From Limnohabitans sp. Rim8 (GTDB lineage Bacteria; Pseudomonadota; Gammaproteobacteria; Burkholderiales; Burkholderiaceae_C): a stretch of 64,000 bases of DNA. Positions 1 through 64,000 of the stretch are shown piece after piece. The DNA lies in contig CAMDFK010000013.1 of NCBI GenBank assembly GCA_945897465.1, forward strand, positions 1 to 64,000, written 5' to 3'. Position 1 is the first letter of the stretch, and each line of letters begins with the position of its first letter. The position numbers and the translations under genes were made by a program. Below the pieces are notes generated by a model. That model was given only the letters and a program-made list of their open reading frames with translations, made no database searches and was not told the DNA's origin.

Positions 1-22
1 GTTCATGGCCATCTCCAGGTGA

Positions 23-262
23 TTGAACCCCTGGAGCATGCCTCGTGCGCAAAATCAAATTCAAATCGTGGACACCCATGAAACCTCTGAAACCCTTGCC
101 GTTACTCGCTTGCAGCGGGTTGGCCATCAAATAAACCGGACACTACTGATTCCGGATGATGCTGCGTTGGTGGATGCCATCGCGCTGATCGTGCCGGATG
201 AAGTCGGTCGACAGGCCTTGCTGGTGGACAACCCGCAACGGTTATTCCGTTTCAACGGATGA
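23..262 (+). pseudogene. C-terminal remnant of an amidohydrolase-family protein
   Basis: The last 45 or so residues of this plus-strand frame, including PDDAALVDAIALIVPDE and LLVDNPQRLFRF, look like the C-terminal end of amidohydrolase-2 (TIM-barrel, PDC-hydrolase-like) proteins. The frame is closed by an in-frame stop at 20-22, and the first 30 codons do not resemble the family, so the rest of the gene is lost, frameshifted or lies outside the window in another frame. A short WP-type motif in a neighbouring frame near 120 would fit a frameshift. No function is expected from this piece. The assignment rests on the C-terminal pattern only. Confidence 0.35.
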
Positions 263-525
263 CCGATCACATCAGGTCTGGCCTTGACTGACCATGATTT
301 GGGGCCTGTTTCAGTGAATGAGCGCATGGTTTTGCGCCGGTTGTTCAGGTTTCTCCAGGCAGAAAAATACAGTCAAACACTCCACTTAATCCGAACTATA
401 AAAGCGTTTATTTCCATAAAAAATTGCTGGCCATGCCCTAGACTGCAGCCCTTGTTGGCAGCGCTGCCCATCCGTTTGGGTTGTGGGTGGGGCTGTTTTG
501 GCTTTGACTGGATTGGAAAGTTTTT
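263..525. other. Intergenic region upstream of the TerC gene
   Basis: This 263-base stretch is more AT-rich around 365-425 and probably holds the promoter of the downstream TerC-family gene. I looked for the manganese-sensing yybP-ykoY riboswitch known upstream of alx in other bacteria and did not see its conserved core. There is no credible coding frame. Confidence 0.3.
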
Positions 526-1473
526 ATGGAAACGGTAGCTCCTCTTTGGCTTTGGGCCACATTTGTGGCGATTGTACTGGTGTCGCTGTTTGTCGATTTT
601 GTGGTGCTCAAAAAACAAGGGGCACACGACATCGGCGTCAAGGAGGCCTTGAACTGGTCCTTGATCTGGATTGCACTGAGTTTCATGTTCAACGGCTTGT
701 TCTGGTGGGCGATTAAGGACACCACCGGTTCTGTGGAGGTGGCCAACACCAAGTCACTGGAGTTTTTGACGGGCTACCTGATCGAGAAGTCACTGGCGGT
801 CGACAATATTTTTGTCTTCCTGATGATCTTCACCTATTTCGCAGTGCCCTCGCACTTCCAGAAACGTGTGCTCATGATCGGCATCATCGGCGCCATCGTG
901 TTGCGCACCATCATGATTCTGGTGGGGGGCTGGTTGCTGTCCGAGTTCCACTGGATTCTGTATGTCTTCGGCGCATTTCTGATCTTGACGGGCGTGAAGA
1001 TGTGGTGGGCTGCGGGTCAGGAGCCTGACCTGGAAGACAACCCGGCACTCAAGATGCTGCGCAAATTCCTGCCTGTGAGCAAAAACTACGACGGCGAAAA
1101 GTTCTGGACCATTGAAAACGGCCAAAAGATTGCAACGCCCTTGTTCATGGTGATTTGCCTGATTGCCCTGACCGATGTGATCTTTGCCGTCGATTCGATC
1201 CCGGCGATCTTCGCGATCACCACCGACCCCTTCATCGTGTTGACGAGCAACGTGTTCGCGATCCTGGGTTTGCGCGCCATGTACTTCTTGCTGGCCGCTG
1301 TCGCCAACAAGTTCCATTTGCTCAACTACGGTCTGGCTGTGATTCTGGTCTTCATCGGCACCAAGATGTGCCTGATCGACATTTACAAAATTCCCGTGGG
1401 CATATCCCTCGGTGTGGTCGTGGGGATTTTGGTCGCCACGATGATCTTGAGCGTCCGATCAGCCAAGTCCTGA
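526..1473 (+). CDS. TerC/Alx family integral membrane protein
   Basis: This is a 315-residue protein with about eight hydrophobic segments and the two acidic TerC signatures: EKSLAVDNIFVF near residues 87-98 and LTDVIFAVDSIPAIFAIT near 215-232. Both carry Asp residues inside the membrane. Its length matches E. coli Alx (about 320 residues). Family members act in the inner membrane in manganese export or metal loading of secreted proteins and respond to alkaline pH; which applies here cannot be told. It is a single gene, convergent with the LysR gene, and the two share a perfect stem-loop in the gap. The first in-frame ATG is used; there is no classical Shine-Dalgarno, only GGAAAG nearby. Confidence 0.85.
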   Translation: METVAPLWLWATFVAIVLVSLFVDFVVLKKQGAHDIGVKEALNWSLIWIALSFMFNGLFWWAIKDTTGSVEVANTKSLEFLTGYLIEKSLAVDNIFVFLMIFTYFAVPSHFQKRVLMIGIIGAIVLRTIMILVGGWLLSEFHWILYVFGAFLILTGVKMWWAAGQEPDLEDNPALKMLRKFLPVSKNYDGEKFWTIENGQKIATPLFMVICLIALTDVIFAVDSIPAIFAITTDPFIVLTSNVFAILGLRAMYFLLAAVANKFHLLNYGLAVILVFIGTKMCLIDIYKIPVGISLGVVVGILVATMILSVRSAKS

Positions 1474-1480
1474 TCACCTG

Positions 1481-1521
1481 CAAGGACCTGCACAACTCTT
1501 GCGAGCTTGTGCAGGTCCTTG
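1481..1521. terminator. Perfect 15-bp stem-loop between convergent genes
   Basis: CAAGGACCTGCACAA (1481-1495) pairs exactly with TTGTGCAGGTCCTTG (1507-1521) around an 11-nt loop. It lies just after the TerC stop and just before the end of the convergent LysR gene. There is no U-run on either side, so it is a transcript-end or barrier hairpin rather than a textbook intrinsic terminator. Confidence 0.55.
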
Positions 1522-1527
1522 GTGCAT

Positions 1528-2421
1528 TCAGCTGGAGGTTTCGCTGGCTTGCAGCAAAAGTTGAACCAGCGGGTGTTGAACTTTCTTTTCGGTCCCGATG
1601 GCGTAGAAGTGTTCCTTGACCCCTTCGCAAGGACCTAGTCGTTGAACTTCGTAGCGCGCCAGCAGCTCATCGTGGATCCATTCCGCAGCTGGGAAAACAC
1701 CCATGCCACTTTGCCCAAAGGTTTTGAGCAAGGCGCTGTCTTCAAACTCTCCCACAATCCGGGGCTGAACAGATTGGTGTTCGAACCAATGGTCGAGCCG
1801 GGTGCGAACTGCCGTGTGGGCCGTCGGCAAAAGCACAGGCAAGTCGGCCAGGCAGGCCGGAAAGTTTTTCTTGCCCACTTTGACCAGTGCGGCGTTGCCG
1901 TACCAGGAGACGGCAGAGCTCCCCAATGCGTGGTTGTAGAGCTTGATGTTGGCGTTGCTGGGCGCAGGTCGGTCTGAAAGAACCACGTCCAGGCGGTGCA
2001 ATGCCAGATCGCCCAAGAGATCGTCAAACTCACCCTCGTGGCAGAGCAGACGCAAATGCGGCTCGCTCATCACGGGTTGCATGAGGCGGCGCACCACCAA
2101 TTTGGGCAAACCATCCGAAATGCCAGCGGCCAGGCGCACGGTGGGCGAGCTGACGGCGTCACGGACTTTGGCAGGCAGGTTTTCACCCAGCTGAAAAATC
2201 AAATCGGCTTGCTGCATCGCCGCCAAACCGGCATCGGTCAACACCAAACCCCGACCGGCGGGCTTGAGCAGCTCAAACCCCAAAGATCGCTCCAACTCCC
2301 GCACCTGGGCGCTGACCGTCTGGACCGCCATGTCCAATTTATCGGCCGCTTTGGTGATGCCACCTTCTTTGGCCACAACCCAAAAGTAGTAGAGGTGTTT
2401 GTAATTGAATGTGGTTCTCAT
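1528..2421 (-). CDS. nhaR: LysR-family transcriptional regulator, NhaR-like
   Basis: The protein has 297 residues. The N-terminal winged helix-turn-helix (about residues 4-63) starts with FNYKHLYYFWVVAKEGGITKA, the characteristic opening of NhaR, and has the LysR recognition-helix pattern AVQTVSAQVRELE. The remainder is a periplasmic-binding-protein-like effector domain. NhaR activates a sodium/proton antiporter gene in response to sodium, but no antiporter is next to it here, so its target is elsewhere or different. It starts at the ATG at 2421, with an AT-rich promoter region upstream. Confidence 0.8.
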   Translation of the reverse strand: MRTTFNYKHLYYFWVVAKEGGITKAADKLDMAVQTVSAQVRELERSLGFELLKPAGRGLVLTDAGLAAMQQADLIFQLGENLPAKVRDAVSSPTVRLAAGISDGLPKLVVRRLMQPVMSEPHLRLLCHEGEFDDLLGDLALHRLDVVLSDRPAPSNANIKLYNHALGSSAVSWYGNAALVKVGKKNFPACLADLPVLLPTAHTAVRTRLDHWFEHQSVQPRIVGEFEDSALLKTFGQSGMGVFPAAEWIHDELLARYEVQRLGPCEGVKEHFYAIGTEKKVQHPLVQLLLQASETSS

Positions 2422-2578
2422 GATCAGTATTTTACAGATGATCAGTGAGAAATTATCTGCATTTGTCTCGGCATTTCGGATCGAAACCTAGGGTCAAACC
2501 CTGAGCCAGTGGGGTTCAGGGCCTTTGAAATTCAAGCTGTGCAGAATATTGAGGAACACTTGTGGCCAGCGAATCAGG

Positions 2579-3268
2579 TCAAGCGACAGCGTGGCCGGTC
2601 ATCGACACAGGTGATCCCAAAAACAGGCTCACAGCAGCATCTGTCAATTCGTCCAATGACGCACGCTGGCGGCCTGGACCGCGTGATCGAGGGTTGGGGG
2701 CCTGGTACCACTGCACCGCCGAGTTCAAAGCCCCAAAAATCATCAGCCTGGCCAAACCCACGGGCGCTTGCAGTTGCCCGCTGTCATGCAGCGCTTGCAG
2801 CACAGGCGTCCAGGTGGCTTCGTACTCGTCCTTGATCTGCGTGATGGTCTGGCGTTGATCAGCGCTCAGCGAGCGCCATTCGTACAGCATCACCGGGATG
2901 AAGTCACTGTCGGGCCCGAGCAGCACATCGAACTGGTTGCGGATCAGCAGGCGCAACCGCTCACGTGCGTTTTGCTTTTCGCTCAATCCTGCGAGTGCGG
3001 TGCGTTGGCGTTCAATTGCCCGTTTCATGCCCTCGACCATCACGGCCAGCAGCAGGTCCTGCTTGTGGCCAAAGTGATAAAAGGGCGATCCCGGTTGCAT
3101 GCCCACCTGCGCCGCAATCTCGCGTGTGCTGGTGGCGTCATATCCCTTGCGGTGGAAGAGTTGCGCCGCTGCCGAGATGAGCGCCTGACGCCGATTGCCG
3201 TCGTCACGCTCGCCCTCGGTTTTTTTGGGGCGTCCGCGTGCGCGTTTCGGTTCAGCCAACTCAGCCAT
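2579..3268 (-). CDS. TetR/AcrR-family transcriptional regulator
   Basis: This 229-residue protein has a basic N-terminal tail (RARGRPKK) followed by the TetR helix-turn-helix at about residues 27-73 (ALISAAAQLFHRKGYDATS, then the YHFGHKQDLL recognition region). The C-terminal ligand domain is typical of fatty-acyl-CoA-responsive TetR regulators. It starts 5 bases after the acyl-CoA dehydrogenase stop, so the two form one minus-strand transcript. The imperfect 8-4-8 palindrome in the divergent promoter at 4472-4491 is its likely operator, which would make it an autogenous repressor of the beta-oxidation genes. Confidence 0.85.
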   Translation of the reverse strand: MAELAEPKRARGRPKKTEGERDDGNRRQALISAAAQLFHRKGYDATSTREIAAQVGMQPGSPFYHFGHKQDLLLAVMVEGMKRAIERQRTALAGLSEKQNARERLRLLIRNQFDVLLGPDSDFIPVMLYEWRSLSADQRQTITQIKDEYEATWTPVLQALHDSGQLQAPVGLARLMIFGALNSAVQWYQAPNPRSRGPGRQRASLDELTDAAVSLFLGSPVSMTGHAVA

Positions 3269-3272
3269 GCGA

Positions 3273-4436
3273 TCAGCGCCCTGCCAAGCCCATGCTGCGC
3301 GAAATCACTTCTTTCATGATCTCGTTGGTGCCGCCGTAAATGCGTTGCACGCGGGCGTCGGCATAGGCGCGGGTGATGGGGTATTCCCACATGTAGCCGT
3401 AGCCGCCGTGCAACTGTACGCATTCGTCCATCACTTTGCATTGCAAATCCGAGCACCAGTACTTGGCCATGCTGGCCGTCGCCGTGTCGAGCTTGTCTTG
3501 CAGCAGCAATTCGGTGCACTTGTCTACAAACACACGCGCCACCTGCACCTCGGTTTGCAACTCGGCCAGGGTGTAGCGGGTGTTTTGGTAATTGCCCACG
3601 GCCTGGCCAAACACCTTGCGGTCTTTTACGTATTGCACCGTCCAGTCAATGGCTGCTTGCGCTGCCGCAATGCCGCCAATGGCGATTTGCAGGCGCTCCC
3701 AAGGCAGCTGTTCCATCAGGCAAATGAAGCCCTTGCCCTGCATGGCCGTGCCGCCCAGCAGCTGTTCGGCGCTGACCTTGACGTTGTCAAAGAACAGCTC
3801 GGAGGTGTCTTGCGCTTTGAGGCCCAGTTTTTTCAAGCGCTTGCCTTTTTCAAAGCCGGACATGCCGCGTTCAATGAGGAACAAGCTGGTGCCTTTGGCC
3901 CCGGCGGCCGGGTCGGTCTTGGCCACCAAGATCACCAAGTCGGCGTGCCAGCCGTTGGTGATGAAGGTCTTGCTGCCGTTGATGAGGTAGGTGCCGTCTG
4001 CTTGCAAGAGCGCCGTGGTTTTGACGCCTTGCAAGTCCGAGCCCGCCGCCGGTTCGCTCATGGCGATCGCGCCCACCATCTCGCCAATGGCCAGCTTGGG
4101 CAGGTACTTTTGCTTTTGCGCCTCGGTGCCGTAATGCAGGATGTAAGGGGCGACGATTTCGCTGTGCAGGCCGTAGCCGATGCCGGTGAAGCCGGCGCGT
4201 GAAAGTTCCTCCATCTGCACCACCGAATACAGCTTGTCGGCATCCGAGCCGCCATAGGCTTCGGGCAGTGTCATGCACAAAAATCCGTTTTCTCCGGCTT
4301 TGTCCCACACGGCGCGGTCCACGAAGCCCTGCTCTTCCCAGGCGTCGTGGTGGGGGGCGATTTCTTTGTCCATGAAGCGGCGAAAGCTGTCGCGGAAGGC
4401 TTCGTGGTCGGCGGTAAAAAGAGTGCGTTCGATCAT
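3273..4436 (-). CDS. Acyl-CoA dehydrogenase
   Basis: This FAD flavoenzyme performs the first oxidation of acyl-CoA in beta-oxidation, passing electrons to electron-transfer flavoprotein. It has the three ACAD parts: helical N-terminus, beta domain with MSEPAAGSDL, and helical C-terminus ending in RIYGGTNEIMKE. The Gly-Gly-Thr in place of Glu-Gly-Thr is typical of long-chain and isovaleryl types, where the catalytic Glu lies on another helix. I use the ATG at 4436, giving 387 residues and starting MIERTLF; a GTG at 4445 would add three residues. It is divergent from the thiolase gene and followed closely by the TetR gene. Confidence 0.88.
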   Translation of the reverse strand: MIERTLFTADHEAFRDSFRRFMDKEIAPHHDAWEEQGFVDRAVWDKAGENGFLCMTLPEAYGGSDADKLYSVVQMEELSRAGFTGIGYGLHSEIVAPYILHYGTEAQKQKYLPKLAIGEMVGAIAMSEPAAGSDLQGVKTTALLQADGTYLINGSKTFITNGWHADLVILVAKTDPAAGAKGTSLFLIERGMSGFEKGKRLKKLGLKAQDTSELFFDNVKVSAEQLLGGTAMQGKGFICLMEQLPWERLQIAIGGIAAAQAAIDWTVQYVKDRKVFGQAVGNYQNTRYTLAELQTEVQVARVFVDKCTELLLQDKLDTATASMAKYWCSDLQCKVMDECVQLHGGYGYMWEYPITRAYADARVQRIYGGTNEIMKEVISRSMGLAGR

Positions 4437-4471
4437 GGCTGTCACCTGTTGGACTGAAGATGGAATATTTA

Positions 4472-4491
4472 TACAAAGCGTTTGCTTGGTA
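4472..4491. promoter_or_regulatory. Candidate TetR operator in divergent promoter
   Basis: TACAAAGC-GTTT-GCTTGGTA is an 8-4-8 inverted repeat with one mismatch. It resembles the ACCNAGCNNNCGCTNGGT type operators of TetR regulators of fatty-acid and branched-chain degradation. It lies between a TATAAA-like -10 of the acyl-CoA dehydrogenase promoter (minus strand, 4473-4468) and a TATACT -10 of the thiolase promoter (plus strand, 4498-4503). Binding would block both. Confidence 0.55.
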
Positions 4492-4558
4492 AAAGTCTAT
4501 ACTGATTGAAACCCCCCACAACACAGGGCAAACCCCCTGATGACCCCCAGGAGACAGC

Positions 4559-5764
4559 ATGAGCGAAGCATTTGTTTATGACGCCATACGCACCCCGCGT
4601 GGCAAAGGCAAAAAAGACGGCAGCCTGCACGAGGTCAAACCGATCAGCCTGCTCTCAGGCGTGTTGCGCGAGCTGCAAAGCCGTAACCAATTCGACACCG
4701 CTGCGGTGGACGACGTGGTCATGGGCGTGGTCTCGCCCATAGGCGAGCAAGGCTCGGTCATCCCCAAAGTGGCGGCGCTGGCGGCCGGTTGGGACTGGCG
4801 CTGCTCGGGCGTGCAGCTCAACCGTTTTTGCGCCTCGGGCCTGGAAGCGGTCAACATGGCGGCCATGAAGGTGCGCAGCGGCTGGGAAGACCTGGTCGTC
4901 GCAGGCGGCGTCGAGAGCATGAGCCGTGTGCCGATTGGTGCGGACGGCGGCGCTTGGGCGCAAGACCCTGAAACCAACAGCGCCACGCTGTTTGTGCCGC
5001 AAGGCATTGGCGCTGATTTGATCGCCACCATGAGTGGGTTTAGTCGTCACGATGTGGACGCCTTTGCGGTGGAGTCGCAAAAGCGTGCCACGGCCGCGCG
5101 TGCGGCGGGCTACTTCGATGGCTCGGTGGTGCCGGTCAAAGACAAGCTGGGCCAAGTCATCCTGGCGCAAGACGAATTCATCAAGCCGGGCACCACAGTG
5201 GAAACACTGGGCGGCCTCAAAGCCTCGTTTGAGCAACTGGGCGCCATGGGCTTTGACGCGGTGGCCTTGCAGCGCTACCCGCAGGTCGAGCGCATCCACC
5301 ATGTGCACCACGCGGGCAACTCGTCCGGCATCGTGGACGGTGCAGCGGCGGTGCTGATCGGCTCGGAAGCCGCAGGCAAAACCCATGGCCTCACACCCCG
5401 CGCCCGCATTGTGGCTGTGGCCTTGTCGGGCGCCGACCCGACCATCATGCTGACTGGCCCCATGCCTGCTGCACGCAAGGCGCTGGCCAAGGCGGGCTTG
5501 ACGATTGATCAGATCGATTTGTTCGAGGTGAACGAAGCCTTTGCCGCCGTGCCGATGAAGTTCATGCAAGAGATGGGCGTGTCGCACGACAAGGTGAACG
5601 TGAACGGCGGCGCGATCGCCATGGGCCACCCGTTGGGGGCCACGGGCGCAATGATTTTGGGCACCCTGATCGACGAGCTGCACCGCCGGCAATTGCGCTT
5701 CGGCTTGGCCACTTTGTGTGTGGGCGGCGGCATGGGCATTGCCACGATTGTGGAACGGGTTTAA
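4559..5764 (+). CDS. Acetyl-CoA C-acyltransferase (thiolase)
   Basis: The 401-residue length is the usual size for degradative thiolases. The nucleophilic Cys is C91 in [12 protein letters not shown], the catalytic His is in [15 protein letters not shown] (about residue 356), and the second Cys is in TLCVGGGMG near the end. The enzyme cleaves 3-ketoacyl-CoA to acetyl-CoA and a shortened acyl-CoA. The ATG at 4559 is preceded by AGGAGA. Together with the FadB-type enzyme downstream and the divergent acyl-CoA dehydrogenase it completes a beta-oxidation set. The chain-length preference cannot be read from the sequence. Confidence 0.9.
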
Positions 5765-5786
5765 AGCCTGCAGTCGCCATTCATAC

Positions 5787-5872
5787 CGTCATTTCGAGGA
5801 GCGCAGCGACGTGGCAATCCAGCTGCGGTGCTCATTCAGGCAATGGATTGCCACGCTTCGCTCGCAATGACG
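5787..5872. repeat. Palindromic REP-like element
   Basis: The left arm at 5787-5821 (CGTCATTTCGAGG through GTGGCAATCCA) and the right arm at 5844-5872 (TGGATTGCCACG through TCGCAATGACG) are imperfect reverse complements around a 22-base spacer. This CGTCATTGCGAG...GTGGCAATCCA pattern is a familiar dispersed intergenic palindrome of environmental proteobacteria. It sits between the thiolase and the FadB-type gene and may act as a transcript-stabilising or attenuating hairpin. Confidence 0.7.
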
Positions 5873-5901
5873 TATTACCCAACCCCTGATGGAGACAGAA
5901 C

Positions 5902-8073
5902 ATGATTTTGAAAACACTGCGCTACGAACTGGCGGACGGCATCGCCACCATCACCTTTGACGAGCAAGGCTCGTCGGTCAACACCATGTGCCTGCAATGG
6001 CAGGACGATCTGGCCCAAGCGGCCGAGCAAGTGGTCAAAGACAAGGCGGCGTTGAAAGGCATCGTCCTGGCCTCTGCCAAATCGACCTTTTTTGCGGGGG
6101 CCGACCTCAAGGGCGTGATGCGCTCGCAAGCCTCAGACGGCCCGCGTGTCTTTACCGAGATCGAAGGCATCAAGAAAGCTTTTCGCACCATCGAGACATT
6201 GGGCGTGCCCGTGGTCAGCTGCCTGAATGGCACGGCGCTGGGCGGCGGCTGGGAAGTAGCTTTGATCGGCCACCACCGCATCGCAACCGCCAACCCCAAA
6301 ACACAATTTGGTTTGCCCGAAGTCACGCTGGGCTTGATCCCCGGTGGCGGCGGCATCACCAAGATGACGCGCCAACTGGGCTTGCTGGCCGCGCAGCCCT
6401 ATGTCCTAGAGAGCAAACTCTTTGGCCCCGAAGAAGCGCAAAAGCTCGGCCTGGTGCACGAGATCGTGGCCAGTGACGACCAGCTGCGCCCTCGCGCTTT
6501 GGCGCACATTGCCGCAAGCCAAGGTCAGCCCGAAGCGGCCCAACACCTGTGGGACCGCAAGGACTACAAAATGCCCGGTGGCACGCCGAGCAACCCCAAG
6601 ATCGCGGGCATGCTGAGCGTGGCCCCGGCCGTGCTCAAACAAAAAACACGCGGCCTCTACCCTGCGCCCGAAGCGGCGTTGGCCGCCATGGTCGAAGGCG
6701 CGATGGTGGACTTTGACACCGCCATGCGCATCGAAAGCCGATATCTGGCGGGTCTGATGACCAGCCAGGTGGCGCGCAACATGATCAACACCTTCTTCTT
6801 CAACATGAACAGCATCAAGGGCGGCCAAAGCCGCCCCAAGGCTGCACCCCGCTACAAGCCCCAAAAAGTGGGCATCTTGGGTGCGGGCATGATGGGTTCG
6901 GGCATTGCGTATTCACAAGCCAGCCGGGGCATCGCCACGGTGCTCAAAGACGTGAGCCAAGAGGCCGCAGAAAAAGGCAAGGCCTACAGCCACAAGCTCA
7001 CCCAAAAGCGCGTGGACAAAGGCCACATGACCGCAGACAAACAAGCGGCCTTGTTGTCACTCATCCAACCCACCGCCAGCGCTGCAGACCTCAAGGGTTG
7101 CGACTTGATCATCGAGGCCGTGTTTGAAAACCGCGAACTCAAGGCCCGCGTCACACAAGAGGCCGAGCCGATGTTGGCCTTAACACCCGAGTTCAGCGGC
7201 TTCTTTGCCAGCAACACCTCGACCTTGCCCATCAGCGGCTTGGCCACAGCCAGCGCCAAGCCCGAGAAATTCGTCGGCATCCATTTCTTCAGCCCCGTCG
7301 ACAAGATGCAGCTGGTGGAGATCATTCGTGGCGCGCAGACCGACGACGAGACTATCGCCCGTGCGTACGACTACGTGCAGGCGCTGGGCAAGCTGCCGAT
7401 TGTGGTGAACGACTCGCGTGGCTTTTACACCAGCCGCACCTTTGGCACCTTTGTGATGGAAGGCGCGGCCATGCTGGGCGAGGGCATCCCCGCCCCCGTG
7501 ATCGAAAACCTGGCCATGCAAGTGGGCATGCCCGTCGGCCCGCTGGCCGTGCTGGATGAAACCGCGCTCTCGCTGTCGGTGCATGTCCTGGACCAAACCC
7601 GCGAAGACTTCGCCAAAGAAGGTAAATCGCACACCGCCACACCCGGTGAGCTGCTGGTCGAGCGCATGGTCAAAGAACTCCAACGTCCCGGCCGCGCCGC
7701 AGGCGGCGGTTTTTACGACTACCCCGCAGGCCAGAAAAAAGTGCTGTGGCCCGAACTCAAAACCCGCTTTGAAAAAGCGGATGTGGCCTACAACCAGCAA
7801 GACATCAAAGACCGCCTGCTGTACCGCCAAGCCGTGGAAACCGCCCGCTGCCTGCAAGAAGGCGTGCTGACCTCGGTGCACGACGGCAACATCGGCTCGA
7901 TCTTCGGCATCGGCTTTCCGGCCTGGACGGGTGGGGCGCTGCAGTTCATCTACGGCCAGGGGGTGAATACGTTTGCCAAGCGATGTGCCGAACTGGCGGC
8001 CGCATACGGCCAGGGTTTTGCGCTGACAGCGGAAGTCATTTCGAGTTTGAAGCAGCATCAGACGGTTTATTGA
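5902..8073 (+). CDS. Bifunctional enoyl-CoA hydratase/3-hydroxyacyl-CoA dehydrogenase (FadB/FadJ type)
   Basis: This 723-residue fusion has an N-terminal crotonase domain (about 1-200) with the oxyanion-hole region STFFAGADLKG and CLNGTALGGGWE. An NAD-binding Rossmann domain begins with VGILGAGMMGSGIAYS (about residue 322), followed by the 3-hydroxyacyl-CoA dehydrogenase motif VGIHFFSPVDKMQLVEII and the C-terminal helical repeat. It hydrates enoyl-CoA and oxidises the L-3-hydroxyacyl-CoA product. It follows the thiolase after a palindromic repeat and is closed by an intrinsic terminator. The ATG at 5902 is preceded by GGAGACAG. Confidence 0.92.
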   Translation: MILKTLRYELADGIATITFDEQGSSVNTMCLQWQDDLAQAAEQVVKDKAALKGIVLASAKSTFFAGADLKGVMRSQASDGPRVFTEIEGIKKAFRTIETLGVPVVSCLNGTALGGGWEVALIGHHRIATANPKTQFGLPEVTLGLIPGGGGITKMTRQLGLLAAQPYVLESKLFGPEEAQKLGLVHEIVASDDQLRPRALAHIAASQGQPEAAQHLWDRKDYKMPGGTPSNPKIAGMLSVAPAVLKQKTRGLYPAPEAALAAMVEGAMVDFDTAMRIESRYLAGLMTSQVARNMINTFFFNMNSIKGGQSRPKAAPRYKPQKVGILGAGMMGSGIAYSQASRGIATVLKDVSQEAAEKGKAYSHKLTQKRVDKGHMTADKQAALLSLIQPTASAADLKGCDLIIEAVFENRELKARVTQEAEPMLALTPEFSGFFASNTSTLPISGLATASAKPEKFVGIHFFSPVDKMQLVEIIRGAQTDDETIARAYDYVQALGKLPIVVNDSRGFYTSRTFGTFVMEGAAMLGEGIPAPVIENLAMQVGMPVGPLAVLDETALSLSVHVLDQTREDFAKEGKSHTATPGELLVERMVKELQRPGRAAGGGFYDYPAGQKKVLWPELKTRFEKADVAYNQQDIKDRLLYRQAVETARCLQEGVLTSVHDGNIGSIFGIGFPAWTGGALQFIYGQGVNTFAKRCAELAAAYGQGFALTAEVISSLKQHQTVY

Positions 8074-8101
8074 GGAACAGGTCCGGAAGGGCTTGCAAGT
8101 C

Positions 8102-8137
8102 AAAACGCAGCATCCGGGAGACTGGGGCTGCGTTTTT
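8102..8137 (+). terminator. Intrinsic terminator after the beta-oxidation operon
   Basis: AAAACGCAGC (8102-8111) pairs perfectly with GCTGCGTTTT (8127-8136), giving a 10-bp stem with a 15-nt loop that runs into a T-run. It lies about 30 bases after the FadB-type stop codon. Confidence 0.85.
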
Positions 8138-8211
8138 ACTTTTGCACACGCCATAGCTGGTTTGAATCAAGCAGCTTGAGAAGGCTTGGGGCCAGTTCAA
8201 CCGTTGATGGT

Positions 8212-8241
8212 TTTACAATGTGTGCCACTTAGTGTCATAAT
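8212..8241 (+). promoter_or_regulatory. Promoter of the toxin-antitoxin operon
   Basis: TTTACA at 8212-8217 and CATAAT at 8236-8241, 18 bases apart, form a good sigma-70 promoter 8 bases before the toxin start codon. The small dyad CACTTAGTG at 8226-8234 lies in the spacer and could be the operator bound by the XRE antitoxin. Confidence 0.5.
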
Positions 8242-8248
8242 TTAAATC

Positions 8249-8626
8249 ATGCGCCGCGTCTTCAAAACCCGCCAATTTGCCAAGTGGATGTGTAAAACCG
8301 ATCTGACGGATGAGGCTTTGTGCTTGGCCGTGAGCGAGATGGTCGGCGGACTGGTGGATGCCGATTTGGGTGGCGATGTGCTCAAGAAGCGTGTTGCCTT
8401 GCCCGGTCGTGGCAAGCGCGGCGGAGCCCGCACTTTGGTGGCCACGCGCAGGGCCAGCCGTTGGTTTTTTGTGTTTGGTTTTGAGAAGAACGAAAAGGCC
8501 AATGTGACCAGCACCGAGCTGGAAGCTTTGCAGTGGCTGGCCAAACAACTGTTGGACTTGTCCGGGGCTCAGCTTGAAGTCGCGGCGCAAGACGGTTCAT
8601 TACAGGAGATTTGTCATGAGCACTAA
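8249..8626 (+). CDS. RelE/HigB-like toxin of a type II toxin-antitoxin system
   Basis: This small basic protein has 125 residues and a RelE-superfamily fold pattern: an N-terminal helical segment (MRRVFKTRQFAKWM), then RVALPGRGKRGGARTLVATRR and RWFFVFGFEKNEKANV, the conserved beta-sheet core of the HigB-like subgroup. Such toxins are ribosome-dependent mRNA endonucleases. It overlaps the downstream antitoxin gene by 11 bases, in the toxin-first order typical of HigBA-type modules. The leader of only a few bases between promoter and ATG is short. Activity is inferred from the family. Confidence 0.8.
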   Translation: MRRVFKTRQFAKWMCKTDLTDEALCLAVSEMVGGLVDADLGGDVLKKRVALPGRGKRGGARTLVATRRASRWFFVFGFEKNEKANVTSTELEALQWLAKQLLDLSGAQLEVAAQDGSLQEICHEH

Positions 8627-8957
8627 AGCGAAATCCAAAACCAAACCCCAAACCGCCAGTCGCGTGTTGGAAACGGTTTACGAAACAGCGGCAGATTTGG
8701 AGCGTTTGGGTTTTATCGACAAGCGCAAGATGCAAAAGCTCGACGCGCTGTGCATGGAGCCGATTGCGCCCTATGACAGCGCCCAAATCCGCGCCCTGCG
8801 CGAGCAGCACAATTTGAGTCAGACGGTGATGGCTTCGGTGCTCAACACCAGCGCCTCCACCGTGCGCAAATGGGAGATCGGCGAAAAGCACCCCAGCGGC
8901 CCATCGCTCAAGCTGCTGAACTTGCTAGACCGCAAGGGGTTGGATGTGTTGTTGTGA
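8616..8957 (+). CDS. XRE-family antitoxin, HigA-like
   Basis: Starting at the ATG at 8616 (CAGGAG 10 bases upstream) gives 113 residues. The C-terminal half is a helix-turn-helix (IRALREQHNLSQTVMASVLN followed by ASTVRKWEIGEKHPSG), and the N-terminal Lys-rich part is the likely toxin-neutralising segment. The frame is also open upstream within the toxin gene, but the SD-preceded ATG is preferred. It forms an operon with the toxin, which it should neutralise while repressing the shared promoter. Confidence 0.82.
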   Translation: MSTKAKSKTKPQTASRVLETVYETAADLERLGFIDKRKMQKLDALCMEPIAPYDSAQIRALREQHNLSQTVMASVLNTSASTVRKWEIGEKHPSGPSLKLLNLLDRKGLDVLL

Positions 8958-9208
8958 AGGCACCGCAGTTGGATCTGAGTCAGTTCGCGGGCGACGTTCC
9001 ACGAGCAGCGTTGATTTTCCTAACAACGTGGCACCGCTCAGATCCTTGCCATGCGTGAAGGCTGATGTGAGGGCAAAGGATAAAGCGCCTGAAGCGTCAA
9101 AAAACAGGACAATCAAGCGGGCAACGCTGATCGCGTTGTAACTTTCCGGTTTGCCGCACGAATAGAGTCATGAAGCCCCGTGTTTCAGCAACCCACCAGG
9201 TCACTCCC
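8958..9208. other. Intergenic region with a long dyad
   Basis: No coding frame here is convincing. GGATCTGAG at 8971-8979 is repeated inverted as CTCAGATCC at 9037-9045, and the sequence between (CCACG...CGTGG) can fold further, giving a long branched hairpin downstream of the antitoxin. The promoter of msrB is probably in 9060-9200. Confidence 0.4.
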
Positions 9209-9703
9209 ATGAAACGACGCCACATGATCAAAACCATCTCAGCTTGGCTGGCCAGTGCCACCGTGCCCTTGGGCGCGGCGGCGGCCGCTTTTCCCCTCAA
9301 GAAAACCAAAGCCGAGTGGCGCAAGTTGGTCTCGCCAAGCGCGTATGAGGTGCTGTTCGAGCACGGCACCGAACGCCCGGGCAGCAGCCCGCTCAACGCC
9401 GAGAAGCGGCCCGGTACCTTTGTGTGTTTGGCCTGCAACTTGCCCTTGTTCAGCTCGGCCCACAAATACGAGAGTGGTACGGGTTGGCCCAGTTTTTTCC
9501 AAGCTTTGCCGGGTGCTTTGGGCACGTCCACCGATTTCAAGCTCATCTACCCACGCACCGAATACCACTGCTCGCGCTGTGGCGGGCACCACGGGCATGT
9601 GTTCGATGACGGGCCCCGACCGACGGGCAAGCGCTTTTGCAACAACGGTGTGGCTTTGGCGTTTGTGCCCGAAGGCCAAACCCTTCCCGCATTGAGGGCA
9701 TGA
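9209..9703 (+). CDS. msrB: Peptide-methionine (R)-S-oxide reductase, exported
   Basis: MsrB reduces the R-epimer of methionine sulfoxide in damaged proteins. The domain shows the two zinc CxxC motifs (CLAC and CSRC), YESGTGWPSF, the HHGHVFDDGP block and the catalytic RFCNN. From the ATG at 9209 the N-terminus is KRRHMIK followed by a hydrophobic Ala-rich stretch, which resembles a twin-arginine or Sec signal, so the enzyme probably works in the periplasm; an ATG at 9170 would add 13 residues. Its stop overlaps the msrA start (ATGA), so the two repair enzymes are translationally coupled. Confidence 0.9.
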   Translation: MKRRHMIKTISAWLASATVPLGAAAAAFPLKKTKAEWRKLVSPSAYEVLFEHGTERPGSSPLNAEKRPGTFVCLACNLPLFSSAHKYESGTGWPSFFQALPGALGTSTDFKLIYPRTEYHCSRCGGHHGHVFDDGPRPTGKRFCNNGVALAFVPEGQTLPALRA

Positions 9704-10392
9704 GCATGAACCGCACGACTCTTTCAAAGCCCCTGCGTTGGTTGGCCATGGCATGGGCCGCTGGCTCGTTCTTGTTGACGGCTTGCACGCCCAACCCGTC
9801 TTCCAGCGCGGGCCCAGCGCCAGCGGCCCAGACCGCGCCCACCGACGTGGCGGTGGCGCCCGTGGTCAACGGCAAGCCCATGGCTTACGCCTTGTTTGCC
9901 GGTGGTTGTTTCTGGTGCATCGAGGCCGACTTTGAAAAACTGGCCGGTGTGCTGGCCGTTGAGTCGGGCTACACCGCCGGCCAAACGCCCCAGCCCACCT
10001 ATGAGCAAGTCAGCGCCGGCCACACGGGCCACACCGAGGCGGTGCGGGTGCTGTACGACCCGAGCCAAGTCAGTTATGCGCAGTTGGTCGACTACTTTTG
10101 GCGGCACATCGACCCGACCGTCAAAGACCAGCAGTTTTGTGATGTGGGCCCGCAATACCGCAGCGGCATCTATTGGCAAAATGAGGCCGAACGCGCCACC
10201 GCCGAAGCCAGCCGCGACGCCTTGATCAAGAGCGGGCGCTTCAGCACCATCCACACCGAGCTGGCGCCCAGCTCAGCGTTTCACCTGGCCGAGGACTACC
10301 ACCAGGACTACTACAAGAAGAACGAGATGCGCTACAGCTACTATCGCTTGAGTTGCGGGCGGGACGCGCGGGTTAAAAAGCTCTGGGGTTGA
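9700..10392 (+). CDS. msrA: Peptide-methionine (S)-S-oxide reductase, lipoprotein-like
   Basis: The catalytic motif GGCFWCIEADFE lies about residue 66, and the rest (GYTAGQTPQPTYEQVSAGHTGH, later YHQDYY) is standard MsrA. A hydrophobic N-terminus ends in FLLTACTP, a lipobox with Cys, so the protein is probably lipid-anchored in the cell envelope and complements the exported MsrB for periplasmic methionine repair. The start at 9700 overlaps the msrB stop; ATG 9706 is an alternative. It is followed by an intrinsic terminator. Confidence 0.92.
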   Translation: MSMNRTTLSKPLRWLAMAWAAGSFLLTACTPNPSSSAGPAPAAQTAPTDVAVAPVVNGKPMAYALFAGGCFWCIEADFEKLAGVLAVESGYTAGQTPQPTYEQVSAGHTGHTEAVRVLYDPSQVSYAQLVDYFWRHIDPTVKDQQFCDVGPQYRSGIYWQNEAERATAEASRDALIKSGRFSTIHTELAPSSAFHLAEDYHQDYYKKNEMRYSYYRLSCGRDARVKKLWG

Positions 10393-10439
10393 GGCCCCGG
10401 CGCCGGGCCATTCGTCTTGGCCTTGGCGCATCACACACC

Positions 10440-10469
10440 AAGCGCCCCGTTGTGGGCGTTTGTTTTTTT
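10440..10469 (+). terminator. Intrinsic terminator after msrBA
   Basis: AAGCGCCC (10440-10447) pairs with GGGCGTTT (10454-10461), including one G-U pair, around a 6-nt loop, and is followed by a seven-T run. It ends 12 bases before the next start codon, which supports the downstream ATG at 10481 rather than the upstream TTG. Confidence 0.75.
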
Positions 10470-10480
10470 GGAAGCACAGC

Positions 10481-12694
10481 ATGGAAATCAAAGTTAATTT
10501 TCTCGACAAACTGCGCCTGGAGGCCAAGTTTGACGACTTCACTGTGCTGGCCGATCAGCCGATTCGTTACAAGGGCGATGGCTCGGCGCCGGGGCCCTTC
10601 GATTATTTTTTGGCTTCGTCGGCCTTGTGTGCGGCGTATTTTGTGAAGCTGTATTGCGAGACGCGCGGCATCTCCACCGAGCTCATCCGCCTGTCGCAAA
10701 ACAACATCGTGGACCCCAACAACCGCTATTTGCAGACCATCAAGATCCAGGTGGAGTTGCCGGCCGACATGTCCGACAAAGACCGCCAAGGCATCCTGCG
10801 GTCCATCGACCGCTGCACGGTCAAAAAGGCGATTCAAGCGGGCCCCACGTTCATCGTTGAGGCGGTGGACAACCTGGACGCCGACGCGCAGGCCTTGCTC
10901 TCACTCAGCCCCGATGTGCAAGCGCAGACCCGCATTGCGGGCAAGGACTTGCCGCTGGAGCAGACCATCGCCAACATGACGGCGGTCTTGGCCAACTTGG
11001 GCATCAAGATCGAGATCGCGTCTTGGCGCAACCTGGTGCCCAACGTCTGGTCGCTGCACATCCGCGACGCGCATTCGCCCATGTGCTTCACCAACGGCAA
11101 GGGCTCCAGCAAAGAGAGCGCCTTGGCCTCGGCGCTGGGCGAATACATCGAGCGCCTGAACAACAACCACTTTTACGCGGGCGTGTTTTTTGGCGAAGAC
11201 CTGGCGCAAGCCGACTTCGTGCACGACCCCCGCGAGCGCTGGTTCCCGCCGGGCAAGCGCGACGAGCTGCCCAAAGGCTTGTTGGACGCCCATTGCTTGG
11301 CCATTTACAACCCCGACGACGAGCTCAAGGCCTCGCACCTGTTCGACACCAACTCGGGCAACACCCAGCGTGGCATTTGTGCACTGCCCTATGTGCGACA
11401 GTCCGATGGTGAGGTGGTGTACTTTCCGTCGAACTTGGTGGAAAACCTGTTTGTGAGCAACGGCATGAGCGCGGGCAACACGCTGGTTGAAGCGCAGGTG
11501 CAGTGCCTGTCGGAAATTTTTGAACGGGCCGTCAAGCGCGAGATCCTGGAAGGCGAAATGGCCTTGCCCGATGTGCCGCAGTCCGTGTTGGCCAAATACC
11601 CCGGCATCGTGGCCGGCATCGAGGCTTTGGAAGCGCAGGGCTTCCCGGTCTTGGTCAAAGACGCCTCGCTGGGCGGGCGGTACCCGGTGATGTGCGTGAC
11701 CCTGATGACCCCCCGCACCGGCGGCGTATTCGCGTCCTTTGGCGCACACCCACGTTTGGAAGTGGCGCTGGAGCGCAGCCTGACCGAGCTGCTGCAGGGC
11801 CGCAGTTTTGAGGGCCTGAACGACTTGCCCGCGCCCACCTTCACCAGCAACGCCGTGACCGAGCCCAACAACTTCGTGGAGCACTTCATCGACTCCAGCG
11901 GCATCGTGTCGTGGCGGTTTTTCAGCGCGCAATCGGACTTTGAATTTGTGGAGTGGGACTTTTCTGCCAAGGGAGCCGATGCCACCGCCCAAGAGGCCGC
12001 CACGCTCTTCGGCATCTTGCAGGCCATGGGCAAAGAGGCCTATGTGACGGTGCACGACCAACTGGGCGCCACCGCCTGCCGCATCTTGGTGCCCGGTTAT
12101 TCCGAGGTGTACCCGGTCGATGACCTGATTTGGGACAACACCAACAAAGCGCTCTTGTTCCGCGCCGATGTGCTGAATTTGCACCGCCTAGACAACGAGG
12201 CTTTGGAGGCCTTGCTGGATCGCTTGGAGAACAACGAGCTCGACGATTACCTGGACATTGCCACCCTGATCGGCATCGAGTTTGACGACAACACGGTGTG
12301 GGGCCAACTGACGGTGATGGAGCTCAAGCTCTTGATCCACCTGGCGTTGCAGCAGCTGGAAGAGGCTCATGAGCTGGTGGGTGCCTTCTTGCAATACAAC
12401 GACAACACCGTGGAGCGCCGCTTGTTTTACCAAGCCCTGAACGTGGTGCTCGAAGTCACGCTGGACGACGAACTGGCGCTGGAAGACTACGAGCTGAACT
12501 TCCGGCGCATGTTCGGCGACGAGCGCATGGACGCAGCTATCGGCTCGGTGGACGGCAGGGTGCGTTTTCATGGCCTCTCGCCCACCAACCTGCAGCTGGA
12601 CGGCTTGGTCCGGCACCAGAGGCTTCTGGACAGCTACAAAAAACTGCACGCAGCGCGATCGCGTGCTGCAGCCAAGCAGGTCAGCCCAGCTTGA
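10481..12694 (+). CDS. OsmC-domain/YcaO-domain fusion protein
   Basis: Residues 1-135 form an OsmC-like domain (KFDDFTVLADQPIRYKGDG, APGPFDYFLASSALCAAYFV). The rest is a YcaO domain, with the ATP-binding region seen as GKGSSKESALASALGEYIER and later EAQVQCLSEIFERAVKRE, followed by a helical C-terminus as in E. coli YcaO. YcaO proteins activate amide backbones with ATP, and E. coli YcaO is linked to RimO-dependent methylthiolation of ribosomal protein S12. No precursor peptide gene is adjacent, so a housekeeping role is more likely than RiPP synthesis. The total is 737 residues from the ATG at 10481. Confidence 0.85.
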   Translation: MEIKVNFLDKLRLEAKFDDFTVLADQPIRYKGDGSAPGPFDYFLASSALCAAYFVKLYCETRGISTELIRLSQNNIVDPNNRYLQTIKIQVELPADMSDKDRQGILRSIDRCTVKKAIQAGPTFIVEAVDNLDADAQALLSLSPDVQAQTRIAGKDLPLEQTIANMTAVLANLGIKIEIASWRNLVPNVWSLHIRDAHSPMCFTNGKGSSKESALASALGEYIERLNNNHFYAGVFFGEDLAQADFVHDPRERWFPPGKRDELPKGLLDAHCLAIYNPDDELKASHLFDTNSGNTQRGICALPYVRQSDGEVVYFPSNLVENLFVSNGMSAGNTLVEAQVQCLSEIFERAVKREILEGEMALPDVPQSVLAKYPGIVAGIEALEAQGFPVLVKDASLGGRYPVMCVTLMTPRTGGVFASFGAHPRLEVALERSLTELLQGRSFEGLNDLPAPTFTSNAVTEPNNFVEHFIDSSGIVSWRFFSAQSDFEFVEWDFSAKGADATAQEAATLFGILQAMGKEAYVTVHDQLGATACRILVPGYSEVYPVDDLIWDNTNKALLFRADVLNLHRLDNEALEALLDRLENNELDDYLDIATLIGIEFDDNTVWGQLTVMELKLLIHLALQQLEEAHELVGAFLQYNDNTVERRLFYQALNVVLEVTLDDELALEDYELNFRRMFGDERMDAAIGSVDGRVRFHGLSPTNLQLDGLVRHQRLLDSYKKLHAARSRAAAKQVSPA

Positions 12695-12751
12695 TGCACC
12701 AACTGCCCAACATGTCAAAAGGCGGGTGAAGCAGGCTTGGAGGTTGTCGCC

Positions 12752-13729
12752 CTAGTCAGTTCCTGCAGTTTCTGCTTTCACCCTGACGCCGCCAATCACC
12801 CCCGCCACCAGCAGCGCAATGCCTGCCAGCGTGAGTGGCTCAGGCCATTGGCCGCGCAGCCAAAGGGCATAGCTGAGGGCCGCCAGGGTTTCAAACACAA
12901 TGAGTTGCCCTGCCAAGGCGGTGGGCAAGCGTTGGCTGGCGGCGTTCCAGCACAAGGTGCCCAGCCATGACGCCAGCAGGCCGATGGCCACCATGAGTGC
13001 AACAAACTCCAAGGGACGAGGGCCCAGTGGCATGGGAAAGGGGTCTTGGGTGGTGCTGGCCCACAGCCAGAAGGCGGCATAGCCCAGCAAGGCCAGCGGC
13101 AAGGTGGCGATGCCCTGCGCTGTGGCCCACACGCGGGGGTTACGATCGGGGTGGCCGCGCAGCCAGTCGGCGTTTTTCAGCGGGTACCAGGTCCAGCACA
13201 CCACCGCGCCCATAGCCAGCGCCGCTCCGGTGATGTAGCGCGTGGTGTCGGCTGCCGGGTCCTGCACCAGTGCGGTCCACTCCACATGGTTGACGCAGGC
13301 GATGCCCAGTACAATAAGCGCCAGAGGCGCTGCCAGCTTGAGCCAAGGAAAACGCCCGTCGCGCCGGTGGTTGAGTAAGTTGGCGGCGATGGCGATGACC
13401 ACGGGCAGCGTGCCGATGATCATGGTGGGCAGCGCCCCACCTGCGCGCAATATGGCGCTGGACAGGAACAGGTAATACAGCACGTTGCCAATCGCTGCCA
13501 GTTTGAGCGCCGCCAGCCAGTCACTGCGGCTCAGACGCCGGATGTCGGCGCGGTCGATGTAGGCCAGTGGCAAGGCGATCAGGCCAAAGGCCAGATAACG
13601 TCCGAAGGTTTGCAAGGCGGCCGGGTAGTCCGGCAGCAGCAGCGGACCCACAAACACCAGGCCCCAGAGCATGCCGGCCGCCAATGAAAAAAAGATGCCG
13701 CCTGTCAGGGCGGTGATGTGATGGGGCAT
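12752..13729 (-). CDS. EamA-family (DMT) transporter
   Basis: Ten hydrophobic segments in two EamA repeats give 325 residues from the ATG at 13729. The start is MPHHITALTGGIFFSLAAGMLWG, chosen because longer frames run into the photolyase gene. Drug/metabolite transporters of this type export amino acids or other small metabolites across the inner membrane; the substrate cannot be predicted. It follows the DASH photolyase gene by 11 bases on the same strand, so it is co-transcribed with it. Confidence 0.85.
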   Translation of the reverse strand: MPHHITALTGGIFFSLAAGMLWGLVFVGPLLLPDYPAALQTFGRYLAFGLIALPLAYIDRADIRRLSRSDWLAALKLAAIGNVLYYLFLSSAILRAGGALPTMIIGTLPVVIAIAANLLNHRRDGRFPWLKLAAPLALIVLGIACVNHVEWTALVQDPAADTTRYITGAALAMGAVVCWTWYPLKNADWLRGHPDRNPRVWATAQGIATLPLALLGYAAFWLWASTTQDPFPMPLGPRPLEFVALMVAIGLLASWLGTLCWNAASQRLPTALAGQLIVFETLAALSYALWLRGQWPEPLTLAGIALLVAGVIGGVRVKAETAGTD

Positions 13730-13740
13730 GACCTGAATTA

Positions 13741-15060
13741 TCAGGCCAGCCAAACTTGCCGATAACGCCCTTGCGCGTCGTGGTCTTGGGTTTGTTTGGT
13801 GGGGTTGAAGCGCCGACCCACACGCGGGTCGGTGCCTCGGCCGCTCACATACAGCCAGTTGCCTTGGTTGCTGCACACGTCAAAGTCCACCAGCTGTGAC
13901 TCGAACCAGGCCGCGCCTGCACGCCAGTCGCAAGACAGGTCGTGCACCAAAAAGCTGGCCACAATTTGGCGCATGCGGTTGGAGCTGAATCCGGTGGCGG
14001 CCAGCTCGCGCATGCCCGCGTCCACGATGGGCTCGCCAGTTTGGCCACTGCACCAACGTGCAAAGTCTTTGGGGAAATGCGAGGGTTTGGGCAAGTTGGA
14101 CAAACCTCGCGCGGCATAAAGCTGCGGGCCGTGTTGCAGGTGCAGCATGCGGAAGTTGTCGCGCCAAAGCAGTTCAAACCACAGCCAATAGGTGCCGTCG
14201 TTGCTGCCGTGTTGTTGTTCGTAGGCCTGCAGCTGGGCCCAAATGCGGCGGGCCGACACCGCGCCCGTGGCCAGCCAGGGCGACCAGTGGCTGCTGGTGT
14301 GCTCGCCTTGCAGGGCGTTGCGGGTTTGTTTGTAACGGTCGGGCCAAGGCGGGGTGAGGTAGTTTTTCAGGTGGGCCAAAGCGCTGGCCTCGCCACCCCG
14401 GCACGCGGCTTGGGTGTAAGGGAAGTTCGAGCGTGGATGCGCATCGCCTTCGGTGTGCGCTTGCAGCAGTGTGAAGGGGCTTTCGGTCGAGCCGGGCAAA
14501 GTGGTCAGTGGCTCATTGGGCGGTGCGGGCAGCTGGGTGGGCGCGGGCAGTGGTGCCAGCGGTTGGAGCTTTGCGGATTCGATGCGTTGGCGAAACTCGG
14601 TGAAGACATGTGGCATGTCTTCGGCTGCAAAGGGCAGGGCGTCGGGTTCGATCAGGCTGGACTGCCACAGCGTTTTGACCGTGAGGCCCGCGTTGATCAG
14701 GGCCTGCACCTGGGCCTCTTCTTCGGGCGCGGCGATGTCTTCGCAAAACACCGTGTCGGCGCCTACCTGGCGGGCGCAGGCGGGCAGCACTTCGGCCACG
14801 GGGCCGTGCAGCAAGACCAGTTGCTGATTCAGTGCCTGTAATGAAGTTTGCAAATCTTGTAGCGTGTCGGCCACAAAGCGTCTGCGGTGCACGCCCATGC
14901 GCTGAAAGCCCCAGGCGGTGGGTTCGTCTTGTACGGGTTCGTGCACATAGACCAGCAGCAGGGCTTGCTGGTGCGTTTGGGCGTGCTCAATGGCTTGCTG
15001 AAGGGCGCGTTGGTCGTGCAGCCGCAAGTCGTTTCGAAACCAGAAAAGGGTGGAGCGCAT
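13741..15060 (-). CDS. DASH-type cryptochrome/photolyase
   Basis: The N-terminal photolyase antenna domain (LFWFRNDLRLHDQRAL) is followed by the FAD-binding helical domain with NRMRQIVASFLVHDL and the near-terminal YVSGRGTDPRVGRRFNPTKQ that marks the DASH clade. DASH proteins repair cyclobutane dimers, mostly in single-stranded DNA, and some are light sensors. The length of 439 residues is usual. It lies 3 bases after a second photolyase-family gene. Such genes fit a sunlit aquatic phototroph that makes a photosensitiser. Confidence 0.9.
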   Translation of the reverse strand: MRSTLFWFRNDLRLHDQRALQQAIEHAQTHQQALLLVYVHEPVQDEPTAWGFQRMGVHRRRFVADTLQDLQTSLQALNQQLVLLHGPVAEVLPACARQVGADTVFCEDIAAPEEEAQVQALINAGLTVKTLWQSSLIEPDALPFAAEDMPHVFTEFRQRIESAKLQPLAPLPAPTQLPAPPNEPLTTLPGSTESPFTLLQAHTEGDAHPRSNFPYTQAACRGGEASALAHLKNYLTPPWPDRYKQTRNALQGEHTSSHWSPWLATGAVSARRIWAQLQAYEQQHGSNDGTYWLWFELLWRDNFRMLHLQHGPQLYAARGLSNLPKPSHFPKDFARWCSGQTGEPIVDAGMRELAATGFSSNRMRQIVASFLVHDLSCDWRAGAAWFESQLVDFDVCSNQGNWLYVSGRGTDPRVGRRFNPTKQTQDHDAQGRYRQVWLA

Positions 15061-15063
15061 GGT

Positions 15064-16662
15064 CTAAAAGTCAAAGCCCAGCTGTGAGCTGGGTGGGGTG
15101 TTGGTGGGTGATGACTTCCTGGACTTTCGGCGGCTGGTCTTGGGGGTGTCGCTGTCGCGGGTGAAGACGTCGCGTTGCTGGCCGCTGCCGTGTTTGCGCG
15201 AGGCGTGTTTGTCGACGATGGCTTTTTGACCGGCCTTCACACCGGGCTCTGCACGGCGCTTGTGCAGCGCGCCTTTGGACTGTCGAGTGGCCTCGGCCAA
15301 GTCCACCACGGGAAGGGGAATGTCAGCGTTTGGCCCATTGCCCACCGTCAGGCCGCAGTGGCGCTGCACCTCGGGCGGCATGCGCCAGGGCTCGAACAGC
15401 CAGGTGTCGGGCACGCGGCGCATGTGGGGCAACCAGCGGCGCACAAAGATGCCTTTGGGGTCGTGGTCTTGGGCCTGTTTGATGGGGTTGTACACCCGCG
15501 TGGTGTTGATGCCGGTGGTGCCCGACTGCATTTGCAGCTGGCTCCAGTGGATGCCGGGCTCGTAATCGAGAAACTGCGTGGCCAGCCAATGGCCCACGGG
15601 CCGCCAGTCCAGCCACAGCGGATAAGCCGCAACCGACACCAGCATGGCCCGCATCCGAAAGTTGAGCCAGCCGGTCTCGTGCAGCATGACCACACAAGCG
15701 TCCACCATGGGCCAGCCGGTGCGGGCCGAGGTCAGGGCCGCAAAGTGGGCGTCGTTCCAGCCGTCTTCGCGCAGGCCGTCGTAGCCCCGGTGCATGTTGC
15801 GCCACTCGATCTCGGGCTCGCTTTCGAGCTTTTGGATGAAGTGGCAATGCCAGTACAAGCGGCTGATGAAACCGGTGAGGCCTGCCTTGTGCCTGCTCGC
15901 TTGCGGGGGCAGGGCGTCCAGCGCCATACGGGTGGTTTGCACCACCTCGCGCATGCTGATGCAGCCATAGGCCAGGTAGGCCGACAGGCGCGAACACGCG
16001 GTGGGCGCGGACAAGGGGGACGAGATGCCGCCCCGGTAAGCCAGCGCCCGCGCATCCAAAAAACTGTTCAAGGTGTCCAGCGCCAAACGACGACCACCAC
16101 GCTGGCGCTGGGCGGGGTTGTGCTGAAGCCCGGGGGGCGGGGTCACGGCCTCGGGCCCAGCATCGGTTTGGGGCTGAAAAAACTGCAGCTCGGGCAAGAC
16201 CGCTTGGGGCGCGGCCATGTGGGCCTCCCAACGGGCTTGCCAGGTGTTGCGGCTTTTGAGGCGGCGCACCACGCCAAACTGCGCCCACTCTGTCCAGCCC
16301 ACCCCTGCGCTGCGGCACCAAGCGCCCACTTGCAAGTCGCGCTCGTAGGTGAAGGCATTGCCGGTTTCTTCGTGGGCCACCAATTCGGCAAAGGGCGCTT
16401 GATCATGCAAGGCGGCCAAAACCTGCACCGCATCGCCTGTGCGCACTTGCAAACTTCCGCCCAAGACCCGCAGTGCCTCGTGCACTTCCAAAAGGGATTC
16501 GCGCACGAATTCAAAATGTTGCAAGGCCGCGTCGGGCTGCTGCCACAGCTCAGGCTCGACGATGTACAGGCACAACACCGGCCCTTGGGCAGCAGCGTGC
16601 GCCAGTGCGGCATGGTCGTGCAGGCGCAAGTCGCGTTTGAACCAAACCACGCGGTAAGTCAT
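15064..16662 (-). CDS. Cryptochrome/deoxyribodipyrimidine photolyase family protein
   Basis: From the ATG at 16662 the protein has 532 residues: an N-terminal alpha/beta domain (RVVWFKRDLRLHDHAAL), a C-terminal FAD domain (RGGISSPLSAPTACSRLSAY, then GWPMVDACVVML and LNFRMRAML) and a Lys/Arg/Ser-rich tail of about 90 residues that could contact DNA. It is clearly a different subfamily from the DASH protein next door. Repair versus sensory function is undecided. Its start overlaps the stop of the upstream 195-codon gene by four bases (ATGA), and it leads directly into the DASH gene, so all are one operon. Confidence 0.85.
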   Translation of the reverse strand: MTYRVVWFKRDLRLHDHAALAHAAAQGPVLCLYIVEPELWQQPDAALQHFEFVRESLLEVHEALRVLGGSLQVRTGDAVQVLAALHDQAPFAELVAHEETGNAFTYERDLQVGAWCRSAGVGWTEWAQFGVVRRLKSRNTWQARWEAHMAAPQAVLPELQFFQPQTDAGPEAVTPPPGLQHNPAQRQRGGRRLALDTLNSFLDARALAYRGGISSPLSAPTACSRLSAYLAYGCISMREVVQTTRMALDALPPQASRHKAGLTGFISRLYWHCHFIQKLESEPEIEWRNMHRGYDGLREDGWNDAHFAALTSARTGWPMVDACVVMLHETGWLNFRMRAMLVSVAAYPLWLDWRPVGHWLATQFLDYEPGIHWSQLQMQSGTTGINTTRVYNPIKQAQDHDPKGIFVRRWLPHMRRVPDTWLFEPWRMPPEVQRHCGLTVGNGPNADIPLPVVDLAEATRQSKGALHKRRAEPGVKAGQKAIVDKHASRKHGSGQQRDVFTRDSDTPKTSRRKSRKSSPTNTPPSSQLGFDF

Positions 16663-17246
16663 GGCCTGCCTTCGGCGGGTGGAACTGGCCCCAGCCCGCC
16701 AGGCCCGGTGCCATAACGCGCCGGGTCCACCGAGATGCAATCGAGCAAGGCCTGGGGCAAATCAGGCGCTTGCTGGCGCAGGTAGCGGCGAACAAAGTCG
16801 CCGCTGTGCCAAGGGGCGGTGGAGCCGCTCCAGACCGCCTGGTCCTGTACTTGCCAACGCCCATCCTGGAGGTGCAAGACCACCAGCGTGGGCTTGAGGG
16901 TGTCAAAGGCCACCTCGGCCACGCTCCAGTCACCCAGCTGTTGCAGTTGCAGCCAACGGGCGCTTTGTGAGTCGGGCAGGCTGTGCTGCTGTATCGCGGT
17001 GAGCATGGCTTGGGCGTTGGGGCTGTCCCGGTTGTTTTCTGCAGGGCTGTCGGTGGGCCATTGGCTCAATGACGTGCAATCGCGGCGCAGCGCAAGCCAC
17101 TGCTCGGCGGTCCAGCCGAGCACATCCACGCGTTGGCCATTCACTGCCAGCAGCGGCATGCCGTCCTGCCGCACCCAATCCACATGGCTGTCTATGACCA
17201 AGATGGCGGTCAAAACCGCGACGATGGCCGCCACATGGCGTTTCAT
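16659..17246 (-). CDS. Hypothetical membrane-anchored protein in the photolyase operon
   Basis: I do not recognise a family. The 195 residues begin with one hydrophobic segment (HVAAIVAVLTAILVI, residues 4-18) that can be a signal peptide or anchor, followed by a soluble domain rich in Gln, Trp and Asp. It is the first gene of the operon with the two photolyase genes and is translationally coupled to the second. Single-cysteine content (two Cys) and the exported topology argue against a flavoprotein partner inside the cell, so co-transcription may be incidental. Confidence 0.6.
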   Translation of the reverse strand: MKRHVAAIVAVLTAILVIDSHVDWVRQDGMPLLAVNGQRVDVLGWTAEQWLALRRDCTSLSQWPTDSPAENNRDSPNAQAMLTAIQQHSLPDSQSARWLQLQQLGDWSVAEVAFDTLKPTLVVLHLQDGRWQVQDQAVWSGSTAPWHSGDFVRRYLRQQAPDLPQALLDCISVDPARYGTGPGGLGPVPPAEGRP

Positions 17247-17375
17247 AAGGGATGACCCTGCGTATTTTTGAATGCTGTTTCAGGCATGTTCCGTGAATTT
17301 ATAGATATTTTGAAAATTTAGGGTTGTTTTATGACTGCATGGTCATAGAATATCCCATCGTTAACGGAGAACGCC

Positions 17376-17870
17376 ATGATCCAGAAAAAAACCGTCAAAG
17401 CCCTTGACATCGCTGTGTTCATCACCTCGAGAGCGGTGGTCAAGCCCGTGACCACGGAAGAGATCGCCCACGGCCTGAACCTGTCGTCTTCGTACACCGA
17501 ATCCATCCTGAAAGAGCTCCGCGAGGCGGGCCTGATCCGTGCCCACCGAGGTCCTGGCGGCGGCTACCAAATCCGTGGCAATCCCGAAGACATCAGTTTA
17601 TGGGACGTGGTGCAACACTTCGAGGAAGTCCACAGTTTCGATGCCCTTTATCCCGAAGGAGAGCACCCCATGAAGGCGCTGGAGTCGGACATTCAGCGCA
17701 ACATGCAAGCCCTTCTGCAGGCGCAAACCCTGTCCGATGTGGCCGTGCCCTTCATGCCGCGCGATGCCCGTGTGACCTCCATGTTGGGTCAGTTCCGCTT
17801 GAAGCCGCTGCCCGCACCGGTCATGCCGCGTGCACCCAATTCTGTGTTCCAGCTCAGCATGATGATGTGA
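17376..17870 (+). CDS. Rrf2-family transcriptional regulator without cysteines
   Basis: The 164-residue protein has the Rrf2 winged helix (residues 5-75: VTTEEIAHGLNLSSSYTESI, RAHRGPGGGYQI). Members such as IscR, NsrR and RirA bind an iron-sulfur cluster through three cysteines in the middle of the protein; this one has no cysteine at all, so it cannot bind a cluster that way and must sense another signal. The C-terminus is Pro/Met-rich. The ATG at 17376 is preceded by AACGGAGA. It is a single gene with a stem-loop at its end. Confidence 0.82.
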   Translation: MIQKKTVKALDIAVFITSRAVVKPVTTEEIAHGLNLSSSYTESILKELREAGLIRAHRGPGGGYQIRGNPEDISLWDVVQHFEEVHSFDALYPEGEHPMKALESDIQRNMQALLQAQTLSDVAVPFMPRDARVTSMLGQFRLKPLPAPVMPRAPNSVFQLSMMM

Positions 17871-17872
17871 GA

Positions 17873-17898
17873 CTTGGGCCCTCAGTGCGGGGCCCAAG
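17873..17898. terminator. Stem-loop between convergent genes
   Basis: CTTGGGCCC (17873-17881) pairs exactly with GGGCCCAAG (17890-17898) around an 8-nt loop. It covers the short gap between the Rrf2 gene and the DUF2237 gene and overlaps the last codons of the latter. There is no T-run. Confidence 0.5.
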
Positions 17899-18256
17899 CG
17901 AATTCGCGCAATTGCTCGAGCGTCACGTATTGCAGGGCTTTTTGATGGGTGCTCTCCAGCACCACATGCGGTGCCACCCCGGCCTGAAAGGCTTCGAGCC
18001 AGCGCAGGGCGCAGAGGCACCATCGGTCACCCGCTTTCAGGCCGGCGAAGCGGTGTTCAGGTCGAGGTGTGATCAAGTCGTTACCGTGTGACCGTGAAAA
18101 ATCCAGAAAAGCCTGAGTGACTTTGGCGCAGATCACATGGGTGCCTGCATCTTCGTCGCTGGTGTTGCAGCAACCGTCCCTGAAAAAACCCGTGAGCGGG
18201 TCGTAAGAGCAGGGGATCAATTCGCCACCGAGAACGTTCAAGCCGGAGCGAGTCAT
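17882..18256 (-). CDS. DUF2237 family protein
   Basis: The protein shows the whole DUF2237 pattern: NVLGGELIPCSYDPLTGFFR, DGCCNTSDEDAGTHVICA, then RPEHRFAGLKAGDRWCLCA and VVLESTHQKALQYV. The family is cytoplasmic, rich in conserved Cys and of unknown function. I choose the ATG at 18256 (MTRSGLNVLGG, 124 residues), because homologues begin close to the NVLGG motif; an ATG at 18289 would add 11 residues. It is a stand-alone gene convergent with the Rrf2 regulator. Confidence 0.8.
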   Translation of the reverse strand: MTRSGLNVLGGELIPCSYDPLTGFFRDGCCNTSDEDAGTHVICAKVTQAFLDFSRSHGNDLITPRPEHRFAGLKAGDRWCLCALRWLEAFQAGVAPHVVLESTHQKALQYVTLEQLREFAWAPH

Positions 18257-18491
18257 GGGTGTCCAAGAGCAAGAGATGATGGGAGGCATATTGTGTGGGC
18301 GTCACCGCACACTGTCTGTCACCCTCGTGCAAAGGCTTGCACGCTTGGAGGGTCTTTCCATGGTTTGGCCTTGAGCCGCCATTGATGCGGCGCTTGCGTG
18401 GACATGTTGAGCGTGCAAGCGGTCAATCTGCTCAATGTGCGCGACAAAGCGCATCACTGACCATTAAGATCGCTTGACCCAATGATTGCCC

Positions 18492-19247
18492 ATGAACTTT
18501 CCGCTCATCACCGACCCCTTTTTTTACCTGATCGCCGTGCCGGCGGTGCTGCTGCTGGGTTTGAGCAAAAGCGGCTTTGGTGCCGGGTTCGGTTCACTGG
18601 CGGTGCCGATGATGGCCTTGGCCGTCACGGTGCCCCAGGCCGCTGCGATTTTGATGCCCGTTTTGCTGGTCATGGACCTGCTGGGCATGTCTGCCTTTCG
18701 CAAGGATGTAGACAAGGCCTTGCTGCGCTTCATGGTGCCCTTTGCCATGGTGGGCATTGTGCTGGGTGCCTTGATGTTCAAACTGCTGGACGCCCAAAAA
18801 GTGGCGGCCATTGTGGGCGCTTTCACCTTGTTGTTTTTGGTGCAGCAAATGCTGTTCAAGCCCGACCGCAAGGGCCCACCGCCGCCGCGCTGGCTGGGTG
18901 GTTTGCTGCTCATCACGTCGGGTTTCACCAGCTTCATTGCGCACGCGGGCGGGCCGCCGCTCAACGCTTACGTGATGCGCTTGAAGCTCAAACCGATCCT
19001 CTTCACTGGAACGCTCGCATACCTGTTTTTCTTCATCAACATGGCCAAGTGGGTGCCCTATGCTTGGCTGGGCTTGCTGGACTGGCGCAACTTCGCGACC
19101 TCCTTGGTCCTTTTGCCGCTGGCCCCCATGGGCGTGTGGATGGGCGTGCGCTTGGCGCGGCGCATTCAGCCCGATTTGTTTTACCGCCTCATCCGTCTGG
19201 GCATGTTCCTCACGGGCTGCAAGCTCTTGTGGGACGGCTGGCGCTGA
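18492..19247 (+). CDS. TauE/SafE-family permease
   Basis: This 251-residue integral membrane protein has about eight transmembrane segments in two halves, with the family motifs LSKSGFGAGFGSLAVPMMAL near the N-terminus and ITSGFTSFIAHAGGPPLNAY in the second half. TauE/SafE proteins export sulfite, sulfoacetate or other organosulfur anions, but many members have no known substrate. The preferred start is the ATG at 18492; a TTG two codons earlier is possible. The following quinone reductase gene begins 32 bases later and may share the transcript. Confidence 0.85.
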   Translation: MNFPLITDPFFYLIAVPAVLLLGLSKSGFGAGFGSLAVPMMALAVTVPQAAAILMPVLLVMDLLGMSAFRKDVDKALLRFMVPFAMVGIVLGALMFKLLDAQKVAAIVGAFTLLFLVQQMLFKPDRKGPPPPRWLGGLLLITSGFTSFIAHAGGPPLNAYVMRLKLKPILFTGTLAYLFFFINMAKWVPYAWLGLLDWRNFATSLVLLPLAPMGVWMGVRLARRIQPDLFYRLIRLGMFLTGCKLLWDGWR

Positions 19248-19279
19248 GCAGACCTTTTTAATTTTCAAGGAGACCTTTC

Positions 19280-20266
19280 ATGAAAGCAGCCTGGTACAGC
19301 CGCAACGGCGAAGCCCAAGACGTGATGCAGCTGGGCGATTTGCCCACACCCAGCCCCCAAGCCGGTGAGGTGCGGGTGCGTCTGGCCACCTCGGGCGTGA
19401 ACCCCTCGGACGTCAAGTCGCGTCGCGCCCGGCCTTTGTCTGACCCTTTGATCGTGCCGCACAGCGACGGCGCGGGCGTGATCGAGGCGGTGGGCCAAGG
19501 CGTACCTGCCTCACGCGTGGGCGAGCGGGTGTGGGTCTGGAACGGCCAGTGGCAGCGCCCCATGGGCACTTGCGCGCAATACATCGCCCTGCCCGGCGCT
19601 CAGGCCGTGACTCTGCCCGAGGACGTCGACTTTGCTGCCGGCGCCTGCATGGGCATTCCGGGCCTGACGGCGGTGCAGGCCGTGATCTTGGCCGAGCGCC
19701 TGTCGGGAGACTTGCGCGGGCAGACCGTCTTGGTGACGGGGGCTTCGTCGGCGGTGGGCCACTACATCACCCAAATGGTGACGCAGGCTGGCGGCCGGGT
19801 GATTGGCACGGTGGGCTCTGAGGCCAAGGCCCTGCACGCACGCGCTGCAGGCATGCAGGAGGCTGTTTTTTACAAAACCGAGTCGGTGCCCGAGCGCGTC
19901 AAGGCGCTCACGCAGGGGCGTGGGGCCGATGTGATCATCGACATGGACTTCTCGACCACCGCTGCTTGGGCCTGTGCAGGCGCTTTGGCCCCGCACGGCC
20001 AGGTGGTGTGCTACGGCTCCAATGCGCTGGAAGTCCCCCTGCCGTTTCGGCCCTGGCTGTACCAGTCCATGGGTGTGAAGTTTTTTTTGGTCTACGACCT
20101 GACACCCGCTGACCGCCAAACGGCTGTGGCGCGCTTGTCGACCATGCTGGCTGCCAGGAAGTTGCATCACAGCATTGGGGCGCGCTATGCGCTGGACCAG
20201 GTGGCTCAGGCGCACCGCATGGTGGAAGCGGGGCAGACGGTGGGCAATGTGGTGATCGATTTGTGA
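19280..20266 (+). CDS. NADPH:quinone reductase-like, zinc-independent MDR oxidoreductase
   Basis: The protein is 328 residues. It has the MDR N-terminal GroES-like fold (VRLATSGVNPSDVKSRR) and a Rossmann domain with VLVTGASSAVGHYITQMV around residue 152, where quinone reductases have the AxxGxxG nucleotide motif. The zinc-ligand cysteines of alcohol dehydrogenases are absent. It should reduce quinones or reactive carbonyls using NADPH. The ATG at 19280 has a strong AAGGAGAC upstream. The specific substrate is not predictable. Confidence 0.82.
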   Translation: MKAAWYSRNGEAQDVMQLGDLPTPSPQAGEVRVRLATSGVNPSDVKSRRARPLSDPLIVPHSDGAGVIEAVGQGVPASRVGERVWVWNGQWQRPMGTCAQYIALPGAQAVTLPEDVDFAAGACMGIPGLTAVQAVILAERLSGDLRGQTVLVTGASSAVGHYITQMVTQAGGRVIGTVGSEAKALHARAAGMQEAVFYKTESVPERVKALTQGRGADVIIDMDFSTTAAWACAGALAPHGQVVCYGSNALEVPLPFRPWLYQSMGVKFFLVYDLTPADRQTAVARLSTMLAARKLHHSIGARYALDQVAQAHRMVEAGQTVGNVVIDL

Positions 20267-20402
20267 GGCGGGCTCGGCGGAAAGTTCACCCGCCAGGCTC
20301 AGGTGCCATGCCTGCGCTCAGCGCACGGACATCCGCTGGTTTGCCGTTATGCTTGATGGGCTGACAAGCTTTCACGTTTTTTCCTGGTTACTCTGATCGT
20401 TC

Positions 20403-22163
20403 ATGGCTGCATCTCCCAAATCGCTCTCGGGCCTGGCCCCTTTTTTCAAGCCCTACCGTGTGGCCTTGGGTGTGGCGGCCTTGTTTCTTTTACTGGCCGC
20501 AGGCACCACGCTGGCTTTCCCGTGGGTCTTGCGACAGCTGATAGACCAAGGCCTGTCCAGTGGCGCTCCGGCCGATCAGTTGTCGGGCAACTTCTTGCAG
20601 CTGTTTGGTGTGGCGGCGGCTTTGGCGGTGTTTTCAGCGGGGCGTTACTACACCGTGAGCTGGCTGGGCGAGCGCATCACCGCCGACTTGCGCAATGCGG
20701 TCTATGGCCATGTGCTCCAACAAAGTCCAGCCTTTTTTGAAACCACGCAGTCGGGCGAGGTGCTCTCGCGTCTGACCAACGACACCACGCTGGTGCAAAC
20801 GGTGGTGGGCTCTTCGTTCTCGATGGGCTTGCGCAACCTGGTCATGGGGTCGGGGGCGCTGATCATGCTGGTGTGGACCAACCCGGTGCTGATGCTTCAG
20901 GTGGTGGCGGTGCTGGTAGCGGTGATTTTTCCAAGCGTTTACCTTGGCCGTCGCGTGCGCCGCCTCTCGCGCACCAACCAGGACCGCGTGGCCGATTCGA
21001 GCGCCATCGCCTCTGAGGTGCTCAACGCCATCAGTGTGGTGCAAAGCTACACCGCCGAAGGCCGCGAAACGCGCCGCTTCATCGACTCCACCCTGCGTGC
21101 TCTGAGCTCCGCGTTGGGCCGCATCCGCGCCCGCGCCGTGTTGGTGGGTTTCATCATCATGGCTTCGAGCGCGGTGTTGCTCTGGGGCTTGTACATGGGC
21201 ACGCTGGCCGTGCGGGCGGGCACCAGCACAGCGGGCCAGTTGGGCGAGACGGTGTTTTACGTCATCTTGCTGGCCAGCGCCTTTGCGGTGCTGGGTGAGG
21301 TGTACGGCGATTTGCTGCGTGCAGCCGGTGCCACCGAGCGCCTGATGGAGTTGCTGCACACCGAGTCGAACCTGAAAATCGCAGCTCAATCGCAACAAGC
21401 GCCTTGGCCGCAAGGTGGCTCGTCCTTGCAGCTGGACTCTGTGCGCTTTCATTACCCGTCGCGTCCTGACACCTGGGCGCTGGACCAGCTCACGGGCCAG
21501 ATCCACCCCGGACAGACCGTGGCCGTGGTGGGCCCGAGCGGCGCAGGCAAAACCACCCTGTTCGATTTGCTGATGCGCTTTCACGACCCACAATCGGGCC
21601 GCATCGTGCTCGATGGCGTGCCAATCGACCAGATGGATCTGCACACGCTGCGCGAGCGCATGGCCATCGTGCCCCAAGAGCCGGTGATTTTTTCCGGTAC
21701 CGTGATGGAGAACATCCTTTATGGCCGACCCGACGCCAGCCTGGAAGACGTACACGCTGCAGCAGAAGCCGCGTACGCCCAAGAGTTCATCCGCGAGCTG
21801 CCCGAAGGATATGACACTTACCTGGGCGACCGGGGTGTGCGTTTGTCGGGCGGTCAGCGCCAACGCATCGCCATCGCCCGTGCCATCTTGAAAAATGCCC
21901 CGCTGCTGCTGCTGGACGAGGCGACCAGTGCGCTCGATGCACAGAGCGAAAAAATGGTTCAGGCCGCGCTGGACAAAGCCATGGTCGGTCGCACCACCTT
22001 GGTCATTGCCCACCGCTTGGCCACGGTGCAACGCGCCGATGTGATCTGGGTGCTGGAGCGTGGTCGCTTGATGGAGCAGGGCAACCACGCCGAGCTGCAA
22101 GCCAAAGGCGGGCTGTATGCCAGCCTGGCTGCGCTGCAGTTCAACAACACCTCAGGCCACTGA
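20403..22163 (+). CDS. ABC exporter, fused permease and ATPase (MsbA/LmrA type)
   Basis: The 586-residue half-transporter has six transmembrane helices (residues 1-320) followed by the ATPase domain: Walker A GPSGAGKTT near residue 377, signature LSGGQRQR near 482, Walker B LLLLDEATSALD near 500 and the H-loop VIAHRLATV. A homodimer would export a lipid or amphipathic substrate across the inner membrane. It is not in an operon, and a small hairpin follows. It is the last ordinary chromosomal gene before the photosynthesis cluster. Confidence 0.9.
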   Translation: MAASPKSLSGLAPFFKPYRVALGVAALFLLLAAGTTLAFPWVLRQLIDQGLSSGAPADQLSGNFLQLFGVAAALAVFSAGRYYTVSWLGERITADLRNAVYGHVLQQSPAFFETTQSGEVLSRLTNDTTLVQTVVGSSFSMGLRNLVMGSGALIMLVWTNPVLMLQVVAVLVAVIFPSVYLGRRVRRLSRTNQDRVADSSAIASEVLNAISVVQSYTAEGRETRRFIDSTLRALSSALGRIRARAVLVGFIIMASSAVLLWGLYMGTLAVRAGTSTAGQLGETVFYVILLASAFAVLGEVYGDLLRAAGATERLMELLHTESNLKIAAQSQQAPWPQGGSSLQLDSVRFHYPSRPDTWALDQLTGQIHPGQTVAVVGPSGAGKTTLFDLLMRFHDPQSGRIVLDGVPIDQMDLHTLRERMAIVPQEPVIFSGTVMENILYGRPDASLEDVHAAAEAAYAQEFIRELPEGYDTYLGDRGVRLSGGQRQRIAIARAILKNAPLLLLDEATSALDAQSEKMVQAALDKAMVGRTTLVIAHRLATVQRADVIWVLERGRLMEQGNHAELQAKGGLYASLAALQFNNTSGH

Positions 22164-22171
22164 CGTCTGCT

Positions 22172-22187
22172 GGGGCTCACGCCCCAC
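22172..22187. terminator. Short hairpin after the ABC exporter
   Basis: TGGGGC-tcac-GCCCCA forms a perfect 6-bp stem 9 bases after the ABC gene stop. There is no T-run, so its role as a terminator is uncertain. Confidence 0.35.
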
Positions 22188-22211
22188 AACCCTCTGCCAC
22201 ACGCGATTGAC

Positions 22212-22406
22212 TCACGACTTCAAGTCGGTTTTGTCTGTTTCAGCCCCTGCATTGGCGGCCGATGCCTGATCCATCGCATCTTGCGCCGCTTTTTCGCGTG
22301 CCCGTTGTTGGCGGGTTTGTTCCTGCGCCTTGCGCACATCGTGCATTTGCCAAAAGGCAAACACAAACACCAGCCCAAAAATACCCAGTTCCAACCAGAT
22401 CGCCAT
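22212..22406 (-). CDS. Small single-span membrane protein, divergent from crtE
   Basis: The ATG at 22406 has a near-perfect GGGAGGT 6 bases upstream and gives 64 residues: one N-terminal transmembrane segment (IWLELGIFGLVFVFAFW), then a charged Lys/Arg/Gln/Ala-rich helix and an acidic tail. I do not recognise a family. It is transcribed away from crtE, and its 5' side faces the TGT-N12-ACA palindrome at 22431-22448, so it could share redox and light control with crtE. Similar small anchored proteins often border photosynthesis clusters, but no function can be given. Confidence 0.6.
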   Translation of the reverse strand: MAIWLELGIFGLVFVFAFWQMHDVRKAQEQTRQQRAREKAAQDAMDQASAANAGAETDKTDLKS

Positions 22407-22430
22407 GACTTGACCTCCCGCATGTGAATG

Positions 22431-22448
22431 TGTCAGCAAAGATTGACA
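22431..22448. promoter_or_regulatory. PpsR/CrtJ-type operator 1 upstream of crtE
   Basis: TGTCAGCAAAGATTGACA fits TGT-N12-ACA exactly. Its right half supplies the TTGACA -35 box (22443-22448) of the crtE promoter, so a bound repressor would exclude RNA polymerase. Confidence 0.75.
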
Positions 22449-22470
22449 CTTTAAATTATCAGGTTATATT
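22443..22470 (+). promoter_or_regulatory. Sigma-70 promoter of crtE
   Basis: TTGACA (22443-22448) and TATATT (22465-22470) with a 16-base spacer make a strong promoter for the crtE-crtF-bchC superoperon. The predicted transcript starts near 22477, about 45 bases before the crtE ATG. It lies between two PpsR-type operators. Confidence 0.7.
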
Positions 22471-22482
22471 GACACTCATGCC

Positions 22483-22500
22483 TGTCACTTGATGTGGACA
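22483..22500. promoter_or_regulatory. PpsR/CrtJ-type operator 2 upstream of crtE
   Basis: TGTCACTTGATGTGGACA fits TGT-N12-ACA. It begins 52 bases (about five helical turns) after operator 1 and lies just downstream of the predicted transcription start, a spacing that allows cooperative looping. Confidence 0.65.
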
Positions 22501-22522
22501 GGTCTTCCCTGCCGGAGGTCCC

Positions 22523-23437
22523 ATGAGTCTGTTGACACGCGCCGAACACGCTTTGAGCTCCCATTTTGAGCAAGCCGCGGGTGTGGGTGCCCCCTCTCGG
22601 TTGGTGGCTGCCATGCGGCATGCTGTGTTTTCGGGCGGCGCACGCATCCGCCCGCAACTGTGCATGGCGGTGGCCACTGCCTGCGGCGACGACGCGCCCC
22701 AGCTGACCAATGCGGCTGCTGTGGCTTTGGAGTTGATGCATTGCGCCTCTTTGGTGCATGACGACATGCCCGCCTTTGACAATGCCGACACCCGGCGCGG
22801 CCGGCCCACGGTGCACAAGGCCTTCAGCGAACCGCTGGCGCTGCTGGCGGGGGACGGCCTGATTGTGATGGCCTACCGCGTTTTGTTGCAAGCGGGCGCA
22901 CAGCGGCCTGATCGCCTGATGGCCCTGATGGATAACATGACCACCGGCGTGGGCCTGCCCAACGGCATCGTCGCAGGGCAAGCCTGGGAGTGTGAGACCG
23001 GCGCCGACCTGGGCCAATACCAACGTGCCAAAACAGGCGCTTTATTCGTTTCGGCCACTTGCGCAGGAGCGCTCAGCTGCGGCCAAGCGCCGGAGCCTTG
23101 GGCCCCTTTGGGGGCTTACTTGGGCGAGGCCTACCAAGTGGCCGATGACATCCGCGACGTGATCGCCGACGCCGCCACTTTGGGTAAACCCGCTGGTCAA
23201 GACGCTTTGCACGCCCGCCCCAGCTCGGCCCAAGCACTGGGCCTTGATGGGGCCATCGCCCACTTTGACCGCTTGATTGAGCAGGCTGCCTCGTCGATCC
23301 CGGCTTGCTCGTGCCGCGACATGTTGCGCCAGCTGGTTCAGCTGGAAGCCGAGCGCCTGGTGCCCAAGGCCCTGTGCGAAGGCTATTTCAAGACCCACCC
23401 AGCCGTCGCTCCGGCCCGCATTGGTGCCGCGCATTGA
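22523..23437 (+). CDS. crtE: Geranylgeranyl diphosphate synthase
   Basis: This 304-residue trans-prenyltransferase makes GGPP, the C20 precursor of carotenoids and of the bacteriochlorophyll tail. The first aspartate-rich motif is DDMPAFD at about residue 79 and the second is DDIRD at about 208; GGARIRPQL near residue 37 binds isopentenyl diphosphate. The ATG at 22523 has GGAGGT upstream. It is the first gene of the plus-strand superoperon, with crtF 32 bases later, under a promoter flanked by two PpsR-type operators. Confidence 0.95.
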   Translation: MSLLTRAEHALSSHFEQAAGVGAPSRLVAAMRHAVFSGGARIRPQLCMAVATACGDDAPQLTNAAAVALELMHCASLVHDDMPAFDNADTRRGRPTVHKAFSEPLALLAGDGLIVMAYRVLLQAGAQRPDRLMALMDNMTTGVGLPNGIVAGQAWECETGADLGQYQRAKTGALFVSATCAGALSCGQAPEPWAPLGAYLGEAYQVADDIRDVIADAATLGKPAGQDALHARPSSAQALGLDGAIAHFDRLIEQAASSIPACSCRDMLRQLVQLEAERLVPKALCEGYFKTHPAVAPARIGAAH

Positions 23438-23469
23438 GCGCCTAAGACGCTATAAGCGAAGGAAGCCGC

Positions 23470-24687
23470 ATGTCTCAACCGCTGGATTTGGCCGCCTTGC
23501 AGGCGCATGCAGCCCCCACATTCAAGGATGCGTGGCAGGCCCGCCTGGAGCGCTGGTACGCGCACCCTGGTCTGTACCGCTGGTCACTGGGCAACCCCCT
23601 CACGCGCTGGCTCACGCGCCGCCGCACCCGCCAGTTGTTTGACCTGATGGCCGGTTTTGTGCACAGCCAGGTGCTGTTGGGCTGTGTACGCCTAGACCTG
23701 TTTCGCGCCTTGCATCAAGCACCTGCCAGTTTGACCGACCTGGCCCGCCGCACCGGCTTGGCCCCGGCGGTTTTGCAGCGGTTGCTGCTCTCGGCCGTGG
23801 CGTTGGGCCTCTTGGAGCGCCGCAGCCAAGGCCGTTTTGGCCTCGGTCCCTTGGGTGTGCCGCTGGTGCAGCACGAGGGCATCGCCCAAATGATCGAGCA
23901 CAACCACCTGCTCTACCAAGACATGCAGGACCCGGTGCAGTTCTTAAATAACGCCTGGAGCGGCGGTATGGCCGAGTACTGGCCTTATGCCCACGAAAAG
24001 CCCGCTGTGGTCATGCCTGTTGAGCAGGTGGACAAGTTCACCCGCTATTCGCAGCTCATGGCCGCTTCGCAAGGCTTTGTGGTGCAAGAAATCTTGTCGT
24101 CCTATTTTTTCGATGAACACCGCTGTGTGCTCGATGTCGGGGCGGGCAAGGGGCGCTTTGTGAGCGAGTTGGCTGCGCATGCGCCGCACCTGCAATTCAA
24201 GATGTTCGATCTGCCCCCGGTGCTGGCGCTGGCCCGAGAAAGCCTGCAGGCCAAAGGATTGACCGAACGGGTGAGCTTGCACCCTGGCAGCTTTCTGGAT
24301 GATCCCTTGCCCGAAGGGGCAGACCTGATCACTTTGGTGCGTGTGGCGCACGACCACCCTGATGCGGTGGTGCGGCAGATTTTGCAAAAAGCCCATGCGG
24401 CTTTGCCGGTGGGCGGTGTGTTGTTGTTGGCCGAGCCCATGGCCCAACCCGACGAAGAAGCCGGGCAACCTGAGGCCTCGGTCGATGCTTATTTTCACTT
24501 TTACCTCTTGGCCATGGGGGCAGGGCGACTGCGCACTCCACAAGAGCTGCAAACCATGATGCAAGTGGCCGGGTTCACCCATGTCGAACTGGTGCCCAAC
24601 GCCATGCCCATCCATGCCCGCATCCTTGTGGGGCGTAAATCTCAGTGTTTACCCTTAGAATCATCAAATGATGTCAATTTGCATTGA
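23470..24687 (+). CDS. crtF: Hydroxyneurosporene O-methyltransferase
   Basis: CrtF methylates the tertiary 1-hydroxyl of acyclic carotenoids with S-adenosylmethionine, forming the 1-methoxy end groups of spheroidene and spirilloxanthin. The SAM-binding motif VLDVGAGKGRF lies about residue 220, after an N-terminal winged-helix dimerisation domain, as in plant O-methyltransferases. The length of 405 residues is normal. The last five codons run into the large palindrome that contains the bchC operator, so coding and control sequence overlap at its end. Confidence 0.93.
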   Translation: MSQPLDLAALQAHAAPTFKDAWQARLERWYAHPGLYRWSLGNPLTRWLTRRRTRQLFDLMAGFVHSQVLLGCVRLDLFRALHQAPASLTDLARRTGLAPAVLQRLLLSAVALGLLERRSQGRFGLGPLGVPLVQHEGIAQMIEHNHLLYQDMQDPVQFLNNAWSGGMAEYWPYAHEKPAVVMPVEQVDKFTRYSQLMAASQGFVVQEILSSYFFDEHRCVLDVGAGKGRFVSELAAHAPHLQFKMFDLPPVLALARESLQAKGLTERVSLHPGSFLDDPLPEGADLITLVRVAHDHPDAVVRQILQKAHAALPVGGVLLLAEPMAQPDEEAGQPEASVDAYFHFYLLAMGAGRLRTPQELQTMMQVAGFTHVELVPNAMPIHARILVGRKSQCLPLESSNDVNLH

Positions 24688-24699
24688 CATCATTTGATG
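24662..24699. repeat. Perfect 17-bp inverted repeat at the crtF-bchC junction
   Basis: CATCAAATGATGTCAAT (24662-24678) and ATTGACATCATTTGATG (24683-24699) are exact reverse complements around a 4-base centre. It includes the crtF stop codon and the central PpsR-type operator. It may serve both as an operator array and as an mRNA stem-loop after crtF. Confidence 0.8.
24672..24689. promoter_or_regulatory. PpsR/CrtJ-type operator 1 upstream of bchC
   Basis: TGTCAATTTGCATTGACA is a TGT-N12-ACA palindrome with the extended TGTCA/TGACA ends. Its TTGACA (24684-24689) may be a -35 box. It overlaps the end of crtF. Confidence 0.78.
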
Positions 24700-24715
24700 T
24701 AAAGCAAAAAATACA
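24698..24715. promoter_or_regulatory. PpsR/CrtJ-type operator 2 upstream of bchC
   Basis: TGTAAAGCAAAAAATACA is a second TGT-N12-ACA site starting exactly 8 bases after the first one ends and stopping 3 bases before the bchC ATG. An 8-bp gap between two CrtJ sites is the arrangement described for the Rhodobacter bchC promoter. The site is AT-rich and lacks the TGTCA end, so it is weaker evidence alone. Confidence 0.6.
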
Positions 24716-24718
24716 AGC

Positions 24719-25672
24719 ATGAAATCCCAAGCCGTCGTTTTCAACAACCCCAGGCACCTGTCACTGCAGGCCTTGGACTTGCCCGAATTGCAAGCCGGTC
24801 AGTTGGACGTGGCCGTGGAGTTCAGCGGCATCAGCACCGGCACCGAGCGCATGCTCTGGGACGGCAGCATGCCGCCCTTCCCCGGCATGGGTTATCCACT
24901 GGTGCCCGGCTACGAGACGGTGGGCCGCGTGGTGCGCGCCGCCTCTGACTCCGGCGTGCAAACCGGTCAGCGCGTTTTTGTGCCGGGGGCCAATTGTTTC
25001 ACCGGTGTCAAAAGCCTGTTTGGTGGCGCGGCTTCACGCTTGGTGGTGAGCGAGCAAAAAGTGGTGCCGGTGGCCGAACATCTGGGTGCTCAATCGGTGC
25101 TGCTGGCGCTCGCCGCAACGGCCTACCACGCTGTTTCTGGCGGTGGACAACAAGACCCGTTTGAAGCCCCCGAACTCATTGTGGGACACGGCGTCATGGG
25201 TCGCCTGCTGGCCCGTTTGACCGTTGCCGCTGGCCTGCCCGCACCCACCGTGTGGGAAACCCAGGCCGAGCGCTTTGCGGGGGCCGAAGGCTACACCGTG
25301 GTGCAGCCGCAAGACGACCCGCGGCGCGACTACCGTACCATTTACGACGTGAGTGGCGACGGCAGCCAGCTCAACGGCTTGATCCAGCGACTGCGCCCCG
25401 GTGGCGAGTTGGTGCTGGCCGGCTTTTACAAACACGACCTGTCTTTTGCCTACGCCCCGGCTTTCATGCGCGAAGCGCGCATGCGCATCGCCGCCGAGTG
25501 GAAGCGCCCGGACCTGTTGGCCGTCAACGAGCTGGTGAACACCGGCCGCTTGTCGCTCGACGGATTGATCACCCACACCCAGCCATCGACGCAAGCTGGT
25601 TCAGCCTACGAGACCGCCTTCGGAGATGCGAGCTGTCTCAAGATGATCCTTGATTGGAGTGCCACCGCATGA
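24719..25672 (+). CDS. bchC: Bacteriochlorophyllide a dehydrogenase
   Basis: BchC oxidises the 3-hydroxyethyl group to the 3-acetyl group of bacteriochlorophyllide a. The protein is a 317-residue MDR-type dehydrogenase that lacks clear zinc cysteines at the usual place. Family features include the N-terminal FSGISTGTERMLWDGSMPPF and GYPLVPGYETVGRV. No Shine-Dalgarno is visible before the ATG, and the upstream sequence is operator; its own transcript would be nearly leaderless. Its stop overlaps the bchX start (ATGA). Confidence 0.93.
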   Translation: MKSQAVVFNNPRHLSLQALDLPELQAGQLDVAVEFSGISTGTERMLWDGSMPPFPGMGYPLVPGYETVGRVVRAASDSGVQTGQRVFVPGANCFTGVKSLFGGAASRLVVSEQKVVPVAEHLGAQSVLLALAATAYHAVSGGGQQDPFEAPELIVGHGVMGRLLARLTVAAGLPAPTVWETQAERFAGAEGYTVVQPQDDPRRDYRTIYDVSGDGSQLNGLIQRLRPGGELVLAGFYKHDLSFAYAPAFMREARMRIAAEWKRPDLLAVNELVNTGRLSLDGLITHTQPSTQAGSAYETAFGDASCLKMILDWSATA

Positions 25673-26676
25673 ACACAGACACCACCGCCACCCAGCCCAT
25701 CAAATTTGTCGAAGTGCTTCGCCGTGAAGCCGACCTGGAACCCGATCCTGTCAGCACCTCCGAGGTGACCAAAGAGACACAAATCATTGCCATCTACGGC
25801 AAAGGCGGCATTGGCAAAAGCTTCACCCTGGCCAACCTTTCTTACATGATGGCGCAGCAGGGCAAAAAAGTGCTGCTGATCGGCTGTGACCCTAAAAGCG
25901 ACACCACCAGTTTGCTGTTTGGTGGCAAGGCTTGCCCCACCATCATCGAGACCTCATCGCGCCTCAAACTCTCCGGCCAGGCCGTGAGCATTGGTGACGT
26001 CTGCTTCAAACGCGATGGTGTGTTCGCCATGGAACTCGGTGGCCCCGAGGTCGGTCGCGGCTGTGGCGGTCGCGGCATCATCCACGGTTTTGAGACGCTC
26101 GAAAAACTGGGCTTCCATGACTGGGGTTTTGACTTTGTCTTGCTCGACTTTTTGGGCGACGTGGTGTGCGGCGGCTTTGGTCTGCCCATTGCCCGCGACA
26201 TGTGCCAAAAGGTCATTGTGGTGGCCAGCAACGACTTGCAGTCGCTGTACGTGGCCAACAACGTCTGCTCGGCGGTGGAATATTTCCGCAAGCTCGGTGG
26301 CAACGTGGGTGTGGCCGGCATGGTCATCAACAAGGACGACGGCACAGGCGAAGCGCAAGCCTTTGCGGGTAACGCGGGTATTCCGGTGCTGGCTGCGATT
26401 CCGGCCAACGAAGACATCCGCCGCAAGAGCGCCAGCTACGAAATCATTGGCCGCCCCGAAGGCGAGTGGGGCCCGCTGTTTGCCGACTTGGCCAAAAACG
26501 TGGCCGAAGCCCCGCCCATGCGTCCGAAACCCCAGACCCAGGACCAGTTGCTGGGCCTGTTCAGCGCCGACGTGGTCGGGCGCAACGTGGTGCTGGAGCC
26601 CGCCACCGTGTTCGACATGGTCGGCAAACACGAGGACATCAAACCCTCGCTCGAAGTCGTGTACGACGCCGCCTGA
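25669..26676 (+). CDS. bchX: Chlorophyllide a reductase iron protein
   Basis: BchX is the NifH-like ATP-dependent electron donor to BchYZ, which reduces ring B of chlorophyllide. Seen here are the P-loop [15 protein letters not shown] (about residue 44) and the two cysteine regions for the bridging 4Fe-4S cluster, GRGCGGRGI and GDVVCGGFG. The protein is 335 residues, with an N-terminal extension of about 40 residues typical of BchX but not BchL. It is translationally coupled to bchC and lies 13 bases before bchY. Confidence 0.95.
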   Translation: MNTDTTATQPIKFVEVLRREADLEPDPVSTSEVTKETQIIAIYGKGGIGKSFTLANLSYMMAQQGKKVLLIGCDPKSDTTSLLFGGKACPTIIETSSRLKLSGQAVSIGDVCFKRDGVFAMELGGPEVGRGCGGRGIIHGFETLEKLGFHDWGFDFVLLDFLGDVVCGGFGLPIARDMCQKVIVVASNDLQSLYVANNVCSAVEYFRKLGGNVGVAGMVINKDDGTGEAQAFAGNAGIPVLAAIPANEDIRRKSASYEIIGRPEGEWGPLFADLAKNVAEAPPMRPKPQTQDQLLGLFSADVVGRNVVLEPATVFDMVGKHEDIKPSLEVVYDAA

Positions 26677-26689
26677 GCAGGACAACGCC

Positions 26690-28243
26690 ATGTCGCGCAC
26701 CATCCCGATTCACCCCAGCACCGACGCCCCCAACCCTGCGGGGCTGCAAGGCGACGGCATGGGTTGCCACGCCGGTACCGAAGCCATGGTGGCCGCTGCC
26801 AAGCAAGCTGGAAAGTCCGAGGTGCTTGAGCAGTTCGCTCGCGACTACCCGCGCCAACCCGATGCCGGTCCACACGACCAGCCGCAAAGCATGTGCCCGG
26901 CCTTTGGATCGCTGCGTGTGGGTTTGCGCATGAAGCGCACCGCCACAATTCTGTCGGGCTCGGCCTGCTGCGTATATGGCTTGACGTTCACTTCGCATTT
27001 TTACGGCGCCCGCCGCAGTGTGGGCTACGTGCCCTTCAACTCCGAGTCGCTCGTCACAGGCAAGTTGTTTGAAGACATCCGCGAAGCGGTGCACGCCGAG
27101 GCCGACCCGAGTCAGGTCGACACCGTCATCATCATCAACCTGTGTGTGCCCACGGCCAGCGGTGTGCCCCTGCAGTTGCTGCCCAAAGAGATCAACGGCG
27201 TGCGCATCATCGGCATCGACGTGCCCGGTTTTGGGGTGCCTACGCATGCCGAAGCCAAAGACGTGCTGGCGGGGGCGATGCTGAAATACGCCCGCGAAGA
27301 AATCATCAGTGGCCCAGTGGCCGCACCCCGGGCGGGTCGCGGTGCCTTGCCAACCGTGGCTCTGCTGGGCGAAATGTTCCCAGCCGATCCGGTCATCATC
27401 GGGCAGATGCTCGCCCCCATGGGCCTGGCCGCAGGCCCGGTGGTGCCCACCCGCGAATGGCGCGAGTTGTACGCCGCGCTCGATTGCTCGGTGGCCGCCG
27501 CCATCCACCCGTTCTACACCGCCAGCGTGCGTGAGTTCAAAGCCGCCGGTCGCCCCATTGTGGGCTCGGCCCCGGTGGGCTTGGAAGGCACGCAAGACTG
27601 GTTGCAAAACATCGGCCAAGCCGCGGGCATTGCGCAGGCGCAGATCGACGTGGCGCGCAACCAGTCGCTGGCCCAAATGCGCGGCCTCTTGATGCAAAAA
27701 CCCATCTCTGGCCGCATCACCCTGAGTGGTTATGAAGGCTCCGAGTTGTTGGTGGGCCGCTTGCTCATCGAGTGCGGGGCCGATCTGCGCTACGTGGGCT
27801 CGGCCTGCCCAGCAACGGAATGGAACGCGCAAGACATCGCCTGGCTGCAAGCCAAGGGTGTCCAGGTGCAAATGCGTGCCTCGCTGGAGCAAGATCTGAA
27901 CGCCATGTACGAGTACCGGCCGCAGCTGGCCATCGGGACCACCCCGGTGGTGCAGATCGCCAAGCAAAACAGCGTGCCGTCTTTGTATTTCACCAACTTG
28001 ATTTCGGCCCGTCCTTTGATGGGTGTGGCGGGGGCTGGGTCTCTGGTGCAAGTGGTGCAAGCGGCCATGGGCAACCAAGCCCGCTTTGATGCCATGAAGG
28101 AATTCTTTGGCGATGTGGGTGCAGGTCACGCCGCAGGGGTTTGGGAATCGGTGCCCAAAGACCGGCCTGAGTTCAAGGCAGAAACCCGTCGCCAGATTGA
28201 AAAGCTCTTGAAAAAGCGCAAAGCCGAGGAGATGGGTTCATGA
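26690..28243 (+). CDS. bchY: Chlorophyllide a reductase subunit Y
   Basis: BchY is a NifD-like subunit of the catalytic BchYZ heterotetramer. The protein is 517 residues from the ATG at 26690. Conserved stretches include [17 protein letters not shown] with a cluster-ligand Cys, [18 protein letters not shown] and [17 protein letters not shown]. It overlaps bchZ by four bases. The frame is open far upstream inside bchX, but homology begins only at this ATG. Confidence 0.95.
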
Positions 28244-29766
28244 ACCAAATTTCTCCCCCTCCCAGCACGGTGGCCAAGCCCAAGTCGCCACTCATTCTCG
28301 ACCATGACCGCGCAGGCGGTTACTGGGGCGCGGTCTATGTGTTCACCGCCATCAAGGGTTTGCAAGTGGTGATCGACGGCCCGGTGGGCTGCGAAAACTT
28401 GCCCGTGACTTCGGTGTTGCATTACACCGACGCTTTACCCCCACACGAATTGCCGATTGTGGTGACGGGCCTGGCCGAAGAGCAGTTGGGCCGCGAAGGC
28501 ACCGAAGGCGCGATGAAACGGGCGCATGCCACCCTCGACCCCGAATTGCCCGCTGTGGTGGTGACCGGCTCGATCGCCGAGATGATCGGCGGCGGTGTCA
28601 CGCCAGAGGGCACCAACATCGCACGCTTCTTACCACGCACCATCGATGAGGACCAGTGGCAATGCGCCAACCGCGCCATGTACTGGCTCTGGAGCGAGTA
28701 CGGTCTGCGCAAAGTGCCTGCCCGCAAGCCTTTTGAAGACCGTCCTGTGGGCGAAAAGCCCCGTGTCAACATCATTGGCCCCTGCTACGGCACCTTCAAC
28801 AGCCCGAGCGACTTGGCCGAAATTCGCCGCTTGGTGCAAGGCATCGGCGCTGAAGTGAACATGGTCTTTCCGCTGACCAGCCACTTGGCCGATGTGTCGC
28901 GCTTGGTCGAAGCCGATGTGAACATTTGCATGTACCGCGAGTTTGGCCGCATGCTGTGCGAGGCGCTGGAGCGCCCTTATTTGCAAGCGCCGATTGGCCT
29001 GCACAGCACGACCAACTTCTTGCGCAAATTGGGCGAGCTGCTGCATCTGGACCCTGAACCCTTCATTGAGCGCGAGAAGCACACAACGCTCAAGCCCATG
29101 TGGGACCTGTGGCGCTCGGTTACCCAAGATTTTTTCGCCACCGCCAGCTTCGCCGTGGTGGCGGGTGAGACCTATTCGCGGGGCCTGAAAAACTTTCTTG
29201 AAAATGAAATGGGCTTGCCGTGCCGATTCAGCGTGTCACGTACCGCCGGCAACAAGACCGACAACGCCGCCGTGCGCGAGCTGGTCAAAACGCAAACGCC
29301 CTTGATCATGTTCGGCAGTTACAACGAGCGCATGTACCTGAGCGAGATCTCGGGCGGCAGCCCCATGCGCGCGGCCTTCATTCCCGCGTCCTTCCCCGGC
29401 GCCATCATCCGCCGCCACACCGGCACACCCTTCATGGGCTACAGCGGTGCGAGCTACCTGATTCAGGAGGTGTGCAATGCGTTGTTTGATGCGCTGTTCC
29501 ACATCCTGCCCTTGGGCACCGATATGGACAAAGTCGAAGCCACCCAAGCGCGTGGCATGACCCCGCCCAATGCCAGCTGGCAAGACCAGGCCCAGCAACG
29601 CCTGCGCGATGTGGTGCAAAGCCAGCCGGTTTTGGTGCAGATCTCAGCGGCCAAGCGTTTGCGCGACCAGGCCGAACAACTCTCGCAGGCCCAGGGCCAC
29701 AGCGAAGTGACCGAAGCCCATGTGAACGCGGCCAGTCGCGAACTGGGACTGGGGGTGGCGGCATGA
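28240..29766 (+). CDS. bchZ: Chlorophyllide a reductase subunit Z
   Basis: This NifK-like partner of BchY has 508 residues. Typical features are [39 protein letters not shown] with the cluster Cys, and [20 protein letters not shown]-terminal segment resembling the protochlorophyllide reductase helical domain ([20 protein letters not shown]) follows. Its stop overlaps the ATG of a 43-codon reading frame that leads into pufB. Confidence 0.95.
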
Positions 29767-29894
29767 GCCAAGTCACCAAACACACAAAAGTCGTTGCCGC
29801 CGCAAGCGGCACGGCGTATCCGATGTCGTGGCCTTTGGCTGCGGATGCCCATCTGCGCGGGCTGTGCGCAACCCGGGTCGTAAGGCCTCTTTAA
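29763..29894 (+). CDS. Possible 43-residue leader peptide between bchZ and pufB
   Basis: The ATG at 29763 overlaps the bchZ stop codon (ATGA) and opens a 43-codon frame ending with TAA at 29892-29894, 12 bases before the pufB start. The predicted peptide has no membrane segment and does not resemble Rhodobacter PufQ, which occupies this position in other puf operons. Part of the frame can form a small GCCGC-AA-GCGGC hairpin near 29790. It could be a coupled leader that sets pufB translation or pure spacer; coding is unproven. Confidence 0.3.
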
Positions 29895-29906
29895 AAGGAG
29901 CAAAAC

Positions 29907-30050
29907 ATGTCCACCAAGACATCAATTTCCGGACTCACCGATGAGGAAGCCCAGGAGTTCCACCACTACTGGATGCAGGGTCTAGTGGGCTTCACAGCAG
30001 TTGCTGTGTTGGCACACATCCTGGTCTGGGCGTGGCGTCCCTGGTTCTGA
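29907..30050 (+). CDS. pufB: Light-harvesting 1 beta polypeptide
   Basis: The 47-residue peptide has the LH1 beta pattern: an acidic N-terminus with [16 protein letters not shown], one transmembrane helix, the bacteriochlorophyll-binding His in [11 protein letters not shown], and the terminal WRPWF. It builds the ring around the reaction centre with PufA. It has a strong AAAAGGAG Shine-Dalgarno. An extra membrane gene, not pufA, follows it. Confidence 0.96.
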
Positions 30051-30094
30051 TTCAGAGCCTGATTTTTCAACCATAGATTGACGGAGTCACTGTC

Positions 30095-30319
30095 ATGCAA
30101 AACACCACCCACCTCAACGAGGCCCATTCGCGTGCGGATGAGTCTCCCGCTTACTGGTCCATTTTCCTCATCGGATTCGGATGCCTGTTTGTGGTCGTCG
30201 TACTGGCCAAACTGGTCGGCGTTCACTGGCGGGATCTGCTGCCTGGTGCAGAAGATGCCAAGAGCATGAGTCAGGGTGTGAAAGCGGCTGTGTACACCTT
30301 CATGTCCCACATCATTTAG
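30095..30319 (+). CDS. Single-span membrane protein between pufB and pufA; PufX-like or degenerate beta polypeptide
   Basis: This 74-residue gene has its own ACGGAG site and sits where pufA is expected. It has a hydrophilic N-terminus, one transmembrane helix (about 21-43) and a C-terminal amphipathic stretch ([17 protein letters not shown]). By eye the middle aligns with the adjacent LH1 beta: YW, a hydrophobic run, then VLAK-5 residues-WR against VLAH-5 residues-WR, so Lys replaces the chlorophyll-binding His and 25 extra residues follow. General layout (one helix, an LLP turn, C-terminal helix) also recalls Rhodobacter PufX, which opens the LH1 ring. I know of no named gene here; function is inference. 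Confidence 0.75.
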
Positions 30320-30329
30320 GAGATTCACC

Positions 30330-30539
30330 ATGTGGAGAATTTGGCGACTTTACGACCCTTTGCGTGCCATGGTACTGCAGGGTATTTTCTTGTTTGGCCT
30401 GGCCGCGATGATTCACCTCATCTTGCTCAGCACCAACAAATTCAACTGGCTCGACGGTGCGAAAAAACCCGTAGCAGCATCGGCGCAAAACTCGCCGCTG
30501 CCGACTTCGGTGGCATCACTCGTCCCACCCAAGTCCTGA
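30330..30539 (+). CDS. pufA: Light-harvesting 1 alpha polypeptide
   Basis: The LH1 alpha signature is clear: [14 protein letters not shown], a transmembrane helix with the chlorophyll-binding His in [12 protein letters not shown] and the following FNWLD. A long Ala/Pro/Ser-rich C-terminal tail brings it to 69 residues, longer than many alphas, and may be processed. TAGGAG just upstream is both the previous stop and the ribosome site. A weak stem-loop covers its stop codon. Confidence 0.96.
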
Positions 30540-30549
30540 TCCAGGATTT
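30531..30549 (+). promoter_or_regulatory. Stem-loop at the end of pufA
   Basis: AAGTCCTG-atc-CAGGATTT forms an 8-bp stem (one G-U pair) that includes the pufA stop codon. Hairpins in the pufA-pufL gap of other purple bacteria stabilise the upstream pufBA message and set the excess of LH1 over reaction centre. This one is short, so the role is tentative. Confidence 0.35.
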
Positions 30550-30623
30550 GCCGTCCAGGTGCTGACATTGACCCCCGCTCAATGCAGCGCCTGTTCATCC
30601 ACTGAAAGCAGGAGGACCCAACC

Positions 30624-31460
30624 ATGGCCATGCTGAATTTTGAGAAAAAGTACCGTGTTCGCGGTGGTACCCTGCTGGGTGGTGATTTGTTCGACTTTTG
30701 GGTCGGCCCGTTTTACGTCGGTTTTTTCGGCGTCACAACCCTTTTCTTTTCGTTCCTGGGCACGGCGCTCATTTTGTGGGGTGCCTCACAAGGCCCGACC
30801 TGGAACCTTTGGCAGATCAGCATCGCACCGCCTGATCTGTCGTATGGCCTGCGCTTTGCGCCCCTGATGGAAGGCGGCCTGTGGCAGCTCATCACGGTGT
30901 GCGCCATTGGCGCATTCGGCTCATGGATGATGCGCGAAGTTGAAATCTGTCGCAAGCTGGGCATGGGCTACCACGTCCCATTTGCCTTTGGTGTAGCCAT
31001 CTTGGGTTACGCCTCTTTGGTGGTGGTGCGTCCGGTACTCATGGGCGCTTGGGGTCACGGTTTCCCCTACGGTATTTACAGCCATCTGGACTGGGTGTCC
31101 AACGTGGGTTACCAGTACCTGCACTTTCACTACAACCCGGCGCACATGATCGCTGTGAGTTTCTTCTTCGCCAGCGTGTTTGCCCTGTCGCTGCACGGTG
31201 GTCTGGTTCTGTCCTCGACCAACCCTCAGCCTGGGCAAACGGTCAAAACGCCAGAGCATGAGGACACTTTTTTCCGCGATTTCATCGGTTATTCGGTGGG
31301 CACATTGGGTATCCACCGAGTCGGTCTCTTCCTGGCATTGGCGGCTGTCTTGTTCAGTGCGCTGTGCATTGTGCTCAGTGGCCCCTTCTGGAGCCGAGGC
31401 TGGCCCGAGTGGTGGAGCTGGTGGCTGAACCTGCCGATCTGGTCCCAGTGGCCAGTGTGA
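30624..31460 (+). CDS. pufL: Photosynthetic reaction centre L subunit
   Basis: The 278-residue protein has five transmembrane helices. Conserved features include the N-terminal [23 protein letters not shown] split over residues 5-27, the special-pair and accessory ligand region [13 protein letters not shown] and the iron/quinone-binding [10 protein letters not shown]. It binds half of the special pair and QA/QB cofactors with PufM in the inner membrane. It is followed 49 bases later by pufM. Confidence 0.97.
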
Positions 31461-31509
31461 GTCGGATGACAAAACCTGTCCGAATCTGAAGAATAGAGGA
31501 GTACCTTCA

Positions 31510-32487
31510 ATGGCCGATTATCAAAACCTGTTCACCACGGTGCAAGCCGTGGGTCCAGTCCATCACGGGGTGGAGCTGGGTCACGGCAACAGTCCGCGCA
31601 CAGGACAACCCGTGATCAGTTACTGGCTCGGAAAGCTGGGCAATGCCCAGTTGGGTCCGATTTACCTGGGGGGGCTCGGTTTGGCCTCATTGGTGTGCGG
31701 TTTGATCGCATTCACCTTGATCGGCATGAACATGCTGGCCTCGGTCAACTACGACCCCATCCAGTTCGTGCGCCAGTTGTTCTGGCTGTCGCTGGAGCCG
31801 CCACCCCCAAGTTACGGCCTGAGTTTGCCTCCACTCAACCAAGGCGGGTGGTTTCTGATCGTGGGCCTGTTCCTCACGGCGTCCATTTTGCTTTGGTGGG
31901 CCCGTACTTACCGTCGCGCTGTCGAGCTGGGCATGGGCCTGCACATCGCTTGGGCTTTTGCCGCAGCCATCTGGTTGTTCTTGGTGCTGGGTCTGTTCCG
32001 CCCCATCTTGATGGGTTCTTGGGGTGAGGCCGTGCCTTACGGCATCTTTTCTCACCTGGACTGGACGGCGGCCTTCTCGCTGCGCTACGGCAACCTGTTC
32101 TACAACCCCTTCCATGCGCTGTCCATTGTGTTTTTGTATGGCTCAGCTCTGTTGTTCGCCATGCACGGTGCCACCATTTTGGCGGTGACCCGTTATGGCG
32201 GTGAGCGCGAGATCGAACAGATCACCGACCGTGGCACGGCCTCTGAGCGTGCTGCCCTGTTCTGGCGCTGGACCATGGGCTTCAATGCCACCATGGAGTC
32301 GATTCACCGCTGGGCTTGGTGGTTCGCCGTCCTGTGCCCCATCACGGGCGGCATTGGCATCTTGTTGACTGGCACCGTGGTGGACAACTGGTACCTGTGG
32401 GCCATCAAGCATGGTGTGGCACCACCGTACCCCGAGATTTTTCCAGGGATGGTTGACCCTGCTCTGAGCACTGGAGGCAAGCCATGA
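31510..32487 (+). CDS. pufM: Photosynthetic reaction centre M subunit
   Basis: The 325-residue partner of PufL has the typical start [11 protein letters not shown], the ligand region [20 protein letters not shown] and the iron-binding [10 protein letters not shown]. Five transmembrane helices are visible. The AGGAGT ribosome site precedes the ATG. Its stop overlaps the pufC start by four bases, matching a reaction centre with a bound cytochrome subunit. Confidence 0.97.
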
Positions 32488-33575
32488 ACATGAATTTTTC
32501 TTTCTCTTCTGGCTGGACCGGCCGTATGGTCAAAGCTTTGGGCTTGGCTTTGGCGGGTCTGGTTTTGGCAGGCTGCGAGCGGCCCATTCCAGAATCGGTC
32601 CAAAGCGGCTACCGGGGCACCGGCATGGTTCAGGTCTATAACCCCCGCCTGCTCGAAGTCAAAACCGCGCTCAACCAACCACCACCCGTCATTCCGTCTC
32701 CCGGCTCTGAAGGCCCCAAGGCATCAGAGGCTTACCAAAACGTCAAAGTTTTGGGTAATTTGAGTGTGGGTGAATTCAACCGTCTGATGGTGTCCATGAC
32801 CAATTGGGTGGCGCCTAAGGAGGGCTGCGCCTATTGTCACGCGCTGCCCAACTTTGCAGACGACAGCAAGTACACCAAGGTGGTGGCCCGTCGCATGGTC
32901 GAGATGACGCAGCACATCAACGCCGACTGGCAACCCCATGTGGCTCAGACCGGGGTGACCTGCTACACCTGCCACCGTGGTGAGCCCGTGCCCAGTGCCA
33001 TCTGGTTCAAGTCCAACCCGCAGCCTTATGGTTCGAACTTCATGGGTGACAAGGCCGGACAAAACGAGCCTTCCGCCGTGGTCAATTTGTCATCGCTGCC
33101 GAACGACCCGTTCACCCCGTTTTTGCTGGACAAGCAAAATATTCGTGTGAACGGCCCTACAGCGCTGCCCTCGGGCAACCGCCAGTCGATCAAGCAGGCT
33201 GAGTGGACCTATGGCCTGATGACGCACATGTCGACTTCGCTGGGTGTGAACTGTACTTATTGCCACAATACGCAGTCTTTCCAAGACTGGGAAAACAGCC
33301 CACCCCAACGCGTGACCGCCTGGCATGGCATTCGCATGGCGCGGGACCTGAACCTGACCTACATGGAGCCTTTGACGGAAGTCTTCCCGGCGCACCGCAA
33401 AGGTCCAACGGGTGATGTGGCCAAGCTCAACTGTGCCACCTGCCACCAAGGGGCTTACAAGCCACTCAACGGCGCACAAATGGCCAAGGACTTTCCTGAA
33501 TTGCTCAAGCCTGCTCTGGCTGCAGCCAAGGTGGCCGCAGCGCAATCCGCAGCACCTGCTCCAGCCTCCAAGTAG
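32484..33575 (+). CDS. pufC: Reaction-centre tetraheme cytochrome c subunit
   Basis: PufC donates electrons to the oxidised special pair on the periplasmic side. Four CxxCH heme motifs are present: CAYCH (about residue 115), CYTCH (159), CTYCH (256) and CATCH (316). The N-terminal hydrophobic segment ends in LVLAGCERP, a lipobox, so the cytochrome should be anchored by a diacylglyceryl-Cys. An Ala-rich C-terminus follows the last heme. Length is 363 residues. Confidence 0.97.
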
Positions 33576-33612
33576 TTGCGCACGGCCTTCACCCCCTCCC
33601 CGGACCCCCGTC

Positions 33613-34443
33613 ATGGACGATCTTCCCGCACTCCATGACCCACTGTCCGGTGTGGTGGTGGTGTTGCTGGTCGATTTTTTGCGTCAGCACCAAGGCTGGG
33701 GTTGGTTGCGTCTGGTGGCCGGGGCCATGCCCTACAAAGACGTGCCCGGACTGACCATGGTCAAGGTCATGGGCAGTGGCCATGGTGGTGGGTTCAGTCT
33801 TCGGCCCAGTGCCACACACCAAGGTTTGATCTGCACCTTCAGCCACATCGATCTGGCCTTGAAGTTTCTCGACAGCCCTGCAGTGCAGGCCTACCGCAGC
33901 CGCGCCCGCGAGTGCTGGACAGGCGTTTTGTCCGTGCAATCGGCCCGAGGCCATTGGGACAAACAAGCCTGGCAAGCGAGCACACCGCAGTCATTGGGCT
34001 CAGAGGGTGACAACGAGCAAACGCCTAAGACCCCTTTTGCCGTGCTGACCCGCGCCAGCATTGTGCCCACCAAAGCCATGGCTTTTTGGCGCTATGCCCC
34101 GGCCGCTCAAGCCGACCTGGGCCAAGCCCCGGGTTGTTTGTTGGCCATGGGCCTGGGCGAAGCGCCATTGGTGCGCCAATGCACCTTCAGCCTGTGGCAG
34201 GACACGGCCGCCATGCTGCAGTATGCCCGCCAGGGCGCCCACCAAGTGGCCAGTGCAGCTGCTTACAAGCACCAGTTTTTTTCTGAATCACTTTTTGTGC
34301 GCATGCAGGTGTTGCAGATGGCGGGGGTCTGGCAAGGCCGCAGTTTTGATGCAACTGCTTTGACCGCCACACTGCCAACCAATGCAGCGCAGACCAGCAG
34401 CCACTTGGCGGGAGTGCCCAGCCTAGAGGTCAGCCATGTCTGA
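33613..34443 (+). CDS. crtA: Spheroidene monooxygenase
   Basis: CrtA adds oxygen at C-2 to make spheroidenone or 2-ketospirilloxanthin under air. The 276-residue protein from the ATG at 33613 contains the family stretches PYKDVPGLTMVKVMGSGHG and VLTRASIVPTKAMAFWRYAP, with HQFFSESLFVRMQV near the end. The open frame extends back into pufC, but the ATG after the pufC stop is preferred although its ribosome site is weak. It overlaps crtD by eight bases. Its presence predicts keto-carotenoids in aerobic cells. Confidence 0.9.
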   Translation: MDDLPALHDPLSGVVVVLLVDFLRQHQGWGWLRLVAGAMPYKDVPGLTMVKVMGSGHGGGFSLRPSATHQGLICTFSHIDLALKFLDSPAVQAYRSRARECWTGVLSVQSARGHWDKQAWQASTPQSLGSEGDNEQTPKTPFAVLTRASIVPTKAMAFWRYAPAAQADLGQAPGCLLAMGLGEAPLVRQCTFSLWQDTAAMLQYARQGAHQVASAAAYKHQFFSESLFVRMQVLQMAGVWQGRSFDATALTATLPTNAAQTSSHLAGVPSLEVSHV

Positions 34444-35968
34444 GCACCGTGTCGTTATCGTGGGCGCAGGCATGGGCGGTTTGTGCAGCGCCATCGCGCT
34501 CGCGCACCAAGGGCTCGAGGTCACGGTGGTTGAGGCTTCGGGTGCGCCCGGTGGCAAGGTGCACAGCAGCGAGGTGAACGGCGCACACATCGACAGCGGC
34601 CCCACCGTGTTCACCATGCGATGGGTGTTCGACGATTTGCTGCGCAGCGTGGGCACCAGCGTCGAGGCTGAGATGCGCATCACACCGCTTCAGGTGCTGG
34701 CCCGCCACTTCTGGCCTGATGGCAGCCAGCTCGATTTGTCGGCCGACGCGCGTGAGAGCGAAGCCGCCATTGCCGCCTGGTCGGGTGGCGAAGAAGCCCG
34801 GCGCTTCCGGGATTTTTGCAAGACCACACGTCAGCTCTACGCCACGCTCGAAGGCCCGATGATCCGCGCCCAGCGCCCCAGCATGGGCGGCTTCATGGGC
34901 GAGTTGGGGTTCAAAGGGCTGGGGGTGTTGGCCCAACTGGGCCCCATGCGCAGCCTCTGGCAACAACTCGGCCACCAGTTTTCAGACCCGCGTTTGCGCC
35001 AGCTGTTTGCGCGCTACGCCACTTACTGCGGCTCATCGCCTTGGCAGTCGCCCGCCACGCTCATGTTGATCGCACAAGTCGAGATGGACGGGGTCTGGTC
35101 GGTTGAAGGCGGCATGGTCGGCATGGCCCAGGCGCTGGCGCGAGTGGCCCACCGCCGTGGCGCGGTGTTCCGTTACAACAGCCGCTGCCAGCGCATTGAG
35201 ATGCGCCAAGGCCGCGTTGGTGGTGTGCACCTCGAGTCGGGGGAATTCTTGCCTGCCGAACGCGTTATTTTTAATGGCGACGCCGCCGCTTTGCGCCAAG
35301 GATTGCTGGGCGACGACGTTCGCCGTGCTGTGCCAACAGACGCGCCACCACGCTCCTTGTCGGCCTTGACCTGGTCCATGAATACACCTGCTGAAGGCGT
35401 GGCGCTGGACCGGCACAACGTGTTTTTCCAGAGCACTTATGCCAGCGAATTCGAAGACATCTTTGAGCGCCAGCGCTTGCCCGAACAGCCCACGGTCTAT
35501 GTCTGTGCACAAGACCGACCCGCGCCGCTGCCGAACGGCCAAGCCGAGCGCCTGTTTTGTTTGGTCAACGCCCCTGCCTGCGGTGATGGCAACGCAATCA
35601 ATGAGGAGGCCTTAGAACAATGCCAAACGCACACCTTTCAGCACCTGCGCCAACTGGGCCTGAACCTGCGACCCACGGCGAGCAACAGCCTGCGAACGAA
35701 GCCGTGGGATTTTCATCAGCGCTTTCCGGCCAGCGGGGGAGCGTTGTACGGGCAGGCGACGCACGGCTGGACCAGCATCTTCAGCCGACCTGGCTCCACC
35801 ACACCCCTGCAGGGCCTGTATCTGGCGGGGGGCAGCGTGCATCCGGGGCCAGGCGTGCCCATGGCGGCATTGTCCGGGCGGCGGGCGGCCGAGGCGCTGA
35901 TGGCGAGCCTCGCTTTGACCAGCACGTACCCGAGGGGGGCTACCTTTGGTGGTATGTCGACGCCATGA
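34436..35968 (+). CDS. crtD: Acyclic carotenoid 3,4-desaturase (methoxyneurosporene dehydrogenase)
   Basis: CrtD introduces the C-3,4 double bond in hydroxylated or methoxylated carotenoids. The FAD dinucleotide motif VVIVGAGMGGLCSAIALAHQ is at the N-terminus, and the CrtI/CrtD C-terminal motif GLYLAGGSVHPGPGVPMAAL is near residue 460. The protein has 510 residues. crtC starts in another frame inside its 3' end, so the two genes overlap by four to 349 bases depending on the crtC start. Confidence 0.92.
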   Translation: MSEHRVVIVGAGMGGLCSAIALAHQGLEVTVVEASGAPGGKVHSSEVNGAHIDSGPTVFTMRWVFDDLLRSVGTSVEAEMRITPLQVLARHFWPDGSQLDLSADARESEAAIAAWSGGEEARRFRDFCKTTRQLYATLEGPMIRAQRPSMGGFMGELGFKGLGVLAQLGPMRSLWQQLGHQFSDPRLRQLFARYATYCGSSPWQSPATLMLIAQVEMDGVWSVEGGMVGMAQALARVAHRRGAVFRYNSRCQRIEMRQGRVGGVHLESGEFLPAERVIFNGDAAALRQGLLGDDVRRAVPTDAPPRSLSALTWSMNTPAEGVALDRHNVFFQSTYASEFEDIFERQRLPEQPTVYVCAQDRPAPLPNGQAERLFCLVNAPACGDGNAINEEALEQCQTHTFQHLRQLGLNLRPTASNSLRTKPWDFHQRFPASGGALYGQATHGWTSIFSRPGSTTPLQGLYLAGGSVHPGPGVPMAALSGRRAAEALMASLALTSTYPRGATFGGMSTP

Positions 35969-36828
35969 GCGATGACGGTGAACACGGCATCACCCTCATC
36001 GCGTTCGTAGGCAGTGTGTTTTCGCCTTACTACGCATGGGCGCGTGGGCGTGGTCGCTCCAGCCCGGACAACCACTGCGCCCTGAACGTGGCCATTTACA
36101 GCAAAGGCCAGGGCCGCTGGGCCATGACCGAGCGTGGTCAACGGCACTGCGCCCGCAGTGCACGGCACTTCAGCATCGGCCCAAGCCAACTGAGTTGGGA
36201 CGGCGACTGCCTGATCATCGACATCGACGAGGTGTGTGTGCCCATCCCGCGCCGGGTGCGCGGCCGCATCAAACTGTGGCCGCAGCAGTTGTTTGGCTAC
36301 TCCACACCGCTGGATGTGAATGCCCAGCACCGCTGGGGACCGCTGGCCCCCAGCTCGCGCATCGAGGTCGACCTGAACGCCCCCGATCTGAAATGGCAAG
36401 GCCACGCGTATCTGGACTCCAACGAAGGAGACGAGCCGGTGGACCGGGGTTTTCACACCTGGGACTGGTCGCGCGCCCGCACCCGCGATGGCAGCACGGT
36501 GGTGTTTTATGACATGCAAGCGCCCGGCACAGAAGACCGCGTGCTCTCACTGCGTTTCACACCGCAAGGCACGGTCGAGCCCATCGCCACGCCGCCGGTG
36601 CAGCCTTTGTCCAAGACCGGCTGGCGCATCGATCGGCGCATGCGCAGCGCGCAAACCGTGCGAGTGCACGAACAACTCGAAGACACGCCTTTTTACCAGC
36701 GGGCCTTGCTGCAATTTGAGCACGCTGGCGAGCCCTTGCTCGCCTTTCACGAAACCTTATCGGTGCCGCGTCTGGTGTCACCGGTGGTTCAAGCCATGTT
36801 GCCATGGCGCATGCCGAGGCGGGCTTGA
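35965..36828 (+). CDS. crtC: Acyclic carotenoid 1,2-hydratase
   Basis: CrtC adds water across the terminal double bond of neurosporene or lycopene. Conserved text includes ITLIAFVGSVFSPYYAWAR and RGFHTWDWSRAR. The ATG at 35965 (ATGA overlap with crtD) gives 287 residues, but the same frame is open back to an ATG at 35620, and the residues directly upstream (PEGGYLWWYVDA) also look like the family. A longer 402-residue form would fit the roughly 44-kDa size I recall for the Rubrivivax enzyme. There is no usual start codon between the two. Confidence 0.85.
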   Translation: MSDDGEHGITLIAFVGSVFSPYYAWARGRGRSSPDNHCALNVAIYSKGQGRWAMTERGQRHCARSARHFSIGPSQLSWDGDCLIIDIDEVCVPIPRRVRGRIKLWPQQLFGYSTPLDVNAQHRWGPLAPSSRIEVDLNAPDLKWQGHAYLDSNEGDEPVDRGFHTWDWSRARTRDGSTVVFYDMQAPGTEDRVLSLRFTPQGTVEPIATPPVQPLSKTGWRIDRRMRSAQTVRVHEQLEDTPFYQRALLQFEHAGEPLLAFHETLSVPRLVSPVVQAMLPWRMPRRA

Positions 36829-36932
36829 GATGAACAACCTTGAATGTGATGTCAAGGCAACCCCATTCCTGGCCGTGGTGGCCAAGAATAGCCCTCGTGC
36901 GGGCCGAGCACGTCTTCTGCAAGGAGAAAACG

Positions 36933-37085
36933 ATGTCTAACTCAGACAAAGTCTGGCCAACGGGACTGACCGAGGCCGAATCGGAGGAGATTCACCGAAA
37001 TCTCATCCAGGGTACGCAGATTTTCGGCATGATTGCCGCATTTGCCCATCTGCTGGCCTACATTTACTCACCCTGGCTCAAGTAA
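36933..37085 (+). CDS. pucB: Light-harvesting 2 beta polypeptide
   Basis: The 50-residue peptide has the LH beta pattern: TGLTEAESEEIHRNLIQG with the conserved His, one membrane helix with the B850-type ligand His in AFAHLLAYIYSPWL. The strong AAGGAG Shine-Dalgarno is 7 bases upstream. It differs from PufB in its C-terminus and is paired with an LH2-type alpha, so it belongs to the peripheral antenna. There is a 104-base gap after crtC but no clear PpsR-type site there. Confidence 0.95.
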   Translation: MSNSDKVWPTGLTEAESEEIHRNLIQGTQIFGMIAAFAHLLAYIYSPWLK

Positions 37086-37097
37086 GGGAGATTCATC

Positions 37098-37292
37098 ATG
37101 ATCTACTCGAAAATGTGGTGTGTGGTGAAACCTTCGGTGGGCATTCCGGTGTTCATTGCGGCTGTGGCGATCTCGTCGTTCAGCGTGCATTTGGCCCTGA
37201 CGACCAACACCACCTGGGTGAAAGACTTTCTGAACGGTGGTACCAAAGTGGTCGCTGCGGCGCCTGCTGCGGATGCTGCGGTGAAGAAGTAA
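37098..37292 (+). CDS. pucA: Light-harvesting 2 alpha polypeptide with F44-L45
   Basis: The 64-residue alpha aligns without gaps with the Rhodoblastus acidophilus LH2 alpha: W7, H31 (chlorophyll ligand), W40 and G47-G48 coincide. Positions 44 and 45, Tyr-Trp in the B800-850 complex, are Phe-Leu here, as in the B800-820 (LH3) form, where loss of hydrogen bonds to the acetyl groups shifts absorption to the blue. An Ala-rich tail follows. It lies 12 bases after pucB. Confidence 0.95.
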   Translation: MIYSKMWCVVKPSVGIPVFIAAVAISSFSVHLALTTNTTWVKDFLNGGTKVVAAAPAADAAVKK

Positions 37293-37346
37293 AGGGTGAA
37301 AGCCCGAACGGCCAGACGCGCAAGCGCCTGGTTGTTCTCTTGACTT

Positions 37347-38735
37347 ATGAACACCACCAAAAATCGCAGCAATTGGGGTACGGTTCTGGCAGGTTGGGGT
37401 CCCCGTTTCCTCCCTTTTGCCGATGCCGCCAGCGATGATTTGCCGCTGTCGCGTTTGCTGCGCTTGTCTCTGTTTCAAATTTCTGTCGGCATGGCCATGG
37501 TCATGCTGGTGGGCACCCTCAACCGCGTGATGATCGTGGAGCTCAAGGTCTCCGCCATGCTGGTGTCCTTCATGGTGGCGCTGCCCCTGCTCATTGCGCC
37601 TTTGCGCGCGCTCATAGGTTTTCGCTCGGACAACCACCGCTCGCAACTGGGTTGGCGGCGCGTGCCCTACATCTGGATGGGCAGCCTGCTGCAGTTTGGC
37701 GGTTTTTCCATCATGCCTTTTGCGCTTTTGGTGCTTGCGGGTGCCGGGCAGGCCAGTCTGGCCCCAGCTTGGGTCGGCCAGATAGGCGCTGCGGGCGCTT
37801 TTTTGCTGGTCGGTCTGGGCATGCACACGGTGCAAACCGCAGGCCTGGCCTTGGCCACGGACCTGGCCCCGCCCGAGCGCCAGCCCCAGGTGGTGGGCCT
37901 CATGTACGTCATGCAGCTGGTTGGCATGATGGGCAGCGCATTGGTGCTGGGCTATTTGCTGCACGACTACAGCCCCGGGCAGCTCATTCGTGTGGTTCAA
38001 GCGGTGGCAGTGACCACGCTGGTGCTGAACGTGGTCGCCCTATGGAAGCAAGAGCCGCGCAGCCGACTGCGCAAGCCCGGCACACCCATCGAACACACGT
38101 TTTCACAAGCTTGGCAACTGTTTTGTCAAGGGCCGAACACCCTGCGACGCTTGATGGCGGTGGGCTTGGGCACCATGGCCTTCACCATGGAAGACGTGTT
38201 GCTCGAACCTTATGGCGGTGAAATTTTGCGCATGAGCGTGTCCAGCACCACCTTGCTATCGGCCACTTTGGCGATGGGTGGTCTGCTGGGTTTTGCCTGG
38301 GCCTCGCGTGTGCTGGGTCGGGGCGGCGACGCTTATCGCATGTCAGGCTGGGGCGCCTGGATCGGACTCCCCGCCTTTGTCGCAATCATCGCTTCTGGTC
38401 CTTTGGCTATGTCCGCTTTGTTTGTGCTGGGCATTTTCATGGTGGGTCTGGGTGCTGGCCTATTTGCCCACGGTACCCTCACGGCCACCATGCAGCTGGC
38501 ACCCATTGGCCAAGTTGGCTTGGCCATGGGCGCATGGGGCGCCGTTCAAGCCACAGCGGCGGGCGTCGGTATGGCTTTAGGTGGCTTGGTTCGAGATGCT
38601 GTTGCTTTGGTCAGTACGCCGGTCGTGGGCTACTCAGCGGTCTATTTGATGGAAATGGTCTTGTTGGTCCTGACCCTGTGGGCCATGGGACCTTTGATGC
38701 AGCCGTCTGCGCGCCCAAGATCCAACTCTGCATAA
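37347..38735 (+). CDS. pucC: LH2 assembly membrane protein PucC (major facilitator-like)
   Basis: PucC is a 462-residue protein with about 12 transmembrane helices, needed for LH2 assembly or chlorophyll delivery. Family text includes FLPFADAASDDLPLSRLLRL, LVGTLNRVMIVEL and WRRVPYIWMGSLLQFGG. It is the closest relative in the window of lhaA (minus strand, 46888-48345) and more distant from the bchG-linked protein at 60778-62145. It follows pucBA and is followed by a 28-codon membrane gene before the terminator. Confidence 0.93.
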   Translation: MNTTKNRSNWGTVLAGWGPRFLPFADAASDDLPLSRLLRLSLFQISVGMAMVMLVGTLNRVMIVELKVSAMLVSFMVALPLLIAPLRALIGFRSDNHRSQLGWRRVPYIWMGSLLQFGGFSIMPFALLVLAGAGQASLAPAWVGQIGAAGAFLLVGLGMHTVQTAGLALATDLAPPERQPQVVGLMYVMQLVGMMGSALVLGYLLHDYSPGQLIRVVQAVAVTTLVLNVVALWKQEPRSRLRKPGTPIEHTFSQAWQLFCQGPNTLRRLMAVGLGTMAFTMEDVLLEPYGGEILRMSVSSTTLLSATLAMGGLLGFAWASRVLGRGGDAYRMSGWGAWIGLPAFVAIIASGPLAMSALFVLGIFMVGLGAGLFAHGTLTATMQLAPIGQVGLAMGAWGAVQATAAGVGMALGGLVRDAVALVSTPVVGYSAVYLMEMVLLVLTLWAMGPLMQPSARPRSNSA

Positions 38736-38785
38736 TCTTTCATCACTTTTGTTCAACCCCCTCTTTTAGACATCAAGGACTTGTC

Positions 38786-38872
38786 ATGGAAACCAAACAC
38801 ATTTTTTTGATCATGTTCGTTGTTTTCTGCCTCTTCATGGTGGCCAACTGGTTAAACCGTCCACGCAAATGA
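38786..38872 (+). CDS. 28-residue single-span membrane peptide after pucC
   Basis: The frame METKHIFLIMFVVFCLFMVA plus NWLNRPRK is nearly all one transmembrane helix followed by a positively charged end, a normal small-membrane-protein layout with the C-terminus inside. AAGGAC lies 9 bases upstream. It is the last gene before a strong terminator, so it is transcribed with pucBAC. It resembles no antenna polypeptide (no His in the right place) but could be a small LH2-associated or assembly subunit. Confidence 0.55.
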   Translation: METKHIFLIMFVVFCLFMVANWLNRPRK

Positions 38873-38901
38873 ACTTCTGCCAAGACGGGTCATGCCCATG
38901 A

Positions 38902-38927
38902 AAAAAGCCACCGCAAGGTGGCTTTTT
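38902..38927. terminator. Bidirectional intrinsic terminator
   Basis: GCCACC (38907-38912) and GGTGGC (38917-38922) form a 6-bp stem with a GCAA tetraloop, flanked by six A's and five T's, so it can terminate both strands. It ends the puf-crt-puc superoperon and the convergent RRM gene. Confidence 0.9.
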
Positions 38928-38947
38928 GGTGGGCGACTGAAATTTGA

Positions 38948-39241
38948 TCAGTTGCGTGTGTCGCGGTAACCGCTGCCGTAGCCGGTGCTCGGCTCTTTGG
39001 GCTTGGAGATGTTCACCACGATCGAGCGACCGTTGACCGACATGCCATTCAGGCCTGTGATGGCCGCTTGGGCTTCTTCGGCGCTGGACATTTCAACAAA
39101 GGCGAAACCTTTGGAGCGGCCGGTGTCGCGGTCCATCATGACTTTAGCCGACATCACGCCGCCAAATTCAGAAAAGTTTTGACGCAAGCTGGCGTCGTCG
39201 ATGGTGTAAGGCAAATTGCCCACGTAAATTTTGCTGCTCAT
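38948..39241 (-). CDS. RRM-type RNA-binding protein
   Basis: A single RNA-recognition motif fills the 97-residue protein from the ATG at 39241: RNP2 is KIYVGNLPY at the N-terminus and RNP1 is KGFAFVEM near residue 44. The C-terminus is a short Gly/Arg/Tyr tail. Such small RRM proteins in betaproteobacteria and cyanobacteria are often cold-inducible and bind single-stranded RNA. The open frame upstream of the ATG is not conserved-looking, and GAAAGGC precedes the chosen start. Confidence 0.9.
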   Translation of the reverse strand: MSSKIYVGNLPYTIDDASLRQNFSEFGGVMSAKVMMDRDTGRSKGFAFVEMSSAEEAQAAITGLNGMSVNGRSIVVNISKPKEPSTGYGSGYRDTRN

Positions 39242-39926
39242 GGTTGAGCCTTTCAACAGAGGTGGCGTGGCAGCTTCAAAACAAAGCCGACATGCAGGGA
39301 AAAGCGGATTCTTGGCAGTTTGCCGAGAGGCCGCAGGGGAATGCGCCAGAGGCCGTGAGGCCTTAGCGCATTTGTTCGGGGCTGGGGCAGTTTCGCAGCC
39401 AGTCGCGTGTGGTGTCGAGGACGTGGCGCGCAGCCTGTTGGGTGAAAGCACAAGCTGTGTGGTGCAGGGTGGGCGTCAGTTCCAGGCCGTGCAGAGCAAG
39501 GCGAGCCTGGCGCAAAGCTGCGGCAGTGTTTTTCCGGCCAAGGCCGGTGCAAAAAGGGTGTGTCGAGGGCGAAGCGACCGTAGAGCCCGTGCGGGTGGTG
39601 ATGGGAGAAATCAAAATCAATCGAGTCGCAAACCATTCAGGGGCTTGCGCAGAGCAGTGAGAAAAATGCCGAGGCCTGCAGCTCAGCAGGCGACGGTGTC
39701 CGAAGTCAATCGATGCCAATGCAGACGCTTTGAGAGCCATCTGCGTATTGTTCATGCGGGTGTTGGACAATAAGACCTTAGTTTATTTCCAAATGAAATA
39801 AAAGTCAAATTTTTCATTTCTGCAGGTTTTAAAAAACCCAAAGCCCGCTCACCAAGAGGCGCACCAACCAGAGCTAATGCGCCCACATGGGCAGGCCAAT
39901 CAGTGCGTCCAGCAGTCGACAGGCAT
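39242..39926. other. Poorly coding gap between the RRM gene and the BLUF gene
   Basis: Several overlapping frames exist on both strands, and none shows a recognisable domain or good start site. Two AT-rich palindromes lie at the right side: TTTATTTC-n5-GAAATAAA at 39782-39802 and GGTTTT-aa-AAAACC at 39825-39838; the second could help end the long minus-strand superoperon. The RRM promoter must be within the left part. Confidence 0.4.
39363..39755 (-). CDS. Doubtful hypothetical protein
   Basis: The best of the competing frames in this gap starts at ATG 39755 and ends at 39363, about 130 residues rich in Arg, Thr and His. It has no ribosome site, no hydrophobic segment and no family that I recognise. 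The C-terminal third (LRQARLALHGLELTP and onward) reads more like protein than the rest. It may be a decayed gene. Confidence 0.15.
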   Translation of the reverse strand: MNNTQMALKASALASIDFGHRRLLSCRPRHFSHCSAQAPEWFATRLILISPITTRTGSTVASPSTHPFCTGLGRKNTAAALRQARLALHGLELTPTLHHTACAFTQQAARHVLDTTRDWLRNCPSPEQMR

Positions 39927-40370
39927 TCAACCCGCAGGCAACTCAATCGGCTGCCCCGCCTCCAACAAGTCCATCACCTGCTGCATGACCTGCGGACCAG
40001 AGGCCGAATAAGGGTCGAAGTCGGGGTGGTGCAGTCGCACCATGGGGTCGTCCACCGACAGGTGCACCAGGGCCATGGACCATTGGCCAAAGCGGCGTTC
40101 GTGGATTTCTTCGTAGTGCAGCATTTCCACGTCTTGGTGGCGTTTGTCGGCGCTGATGCGGCGGTACAGGGCATTCACACGGCTGCGTTCGCCCTCAATC
40201 ACCTGAAAGAAAAAGCCCTGGCCTTGGCACAGCACGCCCGTGATGCCCTGTGCGGCGTTGTGGGATTGCGCTTGCGCCAGGATGCTCGTGGTCATCGTGG
40301 TGGTTTGTGGGCCGACGGCGCGGCTCACATACAGCAGGCGCACATTGATGCTGTGGCTGGGAACCCTCAT
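39927..40370 (-). CDS. BLUF-domain blue-light photoreceptor
   Basis: Nearly the whole 147-residue protein is a BLUF flavin photoreceptor. Hand alignment places every photocycle residue at AppA spacing: Y14, N38, Q56, W97 and M99 match AppA Y21, N45, Q63, W104 and M106. After the domain only about 40 residues remain, ending in LLEAGQPIELPAG, so there is no enzymatic output domain and no heme/SCHIC domain as in AppA. It is the last gene of the bchF-to-crtB superoperon, 10 bases after crtB. A light-dependent partner of PpsR is an attractive inference. Confidence 0.9.
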   Translation of the reverse strand: MRVPSHSINVRLLYVSRAVGPQTTTMTTSILAQAQSHNAAQGITGVLCQGQGFFFQVIEGERSRVNALYRRISADKRHQDVEMLHYEEIHERRFGQWSMALVHLSVDDPMVRLHHPDFDPYSASGPQVMQQVMDLLEAGQPIELPAG

Positions 40371-40380
40371 GGTGTTGGGC

Positions 40381-41475
40381 TCATGAGTTTTGGCGCAAGG
40401 CGTTGCGGTCCAAGCGCTCGGTCTCTCGACGCTCGAACAGGTTGAGCATCCAAGCCACGCGTTGGGGCATGGCCCGGTTTGGAAAGTAAGCTTTGTTGCC
40501 GGTTTGCTGCGCGGCGTCGCGGCAGCCTTGCACCAGGCCCACGATGGCCTCCAAGGGCGCTGGGCTGAGGTCGGCCACGCGGATCCAATGCACTTGGGTC
40601 CAGGCGCTGGCCAGCAGCATGAGTTTGCGCGTGGTGCTGACCACCGTGCGTTTGTTCACCGAGTCCAGGCCCTCGCGGCGCAATTGGTGGCCGATTTCGG
40701 CGTAGATCATGCTGGCTGCGCAAATGGCGGCGCGGCAGTCGGGTGGCAGGGCGGCAATGCCCGAATGCGCTTGCTTGTAGAGTCGGTCGGCCTCGTCGAG
40801 TAAACGCGCCACCACCTGAGCAATGGCGTGGGTGAAGGTGGGTTGGGCCATCCATGCTTCAGGCTGAACTCCGGCTTCGATCAGCCAGCGGCGCGGCAGA
40901 TACAGGCGGCCGATGCTGGCGTCGTGCCCCACGTCTCGGGCAATGTTGGTCAGCTGCATGGCCACGCCCAGTTCGCAGGCGCGGGCCAGGGTGTCCATGC
41001 TTTGTGGCCCCATGATCCAGCTCATCATCGCGCCCACACTGCCTGCCACACGGGCGCCATAGGCGTGCAGGTCTTCGATGCTGTCGTAGGTGCGGCCCCC
41101 GGCATCCCAGGCAAAGCCTTCGATCAGCGCGTCCAGCAAATGGCGCGGCAGCTTGTATTGCTGAACCACCAGACTCAGCGCGTGGTCTTCCACATGGTCG
41201 TGTGGGGTGCCTGCATAGATCGCGTCCAGGCGTTCTTGCAGCACCTCCAGCGGTGTGTCACCTGCCTGGGCTTCGTCGACCAAGTCATCGGCCACACGGC
41301 AAAAGGCATACAGCGCAATGGCCGCCGTGCGCACGCGCGGCGGCAGCAGGCGACTGGCCGCAAAAAAAGTTTTGGAGCCGCCCTGCATCATGGCCACGCA
41401 GGCCTGCAGGTCTTGCGAGTCGAAGTCGAGTGCTTGCAGGCTCACGGCGTTCGGGGTGCGTTCAGGCGTTGACAT
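40381..41475 (-). CDS. crtB: Phytoene synthase
   Basis: CrtB condenses two GGPP into phytoene. The two aspartate-rich motifs are present: VADDLVDEA near residue 62 and NIARDVGHDA near residue 178, together with YAFCRVADD and RLYLPRRWL. The protein has 364 residues, with a C-terminal extension typical of betaproteobacterial forms. Its start overlaps the crtI end by 14 bases, the usual crtIB coupling. Confidence 0.95.
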   Translation of the reverse strand: MSTPERTPNAVSLQALDFDSQDLQACVAMMQGGSKTFFAASRLLPPRVRTAAIALYAFCRVADDLVDEAQAGDTPLEVLQERLDAIYAGTPHDHVEDHALSLVVQQYKLPRHLLDALIEGFAWDAGGRTYDSIEDLHAYGARVAGSVGAMMSWIMGPQSMDTLARACELGVAMQLTNIARDVGHDASIGRLYLPRRWLIEAGVQPEAWMAQPTFTHAIAQVVARLLDEADRLYKQAHSGIAALPPDCRAAICAASMIYAEIGHQLRREGLDSVNKRTVVSTTRKLMLLASAWTQVHWIRVADLSPAPLEAIVGLVQGCRDAAQQTGNKAYFPNRAMPQRVAWMLNLFERRETERLDRNALRQNS

Positions 41476-43033
41476 TGGGGATCACCGATTCCAAGGCTTT
41501 GGCCGACATGAGCACACCCGGAACGCCCGCGCCCGGATGCGTGCTGGCCCCCACCACGAACAGGCCCGGCACGTCTTCGCTGCGGTTGTGGGGGCGGAAC
41601 CAAGCGCTTTGCAGCAGCAAAGGCTCCAGGCCAAAGCCCGCGCCTTTATAGGACCACAAGTTGTCCTGAAAATCCTGGGGCGTGCTGACTTTGCTGGTCA
41701 TGATGCAGCCCTGCAGGCCCGGCAACACGCTGGCCTCTAGGCTTTCGGCAATCGCGGCGCGGTAGGTCTCGGCAAAGGCGGGCCAGTCGGTGCCGCTGTC
41801 CAGGTGCGGCACGGGCGAGAGCACATAAAAGGTGTCGCAGCCCTCTGGGGCCAGCGAGGGGTCGGTGGCGGTGGGGCGGTGCAAGTAAAGGCTGAAGTCC
41901 TCGGCCAGTTTGTGGTTTTTGAAGATGTCTTGCAGCAGGCCTTGGTAGCGCGGGCCCAGCACCATCATGTGGTGCGGCACGTCTTTGTATTGTTTGGAGG
42001 TGCCAAAGTACCAAACAAACAAGCCCATGGAGTATTTGCCGTTGGCGATCTTGCGGTCGGTCCACACCCGGCGGTGCTCGGGCGCCACCAGGTGTTTGTA
42101 GGTCCAAGCGGTGTCGCCGTTGCTGACCACGATATCGGCGGGCACGAACTCGCCGTTTTGTAATTCGACGCCGCAGGCGCGGCCGTTTTCGATGCGAATT
42201 TGCGTGACGGGTGCATTGCAGCGCAGCGGCACGCCGCGCTCTTGCAGCAGACCAACCAGACCTTTCACAATCGCCCCGGTGCCGCCCATGGCCGAGTGCA
42301 CACCCCAGGAGCGTTCCAGCGAGTTGATGAGCGCATAAGCGCAGGTCACGGCAAAGGGGTTGCCGCCGATCAGCAGCGGGTGGAAGCTCATCACGGTGCG
42401 CAGCTTGTCGTTGCGCATGTGCTTAGCCACCAGGCTGTACAGGCTGCGCCAGGCGCCCATGCGTAAGAAGTCGGGAATGGCGGCCACAAGATCGCTGACC
42501 TTGTCAAAGGCCATGTCGCCCATGCCTTCAAAGCCCAGAGTTTTGCAGCGCTCGGCTTCTTCCAAAAAGCGTTCGTAACCCGGCAGGTCATCGGGTTCAA
42601 AGCGGGCGACTTCGGCGCGCATGTGCTCGGGGTCGCCGTTGTAGTCGAACCAGGTGCCGTCTGAAAATCGCACGCGGTAAAACGGGTCCATGGCCACCAG
42701 CTTCACATCACCCGAAAAGCTTTTGCCGCACAGCGCCCACAGTTCTTCGAGCAAAAAAGGCGCGGTGATGATGGTCGGGCCCGCATCAAAGGTGAAGCCG
42801 TCTTGGTGGTGCACATAAGCGCGGCCACCGGGGGCGTCGAGTTTTTCAAAGACCTTGACCTCGTAGCCTTTGACGCTCAGGCGAATCGCCGCGGCCAGTC
42901 CACCAAAACCGCTGCCAATGACCACTGCGACCGGGCGCTGGCGCAGCTGGGACGGGTTGCCCAGCTCTGGGCCTGGCGGCGCGACGGGGATGCCGAAACC
43001 TTCGGTGCGGTAAGCATGGGTGGTGGTGTTCAT
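41462..43033 (-). CDS. crtI: Phytoene desaturase
   Basis: CrtI carries out three or four successive desaturations of phytoene to neurosporene or lycopene. The FAD motif VVIGSGFGGLAAAIRLSVKG is about residue 36, and the C-terminal motif GLFVVGASTHPGAGVPGVLM is present. The total is 523 residues from the ATG at 43033. Whether the product is neurosporene or lycopene cannot be read. It overlaps crtB and follows puhE by eight bases. Confidence 0.95.
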   Translation of the reverse strand: MNTTTHAYRTEGFGIPVAPPGPELGNPSQLRQRPVAVVIGSGFGGLAAAIRLSVKGYEVKVFEKLDAPGGRAYVHHQDGFTFDAGPTIITAPFLLEELWALCGKSFSGDVKLVAMDPFYRVRFSDGTWFDYNGDPEHMRAEVARFEPDDLPGYERFLEEAERCKTLGFEGMGDMAFDKVSDLVAAIPDFLRMGAWRSLYSLVAKHMRNDKLRTVMSFHPLLIGGNPFAVTCAYALINSLERSWGVHSAMGGTGAIVKGLVGLLQERGVPLRCNAPVTQIRIENGRACGVELQNGEFVPADIVVSNGDTAWTYKHLVAPEHRRVWTDRKIANGKYSMGLFVWYFGTSKQYKDVPHHMMVLGPRYQGLLQDIFKNHKLAEDFSLYLHRPTATDPSLAPEGCDTFYVLSPVPHLDSGTDWPAFAETYRAAIAESLEASVLPGLQGCIMTSKVSTPQDFQDNLWSYKGAGFGLEPLLLQSAWFRPHNRSEDVPGLFVVGASTHPGAGVPGVLMSAKALESVIPNVNA

Positions 43034-43041
43034 GGTGGCCT

Positions 43042-43827
43042 TCAAGGGGGTGTGGTCAAAGCCGGTTTGGTGGTCTGGCCCATGGCCCAACTCCACAGCC
43101 GCTCCAGTGGCCAAGGAAAAATCATGATGAGGTGTTCAACGATCGCGAGGCCCAGCAGCGTGGCCAGCATGACCCAACCGGTGGTGATCGCCACTGCGCC
43201 TTGCTGAGCCAGCCAGACCAGCCAAAACCAGGTCCCCATGGCCACGCCCATCGAGAGCACAAACCACAGGGACATGCCGCTGGTAGTGCGGAAATAACTG
43301 GCCAGATAGGCCAAGTGCGTGGGCAGATACTGCGCGCCGTTTTGTGGCACGCCAAAAAACAAATTCAGTTTGGCCGACAGACGCATGCACCACAGCAGCG
43401 CAAAGGTGCAAATGGCCACATGGCTGGGCTGGTTCTCTTGCATCCACCACAACACGGCAAAATTGGCCAGCAATGCCAACTCGTGGTAAAGCATGACCTG
43501 CACCGATTGCACAAATCGTGGCCAACCGGTGGCACCTGCATCCAGTGGGGTTGTGCGCGGACCGGTGATCCAGCCGGTCAAAAAGGCCAGCTCGTGCCAG
43601 CCCCACATCACGATGACGCTGCCAAAGGCGATGTAGGCGTTGAACACGCTGACCTCTTGCATGCTGTGGGCCACGCCCCAAAAACTCAATGCCAAAAGCA
43701 CCGTCCAGCCGGCCAGGCTGAAACGGAAGCTGCGCGCGGGCAGCCGGTCGAGCCACAAAATCACCCCCGTGCCGAGCCACCAGCACAGGGCCGTGAAAAT
43801 GCAGGCCCAAACGACTTCAGTCACCAT
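43042..43827 (-). CDS. puhE: Photosynthetic complex assembly protein PuhE
   Basis: This 261-residue membrane protein (DUF3623 family) has about seven hydrophobic helices, with the conserved [18 protein letters not shown] and the Asn-rich [15 protein letters not shown]. In Rhodobacter puhE loss changes reaction-centre and LH1 assembly and bacteriochlorophyll level. The start at 43827 overlaps the acsF stop, and this is the usual acsF-puhE order in betaproteobacteria. Confidence 0.9.
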
Positions 43828-44903
43828 GCCGGTTCCATGCGCACCTGGGGCGACAGGTCTTGTTGAATGACGGGCATGAAGTACAGACGCGCAAAGGTGG
43901 CGGCTGCTTTGACGGCGCACACGCCTTGCTGCCATTTACCCAACACGCCGCCGCGGGCCTTGGCTTTTGCCATGGCTTGCGACAGGTCGAACAGGCGCTC
44001 CAAGCCCCGGCGGAAATCGGGGTTGTCGGTGTCAAGCGCCAAGGGGAAGACCTGTTTGGTGATCTCGGTGGTGATGCGGAACACCTGGTAGTCGTACTCG
44101 CTGGAATCCAGACCCATGGCTTCGTGCAGCATGGGGCGGGTGTGGTCGCGCACGTACATGGTGGCGTACACGGCCAGCAAGAAAAAACGAATCCAGAGCT
44201 TGTTGCCGCCGCTGAGCAACTTGGGGTTGGCGCGCATGATGAGCGCAAACGATTCGCCATGGCGGAACTCGTCGTTGCACCACAACTCGAACCAGCGAAA
44301 GATGGGGTGAAAGCGTTTTTCGGGGTGCTTTTCGAGCTGGCGGAAGATGGTGATGTAGCGGGCGTAACCGATCTTCTCGGACAGATACGTTGCGTAGTAA
44401 ATGTATTTGGGCTTGAAGAAGGTGTACTTCTTGGTGCGCTTCAAATTGCCCAGGTCAATGCCTAAGTTGAAGTCGCGCAGCGACAGGTTGATGAAGCCCG
44501 CATGGCGCGACTCGTCGCGCGCGAGATACGTCATGAGCTGCTTGATGTCGGGGTTGCTGACGTTCTTGCGGATCTCGTTGTAAAGCACGCAACCGGAAAA
44601 TTCCGATGTGAGGGAGCTCACCAAAAAGTCCATGAATTCCTGTCGCATCTCGGGCGAGAGACTGGCCATGCCGGCAGCCACTTCGCCCGCGAATGCTTCG
44701 TCGCGCTGGAAGTGGTCGTGGTTGTTGTCGCCCTCGTACTCGGCCATCATCCTGTCCCACTCGGCGCGCACAGGTTCGATATTGATGCGGTCCATGGCGG
44801 CGAAGTCGGTGGTGTAAAAACGCGGGCTGATCATGTCGTCGTGCACAGCCTTTTTGTTGGCGTCTTCGGCGGTGTTGATGGTGTGGACAACGGTGGCGGT
44901 CAT
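43821..44903 (-). CDS. acsF: Mg-protoporphyrin IX monomethyl ester oxidative cyclase
   Basis: AcsF closes ring E using molecular oxygen. The diiron ligands lie in the helices with [23 protein letters not shown] and NDEFRHGE. It is 360 residues from the ATG at 44903, which has GGAGAT upstream; an ATG at 44930 would add nine residues. No bchE, the oxygen-independent cyclase, is seen in the window. The gene is embedded between puhC and puhE in the superoperon. Confidence 0.95.
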
Positions 44904-44932
44904 GGGGATCTCCGGTGCTGGAATATTCAAAA

Positions 44933-45415
44933 TCAGGGCGCTTTGTGTCCGGCCAGTCTCAGGCTGGCAAACACCGCGGCATTGCTGGGACCGAACGACT
45001 CCAAGTCAATGCGCTGGCCGGTGCTGGGGTCTTGCAAGGTCAGTCGGCCGTCGGTGCGGCCGATCAATAAAAAGGGCGCTTCTTTGCCCAAACTCTCGCG
45101 CTGACGTTCGCGGGCCAGTGCCCGCAAGGTGCTGCGCAAAAAGCCTTGTTCGCCAGAAAAAAGGGCCACCTGCTGGCCAGTGCGGTGGTCCACGACAGCG
45201 ATATCGCCACTGGGCAGGTCGCGAAACTGCAAGTCACGTTGCCACTGCACGGCGGCGTCGGGCGTGCGTGGGTCCAGGCCCGACCAGCGGGCCAGACCCA
45301 CAGCCACCAGCATGGCCAGCAGCATCACGCCGATCCAGGCCATGGGCCTGTTCAGGCCTCGGGTCTGAGGTGTTTGGCGGCTTGGCTGCCAGTCTTGTTG
45401 GGGCAAGGTGTTCAT
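44933..45415 (-). CDS. puhC: Photosynthetic complex assembly protein PuhC
   Basis: The 160-residue protein has a single N-terminal transmembrane helix ([17 protein letters not shown]) and a periplasmic domain with [20 protein letters not shown] and [17 protein letters not shown], typical of PuhC, which is required for RC-LH1 assembly in Rhodobacter. The ATG at 45415 overlaps the puhB stop by four bases. The frame is open further upstream in puhB, but the family begins here. Confidence 0.9.
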
Positions 45416-46101
45416 GCCAGCATGCCGTGGTTGGGTGGGTTGGGGCTGCTGACTTGCGCGTTTGATGGCGCTTCCCCTAAACGCAGGCTTTGGCCTGCAT
45501 GCTCGGCACGCCACAGGTTCAGCAGCAACTGGCCCACTTCTTGGCTGTCCGAGACACAGCGCAAAGTGGGCTGCGGCTTTGTGATGTGCCAGGCGCGCTG
45601 GTGTGGCCACAGGTGGAACCAGCCGATGCGGTCCTCGTGGTGCAATGCCAAAGCGATGTCGCCGGTGCCTGCACTTTGAGCCTTCAAAGAAGCGCCCACG
45701 ATGCGTTTGAAAGGCAGGTTGAAAGTCAGCGTGAGCACAATACCGATACGCATGACCACGCGCTTGTTGGTCAGGGTGTAGAGCGTGCTGCGTGCCGACA
45801 TCCAGGCCGTGCCCAAAAGCAGAGCCAAGGCCAAGGTGTAGAGGCTGGCGGCCACCATGAGGGGTTTCCAGTCGACTTCTGCCAGGGGCTTCCAACCCAC
45901 ACCGTTGTCTGGGGCCGTCAGGTTAATGAGCTGCACCGCCAGCATGAGCGCGAAATACAGCGAAATTTTTCGGACGTGAAACGCGTGGATCGCCAGACGT
46001 TTCCAGTCGGGCGCACCTTGCCAAACCACGCGCTCGCCCTTGGGCAGAGCGCTGGGCAAGCCCGGTGCCGCTTCCCACTCGTGTTCGTGGGTGGCTCTCA
46101 T
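45412..46101 (-). CDS. puhB: Photosynthetic complex assembly protein PuhB
   Basis: The 229-residue protein has membrane segments around residues 48-65 and 81-99 and a PH-like domain with ARSTLYTLTNKRVVMRIGI and ITFNLPFKRI-like text (LTFNLPFKRIVGASL). PuhB assists reaction-centre assembly. It overlaps puhA and puhC by four bases on each side, so the puhABC block is translationally coupled. It shows the usual YTLTNKRVV signature of this family. Confidence 0.92.
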   Translation of the reverse strand: MRATHEHEWEAAPGLPSALPKGERVVWQGAPDWKRLAIHAFHVRKISLYFALMLAVQLINLTAPDNGVGWKPLAEVDWKPLMVAASLYTLALALLLGTAWMSARSTLYTLTNKRVVMRIGIVLTLTFNLPFKRIVGASLKAQSAGTGDIALALHHEDRIGWFHLWPHQRAWHITKPQPTLRCVSDSQEVGQLLLNLWRAEHAGQSLRLGEAPSNAQVSSPNPPNHGMLA

Positions 46102-46859
46102 ATGATGGGTTCCTGACGCTCAGGCGTCGCGTACAAAGTGCCCGCACCGTAGTAGGCCGTGATCTTTTCCTCTTCGAGCAGGGTGATCTGGTCTTTGGAC
46201 TTGGTTTGAGGCACGTTGGCAAATTGGTGCGCAAGAATGGCCTGGACATGTGAGCCATCTTTTTTGATGCGCGCAAAGGTCATGGGCAACAAGACACGCT
46301 TGTCGGAGTTGGCCAGCTGAACCTCGGCGTACCGAAACAGCATTTCCATGCGGTCTACCCACAAATCGACCACGGTGCCAGCGATGACTTTGTCGGCACC
46401 CCACACGGGTAAACCGCGGGGGTCGACATCGTGTTTGGCCACCGCATGGTCAGCGGCGATGCGCAGGGGCACGATTTTGGGGTGGCCGTGTTCCATGTCG
46501 GGCACGTCGGCGCGCATGGCCCAGGCGCCAGGGCCGACACCTGCCAGCAAGGGGTCACCCACGGGCTCGAGGGGGGCGCCGTTCCATGGGTGAACGGGCT
46601 GGGCACTGTAGTCCCCGTCGGGGCGGTTCAGGTCGGGCGAAAGATGGGTGTGACCGTCTTCGGTCTTGTAAGTCACTGGTTCTGGGACCGGCGGCCAACC
46701 TTCGATTTTGGGACCGTTTTCGCGGCCCGAATCCATGGGGTAGCCCTCGCGATGGCCTTCACGGATGAGGTAGTAAATCAGACCCGCAAAAAATGCCCAG
46801 AACATGTACAAGACGATTTGGGCCACATCGACGTACTGTGTGATTGCGCCTGTTTCCAT
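46098..46859 (-). CDS. puhA: Photosynthetic reaction centre H subunit
   Basis: One N-terminal transmembrane helix (QIVLYMFWAFFAGLIYYL) is followed by a cytoplasmic beta-barrel domain that caps PufL-PufM and shapes proton delivery to QB. Typical segments are REGYPMDSGR, the PVWGADKVIAGTVVDLWVDR region and ITLLEEEKITAYYGAGTLYA near the end. Its 253 residues match the family length. It is the first of the coupled puhABC genes and lies 28 bases after lhaA, with AAGGAGAAC as ribosome site. Confidence 0.96.
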   Translation of the reverse strand: METGAITQYVDVAQIVLYMFWAFFAGLIYYLIREGHREGYPMDSGRENGPKIEGWPPVPEPVTYKTEDGHTHLSPDLNRPDGDYSAQPVHPWNGAPLEPVGDPLLAGVGPGAWAMRADVPDMEHGHPKIVPLRIAADHAVAKHDVDPRGLPVWGADKVIAGTVVDLWVDRMEMLFRYAEVQLANSDKRVLLPMTFARIKKDGSHVQAILAHQFANVPQTKSKDQITLLEEEKITAYYGAGTLYATPERQEPII

Positions 46860-46887
46860 GGCTGTTCTCCTTCAAAAAATCGTTGCA

Positions 46888-48345
46888 TCAGCCCGGCAGC
46901 TGCGCCAGGCCAAAGGGTTGGGGGTTGCTGGCTTTTTGGGCCTGTGCACGCGCTGCCAAACGGCTGGCGCGCAACATGGGGCCCAGGGCCACCAGCACGA
47001 CAAACAACAAATACATTTCCAAGTGGTAAACGAAGCTGTAGGCCGTGATGGGGGTGACCAGCACCTCACCCAAAGCGCCTGACATGGCCAGCGCCGACAC
47101 GCCGTCGCGCAAAGCCCCACCCAGCGCCATGGCCGCCCCCGCGCTGGTGGCTTGCACAGCCCCCCAGGTGCCAATGACCAGACCGCCCAGGTGACCGAGC
47201 GGGCTGCCGTCCCCCGCCGTGCCCATGGCCGTGATCAGCATGCCCACCGAAAACAAACCGCCGCTGAAACCGATCAGGCCCACGCCGATGCGGAACATCC
47301 AGGCTGCTTCTAGGGCACCCGAAAAAATCACCATGGCGAATGCAGGCAGGCCCAGCAGCACACCCAGGCTGGCCAAGCGGCAGGCGTGCATGCCACCCGA
47401 CAGCCAGCGGGCTGATAAGAGGAAGGCCAGCAAGGCACCACCGGCACTCAAAGCCGTGAGTGCGCTGGTCGCGCCGACGTCAAGCTTCAAGATCTCGGCG
47501 GCGTAGGGCTCGAGCACGATGTCCTGCATGTTGAAGGCAAAGGTGCCCAAGGCCAGGGTCCACAAAAAGCGCCGCATCTGCGGCTGGGCCATGAGCGCGC
47601 GCCAGCTGCTGGCAAAGCCACCGGCTTCACGGCGGCCGCGCTTGGCACCCCGGGCTTCTTGTTTCCAGAGTGCTGCCAAGTTCATCACCGCCACCATGAC
47701 CGCGCAGCCCTGTACCAGCTGGATGAGTTTTTGGGGACTGAAGTCGCTGAGCAACCAACCAAACACCGCGCTGCTGGCGATCATGCCCACCAGCAGCATG
47801 CTGTAGAGCAGGGCTACCACGCGGGGGCGCTTGTCGTCGGTGGCCAAATCATTGGCGAGCGCCATACCTGCCGTTTGGGTGACCTGAATGCCCGCGCCCA
47901 CCAAAATAAAGGCCAGTCCAGCGCCCAGTTGGCCTACCCACAGGTTGGCAGCTTCGGGTTCGGACAGCAACAACAAGGCAAAAGGCATGATGGACAGGCC
48001 GCCAAACAGCAGCAAGGTGCCGGTCCACATGTAAGGAATGCGGCGCAGGCCCAGCGCCGAAGGGTGGGTGTCGCTGCGGTAGCCGATCAGGGTGCGCAGT
48101 GGTGCGAACACCATGGGGATGGCGACCGCCAAAGCGACCCACCAAGCGGGCACTTGCAGCTCCACGATCATGACCCGGTTGAGTGTGCCCACCAAGAGTG
48201 CCGTCACCATGCCGATCACCACCTGGAACAGCGACAGGCGCAGCAAGCGCGCCATCGGCAGCTCAGGCGAGGCCGCATCGGCAAACGGCATGAAGCGTGT
48301 GCCGTGGGCCGTGAACCAGCGGGGCATGGGGACGCGCAGTTTCAT
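46888..48345 (-). CDS. lhaA: LH1 assembly protein LhaA (PucC family)
   Basis: This 485-residue, 12-helix protein belongs to the same family as pucC: RFMPFADAASPELPMARLLR and LVGTLNRVMIVEL are almost identical in both. The position just before puhA, after bchM, is that of lhaA, which in Rhodobacter is needed for LH1 assembly. The ATG at 48345 overlaps the bchM stop (ATGA); the open frame upstream is ignored for that reason. Confidence 0.92.
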   Translation of the reverse strand: MKLRVPMPRWFTAHGTRFMPFADAASPELPMARLLRLSLFQVVIGMVTALLVGTLNRVMIVELQVPAWWVALAVAIPMVFAPLRTLIGYRSDTHPSALGLRRIPYMWTGTLLLFGGLSIMPFALLLLSEPEAANLWVGQLGAGLAFILVGAGIQVTQTAGMALANDLATDDKRPRVVALLYSMLLVGMIASSAVFGWLLSDFSPQKLIQLVQGCAVMVAVMNLAALWKQEARGAKRGRREAGGFASSWRALMAQPQMRRFLWTLALGTFAFNMQDIVLEPYAAEILKLDVGATSALTALSAGGALLAFLLSARWLSGGMHACRLASLGVLLGLPAFAMVIFSGALEAAWMFRIGVGLIGFSGGLFSVGMLITAMGTAGDGSPLGHLGGLVIGTWGAVQATSAGAAMALGGALRDGVSALAMSGALGEVLVTPITAYSFVYHLEMYLLFVVLVALGPMLRASRLAARAQAQKASNPQPFGLAQLPG

Positions 48346-49049
48346 GAGCGGGTCCACTCCCAGGCTTGAGAGGTGTAAAAACCACTGGCTATGCGCTGCA
48401 TGCGTGCGCCTTTCCAACCCTGCAAATCGGCGTGGCCCTGCATGCGCTGCAGCAAGTCAGAGTGCGCCACGGGTGACAAAGATGGCGAGCGGTCGCTGCG
48501 CGGAAACAGGCGGCCTGCGCTGTGCATGAGTGCCAGCAGCGGTGTGCGCGGCGCAAAGGTGAAGACCATGGAGCCGCGTGTGCGCTGGGCCAAACCGGCC
48601 AGCGCTTCGGCGATTTGGTCGCTGTCGTAGTGGATCAGGGAGTCCATGCAGACCACATGGTCAAAGTGACCCAAGTCGGGGCTGAGCATGTCGCCGGACA
48701 AGAACTGAACCGAGCCGGGCAGGGTAGGGTGCTCGGCGGCCATGCGTTCGGCGGCGAGCTTGACCAAGGTGGGTGACAAATCAATCGCCACCACTTCGGC
48801 CCCGCGCAGGGCCGCTTGCAAGGCCAGTGCGCCTGTGCCGCAACCGGCATCCAACACGCGCAAGCCACTCAGGTCTTGCGGCAACCACGACAGCAGGGTC
48901 TCGCGCATGGTGTCGCGACCGGCGCGCACGGTGGCGCGGATGCGGCCCACCGGCTCGTTCGAGGTCAGGCGCGCCCAGGCATCGGCCGCCGTGCGGTCAA
49001 AGTAATGCTCGATCTGGCTGCGGCGTTGTTCGTAGGCGGTGGTGTTCAT
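48342..49049 (-). CDS. bchM: Mg-protoporphyrin IX O-methyltransferase
   Basis: BchM methylates the ring-C propionate of Mg-protoporphyrin. The SAM motif VLDAGCGTGALALQAA is near residue 66, preceded by an N-terminus with YFDRTAADAWARLTS. The 235 residues are standard. The gene is 21 bases after bchL and overlaps lhaA by four bases. Confidence 0.95.
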   Translation of the reverse strand: MNTTAYEQRRSQIEHYFDRTAADAWARLTSNEPVGRIRATVRAGRDTMRETLLSWLPQDLSGLRVLDAGCGTGALALQAALRGAEVVAIDLSPTLVKLAAERMAAEHPTLPGSVQFLSGDMLSPDLGHFDHVVCMDSLIHYDSDQIAEALAGLAQRTRGSMVFTFAPRTPLLALMHSAGRLFPRSDRSPSLSPVAHSDLLQRMQGHADLQGWKGARMQRIASGFYTSQAWEWTRS

Positions 49050-49070
49050 GGTGTGCTTTCTGGAGGGTGT

Positions 49071-53758
<4,688 letters not shown>

Positions 53759-53783
53759 GCGTGGTGTTGTTGATGATGCCTGT

Positions 53784-55364
53784 TTACCGGCTGTAATGGG
53801 CTTTGGCATCGTAGAGCGTCTCCACGGTGATGGTCGCCACGCCCAGGTCTTGGGCAAACCGTTCGGTGTTTCGGCGCGCTTTGCCCCGCACAAAGAACGG
53901 GATCTTACTCAGCTCTTTTTCGGCTTCGGTGCTCCAAGTGGCTTGGTTGGAAGCGGCCGGGATGGGCAACTCGATGGCCGTGGGTGTGGCCATGACCGGT
54001 GTGTCGCTGGTCGGGGGACGAGCGGTTTCGGCCGCAGGCCGCGTGCTGCCCAAATGCGAAGGCGCCGCACCGGCGTGGAACTCGAAGTCCTCGCGGAACA
54101 TGCCGATCAGGTGTTCTTCCAGGCCCATCATCAGCGGATGCACCCAGGTGTCGAATAGCACGTTCGCGCCTTCAAAACCCATTTGCGGCGCGTAGCGGGC
54201 GGGGAAGTCCTGCACATGCACCGGGGCCGAAATCACCGCGCAAGGAATGCCCTGGCGCTTGGCGATGTGGCGCTCCATTTGTGTGCCCAAAATCAGCTCG
54301 GGCTGCAGGGCGTTGATCTGGGTTTCGACCTCCAAGTAGTCGTCGGTGATCAGCGCTTCCACGCCATAGCGCTTGGCACAGTCGCGCACCTCGCGGGCAA
54401 ATTCGCGGCTGTAAGTGCCCAGGCCCACCACCTCAAAGCCCATCTCTTGGCTGGCGATGCGGGCCGCGGCCACCACGTGCGTGGCGTCGCCAAAAATATA
54501 GACCCGCTTGCCAGTGAGGTAGGTCGAATCGACCGACTTGGCGTACCAGTGGGCGTGAGCGTTGCTCGGGTCTTGCGCGGGCTGGGGCAGTCCAGTGAGC
54601 GTGCAGACTTCGGCGATGAAGTCGCGAGTGGCGTGGCTGCCCAGGGGCACGGTCTTGGTGTAAGGCTGGTCAAACTGGCGCTGCAACCACTGCGCAGCGG
54701 CCATACCAATTTCGGGGTAGAGCACCACGTTGAAGTCGGCCTCGGCCAGTTTCTGCACATCGGCCACGCTGGCGCTCAAAGGGGCGACCACGGCGACATC
54801 GACACCGAGTTGGTTGAGTAGCTGGGTGATTTCCTTGACGTCGTCGCGGTGGCGAAAACCCAGGGCGCTGGGGCCGAGGATGTTGCAAGTGGGCCGTGCC
54901 TTGGCGGTTTTTTCACCGGCAGGCTTGTGCACCAAGTGGCGGCACAGTTGGTAAAAGGTCTCGCTCGCGCCCCAGTTTTCCTTGCGCTGGTAAGAGGGCA
55001 ACTCCAGCGCCACCACCGGAATGGTCAGTTGCAGGGCTTGGGCCAGACCACCCGGGTCGTCCTGGATCAGCTCAGCGGTGCAGGACGAGCCCACCAGCAT
55101 GGCCGCAGGATTGAAGCGCGCCATGGCTTGGCGGGCCGCGTCTTTGAACAGCTCGGCGGTGTCGCCACCCAGATCGCGCGCCTGGAAGGTGGTGTAGGTG
55201 ACGGGCGGGCGGCGCGGCAGGCGCTCGATCATGGTGAACAGCAGGTCGGCGTAGGTGTCGCCCTGTGGGGCATGCAACACGTAGTGCACATCTGTCATGG
55301 CGGTGGCCACGCGCATCGCGCCCACATGGGGCGGTCCTTCGTAAGTCCAGAGCGTCAGTTGCAT
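53784..55364 (-). CDS. bchB: Light-independent protochlorophyllide reductase subunit B
   Basis: BchB pairs with BchN in reducing ring D of protochlorophyllide. The ATG at 55364 ([18 protein letters not shown]) gives 526 residues; the open frame beyond it is bchN in another frame. Seen are [13 protein letters not shown], with cluster-region Cys, and the C-terminal extension [20 protein letters not shown] with [10 protein letters not shown] that covers the substrate. A proline- and threonine-rich linker precedes that domain. Sixteen bases separate it from bchN. Confidence 0.95.
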
Positions 55365-55380
55365 GGGGTGTACCTGCGCC

Positions 55381-57173
<1,793 letters not shown>

Positions 57174-57208
57174 GGTTGACCTAATGGGTATGCGGGCGTT
57201 TGTCTTTG

Positions 57209-57237
57209 ACTGTAAGTCTGGACATACAGTGTGTCAA
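57209..57237 (-). promoter_or_regulatory. Predicted promoter of the bchF superoperon
   Basis: On the minus strand TTGACA (57237-57232) and TACAGT (57214-57209) are 17 bases apart, about 36 bases before the bchF ATG. Both boxes overlap the two TGT-N12-ACA palindromes. Confidence 0.6.
57211..57228. promoter_or_regulatory. PpsR/CrtJ-type operator A between bchF and aerR
   Basis: TGTAAGTCTGGACATACA matches TGT-N12-ACA and overlaps the predicted bchF -10 box. Confidence 0.68.
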
Positions 57238-57249
57238 CATGAATTGACA
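57232..57249. promoter_or_regulatory. PpsR/CrtJ-type operator B between bchF and aerR
   Basis: TGTCAACATGAATTGACA has the extended TGTCA/TGACA ends. It begins 21 bases (two helical turns) after operator A and carries TTGACA on both strands, so one site could control bchF and aerR together. Confidence 0.75.
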
Positions 57250-57424
57250 TATATTTGTTTTGTCAGGGTTTACACTAGATACAACTCCAAGAAATCAAAT
57301 CACACTTGAAACTGTGTTTTGTGGGGGCTTTCACCGGGTCTCACACCACGCACTTCTTGCGACGAGCACTCCGAAGCCCCGGAGCCTGCCGCTGGTGTAT
57401 CCCTCCTGAAGATCGGTGTTTGTC

Positions 57425-58231
57425 ATGGCGCAATTCAACCTCGAAACCGCACAGTCCCCGCCCTTGACAGAAGGTGCGCGTCTTGCATTGCCAGAAGCCT
57501 TGCGCCAAAGTGCACCGATCGGGCCACGCTTGGTGGGGGGTACCAGCTTCAATGGCAAATCGGCCATCGACCTGGTCCAAATCCAGATCCTGGCCCAAGC
57601 CTGCCTGCAGGGCTTGGATGCGGCGCGGCAAGTGGTGTTTGGCTGGCAGCGTCAAGGACAGTCGCTGGAAGACATTTATCTACAAGGCATCACGCCTTGC
57701 GCCCGTTTGCTGGGTGAATGGTGGTGTGCTGATCGGCTCGATTTCGCCACGACCACCATCGCATCGGCCCACTTGCAGCAGCTGCTTCACGACTTCAGCA
57801 GCGAGTTTTTGCAGGAAACACCCACGCAGCGCCAGCCTTGGAGCCTGCTCTTGTTGACCGAGCCGGGTGCCCAGCACAGCATGGGCTTGTTCATGCTCAG
57901 TGAATTCTTCAAACGTGCCGGCTGGCTTGTGACCGTGGGCGTGCCGCAGGATGTGGGCGAGTTCAAGCGCTTGTTTCAGTCAGATTGGTTTGACGCGATA
58001 GGCATTTCGGTGAGCAGCGATCGCCACCTGGACACCCTGTCGGCCTTGCTGCCCAAGCTGCGCGAGGGCTCAGACAACCTGGGCCTTCACGTTTTTGTGG
58101 GCGGGCCCATGGCCTTTGTTGCGCCCGAGCGCCTGCAAGGCTTGGCCGCCGAGGTCCTGGCCGAAGATGCGCCCGCCACCGTGGCGCGCATCACCCAAGC
58201 CATGGCGAGTGCAGCCGCAGTCGCGAGCTGA
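57425..58231 (+). CDS. aerR: AerR/PpaA-type cobalamin-domain antirepressor
   Basis: The 268-residue protein has a C-terminal B12-binding fold: TEPGAQHSMGLFMLSEFFKR, then GISVSSDRHLDTLSALL and VFVGGPMAF. As in known AerR/PpaA proteins the first Asp of the canonical DxHxxG is missing (AQHSMG), but the axial His remains. Those proteins bind cobalamin, sense light and control CrtJ/PpsR. It is next to ppsR in the same orientation, which is the classic pairing. The leader is about 175 bases long. Confidence 0.9.
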   Translation: MAQFNLETAQSPPLTEGARLALPEALRQSAPIGPRLVGGTSFNGKSAIDLVQIQILAQACLQGLDAARQVVFGWQRQGQSLEDIYLQGITPCARLLGEWWCADRLDFATTTIASAHLQQLLHDFSSEFLQETPTQRQPWSLLLLTEPGAQHSMGLFMLSEFFKRAGWLVTVGVPQDVGEFKRLFQSDWFDAIGISVSSDRHLDTLSALLPKLREGSDNLGLHVFVGGPMAFVAPERLQGLAAEVLAEDAPATVARITQAMASAAAVAS

Positions 58232-58241
58232 AATGCCATGT

Positions 58242-58259
58242 TGTCCACCTTCCTTAACA
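58242..58259. promoter_or_regulatory. Weak candidate PpsR/CrtJ operator upstream of ppsR
   Basis: TGTCCACCTTCCTTAACA matches TGT-N12-ACA but lacks the extended TGACA end. It is 104 bases before the ppsR ATG and could allow autoregulation. A site of this weak form is expected by chance in a window of this size. Confidence 0.35.
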
Positions 58260-58285
58260 TGGAAAACGCAAGGCCATGCGTTCTT

Positions 58286-58299
58286 GCTGATGCATCAGC
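58286..58299. repeat. Perfect 14-bp palindrome in the aerR-ppsR gap
   Basis: GCTGATGCATCAGC is an exact self-complementary palindrome. Just right of it TGACA-n8-TGTCA (58311-58328) is the operator motif with its halves turned outward. Either could bind a regulator of ppsR. Confidence 0.4.
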
Positions 58300-58362
58300 C
58301 TATACTTATATGACAAGTTCCAGTGTCAATTTCCTGATGCTCAAACCCGTTTGGTTTACGAC

Positions 58363-59751
58363 ATGAAGCTCCCTTCTCTTGACTCCTCCACTTTTTCCCA
58401 GTTGCTGGGGGTGGTGTCAGATGTCACTTTGGTCATGGATCCGCAGGGGACGATTGAGGACGTGTCGACAGGGCGAGACACTTTGGCGGCATTGGGTTGC
58501 CAAACCTGGGTTGGGCGCCGCTGGATCGACACCGTGACCAGCGAAAGCCGCAGCAAAATCCAGGAGATGCTGTCATCACAAGGCGCCTCTGATGCGATGC
58601 GTTGGCGGCATGTGAACCACCTTTCGCCATTGGGCAGCGAGGTGGCCATTCAATATGTGATGTTGCCATTGGGCGGCGGCAAACTGATGGCCATGGGCCG
58701 TGATCTGGAAAGCCTGGCCGAGTTGCAGCGCCGCTTGGTCGAAACCCAGCAGTCCATGGAGCGCGACTATTTGCGCCTGCGCCACATCGAGGCGCGCTAT
58801 CGGGTGCTGTTTGACACCTCGTCCGAAGCGGTGTTGATGGTGGACGCCAGCACCCAGCGTGTGCTGGAGGCCAATGTGGGCGCACAGTCCCTGCTCAAAG
58901 ACGCCGGCAAACGCCTCGTGGGCCGCGATGTGCGCGAATATTTTGAAGGTGAGAGCCAAGGTGAGGTGCAGTCCCTGCTGCGCACGGCGCTGGCTACAGG
59001 CCGCATCGAGATGTGTGCGGCCCGAGTGGCCGGCTTGCCCTCGGCCTGGACGGTCTCGGCCACGGTGTTCCGTCAAGAGGGCGGTGCGCAGTTTCTGGTG
59101 CGCTTGGTCACACGCGAGGTGTCATCCATTCCCTTGCATGAAACCGGTTCCTCGGCTGCTTTGAGCGAGGCCATGGAGCGATTTCCGGATGGTTGGCTGT
59201 TGACCGACACTTCGGGCCTGATCCAAAGCGTGAACGAAGAGGGCATGGCCTTGCTGGGTTTGACGGCTTCCTCACAGGTGGTAGGCCAAAGCCTGGAGCG
59301 CTGGTTGTTGCGCGGTGCGGTCGACTGGGGTGTGCTCAACACCAGTTTGCGCCAGCAGTTGCCGGTGCGCAATTTCGCGACCGAGGTGCGTACCTTGTCG
59401 GGCATGACCTTGCCGGTCGAGGTGTCGGCCGTGTGTCTGGCCCGGCCCGAGCCGATGTACGCCTTTTTTGTGCGTGACATGGACCGCCGTCTGCAAGGCG
59501 GTGCATCGGTGGCACAAAACCAGGCTAACCCCTTTGCCGACTTGTCGCAGTTGGTGGGGCGTCGCCCGATCAAGGACATCGTGGGCGAGACGGTGGACAC
59601 CATCGAGCGCCTGTGCATCGAAGCGGCTTTGGAGCTGACCCACAACAACCGCGCTTCGGCTGCGGAAATGCTGGGTTTGTCGCGCCAAAGCTTGTACGTC
59701 AAGTTGCGCCGCTTTGGCATGGTGGCCGAGGCAGAGGTGGACGCGCCTTGA
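58363..59751 (+). CDS. ppsR: Photosynthesis gene repressor PpsR/CrtJ
   Basis: The 462-residue protein has the PpsR order: an N-terminal PAS domain (about 5-115), a coiled Gln/Leu-rich linker (LAELQRRLVETQQSMERDY), two further PAS domains (to about 390) and a C-terminal FIS-type helix-turn-helix (NNRASAAEMLGLSRQSLYVK). A Cys at about residue 418, in ERLCIEAALEL just before the helix-turn-helix, is where the redox-active Cys of Rhodobacter PpsR/CrtJ lies. It should bind TGT-N12-ACA sites and repress bch, crt and puc genes under oxygen. The ATG at 58363 is chosen over a TTG at 58351. Confidence 0.95.
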   Translation: MKLPSLDSSTFSQLLGVVSDVTLVMDPQGTIEDVSTGRDTLAALGCQTWVGRRWIDTVTSESRSKIQEMLSSQGASDAMRWRHVNHLSPLGSEVAIQYVMLPLGGGKLMAMGRDLESLAELQRRLVETQQSMERDYLRLRHIEARYRVLFDTSSEAVLMVDASTQRVLEANVGAQSLLKDAGKRLVGRDVREYFEGESQGEVQSLLRTALATGRIEMCAARVAGLPSAWTVSATVFRQEGGAQFLVRLVTREVSSIPLHETGSSAALSEAMERFPDGWLLTDTSGLIQSVNEEGMALLGLTASSQVVGQSLERWLLRGAVDWGVLNTSLRQQLPVRNFATEVRTLSGMTLPVEVSAVCLARPEPMYAFFVRDMDRRLQGGASVAQNQANPFADLSQLVGRRPIKDIVGETVDTIERLCIEAALELTHNNRASAAEMLGLSRQSLYVKLRRFGMVAEAEVDAP

Positions 59752-59755
59752 AGAC

Positions 59756-59773
59756 TGTCATGCTTTATTGACA
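59756..59773. promoter_or_regulatory. PpsR/CrtJ-type operator 1 upstream of bchG
   Basis: TGTCATGCTTTATTGACA is a full TGT-N12-ACA palindrome with TGTCA/TGACA ends, starting 5 bases after the ppsR stop. Confidence 0.78.
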
Positions 59774-59778
59774 CTAAG

Positions 59779-59796
59779 TGTCAATCCTAGTTGACA
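59779..59796. promoter_or_regulatory. PpsR/CrtJ-type operator 2 upstream of bchG
   Basis: TGTCAATCCTAGTTGACA begins 23 bases after operator 1 (5-base gap). Its TTGACA (59791-59796) with CACAAT (59813-59818) makes a possible promoter whose transcript would start almost at the bchG ATG. Confidence 0.78.
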
Positions 59797-59824
59797 TTTT
59801 TAAAACTCTCTCCACAATTGGGGC

Positions 59825-60781
59825 ATGGACACCCCGCCCCTGGCCCACGCGCCACACACCCAGGCTTTGGCGCCGCCTCTCGGTCGGCCTGCTTTGCGCA
59901 CGGTGGCCGAATTCCTCAAGCCCATCACCTGGTTTCCGCCCATGTGGGCTTTTGCCTGCGGCGTGGTGGCCTCAGGCCAAGACATCGGTGCCCATTGGGC
60001 TTTGCTGCTGTTGGGTTTGGTGCTCACTGGCCCGCTGGTGTGCGCCAGCAGCCAGGCGGTGAACGACTGGTTTGACCGGCATGTGGACGCCATCAACGAA
60101 CCCAACCGCCCCATCCCATCGGGCCGCATGCCTGGGCGCTGGGGGCTGGGCATTGCCATCGCCTGGACCGCGCTGTCGCTGGCCTGGGCGACGCTGATGG
60201 GACCTTGGGGTTTTGTGGCCTGCGCCTTGGCCATTGCCCTGTCGTGGGCCTACAGCGCGCCACCCGTGCGCCTGAAAAACAACGGCTGGTGGGGCAACGC
60301 GGCTTGCGCCCTGAGTTATGAGGGGCTGGCTTGGCTGACTGGCACGGCCGTCATGCTGGGCGGGGCTTGGCCGGGGCCGCATTCGGTGGCGCTGGCGCTG
60401 CTCTTCAGCGTGGGGGCGCACGGCATCATGACGCTCAACGATTTCAAGGCCATTGAGGGTGACAGGCGCATGGGCGTGGCCTCGCTGCCGGTGCAGCTGG
60501 GCGCGCATGGCGCGGCGCGCACGGCTTGTGTGTTCATGCTGGTGCCGCAAGTGGCGGTAGCGGCTTTGCTACTGAGCTGGCAACTGCCATGGCACGCTGC
60601 GGCCGTCTTGGCTTTGGCAGCTGCACAAGTTCCATTGATGCTCAAATTTTTGCGCCAACCGGTGGCGCGCGCCTTGCACGTCTCGGCCTTCGGTGTGCCC
60701 CTTTTTGTCAGCGGCATGATGGTCAGCGCATGGGGCCTGCGCCAGTTGAGCGGCTTGCACAGCAGCGTGGGGGTTCTATGA
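59825..60781 (+). CDS. bchG: Bacteriochlorophyll synthase
   Basis: BchG attaches the geranylgeranyl or phytyl chain to bacteriochlorophyllide a. It is a polyprenyltransferase of the UbiA superfamily with 318 residues, about nine helices, and the two Asp-rich motifs QAVNDWFDRHVDAINEPNRP and TLNDFKAIEGDRRMG. There is little room for a Shine-Dalgarno between the presumed promoter and the ATG. Its stop overlaps the next gene (ATGA). Confidence 0.95.
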   Translation: MDTPPLAHAPHTQALAPPLGRPALRTVAEFLKPITWFPPMWAFACGVVASGQDIGAHWALLLLGLVLTGPLVCASSQAVNDWFDRHVDAINEPNRPIPSGRMPGRWGLGIAIAWTALSLAWATLMGPWGFVACALAIALSWAYSAPPVRLKNNGWWGNAACALSYEGLAWLTGTAVMLGGAWPGPHSVALALLFSVGAHGIMTLNDFKAIEGDRRMGVASLPVQLGAHGAARTACVFMLVPQVAVAALLLSWQLPWHAAAVLALAAAQVPLMLKFLRQPVARALHVSAFGVPLFVSGMMVSAWGLRQLSGLHSSVGVL

Positions 60782-62145
60782 GCGCACCGATGAATGCACA
60801 GGTTTTTGGTTGGCTGCAGATCATTCGATTGGGTCTGATCCAAGCCTGTCTGGGTGCGGTGGTGGTGGTGACCACCTCCACGCTCAACCGCATCATGGTG
60901 GTCGAGCTGGCGCTGCCCGCCTTGTTGCCCGGCTTTTTGGTGGCTTGGCATTACGCGGTGCAGATGGTGCGCCCGCGCATGGGTTTTGGGGCTGATAAAG
61001 GTCGGCGCAGCACGCCCTGGATGATGGGCGGCATGCTGGTGCTGGGTATGGGCGGGGTCATGGCTGCCTCGGCCACCGTGTGGATGGCCACGCAACCTTT
61101 TTATGGCGCTTTGTTGGCCTGGTTGTCCTTCAGCCTGATTGGTTTGGGCGTGAGCGCGTGTGGCACTTCGCTGCTGGCGCTGATGGCCAAGCGTGTGCCT
61201 GACGAGCGACGTGCGCCTGCGGCCACCACGTTGTGGCTGATGATGATTGTGGGTTTTGCGGTCACGGCGGGTGTCGTGGGCAAGCTGATCGACCCCTACA
61301 GCCCGCAGGTGCTGCTGCAGGTTTCAGCGGGTCTGAGCTTGGTCACGGCATGCATCACGGCGCTGTGTTTGTGGGGCTTGGAAAAAGACGGCGACCCTTC
61401 TATCGCCGTGGCACCGAGCGCGAGCACCGATCGCTTGCAAAAACAAAATTTCAAAGAAGCCTTCCAAGAGGTGTGGGCCGAGCCTGCGGCACGCACCTTC
61501 ACCGTGTTTGTGTTCATGTCCATGCTGGCCTACAGCGCGCAGGACTTGATTTTGGAGCCCTTTGCGGGTGCGGTGCACGGCTTCACGCCGGGGCAAACCA
61601 CGCAGCTGTCGGGCTGGCACCACATGGGCGTGCTGATCGGCATGTTGGCGGTGGCCGGTGCCGGTTCGCGCTGGGTGGCGGGGCGCTTGGGTTCGGTGCA
61701 GGCCTGGATGGTGGGCGGGTGCCTGTTCTCTGCTTTGGCTACGGTCGGTTTGGTCAGCTCGGCCTTGTCGGTGGATTGGCCGCTCAAGGCCAATGTGGTG
61801 TTTTTGGGTGTGGCCAATGGTGCTTTTTCCATCGCGGCGATTGCCACCATGATGCGTCTGGCCGGTGAGGGTGGCGCTGGCCGCGAAGGCACACGCATGG
61901 GTTTGTGGGGCGCGGCGCAAGCTGCGGCCTTTGGTTTGGGGGGATTGCTCGGCACCGCTGCCAGCGACCTGGCCCACGCCTTGTTGGGGGAACAACGCAC
62001 GGCCTATGCCGCCGTGTTTGGCTTGCAAGCGCTCATGTTTGCGGTTTCGGCTGCGGTGGCTGTACGCCTGCGTGCCAGGCCTGCGCAACGTCAGCCCTTG
62101 CGTTTTGATGGTCCCGTATTGCTCAAAGGTGGGTCAAGCTCATGA
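60778..62145 (+). CDS. PucC-family membrane protein in the bchG-bchP operon
   Basis: This 455-residue, 12-helix protein sits between bchG and bchP, the place of the Rhodobacter gene called bch2 or orf428. It shares TSTLNRIMVVELALPALLPG with the LTNR/VIVEL region of pucC and lhaA but is a distinct subgroup. A chlorophyll-delivery or synthase-partner role has been proposed for the family; the sequence does not settle it. It is coupled at both ends by four-base overlaps. Confidence 0.9.
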   Translation: MSAPMNAQVFGWLQIIRLGLIQACLGAVVVVTTSTLNRIMVVELALPALLPGFLVAWHYAVQMVRPRMGFGADKGRRSTPWMMGGMLVLGMGGVMAASATVWMATQPFYGALLAWLSFSLIGLGVSACGTSLLALMAKRVPDERRAPAATTLWLMMIVGFAVTAGVVGKLIDPYSPQVLLQVSAGLSLVTACITALCLWGLEKDGDPSIAVAPSASTDRLQKQNFKEAFQEVWAEPAARTFTVFVFMSMLAYSAQDLILEPFAGAVHGFTPGQTTQLSGWHHMGVLIGMLAVAGAGSRWVAGRLGSVQAWMVGGCLFSALATVGLVSSALSVDWPLKANVVFLGVANGAFSIAAIATMMRLAGEGGAGREGTRMGLWGAAQAAAFGLGGLLGTAASDLAHALLGEQRTAYAAVFGLQALMFAVSAAVAVRLRARPAQRQPLRFDGPVLLKGGSSS

Positions 62146-63350
62146 ACCAAACCGATTACGATTTTGTGGTGGTGGGCGGAGGGCCTTCGGGGGCCACCGC
62201 TGCACACGATTTGGTGCGCCAAGGCTGGCGAGTGTTATTGCTCGATCGCCAGGGCCGCACCAAACCCTGCGGCGGTGCGATCCCGCCGCGCCTGATCCAA
62301 GACTTTGATATCCCTGATCACCTGCTGGTGGCCAAAGTGCGTTGTGCCCGCATGATCTCGCCGACCGACAACAAAGTCGACATCCTCATCGACAACGGTT
62401 TTGTCGGCATGGTGGACCGTGACGAGTTTGACGAGTACTTGCGCCATCGCGCAGCCCAGTCGGGTGCGGTGCGCTGCCAAGCGATTTTTGACAAGCTGCA
62501 GCATGACGACAGTGGCCAGTTGTGGGTGCACTACACCCCGGTCACGCCCAAAGAACACGCGGCGCTCGAACATGCCCAGCCGATCAAGGTGTCCACCCGC
62601 ATGGTGGTGGGGGCCGACGGCGCACGTTCGGAAGTGGCGCGCCAAGCCATTCCCAACGCCCACAAGACCAAGTACGTGTTCGCCTACCACGAGATCATCG
62701 AGTCGCCTGTGGGCCAGCCCGGCTACGACGCCGCACGCTGCGACGTGTATTACCAAGGCGAGGTCTCGCCTGACTTTTACGGCTGGGTCTTCCCACACGG
62801 CAAAACCATGAGTGTGGGCATGGGCAGCGCCGACAAGGGCTATTCCTTGCGCAGCGCGACAGCACGCCTGCGCGAGATTGCGGGCCTGACCCATGCACCT
62901 ACCTTGCGCCGAGAGGGCGCGCCCATTCCGCTCAAGCCTTTGCCTCAGTGGGACAACGGCCGCGACGTGGTGGTGATCGGTGACGCTGCGGGGGTGGTGG
63001 CGCCTTCGTCGGGCGAAGGCATTTACTACGCCATGGACTGCGCCCGGCGCGTGGCCCAGGCGGCGCACCAGGCCCTCAAAACCGGCAACAGCGCTTGCCT
63101 CAAGCAAGGCCGCAAGAGCTTCATGAAGCAGCATGGCCGGGTGTTCTGGATTTTGGGTGTGATGCAGTACTTCTGGTACCAAAACGACAAACGCCGCGAA
63201 AAGTTCGTCAAGATCTGCGAAGACCGCGATGTGCAGCGCCTGACCTTTGAGTCCTACATGAACAAAGAGCTGGCGCGCAAGGACCCCAAGGCCCACGTGC
63301 GCATCTTTTTCAAAGACATGGCGCATTTGTTGGGTTTGGCACGAACATGA
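62142..63350 (+). CDS. bchP: Geranylgeranyl reductase
   Basis: BchP reduces three double bonds of the geranylgeranyl tail to give phytyl. The FAD motif VVVGGGPSGATAAHDLVRQG is at residue 8, then GRTKPCGGAIPPRLI, the PNAHKTKYVFAYHEIIE region and GDAAGVVAPSSGEGIYYA near residue 285. Length is 402 residues. It ends the bchG-bch2-bchP group, with tspO seven bases further on. Confidence 0.95.
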   Translation: MNQTDYDFVVVGGGPSGATAAHDLVRQGWRVLLLDRQGRTKPCGGAIPPRLIQDFDIPDHLLVAKVRCARMISPTDNKVDILIDNGFVGMVDRDEFDEYLRHRAAQSGAVRCQAIFDKLQHDDSGQLWVHYTPVTPKEHAALEHAQPIKVSTRMVVGADGARSEVARQAIPNAHKTKYVFAYHEIIESPVGQPGYDAARCDVYYQGEVSPDFYGWVFPHGKTMSVGMGSADKGYSLRSATARLREIAGLTHAPTLRREGAPIPLKPLPQWDNGRDVVVIGDAAGVVAPSSGEGIYYAMDCARRVAQAAHQALKTGNSACLKQGRKSFMKQHGRVFWILGVMQYFWYQNDKRREKFVKICEDRDVQRLTFESYMNKELARKDPKAHVRIFFKDMAHLLGLART

Positions 63351-63357
63351 GGCCTCA

Positions 63358-63897
63358 GTGATCCAGCACCCAGAACACGGCTTGCTGATGTTAACCCTGG
63401 GGCGCAGCCACAAAGCTTCTGTGCGCACCTTGCTCCTGGCTTTTGTTTTCAGCTTCGCTACAGCAGGCATCGGCGCGGCCCTGACCGATTTGGGGCCGTG
63501 GTACTTTGCGCTCAAGCACCCGCCTTGGAAACCTCCTGACGCCGCGTTCGGTGTGATTTGGTCCACCATCTTCACGCTGTGCGCCATCAGCGCTTGGTTG
63601 GCTTGGCAAGCGGCCGACACCGCTGCGCTGCGCCGCAGAGTGGCGGTGCTGTTTGGTGCGAATGCGCTGCTCAATGTGTTGTGGAGTGCGCTGTACTTCA
63701 AGCTCCAGCGCCCAGACTGGGCGCTGTTTGAGGTGGTGTTTTTGTGGCTTTCCATCTTGGCGCTGATCATGGGCCTGTGGCGCTTGTCGCGCTGGGCCAG
63801 TTTGCTGCTCGTCACTTACTGGGTCTGGGTCAGCATTGCAGCCGTACTGAACGTGCAAACCGTGATGCTCAACGGGCCTTTTGGCACGCAGCCCTGA
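63358..63897 (+). CDS. tspO: TspO/MBR family tryptophan-rich sensory protein
   Basis: The protein has five transmembrane helices, the sequence LKHPPWKPPDAAFGVIWSTIF and WSALYFKLQRPDWALFEVVFLW, and many Trp residues, all TspO marks. Rhodobacter TspO (CrtK) binds porphyrins and represses photosynthesis genes under oxygen. The frame begins with GTG at 63358 (179 residues); an ATG at 63388 gives 169 and is plausible. Closeness to bchP indicates co-transcription. In Rhodobacter tspO is with crtIB instead. Confidence 0.88.
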   Translation: MIQHPEHGLLMLTLGRSHKASVRTLLLAFVFSFATAGIGAALTDLGPWYFALKHPPWKPPDAAFGVIWSTIFTLCAISAWLAWQAADTAALRRRVAVLFGANALLNVLWSALYFKLQRPDWALFEVVFLWLSILALIMGLWRLSRWASLLLVTYWVWVSIAAVLNVQTVMLNGPFGTQP

Positions 63898-63922
63898 ACG
63901 CGCAACCCCATTAGGTGCCCCT

Positions 63923-64000
63923 ATGCCCCCATCCCTCATGGCGACGATTTTTTTGTTGACGACCGGCTTATGCGGCGCTGCCTACTGGTGGCTGGACCGC
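63923..64000 (+). CDS. Partial membrane or exported protein running off the window
   Basis: An ATG at 63923 opens a frame of 26 codons to the end of the window. The visible residues include a hydrophobic stretch (LMATIFLLTTGLCGAA) like a signal peptide or first helix. The remainder is outside, so no family can be assigned. Confidence 0.4.
   Translation, partial: MPPSLMATIFLLTTGLCGAAYWWLDR

Follow-up and report, generated by a model that had tools for sequence, protein, structure and literature searches.

In the window, which is the whole stretch of 64,000 nucleotides of Limnohabitans DNA analysed here, the genes for the two LH1 antenna polypeptides, pufB and pufA, are separated by a third gene, denoted X below, which is a real, strongly conserved gene homologous to the LH1 beta subunit. 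The comparisons described here establish this homology, the absence of the histidine that serves as the pigment ligand, purifying selection on X, a C-terminal tail that X has in common with a tailed form of LH1 beta, and a single visible carrier of such a tail per operon in the Burkholderiales. X is a working protein and, with a probability that we put at about one half, it is a copy of an LH1 beta of the tailed type that has given up pigment binding, has kept the tail, and works as an assembly or tetrapyrrole helper of the PufQ type.

A beta-like gene without the pigment ligand between pufB and pufA

The preliminary description of this DNA had pointed to a 74-codon gene with a ribosome site of its own at this place, and the gene is confirmed both by the GGAG ahead of it (Table 1) and by 80 relative loci. 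A search of genome contigs returned 97 relatives of X, 80 of which were taken for locus analysis, and their record titles name Limnohabitans, Rubrivivax, Piscinibacter, Methylibium, Hylemonella and Curvibacter as well as many metagenome bins. All 80 relative loci have pufA 10-18 nt downstream of X, with two of these pufA genes truncated by a contig end, and 79 have pufB upstream of X, the remaining contig beginning just before X; the spacing between X and pufA is 10-12 nt in 80 of 81 loci and 11-22 nt in 35 other X loci of a wider set. The searches with Pfam and NCBIfam models gave no match of its own for X, and X was not found in the plasmid collection. The neighbouring genes bchZ, pufB, pufA, pufL, pufM and pufC all exceed the cut-offs of their NCBIfam models, and pufC follows pufM in 67 of the 68 X loci with room to see it, the exception being L078.

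Table 1. Features of the puf operon region; positions are those of the window
Feature	Positions	Strand	Remarks
bchZ	28240..29766	+	TIGR02014, E 1.4e-229; upstream neighbour
Predicted three-stem leader RNA upstream of pufB	29827..29888	+	Stems 29827-29843, 29854-29870, 29875-29888; context, outside X
pufB, LH1 beta, short form	29907..30050	+	NF040862, E 2.1e-23; 47 aa, His37, tail absent
GGAG ribosome site of X	30083..30086	+	Read in the sequence; close relatives keep GGAG
X (inserted gene)	30095..30319	+	74-aa single-span protein; ATG 30095, stop TAG 30317-30319
Membrane-span region of X, residues 19-44, beta-like	30149..30226	+	dN/dS 0.131
Lys39 codon of X	30209..30211	+	Position of the bacteriochlorophyll-ligand His of beta; never H in relatives
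C-terminal tail of X, residues 45-74 (WR..LPGAE..KS)	30227..30316	+	Most constrained part; common to tailed LH1 beta
TAGGAG	30317..30322	+	X stop codon overlapping the pufA ribosome site
pufA, LH1 alpha	30330..30539	+	NF040861, E 1.5e-17
pufL	30624..31460	+	TIGR01157, E 3.7e-129
pufM	31510..32487	+	TIGR01115, E 9.5e-164
pufC, reaction-centre cytochrome subunit	32484..33575	+	NF040706, E 2e-146

Sequence comparison indicates that X shares common ancestry with LH1 beta. The family profile of X was built from alignment A1, which holds 35 of the 36 representatives of loci L001-L081 (L078, with 69 residues, was excluded); alignments A2-A6 consist of hand-picked rows, a subset of the rows found. An hmmsearch of the PDB with this profile returned 43 sequences at E up to 10, of which 39 are antenna chains and four are antibody chains that match by chance; the best match is a long LH1 beta chain (8z81_B, E 1.5e-14), and X itself is absent among the chains matched. 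Comparison with hhalign gave 91.7% (E 7.6e-7) against the local short PufB and 99.3% (E 2.9e-20) against long betas, and the score with long beta, 99.8, stands against a maximum of 20.2 in 60 shuffles of the columns that preserve both composition and hydrophobic class. The alignment with LH1 beta that the preliminary description had made by eye therefore holds, on the strength of the PDB beta chain and of PufB alike. Derivation of X from alpha was ruled out, hhalign with PufA giving 0.8%. The likeness to PufB, and above all to the long betas, lies in the single span, the WR at the span end, the LPG and the tail, whereas X differs in the missing His ligand and does not keep the N-terminal SGLT..EA.EFH block of LH1 beta. 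X also stays below the cut-off of the pufB model NF040862, with which 16 of the 35 members reach E 1 or better (best 2e-5), the window X not being one of them; PF00556 matched neither the window X nor appeared among the families matched by the 35 members.

The Lys39 of X lies six residues ahead of the conserved Trp, which matches the position of His in PufB. Over 81 X loci (80 relatives and the window, 73 distinct proteins), the residue at the ligand position is K in 41, Q in 22, S in 12, N in two, T in two, R in one, E in one and H in none, and PufB retains its His ligand in 80 of 80 loci; in the 38 X genomes of the Burkholderiales sample described below, the position is occupied by Q (29), T (4), S (2), K, G and L (one each), so all 38 are non-His. 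The replacement of the chlorophyll-binding His by Lys, already noticed in the window, is thus borne out across the family by non-His residues at 81 of 81 loci, and together with the homology it supports the notion of a beta-like polypeptide without a pigment ligand. Chain 4 of PDB entry 8k5o, a single-chain, 105-residue 'antenna complex alpha/beta subunit domain-containing protein' that the X profile matches at E 0.0074, is a possible precedent for a beta-like subunit present in one copy.

An ORF at this place was already known, and the earlier statement that pufA comes immediately after pufB in all puf operons is wrong because such an ORF is in print for both Rubrivivax and Roseateles. The puf operon of Rubrivivax gelatinosus is reported to contain two ORFs with no assigned function, ORF2 being located upstream of pufA (PMC12817894), and ORF74 of Roseateles depolymerans, which is placed between pufB and pufA by its locus number, is reported to be carried on the major 1-kb puf transcript together with both and to be among the three loci most reduced without the sigma factor SP70 (PMC10037100). 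On place and length alone, we take X to be ORF2 and ORF74: the place is the same, ORF74 equals X in length by its name, and the Rubrivivax loci in our set (L064-L066) carry X between pufB and pufA. In the accessible text of PMC12817894, ORF2 is compared with PufA only, and pufA2 of Gemmatimonadota is reported not to be derived from it. What is new here is the identity of X as a beta relative with a shared tail. The literature searched, from which subscription papers were mostly absent, yielded no paper linking the ORF to beta or to PufQ, and no description of a reciprocal occurrence of X and genes in the position of pufQ was found in the searchable literature.

Several other features of the surroundings were observed. 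Three predicted leader stems between bchZ and pufB are kept across 12 aligned loci, with two-sided changes in 2 of 18 pairs; the last stem, of the GGCC-GCAA-GGCC type, lies directly ahead of the pufB ribosome site, and an Rfam search with 29827-29888 gave nothing near a gathering score. A 43-codon ORF (29763-29894) shares an ATGA overlap with the bchZ stop, an arrangement also reported for Rhodobacter pufQ (PMC5725709). Pfam and NCBIfam models gave no match for this ORF, the half of it that is conserved falls on the leader stems, and not all of the 18 relatives read keep the frame; the ORF may correspond to Rubrivivax 'ORF1'. Elsewhere in the photosynthesis gene cluster, a second beta-like ORF (36840-37085; NF040862, 65.7 bits with a cut-off of 61) and a weakly alpha-like ORF (37098-37292) are perhaps the LH2 genes that Limnohabitans reportedly keeps within this cluster. 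The C-terminal part of PufA contains SPLP, which fits the [A/S]-[P/A]-[L/M/I]-P motif that is said to touch the cytochrome subunit in Rhodopila.

The C-terminal tail and its carriers

The preliminary description allowed for the possibilities that the frame is not conserved in relatives and that dN/dS is near 1; the frame is kept in the 80 loci, and the dN/dS of X, estimated over 36 close loci including the window, is 0.117, far below 1, compared with 0.030 for pufB and 0.078 for pufA (over 34 loci). By region, the ratio is 0.224 for the N-terminus, 0.131 for the span and only 0.029 for the tail, and the 14 invariant columns among the 35 members of A1 are all located between Trp45 and Met70. 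Thus, the strongest constraint on X falls on the C-terminal tail, not on the beta-like span. The C-terminal part had been described as amphipathic; the tail is present, but its amphipathicity is modest, its hydrophobic moment being equalled by 6% of shuffles.

The distribution of the tail was followed in a Burkholderiales sample of 399 genomes, 48 of which have reaction-centre genes. X is found between pufB and pufA in 38 of the 48 (in G052, the contig ends before pufA). Five more (G029, G166, G180, G254 and G284) lack X and have a tailed beta, that is, a long, His-bearing PufB whose tail resembles that of X. In three (G069, G189 and G220), PufB is short, X is absent, and the gap from bchZ to pufB, where pufQ lies elsewhere, holds a single-span ORF, which we call a pufQ-position gene; the last two (G147 and G301) stop at a contig edge and are not assessable. 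Each of the 46 assessable Burkholderiales phototrophs shows one tail carrier, the carriers standing in for one another from genome to genome, and a single genus (f30 g38) contains both X genomes and tailed-beta genomes.

The end of bchZ can be seen in 33 of the 38 X loci (the exceptions are L084, L087, L095, L096 and L116), and in 118 X loci (80 relatives and the 38) the pufQ-position profile gives no E value below 0.7 for any ORF apart from X and PufB. When the same profile was run against 40 whole genomes, 21 of them with X, X was the best match in 18 of the 21 and the sole match in the window genome; in G017 it tied with a stop-containing stretch, and in G342 and G157 it scored below PufB. 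None of the 21 X genomes had a match between bchZ and pufB, and the 140-nt gap between these genes in the window is below the room needed for a pufQ-sized gene.

Outside the order, 32 phototrophs were examined, 5 in a class sample of 369 and 27 in a phylum sample of 398; 23 of them have a pufQ-position ORF (10 in family f263, which we take to be Rhodobacteraceae because Pfam PufQ matches all three of its members tested) and none has X. In the other nine, no carrier was found, the whole-genome search with the pufQ-position profile giving only beta and scattered weak matches. The accessible part of PMC12654162 reports pufQ to be absent from Halieaceae and Sphingomonadales, and in Gemmatimonadota, the gene cluster of which resembles that of Rubrivivax, both ORFs are held to be deleted (PMC12817894). 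From the nine carrier-less phototrophs and the loss of the ORF in Gemmatimonadota, it follows that a carrier is not needed everywhere.

The X tail profile was run against 2975 real ORFs and 14875 shuffled decoys. It retrieved the tailed beta of each of the five genomes (four different proteins, those of L156 and L159 being identical) with E values between 3e-10 and 4e-9, the best decoy having E 1 and the other long betas matching more weakly (best E 7e-5). When the distal X tail alone was used, the five tailed betas were still the top non-X matches (E 2e-4 to 0.01; best decoy 0.7) and, conversely, the distal 25 residues of the tailed-beta tail (four sequences) retrieved the window X at E 9e-5, the best decoy being at E 2.1. 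The tailed-beta tail also matched the pufQ-position proteins of L120, L155 and L124 (E 1.4e-4, 5.5e-4 and 1.5e-3, respectively), the remaining pufQ-position proteins in the search set being unmatched. In hhalign, the tailed-beta tail reached 97.2% against the tail of X and 94.2% against that of the pufQ-position proteins, whereas the latter two compared directly gave 0.7%, which is not significant, and the pufQ-position tail profile recovered, above decoys, only its own kind. Because the tailed-beta tail matches both of the others and a direct match is absent, the three tails are tied to one another via the tailed beta. The X of G052 (L116:2772-3011) has a tail, GVRKAANSVIPLMFM, that is intermediate between the typical tail of X and the tails of tailed betas and pufQ-position proteins; the PufL and PufM of this genome, encoded on its reaction-centre contig L117, cluster with f23, a pufQ-position lineage (support 80).

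Relation to PufQ and evolutionary history

PufQ of Rhodobacter sphaeroides is reported to bind ferrochelatase and to steer porphyrin toward bacteriochlorophyll, with 6% of the pigment remaining upon its deletion; its span and C-terminus are conserved, its N-terminus is divergent, and its C-terminus is predicted to be cytoplasmic (PMC5725709). The name pufQ has also been given to the gene between bchZ and pufB of Halorhodospira (PMC8877833). The Pfam PufQ model (PF05398) was above its cut-off in three of 31 genomes, all in f263, and 13 pufQ-position proteins from outside f263 gave one weak match to it (E 0.061). These proteins have their place, size, single span and constrained C-terminus in common with PufQ, but the sequence link is weak (33% with f263 PufQ; score 23.5, with a maximum of 20.0 in 60 shuffles). 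One pufQ-position protein, not X, has a chance-level match to PF11511 (E 0.16).

X resembles PufQ and the pufQ-position proteins in size, the single span, the divergent N-terminus, the constrained C-terminus and membership in the same operon; over the full length, hhalign of X with the pufQ-position proteins gives 97.9% (E 4.9e-13), with a score of 65.8 compared with at most 24.1 in shuffles, and in the loci examined X and a pufQ-position gene were never seen together. In contrast to these genes, X lies downstream of pufB rather than in the bchZ-pufB gap that is typical of pufQ, and its link to the Pfam-recognised PufQ is weak (20.7%). PF05398 matches neither the window X nor any of the 35 X members, so X as a plain PufQ in the Pfam sense was ruled out; in the window genome, this model has one match only, below the cut-off and inside a 777-residue frame on another contig. 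The C-terminus of LH1 beta is periplasmic. The charges flanking the span of X leave its membrane orientation undecided and, if the tails are homologous, the orientation of either PufQ or beta must be revised.

The pufL and pufM tree comprised 96 loci, 20 of the 81 in the first set, which includes the window, and 76 of the 80 in L082-L161; L114-L116 were excluded because of contig ends, and L091 and L071 because a usable pufL was missing. The Burkholderiales operons, 56 with X, four of the five with tailed betas and three with pufQ-position genes, form one group (SH-aLRT 90), the base of which is without resolution, and the fifth tailed beta (L127) falls outside. At least three changes are needed for X on this tree, and the AU test does not reject a single origin (p 0.59 without L117 and 0.70 with it). 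The junction between tailed beta and pufA, 11-12 nt in the five loci, resembles that between X and pufA, with the stop overlapping GGAG; long and short betas elsewhere often end 10-16 nt ahead of pufA as well, so the spacing is not specific, and the junction of X fits a beta origin without being proof of it.

Possible functions of X

The analogy with PufX that was originally proposed is not borne out. Protein-W and LH1 gamma are small extra membrane proteins of RC-LH1 complexes. PufX and protein-U (PufY) are reported to be such proteins as well. X has no sequence match to any of the four: none of the 43 PDB matches at E up to 10 bears the name of one of them, and PF11511 (PufX) is absent from the families that the 35 X members match at E up to 1. 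The profile comparison suggested at the outset, against LH beta, PufX and PufY, thus found beta chains and neither of the other two. All 22 Rhodobacteraceae that lack pufC reportedly carry pufX, the C-terminus of which is said to overlap the place of the N-terminal loop of the cytochrome. With no PufX similarity and with pufC present at 67 of 68 loci, membership of X in the PufX family was ruled out and, because pufX accompanies the loss of pufC whereas pufC is present here, a PufX-like role for X as a structural subunit is a weak proposition. Of the preliminary interpretation, the relative of beta without a pigment ligand stands and the PufX analogue does not.

The reading that we favour can be laid out as follows. 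A long, tailed LH1 beta would have been copied, with one copy, X, giving up bacteriochlorophyll binding and retaining the C-terminal tail, and the pigment-binding beta of the same operon would have lost its tail, resulting in a division of labour. X would be produced together with beta and alpha and would sit in the membrane as a beta polypeptide does; its tail would hold a conserved partner, for which ferrochelatase, an assembly factor and the nascent ring are candidates, and would thereby match pigment supply or assembly to the rate at which the ring is made. Here we infer the direction of the split, the membrane orientation, the helper role and the identity of the partner. A PufQ-type helper is suggested by the presence of one carrier in each of the 46 assessable operons and by the similarity of the X and pufQ-position profiles. 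This helper reading is weakened by the failure of the X and pufQ-position tails to match directly, by the weak tie of the pufQ-position proteins outside f263 to PufQ, by the predicted cytoplasmic location of the C-terminus of PufQ as opposed to the periplasmic one of beta, and by the 9 of 32 outside phototrophs in which no carrier was found and the reported loss of the ORF in Gemmatimonadota. It is weakened also by the major transcript and the strong induction of ORF74, which suit a structural subunit at least equally well.

Such a subunit of the RC-LH1 complex, pigment-less and beta-like, would replace one or a few betas or stand beside the ring, where X might create a gap for quinone exchange or its tail might anchor the cytochrome or the reaction centre, as PufX, protein-W and protein-U do elsewhere. 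The beta homology with the loss of His, the location of the gene between pufB and pufA with its stop overlapping the pufA ribosome site, and a near-invariant tail that suits a fixed contact all agree with this, as do the reported presence of Roseateles ORF74 on the 1-kb transcript with pufB and pufA and its place among the three most changed loci (PMC10037100). However, similarity to PufX, protein-U, protein-W or gamma did not emerge from the PDB search and X itself was not among the matched chains, pufC is present in X operons, and the operons with a tailed beta manage without X even though their beta keeps its His; we regard a structural role as the strong rival to the helper reading, possible but on the doubtful side.

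The failure of X and the pufQ-position gene to occur together would also be expected if X were not a duplicated beta but a pufQ-position gene that was relocated between pufB and pufA and drawn toward beta by recombination, and the pufQ-position proteins are indeed beta-like (97.6% with long beta in hhalign; for one of them the NCBIfam pufB model gives E 0.0012, which is below the cut-off). This origin is improbable, given that X is nearer to long beta (99.8) than to the pufQ-position proteins (65.8) and that its tail matches that of the tailed beta, not the pufQ-position tail. Far less probable still is a translational spacer, that is, a frame the reading of which couples and sets the translation of pufA while the peptide does little. 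The overlap of the X stop with the pufA ribosome site and the 10-12 nt spacing in 80 of 81 loci are what such a device calls for, but the tail has a dN/dS as low as that of pufB, 14 columns are invariant among 35 members, and the tailed beta has a similar junction without X, the spacing in other X genomes ranging from 11 to 22 nt.

Beyond the proposed helper role of X, the pufQ-position proteins, the tailed LH1 beta and X might all belong to one superfamily, in which one functional tail has moved between three genes; we offer this tentatively, with the odds somewhat against it. If true, PufQ would be an ancient pigment-less paralogue of LH1 beta with a periplasmic tail, the proposed contact site of ferrochelatase on PufQ would need revision, and the Burkholderiales that lack pufQ would carry PufQ in another form, some of them within every beta of the ring. 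If X is instead a ring subunit, it would represent a new kind of RC-LH1 accessory in widespread freshwater phototrophs. The balance between haem and bacteriochlorophyll in purple bacteria without PufQ is left open in the accessible text of PMC5725709. The pattern of tail carriers suggests a common origin of LH1 beta, the pufQ-position proteins and X, and it provides a candidate answer, testable in culturable strains, both to the question of this balance and to that of the ORF upstream of pufA.
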